Assembly (NCBI GenBank): GCA_028687425.1
Contig: JAQUAD010000014.1
Location: 1 to 52,042, forward strand
Direction: 5' to 3'
DNA length: 52,042 nt
Origin: Sideroxydans sp.
Lineage (GTDB): Bacteria; Pseudomonadota; Gammaproteobacteria; Burkholderiales; Gallionellaceae
A program made the position numbers and the translations under genes. This document shows, piece by piece, positions 1 through 52,042 of the stretch (position 1 is the stretch's first letter; every line of letters starts with the position of its first letter). The notes beneath the pieces were generated by a model. The model was not told the origin of the DNA. It ran no database searches and saw only the letters and a list, made by a program, of their open reading frames with translations.

Positions 1-398
1 ACCTTGGCGTCCTTCTTGTTGGTGAGGCTGGCGAATTCCAGCAGGTCGGGGATGCGCGCCACGATCTCGCTGTCGTACATGCCGAAGTAGCGACCGTACA
101 CCAGCAGGTTCTCCGCCACCGTGAAATCGGGATCGAGGTTGTCCATCTGCGGCACCACGCCCACCTTGATGCGCGCCTCGCGCGCGGCTTGCGGCACCGG
201 CAGGTCGAGTAGCGTCGCTGTACCACCGTCGGGCGCGATCAACCCCAGCAGCAGGCGCAGCGTGGTGGTCTTGCCCGCGCCGTTGGGGCCGAGCAGACCG
301 AAGCATTCGCCTTTGCGAATGGACAGATCGAGACCGTCCACCACGCGATGTCCGGCGTAGGATTTTTGCAAGCCTTTGGCTTGTATGACTGGGTTCAC
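1..398 (-). CDS. NodI/DrrA-like ABC transporter ATP-binding protein (partial)
   Basis: This is the N-terminal part (about 132 codons) of an ABC-2 type ATPase; the rest lies beyond the left edge. Walker A is GPNGAGKTT at residues 37-45, and the Q-loop VVPQMDNLD has its Gln at about residue 84. The run DNLDPDFTVAENLLVYGRYF is typical of the NodI/DrrA branch, which exports drugs, lipids or polysaccharides together with an ABC-2 permease. The GTG start at 398 forms a GTGA overlap with the stop of the upstream hydrolase, so translation is probably coupled. The permease partner is expected just outside the window. The substrate cannot be told from this fragment. Confidence 0.85.
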   Translation of the reverse strand, partial: MNPVIQAKGLQKSYAGHRVVDGLDLSIRKGECFGLLGPNGAGKTTTLRLLLGLIAPDGGTATLLDLPVPQAAREARIKVGVVPQMDNLDPDFTVAENLLVYGRYFGMYDSEIVARIPDLLEFASLTNKKDAK

Positions 399-1015
399 AA
401 CTCAACTCCATTGAAATGTTTCTTCACGATATCGCGCAATTGTGTCAGGCGTCCGTGAAAGAAATGTTCTGCCGCCGGCAGCACCACGATGGGCAGATGC
501 TGCGGGCGCGCCCATTGCAGCGCATCGGCCAGCGGTACTACATCGTCATGTTCGCCATGCACCACCAAAGTGTCCGGCGACACTACCGGCATCGCGAAAC
601 GCCCAACCGCCGGTGCGGCCAGTATCAGATGCTGCGGCTGCAATTGTTGCGCGCCGCGCGCCGCGACATAGCCGCCGAACGAGAATCCCGACAACACCAG
701 CGGCAGTTCGCTGCCGAATTGCTCTTGCGCGTAATGCACCACCGCGACCAGGTCTTCCGTCTCGCCGTCGCCGCCGGTGAATTCGCCTTCACTGGCGCCG
801 ACGCCGCGGAAGTTGAAACGGAATGCTGCGCAACCCATGTCGGCGAAGGTCTTGGCCAGCGTCACCGCCACCTTGTTGTCCATGGTGCCGCCCATGGTGG
901 GCAGGGGATGGGCCACCACCGCGATGGCGCGCAATGCGCCGTCCGGCAGATGCACCACGCCCTCCAGCCGGCCGGCCGGGCCTTGCAGATCGAAATTCTT
1001 CAGCGTGACGGCCAT
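395..1015 (-). CDS. Alpha/beta hydrolase (dienelactone hydrolase-like)
   Basis: This 206-residue protein is a compact alpha/beta hydrolase. The nucleophile elbow is GFSFGG with Ser112, the acid is probably Asp157 or Asp158 in HGEHDD, and the base is His184 or His187 near the C-terminus. An HPLPTMGGTMDNK segment near residue 36 resembles the small hydrolases annotated as YcjY/CocE-like or dienelactone hydrolase-like. I chose the ATG at 1015 because it overlaps the ferredoxin stop as ATGA; a longer upstream reading would overlap the whole ferredoxin C-terminus. It sits between the ferredoxin and an ABC ATPase in one transcription unit. The substrate is unknown. Confidence 0.75.
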   Translation of the reverse strand: MAVTLKNFDLQGPAGRLEGVVHLPDGALRAIAVVAHPLPTMGGTMDNKVAVTLAKTFADMGCAAFRFNFRGVGASEGEFTGGDGETEDLVAVVHYAQEQFGSELPLVLSGFSFGGYVAARGAQQLQPQHLILAAPAVGRFAMPVVSPDTLVVHGEHDDVVPLADALQWARPQHLPIVVLPAAEHFFHGRLTQLRDIVKKHFNGVEL

Positions 1016-1329
1016 CAGATCTTCAGACGCTCCACCACACGGCCGTGCTTCAGATGCTCTTCGATGATCTCGTCCAGATCGCTCTCGTCGACGAAGGTGT
1101 ACCAGGTGCCCTCGGGATAGATCACCAGCACCGGGCCGTCGTCGCAGCGGTCCAGACATCCTGCCGAATTGATGCGGATCTTGTTGTGCCGGTCCGAGAT
1201 GCCCAGCGCCTTGACCTTGTCCTTCACATAATCGCGTGCTTTCTGTGCACCGTAATTATTGCAGCAGTCGCTGCCGTCCTCGCGCTGGTTGGTACAGAAG
1301 AACACATGCTTGTCGAAATACTGCGTCAT
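1015..1329 (-). CDS. (2Fe-2S) thioredoxin-like ferredoxin
   Basis: The product is 104 residues, matching the small thioredoxin-fold [2Fe-2S] ferredoxins. Cysteines at positions 12, 22/23, 58 and 62 follow the C-x(9-10)-C...C-x3-C pattern, with the second pair in AGCLDRCDDGP. Such proteins carry one electron in the cytoplasm; the partner is not evident here. The start overlaps the upstream membrane-protein stop by one base (TAATG) and its stop overlaps the hydrolase start (ATGA), so the three genes look translationally coupled. The link to a hydrolase and an ABC system is unexplained. Confidence 0.85.
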   Translation of the reverse strand: MTQYFDKHVFFCTNQREDGSDCCNNYGAQKARDYVKDKVKALGISDRHNKIRINSAGCLDRCDDGPVLVIYPEGTWYTFVDESDLDEIIEEHLKHGRVVERLKI

Positions 1330-2417
1330 TAATCTTTCTCCTTTGCATTCATGATGCGGCGACGCGCCCAGACCAGATAGATCATCAGCAACAGGGGGAA
1401 CACTGCCGAAGCGATCTGCGACATCCAGTTGAAGTTGCGCAGATGACCATAGTGCCAATGATACAAGCGCATGGCGGCGGCAGGTGCCGCACTGTCCAAT
1501 ACCCCCGCGGCCAGTGCCAGATAAGCGACGCTCGTCGCCAACGCCGCCCACGACAACGCCGCACGCGGCAACCAGAAGCTGGCGCCGGTCAGCGCCAGTC
1601 CGGCCAGCAAGCCCAGCACCGCTTCGCCGTTCAGCCACAGCATCAATGCCCAGGATCTGAGCAGCACCGCCGCCGAGATGAATTTGCCCAGCGCCACCAC
1701 GCTCAGCATCAGCAGCAAGGCCGCCGCCACATGACGGCGGATGCGGAACAGGGTCTGCAACAGCAAGCCGATCAGCAGCAGGTTGCAGGCCACCGCCGCA
1801 CTCGCCCACAGGCTGAACTGCGACGGGGCAAATGCGGCGATGCTGCCGGCCTCTTCGGTGAGGAACACATTGCCCAGCATGGGCAGCGAAGGATTGATCT
1901 GCGCAAACATCCACAGCATCACCAGCGCCAGACCGAAATCCACCCCGTCGCCGCGTTCGAACAGTTCGATGCGCCACTGCGTGGCCCGCGCGAACCAGGG
2001 TTGCGGCGCGACCAGCACCGCCAGCACCGCCCCGCACAACGCGCCCACGCTGTTGGTCAGCACATCCACGCTGGCTGCGGCACGCATCGGCAGGTACATC
2101 TGCAGATATTCCATCACCATCGACAATACCAGCGCAGCCAATGTCGCCAGCAGCACACTGTGCACAGCCTTGAAGCGGATGATCAGATTGAGCGCCAGCA
2201 ACATGCCCAGCGGCAGGTAGGCCAACCAGTTGGCGACCGCATCGAACGCCGTGTAGGCCTGGCTCAGCGGCGAAGCAAGTACTTCCACAAAGGTAACCCC
2301 TGAGGCCTGCCAGCCCGCGAACGGAGACAGGCTGGCATACACGATCATCAGCACGTAACCCGCCAGCAGATAGCGGCGTAGCAAAGAGCGATTCGCTGAT
2401 TGGAGCAGTGCAGGCAT
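1329..2417 (-). CDS. VanZ-family multi-spanning membrane protein
   Basis: This 362-residue protein is almost entirely hydrophobic, with about nine to ten predicted membrane spans. The N-terminal 120 residues fit the VanZ-like domain (YASLSPFAGW near residue 28, then NWLAYLPLGMLLALNL). Named after the teicoplanin-resistance protein VanZ, the family's role in Gram-negative bacteria is poorly known, so drug resistance should not be inferred. The remaining 240 residues are further membrane helices without a motif I recognise. It is the first gene of a four-gene minus-strand chain and is divergent from the hemerythrin gene. Confidence 0.7.
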   Translation of the reverse strand: MPALLQSANRSLLRRYLLAGYVLMIVYASLSPFAGWQASGVTFVEVLASPLSQAYTAFDAVANWLAYLPLGMLLALNLIIRFKAVHSVLLATLAALVLSMVMEYLQMYLPMRAAASVDVLTNSVGALCGAVLAVLVAPQPWFARATQWRIELFERGDGVDFGLALVMLWMFAQINPSLPMLGNVFLTEEAGSIAAFAPSQFSLWASAAVACNLLLIGLLLQTLFRIRRHVAAALLLMLSVVALGKFISAAVLLRSWALMLWLNGEAVLGLLAGLALTGASFWLPRAALSWAALATSVAYLALAAGVLDSAAPAAAMRLYHWHYGHLRNFNWMSQIASAVFPLLLMIYLVWARRRIMNAKEKD

Positions 2418-2535
2418 CAGGCATACCCGATGAAAAAGGTCGGGCTCATTTTGGTTGACTCAGTAGTAGGGCTAGTAAAGAATGCGGCCCGCAGTTAAAA
2501 AAACTACACGTCCGACACATCGCACGGGAGGGATT

Positions 2536-3000
2536 ATGGCATACCTGCATTGGTCCAATGAGCTGGACACAGGGATCGAAGTCATCGATAAACAGCATCG
2601 ACGCATCGTCGACCTGATCAACGAATTGAACGCCGCCAACGAGGGTGGCGACCCTGCCGTGATCAATCACGTGCTGGGCGAACTGGTCGATTACACCCTG
2701 TCCCATTTCAGTTTCGAGGAAGAATTGCAGGAGAAGGCCAACTACCCCTTCTACAAGGCGCACAAGCGCGTGCACGAGATCTTCACCAAGCGCGTCGCGG
2801 AATTCCAGAAGCGTGCCGCTACCGGCGAGAACGTTGCGCCGGAACTGCTTTCCATGCTGAAAATCTGGCTGGTCAACCACATCAAGGGCGACGATGCCGA
2901 CTACGTCGAGGCTATCGTGAATTCGCTCGGCGTCGAGATCAAGAAATCCGACACCTCCGGCGGCTGGCTGGGCAACGCACTGAAGAAGTTCTTCGGCTGA
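2536..3000 (+). CDS. Bacteriohemerythrin
   Basis: This 154-residue single-domain hemerythrin binds O2 at a non-heme di-iron site. The ligand set is complete: His21, His57, Glu61, His76, His80, His115 and Asp120 (from DKQHRR, HFSFEEE, HKRVH and HIKGDD). The ATG at 2536 follows a GGGAGGG ribosome-binding site and gives the usual MAYLxWSxEL opening. It is a monocistronic soluble protein, convergent with the DUF167 gene with only one base between the stops. Members of this group store, sense or scavenge O2, which would suit a microaerophile; that role is inferred. Confidence 0.92.
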   Translation: MAYLHWSNELDTGIEVIDKQHRRIVDLINELNAANEGGDPAVINHVLGELVDYTLSHFSFEEELQEKANYPFYKAHKRVHEIFTKRVAEFQKRAATGENVAPELLSMLKIWLVNHIKGDDADYVEAIVNSLGVEIKKSDTSGGWLGNALKKFFG

Positions 3001-3001
3001 T

Positions 3002-3334
3002 TCACTTCGAAGCGGCGTCCAGCCGCTTTGCGATCGCTGCAGGTAATTGCTTCGGCGCCTTGATCCGTACCTGCTTGTTCACGTTGTACACACCGAACAC
3101 TACCGTGATCGCTCCCTCGGACACATCGAACCTGCCCGCGAGGTAACGCACCAGATGCGCCGTCGCGCGCCCGCGCACCGGGTTCTCCGCGACATGTATC
3201 TCCAATTGTTTGCCGATCACCTTGCCGATGCGCGTGCGGTTCGCACGCGGCCGGCCGAGTATGTTCAGCACCAGCGTATCGCCATCCCACTGGCAGAACG
3301 CATCCAGATCCAGCCCGGCCTTAGAACTTTTCAT
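3002..3334 (-). CDS. DUF167 family protein (YggU-like)
   Basis: The 110-residue protein matches the DUF167/YggU family in length and pattern: an N-terminal beta region, PVRGRATAHLVRYLA in the middle, and AITVVFGVYNVNKQVRI near the end. The family is small, conserved and of unknown function. It overlaps the end of the upstream pseudouridine-synthase-like gene by 14 bases, so the two are probably co-transcribed on the minus strand. Confidence 0.8.
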   Translation of the reverse strand: MKSSKAGLDLDAFCQWDGDTLVLNILGRPRANRTRIGKVIGKQLEIHVAENPVRGRATAHLVRYLAGRFDVSEGAITVVFGVYNVNKQVRIKAPKQLPAAIAKRLDAASK

Positions 3335-4022
3335 ACGGTGCCAGATAGCGCCACTGCCCAGCAGGCAACTTGCCCATGGACAAACGGCCGATGCGCAGGC
3401 GGCGCAAACTCAGCAACTGCAAACCGACGCTGTCGCACATGAACGCGATCTGCCCCGGCCGCACGCCCTTCAAGGCAAAACGCAGCCGCGTCTCGTTCTG
3501 CCGGCTGACCTTGGCGGGCGCCAAAGGCTGGCCGTTGAAAGTGAGCCCGTGATTCAGCAGCTTCAGCCCCTCATCGGTCAACTCGCCCGCCACCTCCGCC
3601 ACATACTCCTGCTCCACCGTCGCCGCGCCCTCCACCAGTTTGCGCGATATACGGAAGTCCTGCGTGAACACCGCCAGACCGCCCGCATCCGGCTCCAGCG
3701 GCAGGCACGGTGTCAGCTTCACGAAATGCTGCTGCAATACACGGATATGGGCATGGTCCTCGGCTGCACGGGTATCGGCACGCAGCAACGATGCAGCATC
3801 CACCCCGGCAGGCTGATGCAACAACAGGGTCACCGGCGCCACCGGCTCTGCCTTCGCCTGCGGATCGATCTCCACCTGTTGCCCGGCCACCATGAACTGC
3901 GGCAACTCCACCACCTGCCCATCCACCTTCACCCAGCCGCCCGCGATATACAACTCTGCCTCGCGGCGCGAGCAGGCAGCCAGTTCGGCAACACGTTTGG
4001 CAAGGCGGACAGCTTCGGTCAT
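3321..4022 (-). CDS. RsuA/RluF-type pseudouridine synthase homologue, catalytic Asp replaced by Glu
   Basis: The protein is 233 residues from the ATG at 4022. Residues 1-50 form an S4 RNA-binding domain (RLAKRVAELAACSRREAE, then VKVDGQVVE). The rest resembles the RsuA/RluB/E/F catalytic fold, with GLAVFTQDFRISRKL after the active-site loop and a closing LRRLRIGRLSMGKL segment. At the place where active enzymes carry GRLDxxTxGL the sequence reads LPLEPDAGGL, so Glu110 stands where the catalytic Asp is expected and the preceding Arg is also missing. I confirmed the GAG codon on the DNA. It may be a binding-only paralogue. It overlaps the DUF167 gene. Confidence 0.75.
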   Translation of the reverse strand: MTEAVRLAKRVAELAACSRREAELYIAGGWVKVDGQVVELPQFMVAGQQVEIDPQAKAEPVAPVTLLLHQPAGVDAASLLRADTRAAEDHAHIRVLQQHFVKLTPCLPLEPDAGGLAVFTQDFRISRKLVEGAATVEQEYVAEVAGELTDEGLKLLNHGLTFNGQPLAPAKVSRQNETRLRFALKGVRPGQIAFMCDSVGLQLLSLRRLRIGRLSMGKLPAGQWRYLAPYEKF

Positions 4023-4094
4023 GAAAAGGACATCGTGGGAACAAGGCGCGCATTGTAAACGCTGGCTCACGCCGTTCCCCTGTAAAATCCGGCC

Positions 4095-4319
4095 ATGAAC
4101 CCTTCCGACACCAAGCGCCCGCCACTGGAAGGCATCACCCTGGAGATGATTGTCACCCGGCTTTCCGAAAGCATGGGCTGGCAAGCCATGGGCGAAGCCG
4201 TACCCATACGCTGCTTCACGCACGACCCGAGCGTGAAATCCAGCCTGAAGTTCCTGCGCAGAACGCCTTGGGCCAGAGCGAAAGTGGAAGAACTGTATTT
4301 GCGCACGCTGCGCCGCTAG
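4095..4319 (+). CDS. VF530 family DNA-binding protein
   Basis: This 74-residue protein matches the VF530 (DUF2132) family almost throughout: [14 protein letters not shown] near the start, then [19 protein letters not shown] and [15 protein letters not shown] at the end. The family was named from a Vibrio fischeri structure and is described as possibly DNA-binding; its role is unknown. The gene is intact. Its 3' half recurs as decayed copies at 5235-5325 and 5887-5967, and perhaps near 6549-6611, all in the same orientation. Confidence 0.85.
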
Positions 4320-4340
4320 CACAGCGCCGCCCGGAACGGG

Positions 4341-4952
4341 CTAGCCCAGTATCAGCAATATGGATACGAACAGATAACCGCTACCCGCCAGCATCACCCA
4401 GCCCGACACGCGCGCATGATGCGCAACATAACGGTCGATCTGGTTATGCGGCACATCGAACACCTTGGTAGCGCGTCGCGATGACAGCCAGCGATTGGCG
4501 ACCGCATCGATACTGCGCAACTGGTTGGGCCGCAGCCACAGCATCAGCCCCACGAACAAGGCAAGCGCGGCCCCGATCAGCAACAGGATCACCAGTGCAT
4601 CCAGCATGAAGTCCATCAACACCGCCGGCACATAAGGCGTAAGCGCCTGCATGGCAGCCGCCTTGTCGTAGGCCATGGCGAAGAACACCATGACGTAAGC
4701 CGCACCTATCGTAAAGAACAGCCCGAACGGACGATGCAAGCGATAGAACCAATGCTCGACGCTGATGTAACGGTCGAGCGGACGCTCCGCCACCCGCAAG
4801 GTCAACCACCTGTTCGCCACCCGATTGATGGCCCAGAAAAGCTGCGGCCGGAATATCAGCAGCAACCCCACCGCGCCCCCCAGCACCGCCCCCAGAAACA
4901 GGAAGATCGCCAGATCGCGCCACAGCAGATTCTCAATCAAGTCGTAGGACAT
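4341..4952 (-). CDS. Hypothetical four-helix membrane protein
   Basis: No family is recognised. The 203-residue product has about four hydrophobic segments (near residues 12-34, 75-97, 112-137 and 185-203) in a two-fold arrangement: each half contains a helix, a charged RPxx...AxNRWL element (FWAINRVANRWL; RSIDAVANRWL) and another helix. This suggests internal duplication. The ATG at 4952 is chosen for its AGGAGG ribosome-binding site seven bases upstream. The gene lies convergent with the intact VF530 gene and between it and the first VF530 remnant. Confidence 0.65.
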   Translation of the reverse strand: MSYDLIENLLWRDLAIFLFLGAVLGGAVGLLLIFRPQLFWAINRVANRWLTLRVAERPLDRYISVEHWFYRLHRPFGLFFTIGAAYVMVFFAMAYDKAAAMQALTPYVPAVLMDFMLDALVILLLIGAALALFVGLMLWLRPNQLRSIDAVANRWLSSRRATKVFDVPHNQIDRYVAHHARVSGWVMLAGSGYLFVSILLILG

Positions 4953-5481
4953 GCCACACCTCCTCGCATGATTCACAGCACAAAGCGCATCGCGACCGGT
5001 GCAGCACGTGATGAAAATATAGCCTCCCACCCGGCGCTTCCGGACGCCTCTTGATACAGGGGTATCGTGCGGCGGATGGGCGGGATATTCAATACGGAGT
5101 TGTGGGTATTTAGGGGCTACGGTGTGCCAATATAAAGTCTGAAAACCCAAACCCTCTGGGCTTGCCCGACGATTTTGACTTTGATTCCATACGATGCAAC
5201 ACCCGTTGGATATTGCCCCCTGCATGGCGGCACCATCCGCTGCTTCACGCATGAGCCGAGTGTGAAATCGAGCCTGAAGTTCTTGAGGCGCCCCCCCCTG
5301 GGCGAGGGCAAATATGGAAGATCCACAGCTGAGCATCAATCCCCTTACACCTGAGGGGATAAATCCATCTCCTGGTATAGTAGACTTTGCTTATATACAA
5401 CTGAATATTGCAGTGGAGTCGGTATCACTGCGCACAGCCAAGCAGAGTTTTTTCCATTCACAACACTTCTGGAGATACAAC
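4953..5481. other. Gene-poor stretch with a VF530 remnant
   Basis: No convincing gene is present. The stretch contains the upstream region of the membrane-protein gene (to about 5050), a GC-poor segment of unclear origin, the frameshifted VF530 remnant at 5235-5325, and the leader of the thioredoxin gene. A short CCCCT/AGGGG hairpin near 5341-5358 and an AT-rich run near 5375-5400 may hold thioredoxin promoter elements, but I cannot fix a -35/-10 pair. Confidence 0.5.
5235..5325 (+). pseudogene. Decayed 3' copy of the VF530 gene (frameshifted)
   Basis: Read from 5235, the DNA encodes [19 protein letters not shown], nearly identical to the second half of the intact VF530 protein at 4095-4319. 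The reading frame breaks at a run of eight C bases (5291-5298) and resumes in another frame as PPWARANMEDPQ. No start or N-terminal half is present. It lies immediately upstream of the thioredoxin gene, in the same orientation as the intact gene. Confidence 0.75.
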
Positions 5482-5853
5482 ATGGCATACATCGACCTGA
5501 CGCAAGACAACATAGAGAAAGTCATTACCGGCAACGACATTGTGATCGTGGATTTCTGGGCCCCCTGGTGCGCACCCTGCAGATCTTTTGCACCCGTCTT
5601 TGAAGCTGCTTCCGGAAAATACCCCAACGTCGTATTCGCCAAGGTGAATACCGAGGTCGAGCAAGACATCGCCGGCTCATTCCATATCCGCTCCATCCCG
5701 ACGCTGATGGTGTTCCGCGAGAACGTCATCCTCTATTCCGAGGCCGGCGCACTACCCGCATCGGCTCTGGATCAATTGCTGGAGCAAGTACTCGCGGTAG
5801 ACATGGCGGAAGTACACAAACAGATCGCAGAAGAGAAAGCCGCCGCGGAATGA
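5482..5853 (+). CDS. Thioredoxin family protein
   Basis: The 123-residue product has a single thioredoxin domain with the active site WCAPC at residues 29-33 and the conserved cis-Pro region RSIPTLMVF near residue 74. A short charged C-terminal tail (HKQIAEEKAAAE) extends beyond the fold. It lacks a signal peptide, so it should be a cytoplasmic dithiol reductant. The ATG at 5482 follows GGAG with suitable spacing. It stands alone, flanked on both sides by decayed copies of the VF530 3' end, which suggests it lies on a rearranged segment. Confidence 0.9.
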   Translation: MAYIDLTQDNIEKVITGNDIVIVDFWAPWCAPCRSFAPVFEAASGKYPNVVFAKVNTEVEQDIAGSFHIRSIPTLMVFRENVILYSEAGALPASALDQLLEQVLAVDMAEVHKQIAEEKAAAE

Positions 5854-5886
5854 ACCGGTGAATGCGGCGCAGATCTGCATGTGCAC

Positions 5887-5967
5887 ATGTGCCGTTTCAT
5901 GATCAATTCCAGCGTGCAATCCAGATTGAAGTTCCTGCGCAGGTCGCCTTGGGTGAGGGCGAAGTGA
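5887..5967 (+). pseudogene. Second decayed 3' copy of the VF530 gene
   Basis: From 5887 the reading is CRFMINSSVQSRLKFLRR followed by SPWVRAK and a stop, aligning in frame with [26 protein letters not shown] of the intact VF530 protein. Only about 27 codons remain and several conserved residues are changed. It sits right after the thioredoxin gene and directly before the long inverted repeat. Confidence 0.7.
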
Positions 5968-5987
5968 CTTTCTAGTAATTCAAAAAC

Positions 5988-6548
5988 AAAACCGTCGGGG
6001 GTGGCCCGACAGCCAGTCACTTTTCTTGTCTTGCCAAGAAAAGTAACCAAAAGAAGTCGCCCCCGGTGCACCGCCCCTTCGGGGTTCCCTGCGTTGCTCG
6101 ACTGGTCAGGCGGCTGCGGAACTCGCGCTTCGCGCTCAGACAGTCCTCGCCGACTTCCCCTGACCAGTCTCCGCTACTCGGCGGACGCACAGGGGATAGA
6201 AATTCAAAACCTGAAAACCAAAGTCCAAAGCCAACCCGTGATGCGGGCGTTGCCCGCATCACCAAACCAAAACAAAGAGGCGTGCGCAAAGCGCACACAA
6301 GACCGCCTTTGACCTTCCCTCCCTTGAGCGCCGCCGAGTAGCGCAGGACGGGCGGGGGCAGTCCGACGAATATGTTTGAGCACGTGGCCGCGCAGCGGAT
6401 CGTGCGAGTTTATGAGGAGGCCCGACCGTTCGAGCAACGCAGGGTACCCACGTAGTGGGCGGCAAACCAGGGGCGCCTTTTCTTTGGTTACTTTCTTTTG
6501 GCGAAGCAAAAGAAAGTAACTTGCTGTCGGGCAACACCCGACGGTTTT
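5988..6548. repeat. Long inverted repeat of an extragenic element (two head-to-head copies)
   Basis: The arms 5988-6100 and 6431-6548 are inverted copies. Shared blocks include AAAACCGTCGGG at the outer ends, AAGTAACCAAA in the middle and CCCTGCGTTGCTCG at the inner ends (6087-6100 versus 6431-6444). Weaker similarity (GCTACTCGGCGG) continues to about 6185 and 6325, leaving a small unique core. Each arm has its own hairpin; the right one is a 14-bp perfect stem at about 6487-6520. No transposase is visible. Open frames across it have low-complexity basic translations and I do not call them genes. From memory, similar KVTKxK-encoding repeats occur between genes in many proteobacteria. Confidence 0.75.
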
Positions 6549-6611
6549 GAAGTTAAATATTTACTGCGCAATGCCATTTGGCTATTGCACCCTGCGCGAG
6601 CAAAATATGGC
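6549..6611 (+). pseudogene. Possible third, highly decayed VF530 3' remnant
   Basis: Just outside the right arm of the inverted repeat the plus strand can be read KYLLRNAIW...ARAKYGGK. Shared pieces TGAAGTT, CTGCGCA, TTGG and GCGAG in the same order as the intact VF530 tail suggest a very eroded copy with small insertions. The match is weak and could be chance. It overlaps the 3' end of the neighbouring minus-strand membrane gene. Confidence 0.25.
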
Positions 6612-7115
6612 GGCAAGCACAGTTCCACTAATAAATCCCGGCAGAATGCCTATCAATATAATTTGATCAAACCTGCCCGCATCTATTTCGTACTGTATTT
6701 CAGTAAATCCTTGCCCCAATATCAGCATTTGATAAGTAAATGAAAGGGCTGCACCAGCAGTACCAATTAACAAATATGTCAGTACATTTAGTTTTAATCG
6801 AGGAGCCCCGGCAAGAAGACCAGTAATCCAAGCTGGCACACTTCCAATCCAATAAGACACCAATATAAAGCCAATGAACGCTTGGAAATACACGATAGCA
6901 CTCGCATGTGAATGTGTATCAAATACCATTCCTAGCTCAATAAAAATCATAAAGGCAATAGCTCCAACTGGCGGCCCAAGTAACGAAAATATAGCGCCTC
7001 CCATAAGGACTCCTTTTAAGTGTGGCTTTAAACGATTCCTCATAAAAATAGTTGTGATCGACATTACCAAACAGATGACTGCAACCACACTGGCAAAGAT
7101 AAACATATACGACAC
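6582..7115 (-). CDS. Hypothetical five- or six-helix membrane protein
   Basis: The product is 177 residues from a GTG at 7115, or 174 from the ATG at 7106; neither has a clear ribosome-binding site. It has about five hydrophobic segments and no recognised motif. Base composition is distinctly more AT-rich than the flanking polA and thioredoxin genes, which suggests recent acquisition. It lies downstream of polA on the same strand, next to the long inverted repeat, so this interval is probably a variable site. Confidence 0.55.
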   Translation of the reverse strand: MSYMFIFASVVAVICLVMSITTIFMRNRLKPHLKGVLMGGAIFSLLGPPVGAIAFMIFIELGMVFDTHSHASAIVYFQAFIGFILVSYWIGSVPAWITGLLAGAPRLKLNVLTYLLIGTAGAALSFTYQMLILGQGFTEIQYEIDAGRFDQIILIGILPGFISGTVLAAIFCSRRVQ

Positions 7116-7188
7116 CTTATGTCCTCATTTGCTGAATGCTACTACGCGATTAGTAGACCTGTAGTAACTATCTACAAATGCAAGCCAA

Positions 7189-9948
7189 CTAATGCGCCTC
7201 ATCCCAATTCATCCCCTCACCCATCCCCACTTCCAGCGGCACCTTGAGCTCAGCGACATCACACATCAACTCCCTGACCTTCTCCTTCACCAGAGATAAC
7301 TCCCCCTCCGGCACTTCCAACACCAATTCATCATGCACCTGCATGATGAGCTTGGTCTGCAAATTCTCTTTCTCCAACCACCCCTGCACCGCGATCATCG
7401 CCAACTTGATGAGGTCAGCCGCCGTCCCCTGCATAGGCGCATTGATCGCCGCACGCTCCGCCGCCTGACGACGCATACCGTTCGCGCCATTGATCTCCGG
7501 CAACCACAAACGACGCCCGAACCAGGTCTCGACGAAACCTTGTGCCTTGGCCTGCTCACGCGTGTCGTCCATGTAGTGCTTCACACCGGGATAGCGCGCG
7601 AAGTAGAGGTCGATGTATTGCTTGGCGGCGCTGTTCTCGATGCCGAGCTGGCTGGCCAGGCCGAAGGCGGACATGCCGTAGATGAGGCCGAAGTTGATGA
7701 CCTTGGCGTAGCGGCGCTGTTCGCTGCTGACGGCATCCAGCGCCACGCTGAACACTTCGGCGGCGGTGGCGCGGTGGATGTCTTCGCCGGCGGCGAAGGC
7801 TTTGAGCAAACCCTCGTCACCGGACAGGTGCGCCATGATGCGCAGTTCGATCTGCGAATAGTCGGCGGAGATGATGCGACTACCCGGTGGCGCGATGAAG
7901 GCTTCGCGGATGCGGCGGCCTTCGGGGGTGCGTACGGGGATGTTCTGCAGGTTGGGATCGCTGGAGGCGAGGCGTCCGGTCACCGCGACCGCTTGCGAGT
8001 AGCTGGTGTGCACGCGGCCGGTCTTGGCGTTCACCATCTGCGGCAGTTTGTCGGTGTAGGTGGATTTGAGTTTCGCCATGCCGCGATGTTCGAGCAGCAG
8101 CTTGGGCAGCGGGTAGTCGAGCGCGAGTTCCTGCAACACCTCTTCGTCGGTGGAAGGCGCGCCGGTGGCGGTCTTTTTCTTCACGGGCATGCCGAGCTTG
8201 CTGAACAGTATCTCGCCCAGTTGCTTGGGTGATGCGAGGTTGAACGGTTGCCCGGCCAGTTCGTAGGCCTGTTGTTCGATCTCGTTGATGCGCAGGCCGA
8301 GCTCGTGGCTCTGGCGCGCGAGTTTGCTGCTGTCGACGAGCACGCCGTTGCGCTCCATCTTGAACAGCACTTCACGCACCGGCATCTCGATGTCGCGATA
8401 CACCTCGACCAGTCGGCCTTGCAGTTGCGGCGACAGGGTGTTGTGCAGTTGCAGGGTGATGTCGGCGTCTTCCGCCGCGTATTTGGTCGCGGCTTCAACA
8501 TCGACCTGGTCGAAGCCGATCTGCTTCGCACCCTTGCCCACCACGTCGGTGTAGCTGATGGTGCTCATGCCGAGGTGGCGCAGCGCGAGGTTGCCCATCT
8601 CATGCGGTTTGTGCGATTCCAGCACGTAGGATTGCAATAGCGTGTCTTCGGCGATGCCGCGCAGACTGATGCCGTGATTGGCGAAGATGTGCTGGTCGTA
8701 CTTGAGGTTCTGGCCGAGCTTTTTGTGTGCGTTGCTTTCCAGCCAGGGCTTGAGGATTTCCAGAGCGCGGTCGAAACCGATCTGCTCCGGCGCGCCGGGG
8801 TAGTGATGCGCCAGCGGGATGTAGGCGGCCGCGTGCGGCGCGATGGAAACAGAGATGCCGACCAGTTGCGCGACCAAGGGGTCGAGGCCGGTGGTTTCGG
8901 TGTCCAGACTCACCAAGTCTGCAGCCATCAGTTTGCTCAGCAGTGCTTCGAGCTGGGCTTCCGTGAGGATGGCTTCGTAGTTGGAGGTGTCGTTCTGGAA
9001 CAGGTCTTGCGGCGCTTCAGGTTGCGTGAAGTCGCGCTGTGCAGTGGCACTTGCGGCACGCGGCTTGGGCGCAGGTGCTTCGCCGGTGAGTTCGCGCATC
9101 AGGGTGCGGAAGCCGAAACGTTCGTAGAGGGCTTTCAGTTTCTCGGTGTCGACTGCGGGCGCGACCAGTTCATCGAAACGTTTGGGCAGTTCGACATCAC
9201 ATTTCACGGTGACCAGTTGCTTGCCCATGGGCAGCCAGTCCAGCGCTTCGCGCAGGTTGTTGCCGACGGCGCCTTTCACTTCATCGGCATGGGCGATGAG
9301 GTTGTCCAGCGTGCCGTATTCGGTGAGCCATTTGACGGCGGTCTTGGGGCCGCACTTGGCGACGCCGGGCACGTTGTCCACCGTATCGCCGACCAAGGCG
9401 AGGTAATCGATGATGCGTTCGGGCGGCACGCCAAACTTGGCGGTGACGCCTGCGATATCCAGCCGCTCTTCGCTCATGGTGTTGACCCACAACACCTTGT
9501 CGTCGACCAGTTGCGTGAGGTCCTTGTCGCCAGTGGAGATGACACAGCGGTCGCCGTGTTGCGAGGCCTGTCTGGCCAGCGTGCCGATCACGTCGTCGGC
9601 TTCCACACCGTCCACCATCAGGATGTTCCAGCCTGCCGCTGCCACCACTTCGTGCAGCGGTTCGACCTGTGCACGCAGATCGTCCGGCATGGATGGGCGG
9701 TTGGCTTTGTATTCGGGAAACCAGTCGTCGCGGAACGTCTTGCCCTTCGCGTCGAACACGCAGGCGCTATAATCCGCCGGGAAGTCGGCCTTCAGACGGC
9801 GCAGCATGTTGAGCACACCCTGGATGGCACCGGTCGGTTCGCCTTGCGGGCTGCGCAGGTCGGGCATGGCATGGAAAGCGCGATAGAGATAGGACGAGCC
9901 GTCCACCAACAACAGGGTTTTAGCGAAACTCGCTTCGCTCGTTTTCAT
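7189..9948 (-). CDS. polA: DNA polymerase I
   Basis: The 919-residue protein has all three Pol I domains: 5'-3' exonuclease (about 1-290), 3'-5' exonuclease with the metal-binding DTETTGLD motif (about 330-510), and the family A polymerase (about 540-919). Motif A is DYSQIELRI, the O-helix reads RRYAKVINFGLIYGMS, and motif C is QVHDELVLEV. It acts in Okazaki fragment maturation and repair. The ATG at 9948 gives the standard start; upstream extension would run into the divergent gene 15 bases away. Gene order with DUF2782 and thrB nearby is typical of Betaproteobacteria. Confidence 0.97.
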   Translation of the reverse strand: MKTSEASFAKTLLLVDGSSYLYRAFHAMPDLRSPQGEPTGAIQGVLNMLRRLKADFPADYSACVFDAKGKTFRDDWFPEYKANRPSMPDDLRAQVEPLHEVVAAAGWNILMVDGVEADDVIGTLARQASQHGDRCVISTGDKDLTQLVDDKVLWVNTMSEERLDIAGVTAKFGVPPERIIDYLALVGDTVDNVPGVAKCGPKTAVKWLTEYGTLDNLIAHADEVKGAVGNNLREALDWLPMGKQLVTVKCDVELPKRFDELVAPAVDTEKLKALYERFGFRTLMRELTGEAPAPKPRAASATAQRDFTQPEAPQDLFQNDTSNYEAILTEAQLEALLSKLMAADLVSLDTETTGLDPLVAQLVGISVSIAPHAAAYIPLAHHYPGAPEQIGFDRALEILKPWLESNAHKKLGQNLKYDQHIFANHGISLRGIAEDTLLQSYVLESHKPHEMGNLALRHLGMSTISYTDVVGKGAKQIGFDQVDVEAATKYAAEDADITLQLHNTLSPQLQGRLVEVYRDIEMPVREVLFKMERNGVLVDSSKLARQSHELGLRINEIEQQAYELAGQPFNLASPKQLGEILFSKLGMPVKKKTATGAPSTDEEVLQELALDYPLPKLLLEHRGMAKLKSTYTDKLPQMVNAKTGRVHTSYSQAVAVTGRLASSDPNLQNIPVRTPEGRRIREAFIAPPGSRIISADYSQIELRIMAHLSGDEGLLKAFAAGEDIHRATAAEVFSVALDAVSSEQRRYAKVINFGLIYGMSAFGLASQLGIENSAAKQYIDLYFARYPGVKHYMDDTREQAKAQGFVETWFGRRLWLPEINGANGMRRQAAERAAINAPMQGTAADLIKLAMIAVQGWLEKENLQTKLIMQVHDELVLEVPEGELSLVKEKVRELMCDVAELKVPLEVGMGEGMNWDEAH

Positions 9949-9963
9949 AATTAGGGATCCGCA

Positions 9964-10680
9964 ATGAACAACGATATGAAACTGCCGCCGGCGCAATCGC
10001 CCGAATTGATGCAATCGAAGGAGTCCTGGCGGGTGTTCGGCATTATGTCAGAATTCGTGTCGGCGACCGAACGCCTGAACAACATCCATCCGGCGGTGAG
10101 CATCTTCGGCAGCGCACGCACGCCGCATGAACATCACTATTACCAGCTGACGGAAGATATCTCGCGCCTGCTGTCGGACGCGGGTTTCTCGGTGATCTCC
10201 GGCGGCGGCCCCGGCATCATGGAAGCGGCCAACAAGGGCGCGTTCTACGGCAAGTCTCCCAGCGTCGGTCTCAACATCCAGCTGCCGCATGAGCAGCACA
10301 ACAACCCGTACCAGAACATCAGCCAGACCTTCCATCACTTCTTCACGCGCAAGGTGATGTTCGTGAAATTCGCCAGTGCCTACGTGGTGATGCCCGGTGG
10401 ATTCGGCACTCTTGATGAGTTGATGGAGGCGCTGACACTGGTGCAGACCGGCAAGACGCGCAAGATGCCTATCATCCTGGTGGGCAGCAAGTTCTGGGGC
10501 GGACTGGTGGAATGGTTCAAGACTGCACTGCTGGACGAGAAGGTGATCAGCCCCGGCGACCTCGACCTGATCCAGGTCATCGACGAGCCGGAAGAAGTCG
10601 TTGCTGCCATCTTCAAACATTATGAGACGCGCGGATTCGAGCCTTCGCAGGCGGAACGCGAGATGCAGCTCAATCTTTGA
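9964..10680 (+). CDS. LOG family protein (TIGR00730-type Rossmann fold)
   Basis: The 238-residue protein carries the two signature motifs of the LOG/YgdH family: GGGPGIMEAANKGA near residue 80 and PGGFGTLDE near residue 144. Members act as nucleoside-5'-monophosphate phosphoribohydrolases, releasing a free base; plant-type LOG enzymes activate cytokinins. In bacteria the natural substrate is often unknown. It starts only 15 bases from the divergent polA start, so promoter elements of each gene must extend into the other's 5' region. DUF2782 follows on the same strand. Confidence 0.88.
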   Translation: MNNDMKLPPAQSPELMQSKESWRVFGIMSEFVSATERLNNIHPAVSIFGSARTPHEHHYYQLTEDISRLLSDAGFSVISGGGPGIMEAANKGAFYGKSPSVGLNIQLPHEQHNNPYQNISQTFHHFFTRKVMFVKFASAYVVMPGGFGTLDELMEALTLVQTGKTRKMPIILVGSKFWGGLVEWFKTALLDEKVISPGDLDLIQVIDEPEEVVAAIFKHYETRGFEPSQAEREMQLNL

Positions 10681-10715
10681 CGTAGAATCGCACCCCACAC
10701 TGAACGGAAACCATC

Positions 10716-10985
10716 ATGCGCATCCTTACCCTGCTCGCCCTGCTCTTCATCGGGCTCAACGTACACGCCGATACCGACTTCGCTCCCGAGGTGACCATCA
10801 CCCAGCAAAGCGAGACGGTGGTCGAGGAATATCGTTCACACGGCAAGCTGTACATGATCAAGATCACGCCCAAGCACGGCGTGCCCTACTATCTGATCGA
10901 CGAACGCGGCGACGGCAAGTTCGCCCGACAGGACAATCTGGATTCCGGCCTGCGCGTTCCGCAGTGGATCATCAAGAGATTCTGA
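10716..10985 (+). CDS. DUF2782 family periplasmic protein
   Basis: The 89-residue product has a signal peptide (about residues 1-18, ending NVHA) and a short conserved domain with VVEEYRSHGKLYMIKITPKH and GVPYYLIDERGDGKF. This matches DUF2782, a small proteobacterial family usually found beside polA and homoserine kinase. Function is unknown. It lies 12 bases upstream of thrB and is probably co-transcribed with it. Confidence 0.8.
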   Translation: MRILTLLALLFIGLNVHADTDFAPEVTITQQSETVVEEYRSHGKLYMIKITPKHGVPYYLIDERGDGKFARQDNLDSGLRVPQWIIKRF

Positions 10986-10997
10986 CAGGACACACGC

Positions 10998-11939
10998 ATG
11001 GCAGTTTTCACCAGTGTCTCTGAAGCAGACATCACGCATTGGCTTGCACATTATTCGCTGGGCACTTTGCAGGAACTGCAGGGCATCCCGGCCGGCATCG
11101 AGAACACCAACTACTTCGTCACCACCGGCAACGGCCGTTTCGTGCTGACGCTGTTCGAGAAACTCACGCCCGATGAGTTGCCGTTCTACCTCAACCTGAT
11201 GGCGCACCTGGCACGCCACGGCATCCCCTGCCCGGCACCGGTCGCCGACCGCGACAACCGTTTCCTCGGTGAACTGAACGGCAAGCCGGCGTGCATCGTC
11301 AGCCGCTTGTCGGGCAAGTCGGTCACGCAGCCGAGCGTGGCGCAATGCGCGGCCGTCGGTGCCATGCTGGGGCAGATGCATATCGCAGGGCAGAGCTTCG
11401 GCGAACCGATGGAGAATCCGCGCGGCGTTGCCTGGCGCGCTTCCGCCGCGCAGCAGGTGGCGCGCTTCCTGCCGCAGGATGCCGCGCAACTGCTGGCCGA
11501 CGAGGTCGCCCTGCATGCGGCACGCGATGTCAGCGAGCTGCCGCGCGGCGTGATCCACGCCGACCTGTTCCGCGACAACGTGCTGATGGAAGGCGACCGC
11601 GTGGGCGGACTGATCGATTTCTATTTCGCGTGTTCCGATGTGTTGCTGTACGACGTGGCGATCACGCTCAACGACTGGTGCATGCAGGCCGACGGCCATC
11701 TCGATGTGGCACGCGCCAACGAATTCCTGCGCGCCTACCATGCGGTGCGTCCGTTCACGGATGACGAAGCGACAGCATGGCCGATGACCTTGCGTCTGGC
11801 CGCGCTACGTTTCTGGATCTCGCGCCTGTACGACCTGCACCTGCCGCGCGACGGCGAGATGGTCAACGCACACGACCCGGCGGTGTTTGAACGCATCCTG
11901 CGCAATCACATCGCCAACGACCAGCCGGTCTGGTTATAG
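10998..11939 (+). CDS. thrB: Homoserine kinase (ThrB2 type)
   Basis: The 313-residue protein belongs to the choline/aminoglycoside kinase-like homoserine kinases found in many Beta- and Gammaproteobacteria, not the GHMP-type ThrB of E. coli. It opens AVFTSVSEADITHWL, has the substrate-region GIENTNYFVTT, the catalytic loop HADLFRDNVL at about residue 188 and the metal-binding IDFYFAC segment. It phosphorylates L-homoserine in threonine synthesis. The neighbouring DUF2782 and BPSS1780-family genes are its usual companions. Confidence 0.92.
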   Translation: MAVFTSVSEADITHWLAHYSLGTLQELQGIPAGIENTNYFVTTGNGRFVLTLFEKLTPDELPFYLNLMAHLARHGIPCPAPVADRDNRFLGELNGKPACIVSRLSGKSVTQPSVAQCAAVGAMLGQMHIAGQSFGEPMENPRGVAWRASAAQQVARFLPQDAAQLLADEVALHAARDVSELPRGVIHADLFRDNVLMEGDRVGGLIDFYFACSDVLLYDVAITLNDWCMQADGHLDVARANEFLRAYHAVRPFTDDEATAWPMTLRLAALRFWISRLYDLHLPRDGEMVNAHDPAVFERILRNHIANDQPVWL

Positions 11940-11947
11940 GAGACAAA

Positions 11948-12724
11948 ATGGAGATACGTAAACTCGAGGCCGCACGCGGCTGGATCTGGATCAAGCAAGG
12001 CTATCAGTTGATCATGCGCAACCCGCTGCTCAGCGTCAGCAGCGCGATCCTGTGTGTGTTCTCGGTATTCGTGGCATTGATGCTGCCTGTCGTGGGCGCC
12101 TTGCTGGCTGTGGCGCTGATGCCAATCATGCTGGCCGGCTTCATGAACATCTGCCGCGCGCTGGAAGAGAACGAGAAAGTGTCGCCGGCCATGATCCTGG
12201 CCGGTTTCAAGAAGCACACTTCCAGCCTGGTGGCGCTGGGTGCGTTCCTGATGCTGGGCATGCTGTTCGCCTCGACGGTAATGGTGACGGTGGGCGGCGC
12301 ATCGTTCGCGGCACTGATGGACCAGATGCACAGCGCCCAGGATTCGCAGTTGCTGATGCAGGCCATCGCCGGCGGCGACAGCCGCGTCTCCCTTGCAGTG
12401 TTGGTCGGCCTGACGCTGATGCTGGCGCTGGTCGTAGCTTGGCAATACGCGCCCATCCTGGTGTTCTTCAGCGGCATCTCGCCCTGGCTGGCCCTGCGAG
12501 CCAGCTTTGCCGGCACCTTGCGCAACATCATCCCCTACACCATCTACAGCCTGATCATGCAGGTGCTCACCATGCTGCTCGGCATCCTGCCGTTCGGCCT
12601 GGGCATGCTACTGTTGCTGCCGCTCGGCCTGACCTCGCTGTATGTCAGCTACCGCAACATCTTCCCCTGGCTGGATGAGACTGCGCCGGCAGCCGACAAC
12701 GACGATGCGGAGCCTGCAAAATGA
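11948..12724 (+). CDS. BPSS1780 family membrane protein
   Basis: The 258-residue product has about five to six membrane spans and opens with EIRKLEAARGWIWIKQGYQL, the pattern of the BPSS1780 family (named from Burkholderia pseudomallei). The second segment reads LLAVALMPIMLAGFMNICRA. The function is unknown. It follows thrB by 8 bases and overlaps the next gene start as ATGA at 12721-12724, so the two small membrane proteins are probably made together. Confidence 0.8.
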   Translation: MEIRKLEAARGWIWIKQGYQLIMRNPLLSVSSAILCVFSVFVALMLPVVGALLAVALMPIMLAGFMNICRALEENEKVSPAMILAGFKKHTSSLVALGAFLMLGMLFASTVMVTVGGASFAALMDQMHSAQDSQLLMQAIAGGDSRVSLAVLVGLTLMLALVVAWQYAPILVFFSGISPWLALRASFAGTLRNIIPYTIYSLIMQVLTMLLGILPFGLGMLLLLPLGLTSLYVSYRNIFPWLDETAPAADNDDAEPAK

Positions 12725-13221
12725 TTTTCAAGCCCAGCCCGCAGGCGCGCCTGCTCGCGCAAAACCCGCACAACATCTTCATCCTGGGACTGTTCGCTTT
12801 CGACCTGTTCATGACACCGGCCGTGCTGGCCATGAAACTGGGCATGATCAGCCTGCTGATCCCGCTGCTCTTCTCCGGTTCGCTGATGGCGTATATCAAC
12901 TGGCGCAGCAAACAGGACGCCGTGTGGTTCGTGCAGATGCACTGGCGGCTGGCCTGGACGCGCTGCCGCATTCTGCTGATCGGCTATGCGATCTCGGCCA
13001 CGCTGATCCTGTTCGCATGGCTGCTCAGTAATATCTCCAGTGACCCGCACATGGCCAGCATCATCTGGACGGCACTCACGCGTATCGCGTTGATGCCGAC
13101 ACTGGTCATCGTACTGGTCACTTCGGTAATGGCCTTCAACGGCTACGCCATGGCACAGAAGGGAGAACTCCCCGACAAGCTGGTGGCGAAGTTCCCGCCA
13201 CCCGAGACGGGTCAAGCCTGA
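12721..13221 (+). CDS. Hypothetical membrane protein downstream of the BPSS1780-family gene
   Basis: I do not recognise a family. The 166-residue protein has about four hydrophobic segments (residues 20-36, 40-58, 82-104 and 118-140) and a soluble C-terminus ending KFPPPETGQA. Its ATG overlaps the preceding stop, implying coupled translation. It is convergent with the AhpD-like gene and overlaps it by ten bases at the 3' end. Confidence 0.7.
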   Translation: MIFKPSPQARLLAQNPHNIFILGLFAFDLFMTPAVLAMKLGMISLLIPLLFSGSLMAYINWRSKQDAVWFVQMHWRLAWTRCRILLIGYAISATLILFAWLLSNISSDPHMASIIWTALTRIALMPTLVIVLVTSVMAFNGYAMAQKGELPDKLVAKFPPPETGQA

Positions 13222-13556
13222 CTGAATTCTTCGTATGCGGCCAGCACCTCCGCCGCATACATCAGCGATGGGCCACCGCCCATGTACACCGCCACCGCGA
13301 GCATCTCGTTGATCTGCTCGCGCGTCGCACCCAGCTTCACCAGCGAGCGCACATGGAAGCCGATGCAGCCATCGCAGCGCGTGGAGACGGCGATGCCGGT
13401 GGCGATCAATTCTTTCTGCAACGCACTCAACACACCCTCGGCCATGGCCGACATCGCCATCGCATCAAAGCCCGCCATTGGCGCTTGTGCTTCCTTGCGG
13501 AAGGTACGCAACTCCTTGCTGATGTCGTGCGTGATCTCTTTGAACGATTTGCTCAT
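13212..13556 (-). CDS. AhpD-like carboxymuconolactone decarboxylase family protein
   Basis: The 114-residue protein has the family's redox/proton-relay motif CDGCIGFHVRSLVKLG at about residue 66, with the CxxC pair and downstream His. Such small alpha-helical proteins form multimers and act as alkylhydroperoxidases or thiol-disulfide relays, though many are untested. The ATG at 13556 has an AGGAGA ribosome-binding site and overlaps the MEKHLA gene stop as ATGA. It is the last gene of a uvrD-MEKHLA-AhpD-like operon. Confidence 0.85.
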   Translation of the reverse strand: MSKSFKEITHDISKELRTFRKEAQAPMAGFDAMAMSAMAEGVLSALQKELIATGIAVSTRCDGCIGFHVRSLVKLGATREQINEMLAVAVYMGGGPSLMYAAEVLAAYEEFSQA

Positions 13557-14032
13557 CACTGTTCTCCTGTTTGGTTCGTTTGTTCCTGCGCCACGAAGAT
13601 CGCCGCCTGTCCGTGATAGCTGCCATCTGCATCCAGCAGGTTCCAGATGGTGCAATCCGTGATCATGAAACGGCGCCCGCTCTTCGCCACGCGCATGCCG
13701 GAATAATTGTCGATATAGCCCTGCTCAGCCACCTTGCGCAGCGCCGACTCGCGCGCCTCTTGCGCTACCGGTTCGGCAGACAGGCGCGAAGGCAGTCGCG
13801 CGAATTCTTCAGCACTCATCTCGAAATACTGCAGGGCGTAGTCGTTACCGTAGAAGAAGATGGGGTCGCCTTCGGTACCGTGGGCGACGATGGCGAACGG
13901 CGCACGCCACAGCGCATCGCGCAGTGCGTCTCCATCCTGCGGCATCTCGGATAACAAGGGCTTGCCGGTCAGGCGCTGGAAGCTGTCCGCGATCAGTCGC
14001 AGCCGTGCATCAGATGGGGGTGAGCTTGGCAT
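13556..14032 (-). CDS. MEKHLA domain protein
   Basis: The 158-residue product matches the MEKHLA domain along most of its length: PFAIVAHGTEGDPIFFYGN, LPSRLSAEP, QGYIDNYSGMRV and a closing GQAAIF. MEKHLA is a PAS-related fold also found at the C-terminus of plant HD-ZIP III proteins; stand-alone bacterial copies have no assigned role but a ligand-sensing function is plausible. It overlaps the end of uvrD by 23 bases and the AhpD-like start by four. Confidence 0.8.
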   Translation of the reverse strand: MPSSPPSDARLRLIADSFQRLTGKPLLSEMPQDGDALRDALWRAPFAIVAHGTEGDPIFFYGNDYALQYFEMSAEEFARLPSRLSAEPVAQEARESALRKVAEQGYIDNYSGMRVAKSGRRFMITDCTIWNLLDADGSYHGQAAIFVAQEQTNQTGEQ

Positions 14033-16178
14033 ATTCGAGCGCCAGCCATTTGCTGCCCGCGCGTTTGAAGTTGACCTGTACGCGGCCTTCGTTGCCGCTG
14101 CCCTCGGTATCGGTCACCGTGCCCTCGCCGAACTTCTGGTGGAACACCTGCTGACCGATGCGCCATGCGGATTTGGGCGAAGGCGGTGCGGGCGGCATGC
14201 TGGGCGCATTGTTGAATGCCGCCACATAGCTTGCCGTTTCGCGTCGGCCGCTGTCGAAGGTCTTGCGCGCAGCGAAGCGCGGCGTGATCCAGTGCAGCAG
14301 TTCTTCCGGCAACTCACGCAGGAAACTGGAGGCCATGCCGTAGTGCGTCTGACCGTGCAGCATGCGGCTCTGCGCAAAGGTCAGGTACAAACGGCGGCGT
14401 GCGCGTGTGATCGCCACATACATCAGGCGCCGTTCCTCGTCGAGGTCGCCGTTGTCTATGCTGTTCTGGTGCGGGAACAGGCCTTCTTCCAAACCGGTGA
14501 TGAACACGGTGTGGAACTCCAGACCCTTGGCGGCGTGCACCGTCATCAGGTGTATCGCATCCTCGCTGTCGCCCGCCTGATGCTCGCCCGCTTCCAGCGA
14601 AGCGTGGCTGAGGAATGCCGTCAGGCTGTCGTCTTCGTTCTCGTGCACGAACAATGCCGCCGAGCTGATCAGCTCGTTCAGGTTCTCCAGCCGCTCCTGT
14701 GCTTCGCGTTTTTTAGCGCCGGTCTCGTTCTGGTAATGCGCCACCAGCCCGCTGTGCTCCAGCACGTGTTCCATGATCTCCGGCAGCGGCAAGCCCTGAG
14801 TCGCACTGCGCAGTGATTCGATGAGACCGACAAAGGCTGTCACCTTGCCGCCTGCACGAGCCGCAGCATCCCACAGGGTGGTGTTGTATTGCTTGGCGGC
14901 TTCCTGCAATTGCTCGATGCTGCGCGCACCGATGCCGCGCGTGGGGAAGTTGATGATACGCAGCAAGGCGTTGTCGTCGTCGGTGTTCTCCATCAGACGC
15001 AGATAGGCCAGCGCGTGCTTGATCTCCTGCCGCTCGAAAAAGCGCAGGCCGCCGTAGACGCGATACGACAGTCCGGCCGAAACCAGCGCGTGTTCCAGCA
15101 CGCGCGACTGCGCATTGGAGCGATACAGCAAGGCCATCTCGGTCAGGTTCACGCCTTCGCGCTTGAGCTGCTGGATCTCTTCCACGATGAAGGCGGCTTC
15201 ATCCACATCGGTGCCCGCCTCGTACACGCGTATCTGTTCGCCCTTGTCCGCATCGGTCCACAGGTTCTTGCCGAGTCGCTCGCGGTTATTGGCGATGAGC
15301 GTATTGGCAGCCTCGAGGATGTTGCCGTGCGAGCGGTAGTTCTGCTCCAGCTTGATGACCGACTCCACATGGAAGTCGCGCAACAGCTCCTGCATGTTGC
15401 CCACGTTCGCGCCGCGGAAGGCGTAGATGGACTGGTCGTCATCGCCCACCGCGAACAAGGAATTGTTCTGACCGGCCAGCAGTTTCAGCCATCGGTACTG
15501 CAACGGGTTGGTGTCCTGGAACTCGTCCACCAGGATGTGCTTGAATCGCTCCTGATAGTGTTCGCGTAATGCCTGGTTGCGCGCCAGCAATTCGTAACAG
15601 CGCAACAACAGTTCCGCGAAATCCACCACGCCTTCGCGCTGACATTGCGCATCGTATTCGGCGAACACTTCCACCTTGCGCCGCGTGTAGGGATCGTAGG
15701 CTTCCACCTCGTGCGCGCGCAGGCCTTCTTCCTTGCGGCCGCTGATGAAGTGCTGCATCTCGCGCGGCGGATATTTCTCGTCATCCACATTCATCGCCTT
15801 CATCAGGCGCTTGATGGCGGAGAGCTGGTCGCCAGAATCGAGGATCTGGAAGGTCTGCGGCAGATTCGCTTCGCGGTGATGCGCACGCAGCATGCGGTTA
15901 CACAGACCATGGAAGGTGCCTATCCACATGCCACGCGTGTTGATCGGCAGCATGGCGGACAAGCGCGTCACCATTTCCTTGGCAGCCTTGTTGGTGAAGG
16001 TCACCGCCAACAAACCGTGCGGCGAGACCTGGCCGGTGCTGATGAGGAAAGCGATGCGTGTGGTCAGCACGCGCGTCTTGCCGCTGCCCGCGCCGGCCAG
16101 GATCAGCGCGGACTGGGCGGGAAGTTCAACGGCGGCACGTTGTTCGGGATTGAGACCGGAAAGCAGTGAAGAATTCAT
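14010..16178 (-). CDS. uvrD: ATP-dependent DNA helicase UvrD
   Basis: The 722-residue protein is a superfamily 1A 3'-5' helicase. Visible motifs are AGAGSGKT (Walker A, near residue 29), VTFTNKAAKEM (Ia), DEFQDTN (II), GDDDQSIYAFRGA (III), LEQNYRS (IV) and a late VHAAKGLEF region. The C-terminus has the UvrD-type Tudor-like fold (GQQVFHQKFGEGTV), which favours UvrD over Rep. It serves nucleotide excision and mismatch repair. The ATG at 16178 gives the standard N-terminus MNSSLLSGLNPEQRAAV. It heads the three-gene minus-strand operon. Confidence 0.95.
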   Translation of the reverse strand: MNSSLLSGLNPEQRAAVELPAQSALILAGAGSGKTRVLTTRIAFLISTGQVSPHGLLAVTFTNKAAKEMVTRLSAMLPINTRGMWIGTFHGLCNRMLRAHHREANLPQTFQILDSGDQLSAIKRLMKAMNVDDEKYPPREMQHFISGRKEEGLRAHEVEAYDPYTRRKVEVFAEYDAQCQREGVVDFAELLLRCYELLARNQALREHYQERFKHILVDEFQDTNPLQYRWLKLLAGQNNSLFAVGDDDQSIYAFRGANVGNMQELLRDFHVESVIKLEQNYRSHGNILEAANTLIANNRERLGKNLWTDADKGEQIRVYEAGTDVDEAAFIVEEIQQLKREGVNLTEMALLYRSNAQSRVLEHALVSAGLSYRVYGGLRFFERQEIKHALAYLRLMENTDDDNALLRIINFPTRGIGARSIEQLQEAAKQYNTTLWDAAARAGGKVTAFVGLIESLRSATQGLPLPEIMEHVLEHSGLVAHYQNETGAKKREAQERLENLNELISSAALFVHENEDDSLTAFLSHASLEAGEHQAGDSEDAIHLMTVHAAKGLEFHTVFITGLEEGLFPHQNSIDNGDLDEERRLMYVAITRARRRLYLTFAQSRMLHGQTHYGMASSFLRELPEELLHWITPRFAARKTFDSGRRETASYVAAFNNAPSMPPAPPSPKSAWRIGQQVFHQKFGEGTVTDTEGSGNEGRVQVNFKRAGSKWLALEYAKLTPI

Positions 16179-16223
16179 CGCCGGATTATCCCACATGCTT
16201 GCGCGTCGTTTCCCCCAAACAAA

Positions 16224-16249
16224 ACGGGGAAGCATCTCTGCTTCCCCGT
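16224..16249 (-). terminator. Rho-independent terminator of the phosphoribulokinase gene
   Basis: An 11-bp perfect stem (16224-16234 with 16239-16249) with a four-base loop is followed on the minus strand by a short T-rich run. It lies 27 bases past the prk stop and before the uvrD start. Confidence 0.8.
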
Positions 16250-16275
16250 CTGGATGTTGCTTTGAACCGTATTGC

Positions 16276-17172
16276 TTACTTTTTCTTCTTCTCAATCATG
16301 TCGTGCATGATCGGCGAGAGGATGATCTCCATCGCGTGGCTCATCTTGCCGCCGGGCACCACCATGGTGTTGGCGCGGGACATGAAGGAGTTCGGGATCA
16401 TGGACAGGTAGTAAGGGAAGTCCACACCCTTCGGATTGCGGAAGCGGATGACCACGAAGCTCTCGTCCGGAGTCGGGATGTCGCGCGCGATGAAGGGGTT
16501 GGAGGTATCCACGGTCGCCACACGCTGGAAGTTGATGTCAGTGTGTGTGAACTGCGGGGTGATGTATTTGATGTAGTCCGGCATGCGACGCATGATGGTG
16601 TCTACGGTCGCTTCTGCGGAATAGCCGCGCTCTGCCTTGTCGCGGTGGATCTTCTGGATCCACTCGAGGTTGACCACAGGCACCACGCCGATGCCGAGGT
16701 CGACATACTGGCTGGCGTCAACGCCCTTGGCTTCGTCCTTGACCATGCCGTGCAGACCTTCGTAGAACAGCAGGTCGGTGTTGCTCTCGATGTCTTCCCA
16801 GGGTGTGAACACGCCGGGTGTCAGGTCGGTCAGGCCAAAATGCTTGTTGTGCTCGACAGCCTCAGGTTCGCTGTGCACGTAGTAGCGGCGCTGGCACATG
16901 CCGGTCTCGCCGTACTGCTTGAACATCGCTTCGATCTTGTCGAAGTGGTTGGCTTCGGGGCCGAAGTGGCTGAAGCTGTGGTTGCCCGCCTTGGTTGCTT
17001 CGGCTGCAGCTGCACGGAAAGCCATGCGATCCAGGCTGTGCAGGCTGTCGCCTTCGATCACAGCGGCGCTGATCTTTTCTCTGCGGAAAATGTTCTCGAA
17101 CGCGCGCTTGACGGTGGTTGTACCGGCGCCGGAAGATCCGGTGACGGCGATGACGGGGTGCTTGACGGACAT
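16276..17172 (-). CDS. prk: Phosphoribulokinase
   Basis: The 298-residue protein is a bacterial (class I) phosphoribulokinase, which makes ribulose-1,5-bisphosphate for RuBisCO. The P-loop is VTGSSGAGTTTVK at residues 10-22, and EGDSLH follows near residue 40. The sections YYVHSEPEAVEHNKHFG and DLLFYEGLHG carry ribulose-5-phosphate and metal-binding residues known in the family. A GGAGAG ribosome-binding site precedes the ATG. It stands as a single gene with its own terminator, so RuBisCO genes must lie elsewhere. It points to autotrophic CO2 fixation. Confidence 0.95.
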   Translation of the reverse strand: MSVKHPVIAVTGSSGAGTTTVKRAFENIFRREKISAAVIEGDSLHSLDRMAFRAAAAEATKAGNHSFSHFGPEANHFDKIEAMFKQYGETGMCQRRYYVHSEPEAVEHNKHFGLTDLTPGVFTPWEDIESNTDLLFYEGLHGMVKDEAKGVDASQYVDLGIGVVPVVNLEWIQKIHRDKAERGYSAEATVDTIMRRMPDYIKYITPQFTHTDINFQRVATVDTSNPFIARDIPTPDESFVVIRFRNPKGVDFPYYLSMIPNSFMSRANTMVVPGGKMSHAMEIILSPIMHDMIEKKKK

Positions 17173-17275
17173 AGGTTCTCTCTCCTGAAAACGATATGGA
17201 TAAAATTTTTGGAGCGCGATTCTACCTTGTTTCGGTTCCGGTAGCGAGGTGCGGGCGGCGCGCCTGCGATGTCGC

Positions 17276-19980
<2,705 letters not shown>

Positions 19981-19982
19981 AC

Positions 19983-20492
19983 ATGAACGCCATGCGCAAC
20001 ATCCTGCTGTCCCTCTCGCTGCTGACGCTGGCCGCCTGCGGTTTTCATCTGCGCGGCAGCGACCTGCAGGATGTGCGTTTCGGTTTCAAATCGCTCTACC
20101 TCAAGACGCACGGCGAAACGCCTTTCGTCGCCGAGCTGCGCCGCCTCCTGGGCAAGAACAAGATGCAGCCGGTCGCCGCGGCGGATCAGGCCGAATTGAT
20201 CCTGGAGATCGTTTCCGAGAACACCACCAAGCAGATCCTGTCGCTGTCCGGCAGCGGTCGCGTGCGCGAGTATCAATTGGGCTATCGCATTTCCATGCGT
20301 GCCTATGACCAGCAACAAGTCGAATGGCTGCCGCCGGACGACGTGCAACTGAACCGCGTGCTGACCTATGACGATGCCGAGATCCTTGCCAAAGAGCAGG
20401 AGGAGGCGCAGCTGTACAAGGACATGCGTGCCGATGCAGTAGCCCAGATCGTGCGCCGCCTGATGCGCGCCAAGCCGCAAACGCAGGAATAA
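19983..20492 (+). CDS. lptE: LPS-assembly lipoprotein LptE
   Basis: The product is about 169 residues with a lipoprotein signal peptide ending at the lipobox LAAC, followed by GFHLRGS, the typical first residues of mature LptE/RlpB. LptE plugs and assembles the outer-membrane LPS translocon LptD. The start is uncertain: TTG at 19977, ATG at 19983 or ATG at 19992 are all possible; I chose 19983. It lies directly after leuS and two bases before holA, as in most proteobacteria. Confidence 0.9.
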   Translation: MNAMRNILLSLSLLTLAACGFHLRGSDLQDVRFGFKSLYLKTHGETPFVAELRRLLGKNKMQPVAAADQAELILEIVSENTTKQILSLSGSGRVREYQLGYRISMRAYDQQQVEWLPPDDVQLNRVLTYDDAEILAKEQEEAQLYKDMRADAVAQIVRRLMRAKPQTQE

Positions 20493-20493
20493 G

Positions 20494-21507
20494 ATGAACA
20501 TCACCAGCGAAGACCTGCCACGTCATCTGGCCAAGGGCTTGGGTTCGCTGTATGTGATCCATGGCGAAGCCTTGCTGCTCGCCATTGAAGCCGCCGATGC
20601 CATCCGCGCCGCTGCGCGCGCAGCAGGTTACGACGAACGCGAAGTGCTGATCGCCGAACAGGGGTTCAAATGGTCGACCTTGCGCAACAGCGCACAGAGC
20701 ATGTCTTTGTTCTCCGCGCGCAAGGTGATAGACCTGCGCATTCCCACAGGAAAACCTGGCGTGGAAGGCGCGCAGGCCTTGCAGGAACATTGCGAGAACC
20801 TGAATGCCGACACGCTGACGCTGATCTCGCTGCCCAAGCTCGACGGCACGACCATGAAGAGCAAATGGTTCACTGCGCTGGCGCAGCACGCCACCGTGAT
20901 CAGCGCGGATGAAGTGTCCATCAATGCACTCCCCGCCTGGATCGCCGGACGACTGAAGCGTCAGGAGCAAAGCGCCGATGCCGACACGCTGGCCTTCCTC
21001 GCGCAAAAGGTAGAAGGCAATCTGCTGGCGGCTTTCCAGGAGATACAGAAGCTGGCGTTGCTGTTCCCAGCCGGACCGCTCACCTTCGAACAGGTGAAGG
21101 ATTCGGTGATGGATGTGGCGCGCTACGACGTATTCAAGCTGTCCGAGGCGATGCTGGCGGGCGATGCGGAACGTTATGTGCGCATCCTCGAAGGTCTGCG
21201 CGCCGAAGGTACAGCGACCGTGTTGATCCTGTGGGCGGTGGCTGAGGATATCCGCACCCTGGCCAAGGTGACGCGCGCTGTACAACAAGGCAACAACCTG
21301 TCGGGTGCCTTGCGCGATGCGCGCGTGTGGGGCATTCGCCAGAAGCTGGTGGAACGCGCAGCGCGCCGTTTCAATCCTGCATTCGCCGAACGCGCCTTGA
21401 AACAGGCGGCGCAGATCGACCGTCTGGTGAAAGGCTTGCGCCAGGGGGATGTGTGGGATGAATTGCTGCAACTCGGCGTGCGTTGCGCGCGGGCGGGTGC
21501 GCGATGA
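20494..21507 (+). CDS. holA: DNA polymerase III subunit delta
   Basis: The 337-residue protein matches HolA in length and position after leuS-lptE. Recognisable parts are the N-terminal YVIHGEALLLAIEAADAIR and the GNLLAAFQEIQKLALL helix of domain II, followed by the C-terminal collar domain. HolA is the clamp-loader subunit that opens the beta sliding clamp. Its stop overlaps the cutA start as ATGA. Confidence 0.93.
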   Translation: MNITSEDLPRHLAKGLGSLYVIHGEALLLAIEAADAIRAAARAAGYDEREVLIAEQGFKWSTLRNSAQSMSLFSARKVIDLRIPTGKPGVEGAQALQEHCENLNADTLTLISLPKLDGTTMKSKWFTALAQHATVISADEVSINALPAWIAGRLKRQEQSADADTLAFLAQKVEGNLLAAFQEIQKLALLFPAGPLTFEQVKDSVMDVARYDVFKLSEAMLAGDAERYVRILEGLRAEGTATVLILWAVAEDIRTLAKVTRAVQQGNNLSGALRDARVWGIRQKLVERAARRFNPAFAERALKQAAQIDRLVKGLRQGDVWDELLQLGVRCARAGAR

Positions 21508-21827
21508 GCGAGGTGTTGCTGGTGGTCACCACGCTGCCGGATCGAGCGACCGCGGAACGTATCGCCGAAGCGCTGGTCACAGCCCGCGTCGCAGCCTGCG
21601 TTAATGTGCTGGCCGAATGCACTTCGGTCTATCGCTGGCAGGAGAAGATGGAACGTGCGGGTGAAGTGCCCATGCTGATCAAGACCACCCGCGATGCCTA
21701 TGCGCGACTGGAGGAGACTTTGCGCAGCATGCACCCTTACGATGTGCCGGAGATCATCGCCTTGCCAGTGGCAGCCGGCTTGCCGTCCTATCTGGGTTGG
21801 GTGGCACAGGAAACAAAGGAAAATTAA
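21504..21827 (+). CDS. cutA: Divalent-cation tolerance protein CutA
   Basis: The 107-residue product is a typical CutA1: it opens MSEVLLVVTTLPDRATAERI, has RVAACVNVL and the SVYRWQ strand, and ends near YLGWVAQET. CutA forms very stable trimers; a link to copper tolerance was proposed in E. coli but its precise job is not settled. The start at 21504 overlaps the holA stop and its stop overlaps the dsbD start (TAATG), as expected where cutA and dsbD are neighbours. Confidence 0.93.
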   Translation: MSEVLLVVTTLPDRATAERIAEALVTARVAACVNVLAECTSVYRWQEKMERAGEVPMLIKTTRDAYARLEETLRSMHPYDVPEIIALPVAAGLPSYLGWVAQETKEN

Positions 21828-23611
21828 TGATACGACGTCTGTTTTTGTTCGCCCTGCTATGTATCGCGCCGCTGGCGCATGCCGATCTGCTCTCCTTCGG
21901 CAGCAAGCCCAAGTTCCTGCCGCCCGACCAGGCCTTCGCGCTGGAAGTGCGCCCGCTGGATCAACGCACCCTGATCGCCAGCTTCAATATCACCCCGGGC
22001 TACTACCTGTATCGCGACAAGACCACGTTCACCCTGGGCGAAGGCCCGGCCAAGCTTGCGCAAGTGTCCCTGCCGGAAGGGGAGACCAAGAACGACCCCA
22101 ACTTCGGCGTGATGAAAGTGTTCCACAACAGCTTCCAGGCCGAGATCGCACTGGAAGGCGTGGACCCGAAGTTGCCTCTGCTGCTGAATGCCAGCTACCA
22201 GGGTTGCAGCGACGAGGGCCTGTGCTACCCCCCTATAGAAAAGACCATCACCATTGACCTGGTGACGACGGCCAGCACCCCTGCGCCAGCCATCGCCCCG
22301 CCCGCCGAAGATGAAAACTCGCAGATCGCGCGCCTGTTCAAAGACGGCAACTTCTGGCTGATCATGGTCAGCTTCCTCGGCTTCGGCCTGTTACTCTCGC
22401 TCACGCCTTGCGTGTTCCCGATGATCCCCATCCTGTCCGGCATCATCGTCGGTCGCGGACACAAGATCACCCATGCCCATGCCTTTCTGCTGTCGCTGGC
22501 TTACGTGCTGGGCATGGCGATCACCTACGCCATCGCCGGCGTGGCCGCCGGCTATTCCGGCGGCTTGATCTCCAATGCTTTGCAGACGCCTTGGGTGCTG
22601 GGCAGTTTTGCAGCCATTTTCGTGGTGCTGTCGTTGTCCATGTTCGGCCTGTACGAACTGCAGCTGCCTGCTGCACTGCAAAGCAGGCTGACCGACACCA
22701 GCAACCAGCTGCATGGCGGCCACCTCAGCGGCGTGTTCGCCATGGGCGCATTGTCCGCAGTCATCATGGGACCGTGTGTCGCCGCACCACTGGCAGGCGC
22801 CCTGCTATATATCAGCCAGACCCATGACGCAGTGCTGGGCGGCAGTGCCCTGTTCGTGATGGGACTGGGCATGGGTGTACCGCTGCTGGTCATCGGTACT
22901 TCGGCCGGCGCCTTGCTGCCCAAGGCGGGGCCATGGATGGAATCAGTAAAACGTTTCTTCGGGGTGCTGATGCTGGCGTTGGCGATCTGGATCGTCGCGC
23001 CGGTTATCCCCATGCCGGCGCAGATGCTGGCTTGGGCGGCGCTGCTGATCTTCTGCGCCATCTATCTGCATGCGCTCGATCCATTGCCAGCCAATGCCGG
23101 TGGCCTGCGCAAGTCAGGCAAAGCACTCGGCATCCTCGCACTGCTGCTGGGCGTGGCCTACCTGATCGGCGCGCTGTCCGGTGCGCGCGACGTGCTGCGT
23201 CCGCTGGGTACGCTGCAGAACGGCACTGCCGCCGCAGCAGCGACGAACGAACCCAGTCGCTTCGAACGCGTGAAAGGCCTGGCCGCACTGGAGGCGCGCG
23301 TCGCGCAGGCCAAAGGCAAAGTGGTGATGCTGGATTTCTATGCCGACTGGTGCATCTCCTGCAAGGAGATGGAGCACTTCACCTTCAGCGATCCGGCCAT
23401 CCAGTCGCGCATGCGCAACGCTTTGTTGTTGCAAGCCGATGTGACCGCCAACGATGCCGACGATAAAGCCCTGCTGCAGCGCTTCCAGCTGTTCGGTCCG
23501 CCAGCGATCCTGTTCTTCGACAAACAGGGGCACGAGCAAGCCGATCTGCGGGTGATCGGCTACCAGGATGCGCAACAGTTCGGCAACTCGCTCTCGCGCG
23601 CAGGTCTATGA
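21827..23611 (+). CDS. dsbD: Thiol:disulfide interchange protein DsbD
   Basis: The 594-residue protein has all three DsbD parts: a signal peptide (about 1-19) and periplasmic alpha domain with the CSDEGLC pair near residue 127; an eight-helix membrane domain starting near residue 180 with a conserved [10 protein letters not shown] cysteine and a second one in GPCVAAP; and a C-terminal thioredoxin domain with WCISC at about 508-512. It moves electrons from cytoplasmic thioredoxin to periplasmic DsbC and cytochrome c maturation partners. The latter matters for an organism with c-type cytochromes such as the Cyc2-like protein nearby. Confidence 0.95.
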
Positions 23612-23678
23612 CCCTGATTACGCTCAACTTCACCGAACTGATGGACAAAGTTCCCCATTTTGCGGCAAACTGCGCGCC

Positions 23679-24122
23679 ATGAAACGCATCCTCGTCCTGC
23701 ACGGCCCTAACTTGAACTTGCTCGGTACTCGTGAGCCAGAAGTTTATGGTCGCGTCACGTTAAGTGAAATTAACGTCAAGTTGACGGCACAAGCAGAAAA
23801 GAGCGGTGCCAAGCTGGATTACTTCCAGAGCAACACCGAAGGCATGCTGGTTGACCGCGTACAACAGGCCCGCGCCGACGGCACCGACTTCATCATCATC
23901 AATCCGGCCGCCTTCACGCACACCAGCGTCGCCTTGCGCGATGCGCTGGCTGCCGTCGCCATCCCTTTCGTCGAGGTTCACCTTTCCAACGTGTTCGCCC
24001 GCGAGGCGTTCCGCAAGGAATCATACTTCTCGGACATCGCCGTCGGCGTGATCAGCGGCCTGGGGGCGACAGGTTACGAACTCGCTTTGCAATTCGCACT
24101 ACAACATTCTGTAAGGAGCTAA
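23679..24122 (+). CDS. aroQ: 3-dehydroquinate dehydratase, type II
   Basis: The 147-residue enzyme catalyses the third shikimate-pathway step. It opens [22 protein letters not shown], with the catalytic Tyr in VYG near residue 23, and contains [23 protein letters not shown] and the catalytic-His segment EVHLSN. The ATG at 23679 is in the GCGCCATG context after the dsbD stop. It is followed three bases later by accB, the usual order. Confidence 0.96.
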
Positions 24123-24125
24123 AAA

Positions 24126-24584
24126 ATGGATCTGCGCAAACTGAAGACACTGATCGAACTGGTAGAGAACTCGGGCATCGCCGAACTGGAACTGACTGAA
24201 GGCGAAGAACATGTGCGCATCTCCCGTGCCAGTTCCGTCGCTGCGCCGGTACAGCATGTGTACGCCGCCGCACCACAACATGCGCCTGCTCCTGCAGCCG
24301 CCGCTGCACCGGCTGTAGCGGCCACCCCCGCAGAGCCCGCCCAGCCGGAAGGCCACGTGGTCAAGTCGCCGATGGTCGGCACCTTCTACCGCGCGCCGTC
24401 GCCGGGTGCGAAGTCTTTCGTGGACGTCGGTTCCAGCGTGAATGCCGGCGACACCCTGTGCATCATCGAAGCGATGAAGCTGCTGAACGAGATCGAATCC
24501 GACAAGGGTGGCGTCATCAAGGCCATCTTGGTCGAGAACGGCCAGCCGGTCGAATTCGGCCAGCCTTTGTTCATCGTCGGTTAA
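24126..24584 (+). CDS. accB: Biotin carboxyl carrier protein of acetyl-CoA carboxylase
   Basis: The 152-residue protein has the [21 protein letters not shown]-terminal helix, an Ala/Pro-rich linker (about 45-78) and the biotinyl domain with EAMKL; the biotinylated lysine is Lys118. A TGGTRPxPG-like patch is present as [18 protein letters not shown]. It carries carboxybiotin from AccC to the carboxyltransferase. A strong AAGGAG site lies just before the start, and accC follows. Confidence 0.97.
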
Positions 24585-24641
24585 ATCATCATGGCCGTGT
24601 TCGAACGTAAATCCCGAACGACTGCGCCGGAGAAGCCCGTT

Positions 24642-25997
24642 ATGTTTGAAAAGATCCTTATCGCCAATCGTGGCGAGATCGCGTTGCGTATCCAGCGTGC
24701 TTGCCGCGAAATGGGTATCAAGACCGTCGCCGTGCACTCGGAGGCGGATGCAGAAGCGAAATACGTGAAGCTGGCCGATGAATCGGTCTGTATCGGCCCC
24801 GCCCCTTCCGGCCAAAGCTATCTGCATGTGCCGGCCATCATCAGTGCAGCGGAAGTTACCGATGCGCAGGCCATCCATCCCGGCTACGGCTTCCTGTCCG
24901 AGAACGCCGATTTTTCCGAGCGTTGCGAGAAGTCCGGCTTCGTCTTCATCGGCCCGCGTGCCGAGACCATCCGCCTGATGGGCGACAAGGTTTCCGCCAA
25001 GAACGCCATGAAGAAGGCCGGCGTACCGGTGGTGCCCGGTATCGACGGTGCATTGCCGGACGATCCGGCCGAGATCATCAAGATCGCTAAATTCATCGGC
25101 TATCCGGTGATCATCAAAGCGGCCGGCGGCGGCGGCGGACGCGGCATGCGTGTGGTGCACACGGAGGCGGCACTGTTGAATGCCGTGACCATGACCAAGA
25201 CCGAAGCGGCAGCAGCGTTCAACAATCCCATGGTATACATGGAGAAGTTCCTGGAAAATCCGCGCCACGTCGAGATCCAGGTGCTGGCCGACCAGCATGG
25301 CAATGCCGTGTACCTGGGTGAGCGCGACTGCTCCATGCAGCGGCGCCACCAGAAAGTGATCGAGGAAGCGCCTGCACCCGGCGTCGATCGCAAGCTGATC
25401 GCCAAGATCGGCGAGCGCTGCGCCGAAGCATGCCGCAAGATCGGCTATCGCGGCGCGGGCACATTCGAATTCCTGTATGAGAACGGCGAGTTTTTCTTCA
25501 TCGAGATGAACACCCGTGTGCAGGTCGAGCACCCGGTCACCGAGATGATCACCGGCGTAGACATCGTGCAGCAGCAGATCCTCATCGCAGCCGGCGAGAA
25601 ACTGCCCTTCCGCCAGAAGGACATCCAGTTCCGCGGTCATGCGGTTGAGTGCCGTATCAATGCCGAACATCCCTACACCTTCATTCCGTCGCCGGGACGC
25701 ATCACCAACTGGCACGTACCGGGCGGCCCCGGAATCCGCGTCGATTCGCATGTGTACAACAACTATTTCATCCCGCCGCATTACGACTCGATGATTGGCA
25801 AGGTGATCTCGTATGGCGACACGCGCGATCAGGCCATCGCACGCATGCGTACCGCGCTGTCCGAAATGGCAGTCGAAGGCATCCAGACCAACATCCCGCT
25901 GCACCAGGAACTGATGAACGATGCAGCATTCGTGCGCGGCGGTACCAGCATCCATTATCTGGAACACAAGCTGGCGGAACGTACCAAGGGGAAATAG
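24642..25997 (+). CDS. accC: Biotin carboxylase of acetyl-CoA carboxylase
   Basis: The 451-residue protein is a canonical biotin carboxylase with an ATP-grasp fold. It opens [20 protein letters not shown], has the glycine-rich lid [14 protein letters not shown] near residue 160, and [14 protein letters not shown] with catalytic and metal-binding residues near 288. The ATG at 24642 gives this standard N-terminus; an in-frame ATG at 24591 would add 17 atypical residues. It works with AccB and is co-transcribed with it. Confidence 0.97.
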
Positions 25998-26000
25998 GAC

Positions 26001-26891
26001 ATGTCCTGGCTAACGCTGTCAGTCCGGGCGGAAGCCAGCCATGCGGAGGCATTGAGCGAGTCGTTGCTGGCGCATGGCGCCTTGTCGGTGGACATGCTCG
26101 ATGCCGACGCTGATACGCCGGACGAGCAAGCCATCTTCGGCGAGCCCGGCGAACCCACTTCCAGCGTCTGGCAACACAATCTGATCAATGCGCTGTTCGA
26201 ACAGGATGCCGATGTCGAATCCATCCTGCGCGCCTGCTACGACGAGCTGGGCATCACCTCACCCGCCGCGCACACCATCGAGACACTGGAAGAGAATGAC
26301 TGGGTGCGGCTGACCCAATCCCAGTTCGACCCTATCCGCATCAGTGACCGGCTATGGATCGTGCCTACCTGGCATGAAGCCAGCAATCCGTCCGCCATCA
26401 ATATCGCGCTCGACCCCGGTCTGGCATTCGGTACCGGCAGCCACCCGACGACACGATTGTGCCTGCGCTGGCTGGATGGACATATCCGTGGCGGCGAGAC
26501 CGTGCTGGATTATGGTTGCGGCTCCGGCATCCTCGCCATCGCGGCGATGAAGCTCGGTGCGGGCAGCACCGTCGGTGTCGATATCGATCCGCAGGCCGTG
26601 ATCGCCAGCCACGACAATGCCGAAGCGAACCACGTTCAGGCAGATTTCTTCATTCCGGGTGATGTCCAACTCACGCAATACGATGTGGTGGTCGCCAACA
26701 TCCTCACCAATCCGCTGCGTGCGCTGGCACCGCTGTTGTCGAACGCAACCAGATCGGGCGGCCGCATCGTGCTGTCCGGCATCCTTGCCGACCAGGCGGA
26801 TGAAGTGATGCGCATCTATTCACAGTGGTTCGACTTTGTGCCGGCAGTGATCGAAGATGGCTGGTGCTGTCTGTCCGGAGTGAAGCGATGA
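26001..26891 (+). CDS. prmA: Ribosomal protein L11 methyltransferase
   Basis: The 296-residue protein matches PrmA: an N-terminal substrate domain opening SWLTLSVRAEASHAEALSE and a class I SAM-dependent methyltransferase domain with DPGLAFGTGSHPTTRLCL followed by DYGCGSGILAIAA (SAM site) near residue 170 and VVANILTNPL. It trimethylates ribosomal protein L11. Its stop overlaps the start of the zinc-ribbon gene as ATGA. Confidence 0.95.
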   Translation: MSWLTLSVRAEASHAEALSESLLAHGALSVDMLDADADTPDEQAIFGEPGEPTSSVWQHNLINALFEQDADVESILRACYDELGITSPAAHTIETLEENDWVRLTQSQFDPIRISDRLWIVPTWHEASNPSAINIALDPGLAFGTGSHPTTRLCLRWLDGHIRGGETVLDYGCGSGILAIAAMKLGAGSTVGVDIDPQAVIASHDNAEANHVQADFFIPGDVQLTQYDVVVANILTNPLRALAPLLSNATRSGGRIVLSGILADQADEVMRIYSQWFDFVPAVIEDGWCCLSGVKR

Positions 26892-27850
26892 GCGAGATCA
26901 CGCTCTGTCCGCAATGTGCCACCCGCTTCAAGGTCAGCGATGAGCAGCTCGAGGCCCATGATGGTCTGGTGCGTTGCGGCCGTTGCCAGAACGTGTTCAA
27001 TGCGCGCGACTATTTGCAGCAGGATGAACCAAGCCCGCAGCTGAGCTTGCTCATCGATGAAGATATTGCCCCTGCAGCGGATGTTTCAGGCGATGACACG
27101 ATCAAGCTGCCGATCGCCGAAGCACCATATCCTGAAGAAGAAGCTGCACCAGCCGAATCTGACGATGCTGTCATGCTCGAAGCAGCAACATCTGCCACCG
27201 AAGCGCACGACAACAGCACGGAAGAGGCTTCCCAACAGGACGATTCGCGACATCCCGACCTGACCCCCATTCCGAATCTGACCGCGCTGGATGACGAACC
27301 GAGCACGCTGGCCCAGCAGGTGCAATTCGTTGATGACCCGGCTGAAGAAGACACGCCTGCTGCAGCCAAACCGAAACATCATATGGCCATCTTCCTCGGC
27401 ACGACGCTGGCCTTATTGCTGACCGCGCAGGGCACTTATTACTACCGCGACGCACTGGCCGTGAAGCTCCCCGGTCTCAAACCTTTGCTGGTCGACCTTT
27501 GCGAGCGCCTCGACTGCAGTATCGAATTGCCACGCGATGTCGATACACTCTCGATCGTCTCATCCGCATTGGAAGCAGATGCCAAACTGGAAAACGTCAT
27601 CACCTTGCATGCGCTGCTGCATAACCGTGGCAGGTATGCACAAGCCTGGCCCAGTCTGGAACTCACGCTCACTGACTCGCGCGACGACGCCATCGCCCGC
27701 CGCACCTTCCATCCCGCGGATTACCTCAAGAACAAGGATGATCTGCCGCGAGGCATCGGACATAACCGCGAACAGGAGATTGCCCTAAGGCTGGACACCA
27801 CAGACCTTCGCCCAAGCGGCTACCGGCTCTTGCTGTTCTATCCCCAGTAA
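26888..27850 (+). CDS. DUF3426 / MJ0042-type zinc-ribbon membrane protein
   Basis: The 320-residue protein has an N-terminal zinc ribbon with Cys7, Cys10, Cys30 and Cys33 (CPQC...CGRC), followed by a long acidic low-complexity linker (about 48-160). One membrane helix lies near residues 165-185 (IFLGTTLALLLTAQG), and a C-terminal DUF3426 domain ends in LRPSGYRLLLFYPQ. This architecture always follows prmA or accC in Betaproteobacteria in my experience, but its function is unknown. The ATG at 26888 overlaps the prmA stop. Confidence 0.85.
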   Translation: MSEITLCPQCATRFKVSDEQLEAHDGLVRCGRCQNVFNARDYLQQDEPSPQLSLLIDEDIAPAADVSGDDTIKLPIAEAPYPEEEAAPAESDDAVMLEAATSATEAHDNSTEEASQQDDSRHPDLTPIPNLTALDDEPSTLAQQVQFVDDPAEEDTPAAAKPKHHMAIFLGTTLALLLTAQGTYYYRDALAVKLPGLKPLLVDLCERLDCSIELPRDVDTLSIVSSALEADAKLENVITLHALLHNRGRYAQAWPSLELTLTDSRDDAIARRTFHPADYLKNKDDLPRGIGHNREQEIALRLDTTDLRPSGYRLLLFYPQ

Positions 27851-28157
27851 CACGCCAATACGGCTCCAACCCACACCTCCGCGCCGGCCATTCCCTGGTC
27901 TTGGCCGCCGCACAGCCAATTTTCATCCGTCCCCTCAACTGCTGCGGCTTTCAACCGCACGCTGCAATTAAGTTATTTAATTGGACACAGGTCGACAACC
28001 ACCTCGAAAAACTGGCAGTTTTCCCGTGCATCATTCAGGAAAATGGCAACTCTCTTCGGAAAATGAAACAGGGGAGACCGAAGTCTCCCCTGTTTCGTGT
28101 TGCTTTCGCTTTGTTCGAGGTGCTGGCGAACCAGCCGCCTCTTACGTCAGCTCAAAC
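27851..28157. other. Convergent intergenic region
   Basis: No gene is seen. The region separates the DUF3426 gene from the convergent cyc2-like gene. It holds the strong hairpin at 28065-28096 and an AT-rich patch near 27960-27985. The short open frames across it have no ribosome-binding sites or family resemblance. Confidence 0.6.
28065..28096 (-). terminator. Rho-independent terminator of the cyc2-like gene
   Basis: A perfect 14-bp stem (28065-28078 with 28083-28096) closes on a CGAA tetraloop and is followed on the minus strand by ATTTT. It lies about 60 bases past the stop of the cyc2-like gene and can also block read-through from the opposite side. Confidence 0.85.
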
Positions 28158-29405
28158 TTACCATGCAGACTCAAGCATCAGGGTCAGCAGGTTCTTGCCT
28201 TCGCTGCCGACAACTGATGCATCCTTGGATGCGCCAGCATCGAATGCACTGCCGGAGCCGATGGTGTAGTTTGCAACCAGAGCCACGTTCTGAGCCAGAT
28301 CATACACACCGGTCACGGTGAAGTAGTTTTCTGTTTCGCCTGCACCGTTCTTGCCAGCCAGGTAGTTCGCGCCCAGGGACAAGGTGTGCGGGATCACAGT
28401 GAAATCCGCACCGATCTGAGTTGCCTTCTTGTCATTGGTCGTGCTGGAGTTGAACTGGTTTGCCACAGCAGCATCGCTCTTGGCTGCAACCGAGTACGCG
28501 AAGTACAGACCGGTTTCCATGCCTGCCAGTTCACCATGAGCCTGTGCGCTCAGACCAGTACCCTTGGTAGCACGCTTGTCTGCCACGGTGGTGCCAACGT
28601 AGCTCTCACCGGACACAACTTCAGCGCTGATCACAGTTGCGAAGTCAGCGATGGTCGGTGTCGCAGCGATATGCACAGCGGTCGAAGACATCTGGGTAGC
28701 AGATGCGAATGTCGGCGCGAAGCGAGACACGTTGATATAGCCCATGTCGCTATGTGCAACGAAGGCCAGACCGGTAGCTGCACCGTCACCGATACCGGAG
28801 AACTGGTGAGCGAACACTTGAGTGCGGTTCTCAGCCCAACGGATAGCGCGGTTCAGCGCATTGCTGGACTCGGTGTAGCCGTAGAATGCACCCAGAGAGT
28901 CGGTGGTGAAAGGAATCAAAGACAGTTTGGCGGAGTCAGTCTCAACCACGACCGGCACACGCAGACCTGCGGCCATCATCGAAGCCTTCAGGTTGTTTTC
29001 CATCATCATACCGACCTTGACTGCACCGTTGTCCGCCACGCGGCCGCCGAAGAACAGGGAGTATTCGTCAGGGAACTGCCACTGGCCGGTGTTAGTGCTA
29101 GCACCAGACAATTCGCCACCATCCGGGCCGTTGGTCTTCTGGTAACGAACCTTCAACAGCACAGCTGCGTTCAGAGTAGAAGGGATGGACAGGTGTTCAC
29201 CTTCCACCTTTTCTTGCGAACCCATCATGGTGAAACCAGCGGACTTGAATGCGCGGCCGAAACCGTTCAGAACCGGGAAGTGTTGTGCGTGGCAAGCAGA
29301 GCAAGCCATGCCGGTTTGACGTGCGAATGCGGGAATAGCGGATGCTTCCGGTGCAAATGCGACTGCAGCCATGACGCCGGCCAAAGACAGTGCGATTTTC
29401 TTCAT
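28158..29405 (-). CDS. cyc2: Cyc2-like outer-membrane monoheme cytochrome-porin
   Basis: The 415-residue protein has a signal peptide ending at ASA (residue 23), then AIPAFARQTGMACSACHAQ with one CxxCH heme site (Cys35, Cys38, His39), and FPVLNGFGRAFKSAGFTM. The remaining 350 residues are alternating polar/hydrophobic strands rich in Gly, Ala, Thr and Ser, ending in LESAW, an outer-membrane barrel signature. This fused cytochrome-porin layout and the P-LNxFGR-FK segment match the Cyc2 family, the Fe(II) oxidase of neutrophilic iron oxidisers. Related FARQTG cytochrome-porins of unproven role exist, so Fe(II) oxidation is an inference. It has a GGAGGAG ribosome-binding site and a strong terminator. 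Confidence 0.75.
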   Translation of the reverse strand: MKKIALSLAGVMAAVAFAPEASAIPAFARQTGMACSACHAQHFPVLNGFGRAFKSAGFTMMGSQEKVEGEHLSIPSTLNAAVLLKVRYQKTNGPDGGELSGASTNTGQWQFPDEYSLFFGGRVADNGAVKVGMMMENNLKASMMAAGLRVPVVVETDSAKLSLIPFTTDSLGAFYGYTESSNALNRAIRWAENRTQVFAHQFSGIGDGAATGLAFVAHSDMGYINVSRFAPTFASATQMSSTAVHIAATPTIADFATVISAEVVSGESYVGTTVADKRATKGTGLSAQAHGELAGMETGLYFAYSVAAKSDAAVANQFNSSTTNDKKATQIGADFTVIPHTLSLGANYLAGKNGAGETENYFTVTGVYDLAQNVALVANYTIGSGSAFDAGASKDASVVGSEGKNLLTLMLESAW

Positions 29406-29532
29406 GCGTTTCTCCTCCGAGAGTTGAAATCAAAGTTCGCCAAATGTTTCCTTGTGCGATTGGGCGAACGGATGGATGCACAAGCCGGAGGCGATGCTAG
29501 CAACGCCCCTGTCAACGCCCCATAAAGGCGTC

Positions 29533-29549
29533 GTGAAGAATTTGTGAAG
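29533..29549 (-). promoter_or_regulatory. Candidate OmpR-family response-regulator site upstream of the cyc2-like gene
   Basis: On the minus strand CTTCAC occurs twice with 11-base periodicity (CTTCAC-N5-CTTCAC), the layout bound by PmrA/QseB-like regulators. A TTGACA hexamer follows 17 bases downstream at 29515-29510, but no matching -10 is clear. It lies 128 bases before the start of the cyc2-like gene and 48 bases past the histidine kinase stop. The regulator encoded next door is the obvious candidate; this is inferred. Confidence 0.45.
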
Positions 29550-29596
29550 TTGGTTTTTTTACAACACTACCGATTGCAGGCGCGCAATAGAGTGAA

Positions 29597-30874
29597 TCAG
29601 GCGGGTGCTGCAGGAGAGAAGTTCACGGTAACAGTCGTTCCAGCACCGGGGATGCTGTCAATTTCGATACTCCATCCATAACGTTCGCAGATGCGCTTCA
29701 CCAGCGACAGGCCCACGCCGAAGCCGACGCTCTGCCGCCCCTTGTAGTAACGCTCGAACACGCGCGACTGTTCCGTCGTGTCCATGCCTATCCCGGTATC
29801 ACTGACCGACAATTTGTTGCGCTCCAGAATTAGCCGGATACTACCGGTCTGCGTATGGATCATGGCGTTACGCAACAGATTGCTCACCACGATCTCGAGC
29901 AAGGCCTGCTCTACGGATAGTGCCGGCTCCGCCTTCAAGTCCAGCGCCAATTCCACCGGCCGCCCATTGAGCAGATCGCGATGCTTTTCAACGGCATTAG
30001 TTACGATAAGGCCCACTGGACATACCGGTTCGTCCGGCCGGGCCTCATGTTCTCTCGACATCAGGAGCAACACACGCGTCATCTCAACCATATCCAGTGC
30101 AGAGCGCTTGATGCGGTCCAGCCGTTCGCGCTGCTTGTCAGACAGCGACACATCCTGCTCCAATACCTCCACCGCCCCGATAACCACAGCCAGCGGCGTC
30201 CGCAATTCATGACTCACGTCACCCGTAAAACTTTTCTCGCGCTCGATGAACTCACCGAGTCTCTGCACGTAGCGCTCGAATGCCCGCGCAAGTTCGCCGA
30301 CCTCATCATCACGCGCCAGCTTGCTCAACGGCAGGTGTGACATGCTCGGCAACGCTTGACTGACCTCGCTCACCAAACGCGTGACCGGAGTCAGGATACG
30401 GATAGCCAACCAATACCCCCCTGCAGCTGAAGCCAGGGTCATGAAGAAGGTAAACAGAATCAGGAGTCCCGCGAATTCAGCTTCGTGCTTTCGTTGAATA
30501 TCGATCTCAAACAGCATGAAGTAGCTGACCTCTTCCCGTTTGGCGACCAGCACCCGGTAACGGTGTTCATTGACGCGCACACTGTGCATACCGGGGGACA
30601 AATTTTTTACCGCCTCGGGAATGCCGGGGCTGGATCCCGTCCTGGACAGGATATACCCCTTGAGGGACGTTGTATTCGGCGGAATAAACGAAGGCGTACT
30701 CTCATAACGCTCGACCGAATCCTCCAGCTCGGCCCGCAGCGTCTCATTCACCAACTGGTTGCCCAGATGCTTTGCAAAAATGAACAGCGAACTCGAGAGC
30801 AGCAAACTTAGCACCGCCCCGAAACTTGCAAATACGAAAGCGACCCGGAAGCGGAGACTATGCCTGCGGCGCAT
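29597..30874 (-). CDS. Sensor histidine kinase
   Basis: The 425-residue protein has two membrane helices (about 11-33 and 136-157) flanking a 100-residue periplasmic sensor region, a HAMP-like segment with DDEVGELARAFERYV, and a HisKA domain with FTGDVSHELRTPLAV (phospho-accepting His222). The HATPase domain shows NLLRNAMIHT (N box), DTGIGM (G1) and GFGVGLSLVKRI (G2). It overlaps the upstream response-regulator gene by 17 bases. Position next to the cyc2-like gene suggests a role in its control, but the signal is unknown. Confidence 0.92.
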   Translation of the reverse strand: MRRRHSLRFRVAFVFASFGAVLSLLLSSSLFIFAKHLGNQLVNETLRAELEDSVERYESTPSFIPPNTTSLKGYILSRTGSSPGIPEAVKNLSPGMHSVRVNEHRYRVLVAKREEVSYFMLFEIDIQRKHEAEFAGLLILFTFFMTLASAAGGYWLAIRILTPVTRLVSEVSQALPSMSHLPLSKLARDDEVGELARAFERYVQRLGEFIEREKSFTGDVSHELRTPLAVVIGAVEVLEQDVSLSDKQRERLDRIKRSALDMVEMTRVLLLMSREHEARPDEPVCPVGLIVTNAVEKHRDLLNGRPVELALDLKAEPALSVEQALLEIVVSNLLRNAMIHTQTGSIRLILERNKLSVSDTGIGMDTTEQSRVFERYYKGRQSVGFGVGLSLVKRICERYGWSIEIDSIPGAGTTVTVNFSPAAPA

Positions 30875-31547
30875 CTTCTGTCTTCAACTGATAGCCGAAC
30901 CCGCGCACCGTATGCAGCAGCTTCTGTTCGAACGGCCTGTCGACCAGCTCCCGCAGCACATACCAGTGCGCCCGCAGTGAATCACTGTCCGGCCGGGCCT
31001 CTCCCCACACGGCACGTTCTATATCATCGCGCGGCACGACCTGCGGCGTTTTCGCCATCAATAATTCCAGGATCTTGTACGGAATGGGCGGCAACTGTAT
31101 GCGCTTGTCACCGCGCCTGACGGTAAAGGTCAGCGGGTCGAGGCTGAGATCGCCTACAGCCATATCCCGTTTCAGGGCCACGTTCCTGCCGCGCCTCTGC
31201 AACACACGCAAACGCAATTCCACCTCGCGCAGCTCGGCAGGTTTAACCAGGTAGTCATCCGCACCGGCTTCCAAACCAAGGATCTTGTGCTCCAATTCAT
31301 CACGGGCGGTGATCATCAACACTGGCGTCTGCTTGCCCGCTTCGTTGCGCAATTTGGAGCACAGCGTAATCCCATCCATACCGGGCAACATCAGATCCAG
31401 CACGATCGCGTCGTAATCGTTGACCACAGCCAGATGCAAGCCGGTAATACCATCCCCCGCCGCATCCACCTCATGTCCCTTTGCCTCCAGAAAATCGAAC
31501 ATATTGGAAGCAAGATCGCGGTTGTCTTCAATGATCAGTACATGCAT
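30858..31547 (-). CDS. OmpR/PhoB-family response regulator
   Basis: The 229-residue protein has a receiver domain with acidic residues in IEDNRDL, phospho-acceptor Asp51 in DAIVLDLMLPGMDG, Thr/Ala switch MITARDE and Lys in LVKPAELRE. The C-terminal winged helix spans about 128-225, with LRAHWYVLRELVD as recognition region and HTVRGFGYQL. It is the first gene of the two-gene signalling operon. A TATTGCTGCC-rich leader lies upstream with no clear promoter. Confidence 0.92.
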   Translation of the reverse strand: MHVLIIEDNRDLASNMFDFLEAKGHEVDAAGDGITGLHLAVVNDYDAIVLDLMLPGMDGITLCSKLRNEAGKQTPVLMITARDELEHKILGLEAGADDYLVKPAELREVELRLRVLQRRGRNVALKRDMAVGDLSLDPLTFTVRRGDKRIQLPPIPYKILELLMAKTPQVVPRDDIERAVWGEARPDSDSLRAHWYVLRELVDRPFEQKLLHTVRGFGYQLKTEDAPQA

Positions 31548-31648
31548 GTTTCGTCCACCCTGGCAGCAATAGCTCTAAATCCGAGACGCTAACCATACCA
31601 TTGATTGCGCGGGCTAGTCAGACAGCCTGTGCAAAATCCAACTTCCGG

Positions 31649-31654
31649 TATAAT
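31649..31654 (+). promoter_or_regulatory. -10 element of the gcv operon
   Basis: A perfect TATAAT lies 17 bases before the first base of the glycine riboswitch, the spacing expected if transcription starts near 31661. The -35 region is weak. Confidence 0.5.
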
Positions 31655-31670
31655 CCGCGCGCCGTTCAAA

Positions 31671-31830
31671 CCGATGGGAGAGTGTGCTGAAAAGCACCGC
31701 CGAAGGCGTAACACCCGCAACCGCTCAGGCCACAAGAACTATCGGGACAGGCAAATCTGGAGAGCGCTGTTGAATCAGCCACCGAAGGGGCACGCGGATA
31801 TTCCGTAATCTCTCAGGTACCAAGGACAGA
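31671..31830 (+). ncRNA. Tandem glycine riboswitch
   Basis: Two glycine aptamers are visible. The first spans about 31671-31745: P1 strands CCGAT/ATCGG enclose GGGAGAGTGTGC and the ACCGCCGAAGG core. A short linker follows, then the second aptamer at 31756-31830, with P1 TCTG/CAGA enclosing GGAGAGCGCTG, ACCGAAGGGGCA and CTCTCAGG. These are the conserved elements of the family. The riboswitch sits between a TATAAT and a terminator in front of gcvT, so glycine binding most likely permits expression of the cleavage system. Confidence 0.93.
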
Positions 31831-31833
31831 TGG

Positions 31834-31863
31834 GGGCGAGGCTATGTGGCCTCGCCCTTTTTT
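31834..31863 (+). terminator. Riboswitch-controlled terminator upstream of gcvT
   Basis: A nine-bp stem (31834-31842 with 31849-31857) and a six-base loop are followed by six T bases. It starts four bases after the second aptamer and 19 bases before gcvT, so it probably acts as the expression platform. Confidence 0.8.
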
Positions 31864-31881
31864 ATTGCCCGGAAAGCGACC

Positions 31882-32964
31882 ATGACTCTCAAACAAACTC
31901 CTTTGAATGCAGCCCACCGCGCCATGGGCGCCAAGATGGTGGATTTCGGCGGCTGGGACATGCCGGTCAACTACGGTTCGCAGATCGACGAGCACCATCA
32001 GGTGCGCAACGACTGCGGCATGTTCGACGTGTGCCACATGCGCGTGGTCGATGCCAAGGGCGACGGCGTGCGCGCCTTCCTGCGCTACCTGCTGGCCAAC
32101 AATGCAGACAAGATCACCATCCCCGGCAAGGCGCTCTACTCCGCCATGCTGCGCCCGAACGGCGGCGTGATCGACGACCTCATCATCTACTTCATGACCG
32201 AGCAGTGGTTCCGCATCGTGGTCAACGCGGGCACTGCGGACAAGGACATCGCATGGATGAAGGAGCAGGCTGCAACGCACGCCCCCGGCCTCACCATCAC
32301 CTCGCGCGACGATCTGGCGATGGTTGCCATCCAGGGCCCGAACGCCCGCGCCAAGGTATGGCAAGTATTGCCACAGACCAAGGCCGCGACCGAAGGACTC
32401 GTGAACTTCCAGGCCGCCGACTGCGGCGAATATTTCGTAGCGCGCACCGGCTACACCGGCGAAGACGGTTTCGAAGTGATGTTGCCGAAAGAGAAGGTGG
32501 AAGCGTTCTGGTATGACCTGAACAAGGTGGGCGTGAAACCCATCGGCCTCGGCGCACGCGACACGCTGCGTCTGGAAGCAGGCATGAACCTGTACGGTCA
32601 GGACATGGATGAGACCGTCGGCCCGCTGGAATCCGGCCTGGCCTGGACTGTAGACCTGAAGAGCGAGCGCGACTTCATCGGCAAGTCTGCGCTGCTGGCT
32701 AATCCACCGAGCAAGAAACTGGTCGGCTTGGTACTGCTGGATCGTGGCGTACTGCGCGGTCACCAGAAGGTCGTCACGCCGCACGGCGAAGGTGAGATCA
32801 CCAGCGGCACCTTCTCGCCCACGCTGGAGAAATCCATCGCACTGGCACGCGTACCCAAAGACGTACAGATCGGCGACAGCGTACAGGTCGCGATCCGCGA
32901 TAAGATGCTGGCTGCACAAGTCGTGAAATATCCGTTTGCCCGCAACGGCAAGGGCCTGATTTAA
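31882..32964 (+). CDS. gcvT: Glycine cleavage system aminomethyltransferase (T protein)
   Basis: The 360-residue protein transfers the methylene group from H-protein-bound aminomethyl to tetrahydrofolate. It opens [20 protein letters not shown], includes MFDVCHM near residue 46, [10 protein letters not shown] near 195 and [18 protein letters not shown] near 230. The ATG at 31882 lies just past the riboswitch terminator with a GGAAAG ribosome-binding site. It is the first gene of gcvT-gcvH-gcvP. Confidence 0.96.
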
Positions 32965-32986
32965 TTTTCTATTAAGGACTGAAACC

Positions 32987-33376
32987 ATGAGCAACCCGAC
33001 CGACCTGAAATACACCGCTTCCCACGAATGGGTGAAGAAAGAAGCCGACGGCAGCATCACTGTCGGCATCACCGACCATGCGCAGGAACTGCTGGGCGAC
33101 ATGGTGTTCGTCGAAGCGCCCGCTGCCGGCCGCAAGCTGGCTGCCGCTGAAGAATGCGCCGTGGTGGAATCGGTGAAAGCTGCTGCCGACGTGTATGCAC
33201 CCGTCGCCGGTGAAGTCACTGCCGCCAACGCCGACCTGGACAATGCTCCGGAAGCCATCAACAACGAGCCGTATGCGGCCTGGATCTTCAAGATGAAGCC
33301 GGACAACATGGCCGATGTCGACGCACTGATGGATGCCGCCGCCTATCAGGCACATGTAGACAGCGAAGCGCACTAA
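32987..33376 (+). CDS. gcvH: Glycine cleavage system H protein
   Basis: The 129-residue lipoyl carrier has the conserved opening [15 protein letters not shown] and the lipoylation site in [16 protein letters not shown], with Lys near residue 64. It shuttles the aminomethyl intermediate between GcvP, GcvT and dihydrolipoamide dehydrogenase. AAGGAC lies upstream as ribosome-binding site. An attenuator-like hairpin follows it. Confidence 0.96.
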
Positions 33377-33385
33377 AAAAATCAT

Positions 33386-33428
33386 CGCCACTGGGAACAC
33401 AGACTCTCTGTGCTCGCAGTGGCGTTTT
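33386..33428 (+). terminator. Hairpin between gcvH and gcvP
   Basis: An eight-bp outer stem (33386-33393 with 33417-33424) with a five-bp inner stem (33398-33402 with 33408-33412) is followed by TTTT. It lies inside the operon and may lower transcription into gcvP or protect the gcvTH message. Confidence 0.6.
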
Positions 33429-33456
33429 CAATCACCCCTGACATCCCGAGCTCACC

Positions 33457-36309
<2,853 letters not shown>

Positions 36310-36319
36310 GGAGACCATC

Positions 36320-36841
36320 ATGGCCAAAGACCCCAGCAACAAGACTGCCGTAACATTGGGCGGTGCCCCCGTCACCCTGTTCGGCAGCTTCCCTGTCGTT
36401 GGCCAGCTGGCACCGGATTTCACGCTGGTCGATAAGGACCTGAAGGACGTCTCGCTGAAGGATTTCGCGGGCAAGCGCAAAGTACTGAACATCGTGCCCA
36501 GCCTGGACACCGCCGTGTGTGCTGCCTCCACGCGCAAGTTCAACGAGGCCGCCGGCAAGTTGAACAACACCGCGGTGCTGGTGATCTCGGCCGACCTGCC
36601 GTTCGCCATGAGCCGCTTCTGCAGCACGGAAGGACTGGAGAACGTGGTCACGCTGTCGCTGATGCGCGGCCGCGACTTCATGCGCAACTACGGCGTGAAG
36701 ATCGCCGACACTGCGCTGGCCGGCGTCACCGCTCGTGCAGTGCTTGTGCTGGACGACAAGGACAAGATCATCCACGCCGAACTGGTGGACGACATCACCC
36801 ACGAACCGAACTACGACGCGGCACTGGCCGTGCTGCGCTAA
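36320..36841 (+). CDS. tpx: Thiol peroxidase (atypical 2-Cys peroxiredoxin)
   Basis: The 173-residue protein matches Tpx. The peroxidatic cysteine is Cys67 in [11 protein letters not shown] and the resolving one Cys101 in [18 protein letters not shown] is the thioredoxin-fold entry. It reduces lipid and hydrogen peroxides with thioredoxin, useful where Fe(II) and O2 coexist. The ATG has an AAGGAG site. It is placed ten bases after gcvP and may be read from the same transcript. Confidence 0.95.
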
Positions 36842-36850
36842 GGGCAACTG

Positions 36851-37150
36851 ATGGCGGCGGACAAGAATTTCCACAAACGCATCATCGGCGTGTGCTGGTT
36901 GCTGCTGGGCGTACTCATCCTGTCCATGCTGGCCACCAGTTTCGCCGCGCTGGAATCCTCCAAGGTCTTCGTCGGCGCACTCGAAGGCCTGCTGTTCACG
37001 GCTGCCGGTTTCATGCTGCTGGCCAAGCTGCCCAACTCATGGCGCCTGTGCTTGCCCTGTGCGGCGCTGTCGCTGTTCACCGTGCCGATCGGCACCGCCA
37101 TCGGCCTCTACTATCTCTGGTATTACTTCCGCCGCGAAAAGATCAGCTGA
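36851..37150 (+). CDS. Hypothetical small membrane protein
   Basis: The 99-residue product has about three hydrophobic segments (residues 10-32, 39-60 and 66-90) and ends in the basic YYFRREKIS. I do not recognise a family. It lies between tpx and the PilZ gene with ten bases to tpx and two to the next start, so it is probably part of the same transcript. Confidence 0.6.
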   Translation: MAADKNFHKRIIGVCWLLLGVLILSMLATSFAALESSKVFVGALEGLLFTAAGFMLLAKLPNSWRLCLPCAALSLFTVPIGTAIGLYYLWYYFRREKIS

Positions 37151-37152
37151 AC

Positions 37153-37860
37153 GTGGATGAACTGACCGCCCTGCCGCAGAACGCGCTGCTGGAATCCCGC
37201 ATCGAGATCTGTCGTCTGCTGGTCGCGATCTCGAAAGCGCATCATTCGATCTCTGCCGACATCGGCTCCCACATCTTCATCACGCACATCCTGCATGTCG
37301 ACCTGCGCGCGGAGCATCTGGTCGTCTCGTTCTGCGCCAACAAGGAGCTCAACAACATCGTGCTGGAATCGGACACGCTGCATTTCACCGGCAGCTATCT
37401 GGATGCACATGTCTCGTTCGATCTGACCTCACCGGTCGAAGTACTGTTCAACGACATCCCGGCCATCCAGTATCCGCTGCCTGCATCCATGGTGCTGTAT
37501 CACCGCCGCGATTGTCCGCGCGCCGATATTCCGGCCGACGTTTCCTTGCGCTGCATCGCCGACGAAGGCGGCCTCATGCCGTTCGAAGCGCGCATCACCG
37601 ACATCAGCCATGATGGCTTCGGTGCCATCCAGTACGAGGGCGACATCAACATCGAGCCCGGCACACGATTGAAAGACTGCCGCATCATCCTGCCCGGCGG
37701 CGGCTCGGTCGTCGCCGATCTGGAGCTGCGCTACACCCTGATCGCCATCCGCCCCGATGGCAGTGCCGCCCACCGCTCCGGCTTCCGTTTCATCAGCAAG
37801 CCGGAAGGGCTCGCCCGTCTCGTGGCCGCTTTCATGCAGGATCTGGACAAGCACGCCTAG
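37153..37860 (+). CDS. YcgR-like PilZ domain protein (c-di-GMP binding)
   Basis: The 235-residue protein has an N-terminal YcgR-like domain (about 1-110) and a PilZ domain with both c-di-GMP motifs intact: RDCPR (RxxxR, residues 119-123) and DISHDG (DxSxxG, residues 150-155). YcgR-type proteins bind c-di-GMP and brake the flagellar motor, although no flagellar genes are in view. The GTG start at 37153 follows the membrane-protein stop by two bases; no better start keeps the N-terminal domain. It probably shares a transcript with its upstream neighbours. Confidence 0.8.
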   Translation: MDELTALPQNALLESRIEICRLLVAISKAHHSISADIGSHIFITHILHVDLRAEHLVVSFCANKELNNIVLESDTLHFTGSYLDAHVSFDLTSPVEVLFNDIPAIQYPLPASMVLYHRRDCPRADIPADVSLRCIADEGGLMPFEARITDISHDGFGAIQYEGDINIEPGTRLKDCRIILPGGGSVVADLELRYTLIAIRPDGSAAHRSGFRFISKPEGLARLVAAFMQDLDKHA

Positions 37861-37878
37861 CAATGGTCGGCTGACACG

Positions 37879-37884
37879 TATAAT
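37879..37884 (+). promoter_or_regulatory. Possible -10 element of the CaCA exchanger gene
   Basis: A TATAAT lies 29 bases before the GTG start of the exchanger gene. The -35 is not clear, so this is a tentative call. Confidence 0.35.
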
Positions 37885-37913
37885 CGCTGCACCCCACCAG
37901 CGGAGAACACGAC

Positions 37914-38918
37914 GTGCTGACCTGGTTGCAACTGCTGCTGTGTCTGGCCATCATCGGCTATGCCGGCTACTACCTGTCGCGCTACGGCGACATCATCGCC
38001 GAGAAAACCGGCATGTCGTCGTCCTGGATAGGTCTGCTGCTGCTCTCCACCGCCACCTCGCTGCCGGAACTGGTGACCGGCCTGTCCTCCGTCACCGCAG
38101 CCGACACACCGGACATCGCCGTGGGTGACGTGCTCGGTAGCACCGTCTTCAACCTCGCCATACTGGTCATGCTGGACGCGTTGTATCGCACGGAGACGCT
38201 GTACAGTCGCGCAGCACAGGGCCACATCCTGTCTGCTTCGCTGGGCATATTGCTGATCGCCTTTGCCGGATTCAGCCTGCTGCTGGAACGCGGCAGCATG
38301 AGTCCCTCCATCGCACACATCGGCCTGTACACGCCGCTCATCATCGCGGTCTATCTGGTGTCCATGCGCGCGGTCTACAGCTACGAACAACGCACCCTGT
38401 CCACCTACGCGGAAGAAGCAGCCGAACGCTATCCCGAAGTAACGCTGCGCAGCGCAATCAAGGGCTATGCGCAATCTGCGCTGGCCGTGGTGCTCGCAGG
38501 TTCCTGGCTGCCCTTCGTCGCGCATGACATCTCGGACATGATGGGCTGGGGACAGAGCTTCGTCGGCACGCTGCTGGTGGCCGCCGTCACCTCCGCGCCC
38601 GAAGCCGCCGTCACACTTTCCGCCTTGCGCATCGGCGCGCTCGACATGGCCATTGCCAACCTGCTGGGCAGCAACCTGTTCGACATCTTCATCCTCGCCA
38701 TCGACGACCTGTTCTATACCAAAGGCCCGCTGCTGGCACATGTGGATGCCAGCCATGCGCTGACCGCGCTCACCGCCGTGATGATGAGCACGCTGGTGAT
38801 CGTCGGGCTGGTGTTCCGCCCGCAGGGCCGTGTGGTGCTCGGGCTGACCTGGATCAGCCTCGGCCTGCTGATGTTGTACGTCCTCAACTCATGGTTACTG
38901 TTCGAACATGCACACTGA
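37914..38918 (+). CDS. Calcium/sodium:cation antiporter (CaCA family)
   Basis: The 334-residue protein has about ten membrane spans and the two inverted alpha repeats of the CaCA superfamily: LLLLSTATSLPELVTG near residue 42 and VAAVTSAPEAAVTLSAL near residue 224. Both contain the key Glu of the cation site. YrbG and NCX-type proteins exchange Ca2+ for Na+ or H+. The start is a GTG with a GAG-type site. Its 3' end overlaps the following P-type ATPase gene by 11 bases, so the pair is probably translated together. Confidence 0.85.
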   Translation: MLTWLQLLLCLAIIGYAGYYLSRYGDIIAEKTGMSSSWIGLLLLSTATSLPELVTGLSSVTAADTPDIAVGDVLGSTVFNLAILVMLDALYRTETLYSRAAQGHILSASLGILLIAFAGFSLLLERGSMSPSIAHIGLYTPLIIAVYLVSMRAVYSYEQRTLSTYAEEAAERYPEVTLRSAIKGYAQSALAVVLAGSWLPFVAHDISDMMGWGQSFVGTLLVAAVTSAPEAAVTLSALRIGALDMAIANLLGSNLFDIFILAIDDLFYTKGPLLAHVDASHALTALTAVMMSTLVIVGLVFRPQGRVVLGLTWISLGLLMLYVLNSWLLFEHAH

Positions 38919-41523
38919 ACCCAGACACTGGCACACACTGTCGCCTGCCGAGGCCGCAGAGACCTTGCACACCGATGCCGCACAAGGCCTGAGCGACAGC
39001 GAGGTCGCGCATCGCACTGCGCACTACGGCCCCAATGCGCTGCGCGAGAAACAGGCGCGCTCGCACTGGCGCATGCTGCTCGACCAGTTCTCCGACTTCA
39101 TGATCATCGTGCTGATCGTCGCGGCCATCGTGTCCGGCTTCGTCGGCGATGTCGAAGACACCGTCGCCATCATCGTCATCGTCATCCTCAATGCGGTGAT
39201 CGGCTTCGTGCAGGAATACCGCGCCGAACAAGCCATGGCTGCGCTCAAGCGCATGTCGGAAGCCAGCGCCAGCGTAATGCGCGCAGGCCACATCGAAAGC
39301 ATCGCCGCCTCGGAACTGGTGCCCGGCGATGTGGTGCTGCTGGAAGCAGGCAACATCGTGCCTGCCGACCTGCGCATCATCGAAGCAGCGCGCTTGCGCA
39401 TAGACGAATCCGCGCTCACCGGCGAATCGGTCGCGGTGGAGAAACAGGTGTTGTCGCAGGAAGCTGCCGAACTGCCGCTGGGCGACCGCACCTGCCTCGC
39501 CTACAAGGGCACCATCGTCACCGATGGCCGTGCGCGCGGACTGGTCACGGCCACCGGCATGCAGACCGAACTCGGCAAGATCGCCGCCCTGCTCGACCAG
39601 GACAACGAGACGCGCACGCCGCTGCAACAACGCCTCGCCAGCTTCGGCAAATACCTGGCACTGGCCGCACTGGCGATCTGCGGCATCGTGTTCGTGGTCG
39701 GCGTGTTGCGCGGCGAACCGTTGTTGCTGATGTTCATGACCGCAGTCAGTCTCGCCGTCGCCGCCATCCCCGAAGCCTTGCCCGCCGTGGTCACCATCTC
39801 GCTGGCGCTGGGCGCCCGCAAGATGGTGCAGCAACACGCATTGATCCGCCGCCTGCCCGCAGTGGAGACGCTGGGCTCGGTGACACACATCTGCTCCGAC
39901 AAGACCGGCACCCTCACCCAGAACCGCATGCACGTCAGCGCAATGTTCGTGGTCGATGCCACGGATGAAAGTCATGCCGCGTGGCCGTCGCTGTACAGCG
40001 CACTGAGCCTGTGCAACGACGCGCACATGGATGCACACGGCAAGGCACGCGGCGAACCGACCGAAGCCGCATTGCTGTTGGCCGCGCATGAAGCCGGATG
40101 GGAACGCGCTGCGCTGGAACAGACTGCACCGCGCGTGAAGGAACTGCCCTTCGATTCCGAACGCAAACGCATGACCACCTTCCATCGCGATGCAGATAAC
40201 TTCATCGCCTACAGCAAGGGCTCGCCCGAATCGCTGCTGCCATGCTGCACGCAGATGCTGAGCGCAAACGGCGAGCAGGACATTGATCGCGATGCCTTGC
40301 TGCAACAAGCGGAACGCATGGCGAGCGAAGGGCTGCGCGTGCTTGCTTTCGCCTGCCGTCGCTGGCCGACCTTGCCCGAGTCCGACGCGCACGAGACGCT
40401 GGAACAGGAACTGCTCTTCCTCGGTTTCGCGGGGCTGATCGACCCGCCGCGCAGCGAAGTGAAGACTGCGGTGCACGCCTGCAGACAAGCGGGCATCACG
40501 CCGGTGATGATCACCGGCGACCACCCGGCCACGGCACGCGCCATCGCGAAAGAACTGGGCATACTCGACGACGGCCGCGTGATGACCGGCGTGGAACTGG
40601 CGGCACTGTCGCAGGAAGAATTCGAGACGCAGGTGAAACAGGTCAGCGTCTATGCGCGCGTCGATCCCGCGCAGAAGATCAGGATCGTGCAGGCCTTGCA
40701 GGACAAGGGCGAAGTGGTGGCGATGACCGGCGACGGCGTGAACGATGCGCCTGCCTTGAAGGCTGCCGACATCGGCGTCGCCATGGGCAAGGGCGGCACC
40801 GACGTGGCGCGCGAAGCGGCGCACATGGTGCTGCTGGACGACAACTTCGCGTCCATCGTGCATGCGGTGAAACAGGGGCGGCGCATCTTCGACAACATTC
40901 GCAAGTTCATCAAATACACCATGACCAGCAACGCGGGCGAGATCTGGACCATCTTCCTCGCGCCCTTCCTCGGCCTGCCCATCCCGCTGCTGCCCATCCA
41001 CATCCTGTGGATCAACCTGGTCACCGACGGGCTGCCGGGTCTGGCACTGACTGCCGAACCCGCCGAGCGCGGCATCATGCGCCGCCCGCCGCGCCCGCTG
41101 CGCGAAAGCATCTTCGCGCACGGCATGTGGCAACACATGATCTGGGTCGGCCTGTTGATGGGCGGCACTTGTCTGCTCACGCAAGCCTGGGCGATACAGA
41201 GCGGCAGCGCACACTGGCAGACCATGGTGTTCACCGTGCTCACGCTGTCGCAGATGGGCCATGTGCTGGCGATACGCAGCGAGACGGATTCGCTGTTCCG
41301 CGTCGGCCTGTTCTCCAACCGCATGCTGGCCTTCGCCGTGCTGCTCACCTTCGCCTTGCAGATGGCGACCATCTACGTGCCCGCGCTCAATCCCATCTTC
41401 AAGACCGAAGCGCTGAGCATGGGCGAACTGGCGATCTGCCTCGCCATGTCCAGCGTGGTGTTCTTTGCGGTGGAAGTGGAGAAGCTGTTGGTGCGGCGTG
41501 GGGTGCTTTATCGTGCGGCCTGA
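38908..41523 (+). CDS. P2A-type cation-transporting ATPase (probable Ca2+)
   Basis: The 871-residue protein has the full P-type layout: N-terminal domain, actuator TGES (LTGESVAVEK), M4 motif AIPEALPAVVT, phosphorylation site CSDKTGTLT with Asp331, and hinge MTGDGVNDAPALK. The overall pattern fits Ca2+-exporting P2A pumps related to PMR1 and bacterial SERCA-like ATPases, not copper or potassium pumps; no N-terminal metal-binding CxxC is seen. It overlaps the CaCA antiporter gene, so the cell appears to pair primary and secondary cation export. Confidence 0.88.
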   Translation: MHTEPRHWHTLSPAEAAETLHTDAAQGLSDSEVAHRTAHYGPNALREKQARSHWRMLLDQFSDFMIIVLIVAAIVSGFVGDVEDTVAIIVIVILNAVIGFVQEYRAEQAMAALKRMSEASASVMRAGHIESIAASELVPGDVVLLEAGNIVPADLRIIEAARLRIDESALTGESVAVEKQVLSQEAAELPLGDRTCLAYKGTIVTDGRARGLVTATGMQTELGKIAALLDQDNETRTPLQQRLASFGKYLALAALAICGIVFVVGVLRGEPLLLMFMTAVSLAVAAIPEALPAVVTISLALGARKMVQQHALIRRLPAVETLGSVTHICSDKTGTLTQNRMHVSAMFVVDATDESHAAWPSLYSALSLCNDAHMDAHGKARGEPTEAALLLAAHEAGWERAALEQTAPRVKELPFDSERKRMTTFHRDADNFIAYSKGSPESLLPCCTQMLSANGEQDIDRDALLQQAERMASEGLRVLAFACRRWPTLPESDAHETLEQELLFLGFAGLIDPPRSEVKTAVHACRQAGITPVMITGDHPATARAIAKELGILDDGRVMTGVELAALSQEEFETQVKQVSVYARVDPAQKIRIVQALQDKGEVVAMTGDGVNDAPALKAADIGVAMGKGGTDVAREAAHMVLLDDNFASIVHAVKQGRRIFDNIRKFIKYTMTSNAGEIWTIFLAPFLGLPIPLLPIHILWINLVTDGLPGLALTAEPAERGIMRRPPRPLRESIFAHGMWQHMIWVGLLMGGTCLLTQAWAIQSGSAHWQTMVFTVLTLSQMGHVLAIRSETDSLFRVGLFSNRMLAFAVLLTFALQMATIYVPALNPIFKTEALSMGELAICLAMSSVVFFAVEVEKLLVRRGVLYRAA

Positions 41524-41595
41524 TCGAAAGAGTTAGTCACCCACCAGCTAGTTAGTTCTTGGGGCTAGGTGTTGTAATCGGGCATGAAGCTATAT

Positions 41596-41609
41596 TGCAA
41601 GACCTGACC
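41596..41609 (-). repeat. 14-base motif shared with 43185-43198 (inverted)
   Basis: On the minus strand this reads GGTCAGGTCTTGCA, identical to the plus strand at 43185-43198. The two copies lie just outside and inside the cassette array. I recall similar motifs near REP-associated transposases, but no transposase is visible here. Confidence 0.3.
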
Positions 41610-41650
41610 ACGTGCTTGTACGGCATAGTCAGCCAGCAGCAGGGCAATGG

Positions 41651-41702
41651 AAGTAACGACGTGGGGCAAAAGGCCAGACCTGCCCCCGTAATCCAGTTAG
41701 CA
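41651..41702 (-). repeat. attC-like site E, after the DUF4145 gene
   Basis: On the minus strand GCTAAC opens the site and CGTTAC closes it, with arms ACGGGGGC and GCCCCACGT pairing. It begins ten bases after the DUF4145 stop. It is the most degenerate of the five sites. Confidence 0.5.
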
Positions 41703-41712
41703 GACATGGCGA

Positions 41713-42276
41713 CTAAGGCTTGGGAGTTGGAATCTTGCTAGGAAATTCGTAGATGAATTTCAGGAGCATTTCAGCAAATGAAATTAGCTCCGTAGCTTCT
41801 GCATTACTCATTAGTTTTATTTCGTGTGTTGCTTCATTTCCCTTGCTACGGATGTGGTCAACCCACGCACGGCCATTGGGTGGAACAAAGCCTGCGTTTG
41901 CAAGATGTTCAACGTAGGATACAAAAGTCGCACCTTCCTTTGCGCCATGGTTTACCGCAATATTCATTAGGAGTTTTCGGCAGGCTAAAACAGCTGCAGT
42001 AAATGCGTTTACTGAAACCGCTTGTCTTGCCTCGTTATAGAGCGATTCTATGTCAGCTGGCAGGTGCTGCACGGAGCTTCCGGGTGCCACACCGGGTACT
42101 TGTTTCGAGCCAATCATAAAAGAGGGGCCACCACAATGTGGGCAAATGTATATGAAGCCTTGATATCCGTTAGTTGTATCGTTTGTGAAATAACCTTGAG
42201 ATGAAGCAACTGTGCTGTTACAGAAACCGCACACAAATTTTCGTGACTCAATTGTAGTTTTGTTTTGCCACAGCAT
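41713..42276 (-). CDS. Zinc-finger plus DUF4145 (HEPN-like) protein
   Basis: The 187-residue protein has an N-terminal zinc finger (CGFCN near residue 16, CPHC near residue 46) and a C-terminal DUF4145 domain (about 85-180) with EARQAVSVNAFTAAVLACRK and RSKGNEATHEI. DUF4145 is related to the HEPN fold often seen in defence loci; here the Arg-to-His spacing is longer than the classic RNase motif, so catalysis is doubtful. The ATG at 42276 is preceded by AGAGGAA. Codons are AT-rich relative to neighbours. It reads as an integron cassette, flanked by attC-like sites D and E. Confidence 0.75.
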   Translation of the reverse strand: MLWQNKTTIESRKFVCGFCNSTVASSQGYFTNDTTNGYQGFIYICPHCGGPSFMIGSKQVPGVAPGSSVQHLPADIESLYNEARQAVSVNAFTAAVLACRKLLMNIAVNHGAKEGATFVSYVEHLANAGFVPPNGRAWVDHIRSKGNEATHEIKLMSNAEATELISFAEMLLKFIYEFPSKIPTPKP

Positions 42277-42293
42277 GATGTTCCTCTTTTGTT

Positions 42294-42355
42294 GGCTAAC
42301 GTTTGAGTTTGGCGGCGGCCCGCATGGGCCCATCCGCTGGGACGAATTGCTATGC
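42294..42355 (-). repeat. attC-like site D, after the small zinc-ribbon gene
   Basis: On the minus strand the site runs from GCATAGC to GTTAGCC. Inner arms GGCCC/GGGCC and outer GCGG/CCGC pair around a short loop, and CAAACGTTAGCC resembles the common attC 3' end. It begins 12 bases after the neighbouring stop. Confidence 0.65.
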
Positions 42356-42366
42356 AGGAGTTCTCG

Positions 42367-42612
42367 CTACTCACCATCTGTGTTGGTTCTGATGTTTAGC
42401 TTCCACTGAATTTTCCCCTGCGCAGTGGTGTGCTGATGGTGATTTTGAGGAGGAAACTTATCGCCTTTGTTCGAGGTGACTTCCTTTTTGCAAGCCAAGC
42501 ATTTGTAGATTCCAGAAACAGGAACTGCATCACTCGGATTGTATGTCGTCGTCCAATGAGCCCCTTCGCCCTTCACGTTATCAATTACAGAGTTTTTTGT
42601 GTACCAAGACAT
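42367..42612 (-). CDS. Small zinc-ribbon-like protein
   Basis: The 81-residue product has one CxxC pair (CLACKK) followed by KGDKFPPQNHHQH, where the His residues may complete a metal site. I recall small hypothetical proteins with a SGIYxCxxC...KGDxFPPQNHHQH pattern; no function is known to me. The ATG at 42612 has a strong AGGAGG site nine bases upstream, which supports a real gene despite its size. It lies between attC-like sites C and D, as a cassette. Confidence 0.65.
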   Translation of the reverse strand: MSWYTKNSVIDNVKGEGAHWTTTYNPSDAVPVSGIYKCLACKKEVTSNKGDKFPPQNHHQHTTAQGKIQWKLNIRTNTDGE

Positions 42613-42651
42613 ATCTTCCTCCTTTGTTAGAACTGCCACATTGAACATGTG

Positions 42652-42710
42652 GCATAACGTAAAAGTAACCAGCTCGCCGAAGGCGAGTCCGGTTGACTGC
42701 CGGGTTGGGG
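42652..42710 (-). repeat. attC-like site C, after the coiled-coil zinc-ribbon gene
   Basis: On the minus strand the site runs CCCCAAC ... GTTATGC. The arms AGTCAACCGG and CTGGTTACT pair imperfectly, and a perfect inner stem CTCGCC/GGCGAG closes on a TTC-rich loop. It begins seven bases past the stop of the upstream gene. Confidence 0.7.
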
Positions 42711-42717
42711 ACTGGCG

Positions 42718-43146
42718 TCATGACGGGAGACGACACATGACATCGCCAAGACCAATTCCCTTGAACGATGCGAACTGGCCGCATGACTTCTTTCCGCAGC
42801 GGAATAGCTCATGGCGCCCAGGAGAAACCATCGCAGTTTTGCAGCTTGGACAGTACGGCGTTTCATTCCACGTACCGTCGGCGTTTTTTCTGAATAGGGC
42901 ACCAGCCTCTTCAGCCCATTCTTGTTGGGCAGTTAGATAAGAGATCTTTTCTTCGAGTGCCATCCGTTGCTTTTGGCACTCTTCGTAATCAAGGCTAAGA
43001 CGTTCATTCTCCGACTGAAGCTGCGCTACTTGCTTCTGGAGTGCGGAATATTGGTCCGCCGCCAACGCAAGTCGCTCCTTGAGAATGACCGCAGAACCAT
43101 GCTCATTGATGAGACGCTCAATTTCAGAAAGGATGGGAATGCCCAT
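42718..43146 (-). CDS. Coiled-coil protein with C-terminal zinc ribbon
   Basis: The 142-residue protein opens GIPILSEIERLINEHGSA, has a coiled coil (about residues 30-75, LQKQVAQLQSENERLSLDY) and ends in a zinc ribbon with CPSC and CGKKSCG. I have seen similar small proteins in accessory DNA, but no function is established. The ATG at 43146 has AGGAGG at good spacing. It sits between attC-like sites B and C. Confidence 0.65.
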   Translation of the reverse strand: MGIPILSEIERLINEHGSAVILKERLALAADQYSALQKQVAQLQSENERLSLDYEECQKQRMALEEKISYLTAQQEWAEEAGALFRKNADGTWNETPYCPSCKTAMVSPGRHELFRCGKKSCGQFASFKGIGLGDVMCRLPS

Positions 43147-43166
43147 GTGGTACCTCCTGTGGCAGA

Positions 43167-43248
43167 GATTAACGAAGTGCTTAGGGTCAGGTCTTGCACG
43201 TTTGCTTGCTAGCAACTGAAGAGCACAAGGTGAAGCGCTATGTTAAAT
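43167..43248 (-). repeat. attC-like site B, overlapping the stop of the zinc-ribbon membrane gene
   Basis: On the minus strand the site opens ATTTAAC, a perfect RYYYAAC core that contains the upstream gene's TAA stop, and closes CGTTAATC. The arms TTAAC-N2-AGCGCTT and AAGCACT-N2-GTTAA pair. The centre carries the 14-base motif shared with 41596-41609. Confidence 0.7.
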
Positions 43249-43860
43249 TCGTGGCTCCCCCAACACAGTCGGGTCAAAATTCCAATAGTGATCTGGGTTT
43301 CGTGTACAGCGAACAATCGTGGTTCTGTTGTCTTTTTGGCCTACATCCCTCAGCTTTAGCACTCCATCGCACTTTGGGCATGAACCTTCGATCTTGGTGA
43401 TAAATATTTCACCAGATTTATTTGATTCAAAATTGATAAAGGGGGGCAACCTAGCAAAACGCGCGCTGTTTAATACGATTCCGACCACCAATGATATGCC
43501 ACTAAGCCCGAGCACCAGTAGCCAAAGATATTGAAAGGTGGTTGCCCATGCACTCCAAATACTAGCAACGCTACCAACTAAGCCCAGTACGCTAGAAACG
43601 ATTACCCAAGCAACCTTAACAGGATGCCCTCCTAATGTGATTGGGGCTGTCTTCACTCGGTCAATATATGCGACCGGCTCTCTATTTCCACCGCCAACAG
43701 AAATATTGTTGCCAGTGATGACGTTATTCTGTCCCGCATTGAAACTTTGATTGCCGGTGGCTGATGTGTTTTGAATTACACCTGAAGATAATGGTGATCC
43801 ACAGTTACGGCAAAAACGATCTTCAGTTTCGTGTTCCGTTCCGCATTTAGTGCAGTGCAT
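43243..43860 (-). CDS. Zinc-ribbon membrane protein
   Basis: The 205-residue protein opens with a zinc ribbon (CTKCG at residue 3, CRNCG near residue 17), then a low-complexity Asn/Gly stretch (GNQSFNAGQNNVITGNNIS, about 36-56), two hydrophobic segments (about 82-102 and 108-132) and a C-terminal region with CPKC and a later Cys/His set. It looks like a membrane-anchored protein with two metal sites; no function is recognised. Its stop codon falls inside attC-like site B, which is common for integron cassette genes. Confidence 0.65.
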   Translation of the reverse strand: MHCTKCGTEHETEDRFCRNCGSPLSSGVIQNTSATGNQSFNAGQNNVITGNNISVGGGNREPVAYIDRVKTAPITLGGHPVKVAWVIVSSVLGLVGSVASIWSAWATTFQYLWLLVLGLSGISLVVGIVLNSARFARLPPFINFESNKSGEIFITKIEGSCPKCDGVLKLRDVGQKDNRTTIVRCTRNPDHYWNFDPTVLGEPRI

Positions 43861-43878
43861 GCGAATTACTCCATAAGT

Positions 43879-43942
43879 ATCTATCGTTTGTATTGAGGGA
43901 CAGCCTACTTCTGGGCTCCCCCTCTCGAATGATGGGTTCGGC
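43879..43942 (-). repeat. attC-like site A, after the KTSC-like gene
   Basis: On the minus strand the site begins GCCGAAC immediately after the TAA stop and ends GATAGAT, one base from the GTTRRRY core. The arms ATTCGAGAGGGGGAGCC and GGCTGTCCCTCAAT pair imperfectly. The flanking CCCATCATTC and CAAACGATAGAT closely resemble textbook attC ends. Confidence 0.7.
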
Positions 43943-44173
43943 TTACCACTTTTTGGCGTAATTATTTTTTATGGTTGTAGATATGTACGAGTTCAAGCCA
44001 TAACCTTGAGCAGCCAAAGCTTTCATTCTGTCAACATCCGCCTTGCCAGGACGAAAATTGTTGTAGAGATAATTGCGATGTGTTCCGGATTTAAAAACCA
44101 CGTGGATTGAGTCTTCGGTTATTTCGTATGAAACGATATTGGAATTGCCATGAAGGTTTCGGTACGGCGTCAT
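43943..44173 (-). CDS. KTSC-like small protein
   Basis: The 76-residue product has the order SNIVSYEITEDSIHVVFKSG, then YLYNNFRPGKADVDRMKALA and GYGLNSYIS, which fits the KTSC-type small domain. The function is unknown. AGAGAG lies upstream of the ATG as a weak ribosome-binding site. It is the first cassette of the array on this strand, with a possible boundary GCTAAAT about 20 bases before the start. Confidence 0.6.
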   Translation of the reverse strand: MTPYRNLHGNSNIVSYEITEDSIHVVFKSGTHRNYLYNNFRPGKADVDRMKALAAQGYGLNSYISTTIKNNYAKKW

Positions 44174-44488
44174 TAAACATCTCTCTTTCGATATTTAGCC
44201 TACTTAAGTAGCCCCCTCACAATCCTGCAAAGTACACCATCCGGATTTATCAATCAGGCAAACCTTGGATTACGCGTGTATGAATTGTGTGGACTTTCAT
44301 CTTTACCGATGCGAACCGTAAACGTGGCGAGTCGGCACGTCAACGATTTCGATGGCCTATATATTTTTGCCAGCCTGAGGTTCAAGGGGTGTGGTGGCAG
44401 AAGTGAAGGCTACCCTCTCCCCCAGCCCCTCCCCCGCGCACGGGGGAGGGGAGTTTTCGTGTGATTTTTGGGCGGTAGTTGCCGAGGA
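44174..44488. other. Intergenic region beyond the cassette array
   Basis: No gene is convincing. It contains a possible cassette boundary (minus-strand GCTAAAT at 44199-44193) and the palindrome CTACTTAAGTAG next to it, an unassigned segment to about 44390, and the GC-rich palindrome at 44426-44451. No integrase or attI is recognised. Confidence 0.5.
44426..44451. repeat. GC-rich palindrome downstream of amylosucrase
   Basis: A ten-bp perfect stem (44426-44435 with 44442-44451) with a six-base loop is followed on the plus strand by AGTTTT. It lies past the amylosucrase stop and may act as a terminator, but its sequence type also matches dispersed GC-rich palindromes such as that inside leuS. 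Confidence 0.65.
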
Positions 44489-46441
44489 TTAATCGGCCAG
44501 CCAGCAGCAGGTCAGGGCGGGTATGGTGATGGCGTCCTCTTCGACCTCGACACGCATGCCGCTGCATAACTCACGCATCGGACTGTGGCCGAAGAAACCG
44601 TAGGGACGCAGCACTTCCAGCATCAGTGACTGTGGTTCGTTATTGAAATTCGCCACCACCAGCACCCGGTTGCGCGGCGATGTCGGATCGCTGCGCACGA
44701 ATACCAGCAGGTTGGGATTTTCCACGAACACCTGCTGCCGGTTGTCGAAGTCGGCGAAAGCGGAAAGCTCCTTGCGTAACGCGATCATCTTCTTCAATCC
44801 GTTGAAGATGCGCTGCTCTACCGAGCCTTGCTTGTGGCGCAACTCCGCCTTGTTCCAGTCGAAGCTGGAGCGGTGTGCCCAGCGTGAGTCATTGCGTTTG
44901 ACCGGGTCGGCCATGTATTCCACATTGTTCAGCATGCCGATGCCGTCGCCGTAATACAGCAGCGGGATGCCGCCGAACGACAGGATGATGCTGTGCAGCA
45001 GCAGGATGGTGCGGATGGCTGCATCGATCGCCGCTTCATCGCCGGATGCGATGGCAGCCTCCAGACCGGCCAGTGACGCGAGCGAGCCGGAGATGCGCGC
45101 ATCGCCGGTTTTGGGGTTTTCGCCGAACGGCAGGCCGCGTGCGGGCGAGCCTGCGAAGCGGCCGGTGAAGTAATCGATCAGGAAGCGGCGGTGGCTGTAG
45201 GGATCGTAACCGGCGAGCACGGCATCCTTGTCGTCGAAGCCGAGACCGATGTCGTCATGGCAGCGCACGTAGTTGAGCCAGGTGGCGCGCTCCAGTTTGG
45301 CGGGCAGGTGTTGCACGCCGAGGTTGAGCAGCTTGGCGTTCTTGGTCGCCACCGCATCCCACAGCAAAGCCATCAGCGTGGCGTTGTAGGCGATCTCGCA
45401 TTCCTTGGCCATGATCGCGTCATCGCCGAAATACTTGGTGATCTCGCCCGGCGCGACGATGGCTTCAGCGATGAACAGCACGCCGGGCGCGGTGACCTGA
45501 CAACAGTCCTTCATCAGCTGCAACAGCAGGTGCGCTTCGCGTTCGTTCTGGCAGGTGCTGCCGATCTTCTTCCACAGGAAGGCCACCGCATCCATGCGCA
45601 GAATATCGACACCCTTGTTGGCCCAGAACAGGATGATGTCTACCATCTCGATGAACACCGCTGGGTTGCGGTAGTTCAGGTCCCACTGGTAGTTGTTGAA
45701 CACCGTCATCACCCACTTGCCCATGGCCTCGTCCCAGGTGAAGTTGCCGGGCGCGGTGTTGGGGAATATCTCCGGCATGCCTTCTTCGAATGCGTCCGGC
45801 ATCTCGCGGTCCTTGAACACGTAGTAGTAGTCCTGAAACTTCTTGTCGCCGGCGCGCGCCAGCTTGGCCCATACATGTTCGTCCGAGGTGTGGTTCACCA
45901 CCACGTCCAGCACCAGCAGCATCTCGCGTTTCTTCAACGTGGCGGCCAGCGCTTCCAGATCCGCGTTGCTGCCGAAGCGCGCGTCCACCTTGTGAAAGTC
46001 GCGCACTGCATAGCCGCCGTCGCTGGCGCCCTCCGGGCAGTCGAGGATGGGCATCACGTGCACCATGTTCACGCCCAGTTCCTGCAAGTAGGGCAGCTTC
46101 TTGCGCAGCCCTTTCAGGTCGCCCGCGAAGCGGTCGCAATACAGCGCCATGCCCACCCACTGCTGATGCAGGAACCAGTTGTAATCACGCTCGCGCACTA
46201 GGTCGGACTTGCGCAGGTGCGGTGCGCGTTCGATGTAGCGCTGCGCCAGTGTCTCGACCAGGCTGACCATCTGCGACTTGAAGTCGGACCGGTCGCCGTA
46301 CAGGTGGTGGAACAGGGTGTAGATGTTGTAGAAGTTCGCGCCGAGCCGGGTATAGAAATGACGCAGGCGCAGCTTGCCGATCTCGGGATTCAGCTCGGCG
46401 AGGATCTCGTTCAACATCGCATGTGAGGCTTGTTCGTACAT
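44489..46441 (-). CDS. ams: Amylosucrase (GH13)
   Basis: The 650-residue protein is a GH13 enzyme of the amylosucrase type. The nucleophile is in GVDILRMDAVAFLWK, the acid in LFIAEAIV, and the transition-state stabilising pair in NYVRCHDDIG. Amylosucrase transfers glucose from sucrose to an alpha-glucan and releases fructose. The N-terminal helical domain and the 280-residue region LDLYR-like QWDLNYRNPAV also fit. It is the last gene of the sucrose operon, nine bases after the phosphatase gene; its fructose product can be used by the fructokinase encoded first. Confidence 0.9.
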   Translation of the reverse strand: MYEQASHAMLNEILAELNPEIGKLRLRHFYTRLGANFYNIYTLFHHLYGDRSDFKSQMVSLVETLAQRYIERAPHLRKSDLVRERDYNWFLHQQWVGMALYCDRFAGDLKGLRKKLPYLQELGVNMVHVMPILDCPEGASDGGYAVRDFHKVDARFGSNADLEALAATLKKREMLLVLDVVVNHTSDEHVWAKLARAGDKKFQDYYYVFKDREMPDAFEEGMPEIFPNTAPGNFTWDEAMGKWVMTVFNNYQWDLNYRNPAVFIEMVDIILFWANKGVDILRMDAVAFLWKKIGSTCQNEREAHLLLQLMKDCCQVTAPGVLFIAEAIVAPGEITKYFGDDAIMAKECEIAYNATLMALLWDAVATKNAKLLNLGVQHLPAKLERATWLNYVRCHDDIGLGFDDKDAVLAGYDPYSHRRFLIDYFTGRFAGSPARGLPFGENPKTGDARISGSLASLAGLEAAIASGDEAAIDAAIRTILLLHSIILSFGGIPLLYYGDGIGMLNNVEYMADPVKRNDSRWAHRSSFDWNKAELRHKQGSVEQRIFNGLKKMIALRKELSAFADFDNRQQVFVENPNLLVFVRSDPTSPRNRVLVVANFNNEPQSLMLEVLRPYGFFGHSPMRELCSGMRVEVEEDAITIPALTCCWLAD

Positions 46442-46450
46442 GGCGTTCGC

Positions 46451-47281
46451 TCAGTTATTTGCCAGCAGCCAGGCTTCGATCTCGGGCCAATGATACGCCG
46501 CACCCTCGATGATGCCTGCGCTGTAATTGCCGTTCATGCCGAGGAAACCGCCGCGCGCGGTGCACAGCGAGGCTTTGTGGATGTGCGCGAGCTGCTGCTT
46601 CAGTTCCGGTGCCGCATTGGCGACCAGCACTGCGGGCACATCGCTCTGCAACACATCCAGATCATTGCCGCTGTCGCCCGCGAACACGGTGTCGAGCCGG
46701 CCGTAGCCCTGTTGCTGCATCAGGAACTCGATGGCATGCAGTTTGTTGGCGGATGCGGGCAACACATCCAGCAGGCCGACATGCGCGGCCTCGTCTATGC
46801 TCCAGATCAGGTTGGCCTTGATGCCATGCCCGGCCAGCAGGCTGCGCATCTGCGCCTGCAGTGCAATGGCGTCCGCCGACAGATCGACATAGAAACTCAG
46901 CTTGTGCCGGTTCTGCTTGGCCGGTTCCTGCAAGCGCAGCTCGCCGAACGCCTGCAGCAATTGCGCCAACGCTTCGCGCGACATGTCGCCCCAGTCCGGC
47001 GCAATCTGCTCATCCCATTCGTCGCGCCGCTGCCAGCTTCCCGCTTCGATCTGGTAGAGCGTGGAACCCACATCGGCGATGACGAAATCCGGCTGCGGCA
47101 GATCGTACTCGGCGATGGCCTGCTCGATCAGCTCGCGATGGCGGCCGCTCACATAGGCCAGCTGCACATCATCACGCTCGACCAGACGCTGGAAGGTCGC
47201 GCGCGCACCCGGCGATTCGGGCTGCGCGCCGTTCGGGATCAGTGTGCGATCGAGGTCGGTACACAGCAGGTGACGGCTCAT
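46451..47281 (-). CDS. spp: Sucrose-6F-phosphate phosphatase
   Basis: The 276-residue HAD phosphatase has the nucleophile motif DLDRTL (Asp9, Asp11), VSGR near residue 44, a Lys in the middle third and the closing GDSGNDLD near residue 203. It matches sucrose-phosphate phosphatase in length and order. It removes phosphate from sucrose-6F-phosphate made by the upstream synthase. Its ATG overlaps the synthase stop (ATGA). The synthase's own HAD-like domain appears inactive, so this enzyme is probably essential for the pathway. Confidence 0.9.
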   Translation of the reverse strand: MSRHLLCTDLDRTLIPNGAQPESPGARATFQRLVERDDVQLAYVSGRHRELIEQAIAEYDLPQPDFVIADVGSTLYQIEAGSWQRRDEWDEQIAPDWGDMSREALAQLLQAFGELRLQEPAKQNRHKLSFYVDLSADAIALQAQMRSLLAGHGIKANLIWSIDEAAHVGLLDVLPASANKLHAIEFLMQQQGYGRLDTVFAGDSGNDLDVLQSDVPAVLVANAAPELKQQLAHIHKASLCTARGGFLGMNGNYSAGIIEGAAYHWPEIEAWLLANN

Positions 47282-49416
47282 GCGTCCCCCCTTCCCCTGG
47301 AGAAGAAATCATAGTGTGCGATCGCCTCCAGTACGCCTGCCGCATGTTGTTGCTGCGTTTGAAAGATGCTGTCGATGGCGGCGATGTCGGCCAGCTCGTC
47401 CAGATGGCGATTGCTCACCACCGCCCCCAGCGTGTTGCCCATCAGCATGTCGCTATCGGCCGCTGTCGCGCCGCACACCAGCGTGTTCTCCAGCGAGAAC
47501 CCGAGCTGCTCGGAACACCAACGCATGGCCAGCCCTTTGGAGGCGCGCACCGGCACTACATCCAAAAACTGGCCGAAAGAGAACACCGCATTCACGGTCT
47601 GTTCGTTGCGCAACAGGACCTGCCGCACTTCGTGCACGTTCGTCAGCGCATGGTCCACGTAATAGCTGATCTTGAACGGGGTCTGGTGCATCTTGGGTTG
47701 CAGGGTCAGGCCCGGCACCTCGGCCAGCACATCGCGCACTTCCTGCGGATTCCAGCGATGATTGATGTGGCGCGCCCAGCTCTCGGAGCGCGTCAACGCC
47801 GGCGCATAGTGGATCTCCGTGCCCTGTCCGGTGATCAGCACATCCGGCTTGGGGATGTTGTATTCGCGCAGCCTGGCCAGTGCGTCGTCCAGCCGGCGGC
47901 CGGTGGCGATGCCGAAGATGGTCGTTTTGCGATGCGTCTGCATGAGCTGCAGGAATTCGCGCAGCGCTGCATCGTCCCCGATCAGGTTCAGATCGATGCT
48001 GGTGAAGATCGCGCGATTGCGGAACACGCCCGGACGGCGAATGCTGGTGATCGGCTCCACCGGCTCGGAGCGCTCCACCAGCGGACGTATCACCTGCAGA
48101 TACTTCGTCACATGCGCCTGCCATGAATAATGGCGCGCCACGCCTTCGATACCGCTCTTCGCCAAGCGGCGCCAGGCAGGTCTGTCGCTCAATGTATCGA
48201 GCAGCGTCTGCGCCATCGCGGCACGATCCAGCGGATTGATCAGATGGCCGTTGCCGCAGTTGCCGATGATATCGATGGGGCCGCCGTCTTCGGTCGCCAC
48301 GATGGGCAGGCCGCAGGCGGCGGCTTCGATCAGGGTCAGGCCGAACGGCTCGGTCAGCGCGGGATTGACGAACACACCGTGCAGGCTGGCCGCCAGACGG
48401 TACAGCACGGCTACTTCTTCCTGCGCATGATGTTTCGGGTAGGCGACCTTGCCGTACAGATCGTATTTGTCGATGGCGAGCAGGATGCTGTTGAGCACAC
48501 CGGCCGTCGTATCTTCCATCTCGTGGATGTCGTCGCGGTTGCCGGCCACGATCACCAGATTGGCGATGGACTGCAAAGCGGGCAAGCGGCCATAGGCTTC
48601 GATCAGCGCCACGATGTTCTTGCGCGGATCGGGGCGCGACAGGGCGAGGATGATGGGTTTGTCCGGCTCGACCAGGAAACGCTTCAGCTGCTGCGCGATG
48701 GCGCTCTGCTTCTCGTCGCCCCGCGGCGGATAGAACTGCTTCAGATCGGTGCCGGGCGGCACCACGCGCATGCGCGACGGCTGGTAGAAATCGTACAAAC
48801 CGTATTGCTGTTCGACTTCCTGTCGTGTGCTGGTGATCACACGCTCGGCGACGCCCAGCGTGTCTTCCTCGGCCTCGATACGGCGCGTGATGTGATAGGT
48901 GGTTTCGATCTCGTTGCGCGGCACGCCGCTGGCCAGCAGTTGCTTGCGCTTGCTGCGCCCCAGCGAATGTCCGGTAAACACCAGCGGGATGCCGAGCTGA
49001 TGCGCCAGCCGCGAACCGACATAACCCGCATCCGCATAGTGGCCGTGGATCACATCCGGCAAACGGGGTTGCGCCTTGAAGTAGGCCAGCGCGTTGTCGG
49101 AAAAACTCTCCAGGCAATCCCACAACATCTCCTTGCGCAGATACACCGGTTCGCCGCAATCGATACGCACGATCTCGGCTTTATCCGAAAGCACCTCGAC
49201 CGGCTCCGCATAATTCTGGCTGACGCTTTCGTCCGGCACGCGGCGCGTCAGCAGGATGACGCGCTCCACTTCCTTGCTTTCGCCCAGTGCGCGCGCCAGC
49301 TCGACCACATATTTGGTCTGGCCGCCGGTATCGGCATCGCGCCCCAGCTCCAGATCGTGGCCGCGGATCAAGCCGTGCACGCTGACCAGTACGATGAACA
49401 ACGGTGACTTTTTCAT
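47278..49416 (-). CDS. sps: Sucrose-phosphate synthase
   Basis: The 712-residue protein has a GT4 glycosyltransferase part (residues about 1-450): VSVHGLIRGHDLELGRDADTGGQT binds fructose-6-phosphate and the later NPALTEPFGLTLIEAAACG binds UDP- or ADP-glucose. The C-terminal 250 residues are a HAD-like sucrose-phosphatase-related domain, but where active enzymes have DxDxT this one reads TSIDLNL, with Ser473 in place of the nucleophile. Bacterial SPS proteins often carry such an inactive domain. It overlaps fructokinase and phosphatase genes by ATGA. Confidence 0.93.
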   Translation of the reverse strand: MKKSPLFIVLVSVHGLIRGHDLELGRDADTGGQTKYVVELARALGESKEVERVILLTRRVPDESVSQNYAEPVEVLSDKAEIVRIDCGEPVYLRKEMLWDCLESFSDNALAYFKAQPRLPDVIHGHYADAGYVGSRLAHQLGIPLVFTGHSLGRSKRKQLLASGVPRNEIETTYHITRRIEAEEDTLGVAERVITSTRQEVEQQYGLYDFYQPSRMRVVPPGTDLKQFYPPRGDEKQSAIAQQLKRFLVEPDKPIILALSRPDPRKNIVALIEAYGRLPALQSIANLVIVAGNRDDIHEMEDTTAGVLNSILLAIDKYDLYGKVAYPKHHAQEEVAVLYRLAASLHGVFVNPALTEPFGLTLIEAAACGLPIVATEDGGPIDIIGNCGNGHLINPLDRAAMAQTLLDTLSDRPAWRRLAKSGIEGVARHYSWQAHVTKYLQVIRPLVERSEPVEPITSIRRPGVFRNRAIFTSIDLNLIGDDAALREFLQLMQTHRKTTIFGIATGRRLDDALARLREYNIPKPDVLITGQGTEIHYAPALTRSESWARHINHRWNPQEVRDVLAEVPGLTLQPKMHQTPFKISYYVDHALTNVHEVRQVLLRNEQTVNAVFSFGQFLDVVPVRASKGLAMRWCSEQLGFSLENTLVCGATAADSDMLMGNTLGAVVSNRHLDELADIAAIDSIFQTQQQHAAGVLEAIAHYDFFSRGRGDA

Positions 49417-50375
49417 GATCGCCACGCCTCCAGGAAGGGTTCGTAGAAATCCGCATGTGCCGGCGCTGCTCCCCGTATGGTGCATATCGCCGCCGCAAAT
49501 TCATGTGCACGCGCGAGGGTCTGCTCGAGCGGCCAGCCCTGCAGTTTGCCCAATATGAACACTGCGGAAAATCCGTCCCCGGCGCCAACCGTATCGACTA
49601 CCGTTATCGGTGCACTGGTCGGCCGCATGCTTACCTCTTCGCCATCCCGCCGCACCAGCCAGGCACCTTCCGCTCCGCAGGTGACCAGCACCTGCCCGAT
49701 GTCGAACATCTGCATGAAGGCGCGCGCATGCCCGGCCAGCGTGTCGCCGGGCAAGGCGAACAGGTCGGCCAATATTGCCATCTCTTCGTTGTTCAGCTTG
49801 ACCGTATCCGCCTGACGCAGGGAACGACGCAGCACTTGCGCGTCATACCAGGGCGCGCGCAGGTTCACATCGAAGAACGCCGGCACGCTGATGCTGTTCA
49901 ACAACATCTTCAGCGCACTCCGCGAGGCCGCGTGGCGCTGGGCCAGCGTGCCGAAATACACCAGTTGCGGATGGACGGATAAGGCGGTCATGCGTGCCAC
50001 TGTGGCATGGATATGGTCGTAGGCTTGTTCGGGCAATATCTCGAAGCGGTGCGTGCCCGCTTCAAAATGGACCTTTACCTGTCCCGTCGGACGCTGTTGA
50101 TCGCACTGCACCCCCATCGTCTCCATGCCGGCGGCGGTCATCGTCTCCAGCAGTTCGTCGCGCAGGGCATCGTTGCCGGTGCGGGTGATCAGCACAGGAT
50201 TGAGGCCGAAGGCCTTGAGGTGTCTTGCAACATTGAAGGGGGCGCCGCCGAGGACGCTGCGGTCAGGAAAGACGTCGGCCAGTACCTCGCCGAATAGCGC
50301 AACGGTAGCTCCACTGCGCCGAGAAGATAGGGATGGATCGTGAATTGAGCGTGTCTGGTCTGCTGTTTCTTTCAT
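49413..50375 (-). CDS. Fructokinase (PfkB family)
   Basis: The 320-residue ribokinase-like protein carries GGAPFNVARHLKAFG near residue 44 and the anion-hole motif DTVGAGDGFSAVF near residue 260, with catalytic Asp in GAGD. Fructose as substrate is inferred from its place at the head of a sucrose operon; related clusters pair fructokinase with amylosucrase and sucrose synthesis. I chose the ATG at 50375 for its AGG-type site; an ATG eight codons earlier is also possible. The stop overlaps the sps start (ATGA). Confidence 0.85.
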   Translation of the reverse strand: MKETADQTRSIHDPSLSSRRSGATVALFGEVLADVFPDRSVLGGAPFNVARHLKAFGLNPVLITRTGNDALRDELLETMTAAGMETMGVQCDQQRPTGQVKVHFEAGTHRFEILPEQAYDHIHATVARMTALSVHPQLVYFGTLAQRHAASRSALKMLLNSISVPAFFDVNLRAPWYDAQVLRRSLRQADTVKLNNEEMAILADLFALPGDTLAGHARAFMQMFDIGQVLVTCGAEGAWLVRRDGEEVSMRPTSAPITVVDTVGAGDGFSAVFILGKLQGWPLEQTLARAHEFAAAICTIRGAAPAHADFYEPFLEAWRS

Positions 50376-50641
50376 TGGCCTGTGGATACATGCCGCCACA
50401 TTGGTTCCGCGACGAACTAAATGATGAGCGATGTGCGTATTTTACAGCTTATTGAACTTCTGTTGCCGCAATTGCCACCTATTCCGTGAATCAATCGCGT
50501 AATATCTTGCATCTGCCGTCATCATGCTCCGGTTTGGAGCTGCTAGCCGCTCTGTGATATAAACGCGGCCCCACACCTAATTCGAGAAGCACGAAGCCGC
50601 GCGCATCGATGCTTCCATCCAAACGCACAGGAGCAGCCATC

Positions 50642-52027
50642 GTGACCGACACACGCCAGACCCATATCCCCATTTATTCGGCCAGCCAGCCGCAGTTCCG
50701 GTCTTACAACCTGAACAATTTCCGCGACATCCCGCAGATCGCCAGACTCACCGAACAACAGCAGCTGGATATCGAGATCGTCGGCAATGTGCTGCCGTTC
50801 AAGGTGAACAACTACGTGGTCGACCAGCTGATCGACTGGGATAAAGTGCCCAACGACCCGATCTTCGCGCTCACCTTCCCGCAACGCGACATGCTGAGCA
50901 CCGAGCATTACGACGAGATGGCCGCCCTGCTCGCGCGCGGTGCGGACAAGACAGAGATCAAGGAAGTCGCCAACCGCATCCGCATGCAGCTCAACCCGCA
51001 CCCGGCCGGGCAGGCAGACCACAACGTGCCGGAGATGGACGGCGAACGCCTGCACGGCATGCAACACAAATACCGGCAGACCATCCTGTTCTTCCCCAGC
51101 CAGGGACAGACCTGCCATGCCTATTGCACATTCTGTTTCCGCTGGCCGCAGTTCGTCGGCATGACCGACATCAAGTTCGCCAGCCGCGAAGTGGAGAAGC
51201 TGGTGGAATATGTGAAGCGCAACCCGCAGATCACCGACATCCTGTTCACCGGCGGCGACCCGATGATCATGAGCGCGAAGAACCTCGCCGCGTATATCGA
51301 GCCGCTGCTGTCGGCCGACCTGCCGAATCTGGTGAATATCCGCATCGGCACCAAGGTGCTGGGCTACTGGCCGCACAAGTTCGTGGATGACGACGACACG
51401 CAGGAGATGCTGGCGCTGTTCCGCAAGGTGACCGACAGCGGCAAGCAGCTGGCGCTGATGGCGCACTTCAACCATCCGCGCGAACTGGAGAACGACACCG
51501 TGCGCCAGGCCATCCGCAACCTGCGCGAGGCCAACGTGATGATCCGCACCCAGTCGCCAGTGATGCGCCACATCAACGACGACCCGGCGCTGTGGGCGCG
51601 CATGTGGGAAGAGCAGGTCAAACAGGGCTGTGTGCCGTATTACATGTTCCTCGCGCGCGACACCGGTGCGCAGCATTACTTCTCGGTGCCGCTGGTGCGC
51701 GCCTGGCAGATCTTCCGCGAGGCCTACCAGCAGGTGTCGGGACTGGCGCGCACGGTGCGCGGCCCGAGCATGTCGGCCAACCCCGGCAAGGTTCAGATGC
51801 TCGGCGTGGCCGACGCGGGCGGCCAGAAGGTCATGGTGATGCGCTTCCTGCAGGGCCGCGACCCGGACTGGGTGCAGCGCCCGTTCTTCGCGGCATACGA
51901 CGAGACCGCCACCTGGATAGACGAGCTCAAGCCTGCATTCGGTGAAGAGAAGTTCTTTTTCGAGGAAGAACTGGAGCAGCTGTTCCACGAGCGCAACGAC
52001 ACCAGCACGGCGGACGATTTCGAGTAA
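50642..52027 (+). CDS. KamA family radical SAM protein (lysine 2,3-aminomutase-like)
   Basis: The 461-residue protein has the radical SAM cluster motif CHAYCTFC (Cys158, Cys162, Cys165) and the SAM-binding TGGDPMIM near residue 208. A Lys in SANPGKVQ near 390 is at the usual PLP-lysine position of aminomutases. The family includes lysine 2,3-aminomutase (AblA) and EpmB; this protein is longer than EpmB and lacks an adjacent ablB or epmA. The GTG start at 50642 has AGGAG eight bases upstream; an ATG at 50609 has none. It is divergent from the sucrose operon. Confidence 0.85.
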   Translation: MTDTRQTHIPIYSASQPQFRSYNLNNFRDIPQIARLTEQQQLDIEIVGNVLPFKVNNYVVDQLIDWDKVPNDPIFALTFPQRDMLSTEHYDEMAALLARGADKTEIKEVANRIRMQLNPHPAGQADHNVPEMDGERLHGMQHKYRQTILFFPSQGQTCHAYCTFCFRWPQFVGMTDIKFASREVEKLVEYVKRNPQITDILFTGGDPMIMSAKNLAAYIEPLLSADLPNLVNIRIGTKVLGYWPHKFVDDDDTQEMLALFRKVTDSGKQLALMAHFNHPRELENDTVRQAIRNLREANVMIRTQSPVMRHINDDPALWARMWEEQVKQGCVPYYMFLARDTGAQHYFSVPLVRAWQIFREAYQQVSGLARTVRGPSMSANPGKVQMLGVADAGGQKVMVMRFLQGRDPDWVQRPFFAAYDETATWIDELKPAFGEEKFFFEEELEQLFHERNDTSTADDFE

Positions 52028-52042
52028 AGGCGCAGCCCCGCA

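Follow-up and report, generated by a model that had tools for sequence, protein, structure and literature searches.

The question raised by this locus is whether a run of small genes between two host genes of a Sideroxydans sp. genome is an integron cassette array without an integrase (CALIN), and how such an array might have arisen. The window is the whole stretch analyzed, 52,042 nucleotides, which forms one 52-kb contig (labeled C12) of a 119-contig assembly. A sequence-only reading had proposed five consecutive minus-strand genes here, each followed closely by an attC site. The genes are as described, and the spacing is as tight as was claimed, with each site beginning from zero (or overlapping) to 11 bases after a stop and the next start lying ∼17–39 bases beyond the site. 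We consider the locus very probably a small, ageing CALIN, a 2965-bp block between convergent host genes in which single-gene units were built up by attC integron recombination (Table 1). As an element it is genuine, though of a fairly common type.

Table 1. Features of the insertion and its flanks, in window coordinates.
Feature	Position	Strand	Description
Right host gene	38908..41523	+	P-type ATPase; calcium-type per best NCBIfam matches
Whole insertion	41524..44488	-	fills the gap of a convergent host gene pair; 2965 bp, against 7 bp in relatives G049 and G016
Palindromic repeat	41559..41617	-	also at distal end of the C66 array
Proposed site 5	41651..41702	-	hairpin; no support as attC; resembles GGGGTCAGGTCTTGC repeat
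Cassette gene 5	41713..42276	-	187 aa; DUF4145; resembles PADLOC model PD-T7-4 (E 1e-8)
attC site 4	42294..42355	-	confirmed by similarity; R'' core AGC in place of AAC; several pairs broken
Cassette gene 4	42367..42612	-	81 aa; no family named
attC site 3	42652..42710	-	confirmed; strongest
Cassette gene 3	42718..43146	-	142 aa; coiled coil and zinc-ribbon-like end
Site 2	43167..43248	-	equivocal; perhaps eroded attC with transposase-associated repeat motif
Repeat motif GGTCAGGTCTTGCA	43185..43198	+	exact, inside site 2
Cassette gene 2	43243..43860	-	205 aa; zinc ribbon; hydrophobic segments by eye
attC site 1	43879..43942	-	confirmed; R' core GAT in place of GTT
Cassette gene 1	43943..44173	-	76 aa; KTSC-like by eye only
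Possible eroded attI core	44198..44217	-	AGGGGGCTACTTAAGTAGGC; candidate only
Promoter-like leader block	44284..44368	-	TTGACG (44343-44338) N17 TACGGT (44320-44315)
GC-rich palindrome	44412..44455		REP-like; many matches across genus
Left host gene	44489..46441	-	GH13-type glucosidase/amylase-like protein; 91-94% identity in six relatives

The attC sites

A hand-written attC finder proved too noisy, and covariance models were used instead, neither of which drew on the window: R1 was trained on 22 attC from the integrons of eight other genomes (22 of 46 candidates were kept; two likely false ones and near-duplicates were left out), and R2 on 109 attC. Over the 52-kb window, R1 returned three matches, whose coordinates are identical to those proposed for site 3 (42.3 bits, E 1.1e-7; R2 47.6 bits), site 1 (32.6 bits, E 2e-5; R2 26.6 bits), and site 4 (18.0 bits, E 0.044; R2 20.4 bits). 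With default filters, these were the only window matches of either model up to E 10, such that three of the five proposed sites score. R2 was also run on the syntenic loci of relatives (12 of 13, 214 kb in total; L078, which carries an integron, was excluded) and gave a single match (15.7 bits, E 0.42). In alignments to 65 attC from elsewhere, sites 1, 3, and 4 each score far above every one of 400 dinucleotide shuffles (scores of 49.5, 57.0, and 57.5, against null maxima of 18.5, 24.5, and 28.0, respectively).

Pairing covariation among 108 distinct attC, in an alignment that was itself fitted to structure, gave 160 cells changed on both sides vs. 47.7 when shuffled. The attC pattern of paired R and L boxes with one extrahelical base is present: the L box of site 3 is fully paired and its R box partly so, and the L box of site 1 also pairs. 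In site 4 several pairs are broken, and its folding is unremarkable (z +0.68). Exact GTTRRRY occurs 48 times in the window (64.8 expected, i.e., no enrichment), and on the cassette strand none of the proposed sites has it at its R' end. One match (43242-43248, plus strand) coincides with the R'' end of site 2. The motif alone proves nothing; the profile tests are more telling.

The remaining two proposed sites fared less well. Site 2 scores weakly with the models (4.5 bits, E 4.1; 5.1 bits, E 8); none of 400 shuffles reaches its alignment score (margin 21.5 vs. 20.0), and it is the only site whose fold pairs end to end. Site 5 forms a good hairpin (z -2.51), is matched by neither R1 nor R2, and has an alignment score equaled or beaten by 9 of 400 shuffles.

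Insertion locus and cassette genes

In both relatives in which the two host genes lie side by side (G049 and G016), the spacer is ACGCAGG, a nearly empty site, and the ancestral state is known from these two relatives only. Neither gene end was lost when this tiny convergent spacer received its insertion. Because the two neighbors are 7 bp apart in these relatives, the array is unlikely to be the end of a larger integron, as had been suggested earlier. The GC content of 41551-44210 is 47%, compared with 60% for the window. In the relatives, the end of the ATPase gene matches attC site 1 over 9 bases; this match was discarded on a rough estimate. At Rfam gathering thresholds the array has no match, and a tandem glycine riboswitch occurs elsewhere in the window.

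Cassette gene 1 has no Pfam match at E 0.1. The sole full-length relative of gene 3 is L178, with three further partial relatives, and no attC match was found near any of these four; in a Methylococcaceae MAG (L179), a one-gene cassette between two attC encodes a 160-aa protein related to gene 3 over the latter's first 60 residues. PADLOC coiled-coil matches of gene 3 were discounted. A plasmid search with gene 5 yielded distant relatives only (seven records, all <60% identity). No near-identical cassette copy appears among the matches listed for 33 other genomes of the genus, with at most eight candidates scored per genome, most of them dispersed repeats.

Integrase, leader block, and origin of the array

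The window indeed lacks an integrase, but the genome does not: a search beyond the window, as the sequence-only reading had advised, located an intact IntI on contig C54 (326 aa, 499 bits against the 265-bit cut-off of TIGR02249). This is the only contig with a match above the cut-off, and the array contig has none at E 0.001. C54 carries its own array, with four attC matches on the intI contig. The same attC model fits both arrays, whereas intI and an attI-like core are present on C54 and the window array has neither intI nor a clear attI. IntI from C54 would be predicted to recombine the array attC in trans, in which case cassettes could be excised or exchanged, although sites 1 and 4 may work poorly owing to their damaged cores.

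IntegronFinder 2.0 defines CALINs as runs of two or more attC that lack an integron integrase, and proposes that they are degraded integrons (PMC9024848). The window array corresponds to this definition without difference, and the CALIN reading is supported: at least three attC are clustered on one strand, no integron integrase is nearby, and host genes lie on both sides; intI does not adjoin the array as in a complete integron. Features of this locus that go beyond the definition are the nearly empty site seen in relatives, the leader block, and an intI on another contig.

The 315 bp of other DNA that precede gene 1 include this promoter-like leader block, from which transcription would start and then run through the array. 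The block is common to the attI leaders of two related species (G049 and G009). The same block precedes an ordinary-looking gene in a third species (G048), and behind the G049 block there is no attC below E 0.05 (one at E 0.078); the block therefore need not be part of an integron. The score of the candidate attI core was reached by 14 of 300 shuffles, and that of the stretch after the leader block by 11 and 14 of 1000; an attI HMM gave no credible match in the window (best at chance level, E 3.3). IntegronFinder 2.0 does not detect attI outside class 1 (PMC9024848).

A quite improbable alternative is an ordinary island acquired by horizontal transfer, in which all five hairpins would be either terminators or palindromic repeats belonging to a transposase family. 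In its favor, both site 2 and the distal palindrome contain exact GGTCAGGTCTTGCA, site 5 is similar, and in G046 the motif recurs ∼12 bp beyond an IS200-like transposase gene, near which the first part of the palindrome also lies. For sites 1, 3, and 4, this explanation is already largely refuted by their closeness to known attC and their scores with two models, and a scan for GGTCAGGTCTTGCA allowing three mismatches finds none in them. (The 59 bp shared by the distal ends of two arrays had been considered as an array-end signal; this was rejected, as they are the transposase-associated palindrome.) Still less credible, to the point of being nearly negligible, is that fragmented assembly alone has separated the array from the C54 integron, of which it would be the distal end. 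The genome is in 119 contigs and C54 stops within ∼130 bp of its last recognized attC, but host genes that are adjacent in two relatives flank the array on a single contig, and the C54 continuation is better sought in C78, where the cassettes lead inward from one end of the contig.

CALINs may arise by decay of integrons, or by capture of cassettes at unusual sites through an integrase encoded elsewhere. For the latter, the array may have been built in place by the resident IntI, cassette after cassette, at an attG-type chromosomal site at which no attI platform was ever present, which we regard as possible but doubtful. An insertion derived from attG is expected to have its junction at the attG triplet, and the relatives' spacer contains neither GTT nor GAT, which would count against this reading. 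The leader block shared with attI leaders also speaks against it. The tiny spacer holding the insertion with both gene ends intact, and the intactness of the resident IntI, are consistent with such capture, as is a second array of 1775 bp (C66) that shows the same pattern, with 1–3 bp at its position in four of six relatives searched. Cassette insertion at attG, a type of chromosomal site distinct from both attC and attI, has been published (Loot et al., 2024, as cited in PMC12444791); the leader block before the cassettes sets the present array apart from the insertions described there. An attG-origin array would also be a CALIN, differing in origin.

Between stepwise capture at non-attI sites and descent from a relict or relocated integron platform whose intI was lost, we mildly favor the latter, since the leader block links the array to the attI leaders of related species. 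A more far-reaching reading, possible but less likely than not, is a distributed integron in this lineage: many arrays scattered over the chromosome, a considerable share of them each headed by a conserved attI and promoter but no intI, served by one integrase in trans, of which the window array would be an eroded member that kept the promoter block and lost most of its attI. In Xanthomonas, CALINs away from ilvD likewise occupy loci separate from intI on the same chromosome (PMC12444791); their positions are relatively conserved between species, in contrast to the window locus, empty in both gene-pair relatives. The Delta-attI-type cassettes of mobile integrons (PMC12901181) are alike in carrying attI pieces away from intI, but these are resistance cassettes, whereas here chromosomal leaders precede whole arrays in relatives. 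A literature search on integron gene cassettes in Gallionella found no paper, nor did a phrase search for orphan, multiple, or additional attI, and attI-headed CALINs may still have been published.

The nearly empty site, the resident intact IntI, and the leader block together make the alternatives for CALIN origin testable at this locus, and attached attI remnants could show, for each genome, which of the two origins applies. In the wider family, intI is absent from the 1.5 kb upstream at 13 of the 30 attI loci examined, which is a clue to how CALINs originate.

Recombination sites and cassette genes

The window array is solidly identified as a CALIN, that is, a cassette array lacking a nearby integrase. 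Two attC covariance models were built without the window. For R1, a rule was used to select candidates adjoining integrase genes (intI) in other genomes; of the 46 it found, 22, drawn from 8 genomes, were retained and aligned, and the alignment was given the established pairing of R and L boxes with a single extrahelical base. R2 comprised 109 attC, with 41 loci searched, the window left out and other loci of the window genome taken in. The sequence-only reading had proposed five attC. R1, run on the window up to E 10, returned three matches, every one at coordinates proposed there, and R2 returned the identical three sites, leaving one of the other two proposals weak and one unsupported (see table).

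The attC pairing used in the models is real. Over 108 distinct sequences, 89.3% of cells are paired, the L box is paired in 98.1%, and both sides have changed in 160 cells vs. 47.7 expected after shuffling, although these counts lean towards the imposed structure because the alignment was fitted to it. In a specificity check across 214 kb from 12 of 13 syntenic loci of relatives (L078 being omitted because it contains an integron), R2 gave one match (15.7 bits, E 0.42). R1 also recovered attC of the resident integron from outside its training set (four matches, 26-52 bits, one partial).

The weak site, 43167-43248, scored narrowly above all 400 shuffles in alignment to known attC, and its bottom strand has an end-to-end, attC-like fold, which 23 of 200 shuffles equal or better. 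It includes an exact 14-base motif, GGTCAGGTCTTGCA, with three exact copies in the genome, two within the window array and one on contig C6. In the relative G046, this motif lies ∼12 bp beyond an IS200-like transposase gene (Y1_Tnp, 23.0 bits vs. a cut-off of 23). A three-mismatch version is present in site 41651-41702, which neither the attC models nor the shuffle comparison support as an attC.

Features of the window
Feature	Position	Strand	Details
Dispersed repeat	5984-6550		84-91% identity to copies just upstream of the G009:C1 attI leader
Tandem glycine riboswitch aptamers	31665-31839	+	57.2 and 50.8 bits
Low-GC stretch	41551-44210		GC 47% vs. 60% for the window
Palindrome of GGTCAGGTCTTGCA kind	41559-41617		A second one at the C66 array's distal end
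Proposed attC	41651-41702		Unsupported
Five small genes	41713-44173	-
Gene 5	41713-42276	-	DUF4145 domain; PD-T7-4-like
attC	42294-42355		R1; R2 20.4 bits
attC	42652-42710		R1; R2 47.6 bits
Proposed attC	43167-43248		Weak; 4.5 and 5.1 bits with the two models
attC	43879-43942		R1; R2 26.6 bits
Leader block	44368-44284	-	Upstream of gene 1

The gene coordinates bear out the short gaps between genes and proposed sites described earlier. Gene 5 has a DUF4145 domain (E 4e-11) and also resembles the phage-defence model PD-T7-4 (E 1e-8). A protein search of genome contigs placed relatives of gene 3 at five loci. At one of these (L179, a Methylococcaceae MAG), a 160-aa gene with 43% identity over the first 60 residues only belongs to a four-attC array, starting 18 bp past one attC and ending 108 bp short of the next; the other four loci, including that of the sole full-length relative (L178, 42% identity), had no attC match. 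An array DNA search of 33 other genus genomes (at most eight candidates per genome, mostly dispersed repeats) returned no near-identical cassette.

Insertion site and head of the array

The flanking genes, a GH13-type glucosidase-like gene and a P-type ATPase gene, are 7 bp apart in the relatives G049 and G016 vs. 2965 bp in the window. At the other 11 syntenic loci fetched, the ATPase gene was not found beside the glucosidase-like gene (blastn, E 1e-5), and these are therefore unusable as empty sites. Contig C66 of the same genome (L109:1-5500, G000:C66) is a second clean insertion case, in which 1775 bp separate a pair of convergent genes. In four of the six relatives searched, this pair lies 1-3 bp apart; for the remaining two, a match to both flanking genes was not returned. 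One C66 cassette gene appears, by eye, protease-like. Beyond the window (contig C12 of a 2.79 Mb, 119-contig genome), attC occur on at least C54, C78, C66, C5, C24, C37, and C62 (R1; one search scored 150 of 1769 candidates), with clusters or lone attC at L108, L110, L111, L112, and L113 (C78, C5, C24, C37, and C62).

Among fetched loci, the leader block resembles a leader in G049:C134 (E about 1e-8) and another in G009:C1 (E about 2e-7), and it shares TTGACG-N17-TACGGT with both; the similarity of the whole array head to those leaders was reached by 0 of 1000 shuffles. A pattern search located the block in four of 158 family genomes, one copy each, while the reversed-pattern control had no match in the 158. 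In the fourth genome, G048 (L173:9346-9391), it lies upstream of an ordinary-looking gene, and arrays may thus have co-opted what is a regulated promoter of the host. The window array would be transcribed from its leader. Past the block in G009 and G049 is a region that in other genomes directly adjoins intI; it ends ...TCTACTTTACG|TT, followed by a variable cassette, and is attI. Four attC follow in G009, and only one weak attC match (17.8 bits, E 0.078) in G049. In the window, this attI part is not recognisable after the block: the stretch there shows only marginal similarity (reached by 11 and 14 of 1000 shuffles), as does a candidate attI core (14 of 300).

Resident integrase and attI platforms across the family

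The absence of an integrase noted by the sequence-only reading does not extend to the genome, since outside the window contig C54 encodes an intact, 326-aa IntI (TIGR02249, 499 bits, cut-off 265). Upstream of intI is ...GGCTACTTTACGTT, resembling the attI core of relatives, and cassettes then run towards the contig end; C78 might, as a guess, continue this array, because its cassettes start at a contig end and extend inwards. According to PMC12444791, CALINs distant from the intI locus are present in roughly half of the Xanthomonas genomes, and their mobilisation in trans is possible. The window array is similarly located away from intI, making it a further example of a published element type, and it too could be mobile in trans.

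An attI leader was matched in at least 53 of 100 family genomes (up to seven candidates scored per genome), and the best locus in each of 30 genomes (L139-L168) was examined. Near-full-length intI (at least 312 aa aligned) stands beside attI at 14 loci, three retain intI only as an N-terminal stub (42-90 aa), and at 13 there is no intI within 1.5 kb upstream. Same-orientation attC lie downstream in 10 of these 13; none was found at the remaining three, one offering just 118 bp to search. G015 has four attI matches (up to seven candidates scored) and one intI at E 1e-30, with attC after each of the three orphan copies, the third being short with a single attC. In G105, a single contig, there are five attI copies (up to seven candidates scored), and intI is found only as a broken remnant. 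Because of the N-terminal stubs, we favour loss of intI from such platforms as one route to CALINs; for the window array itself, the route of arrival is something we infer rather than observe. Matches to attC at E 0.001 occur in 20 of 21 genus genomes (at least 90% complete, the window genome included; 150 candidates each).
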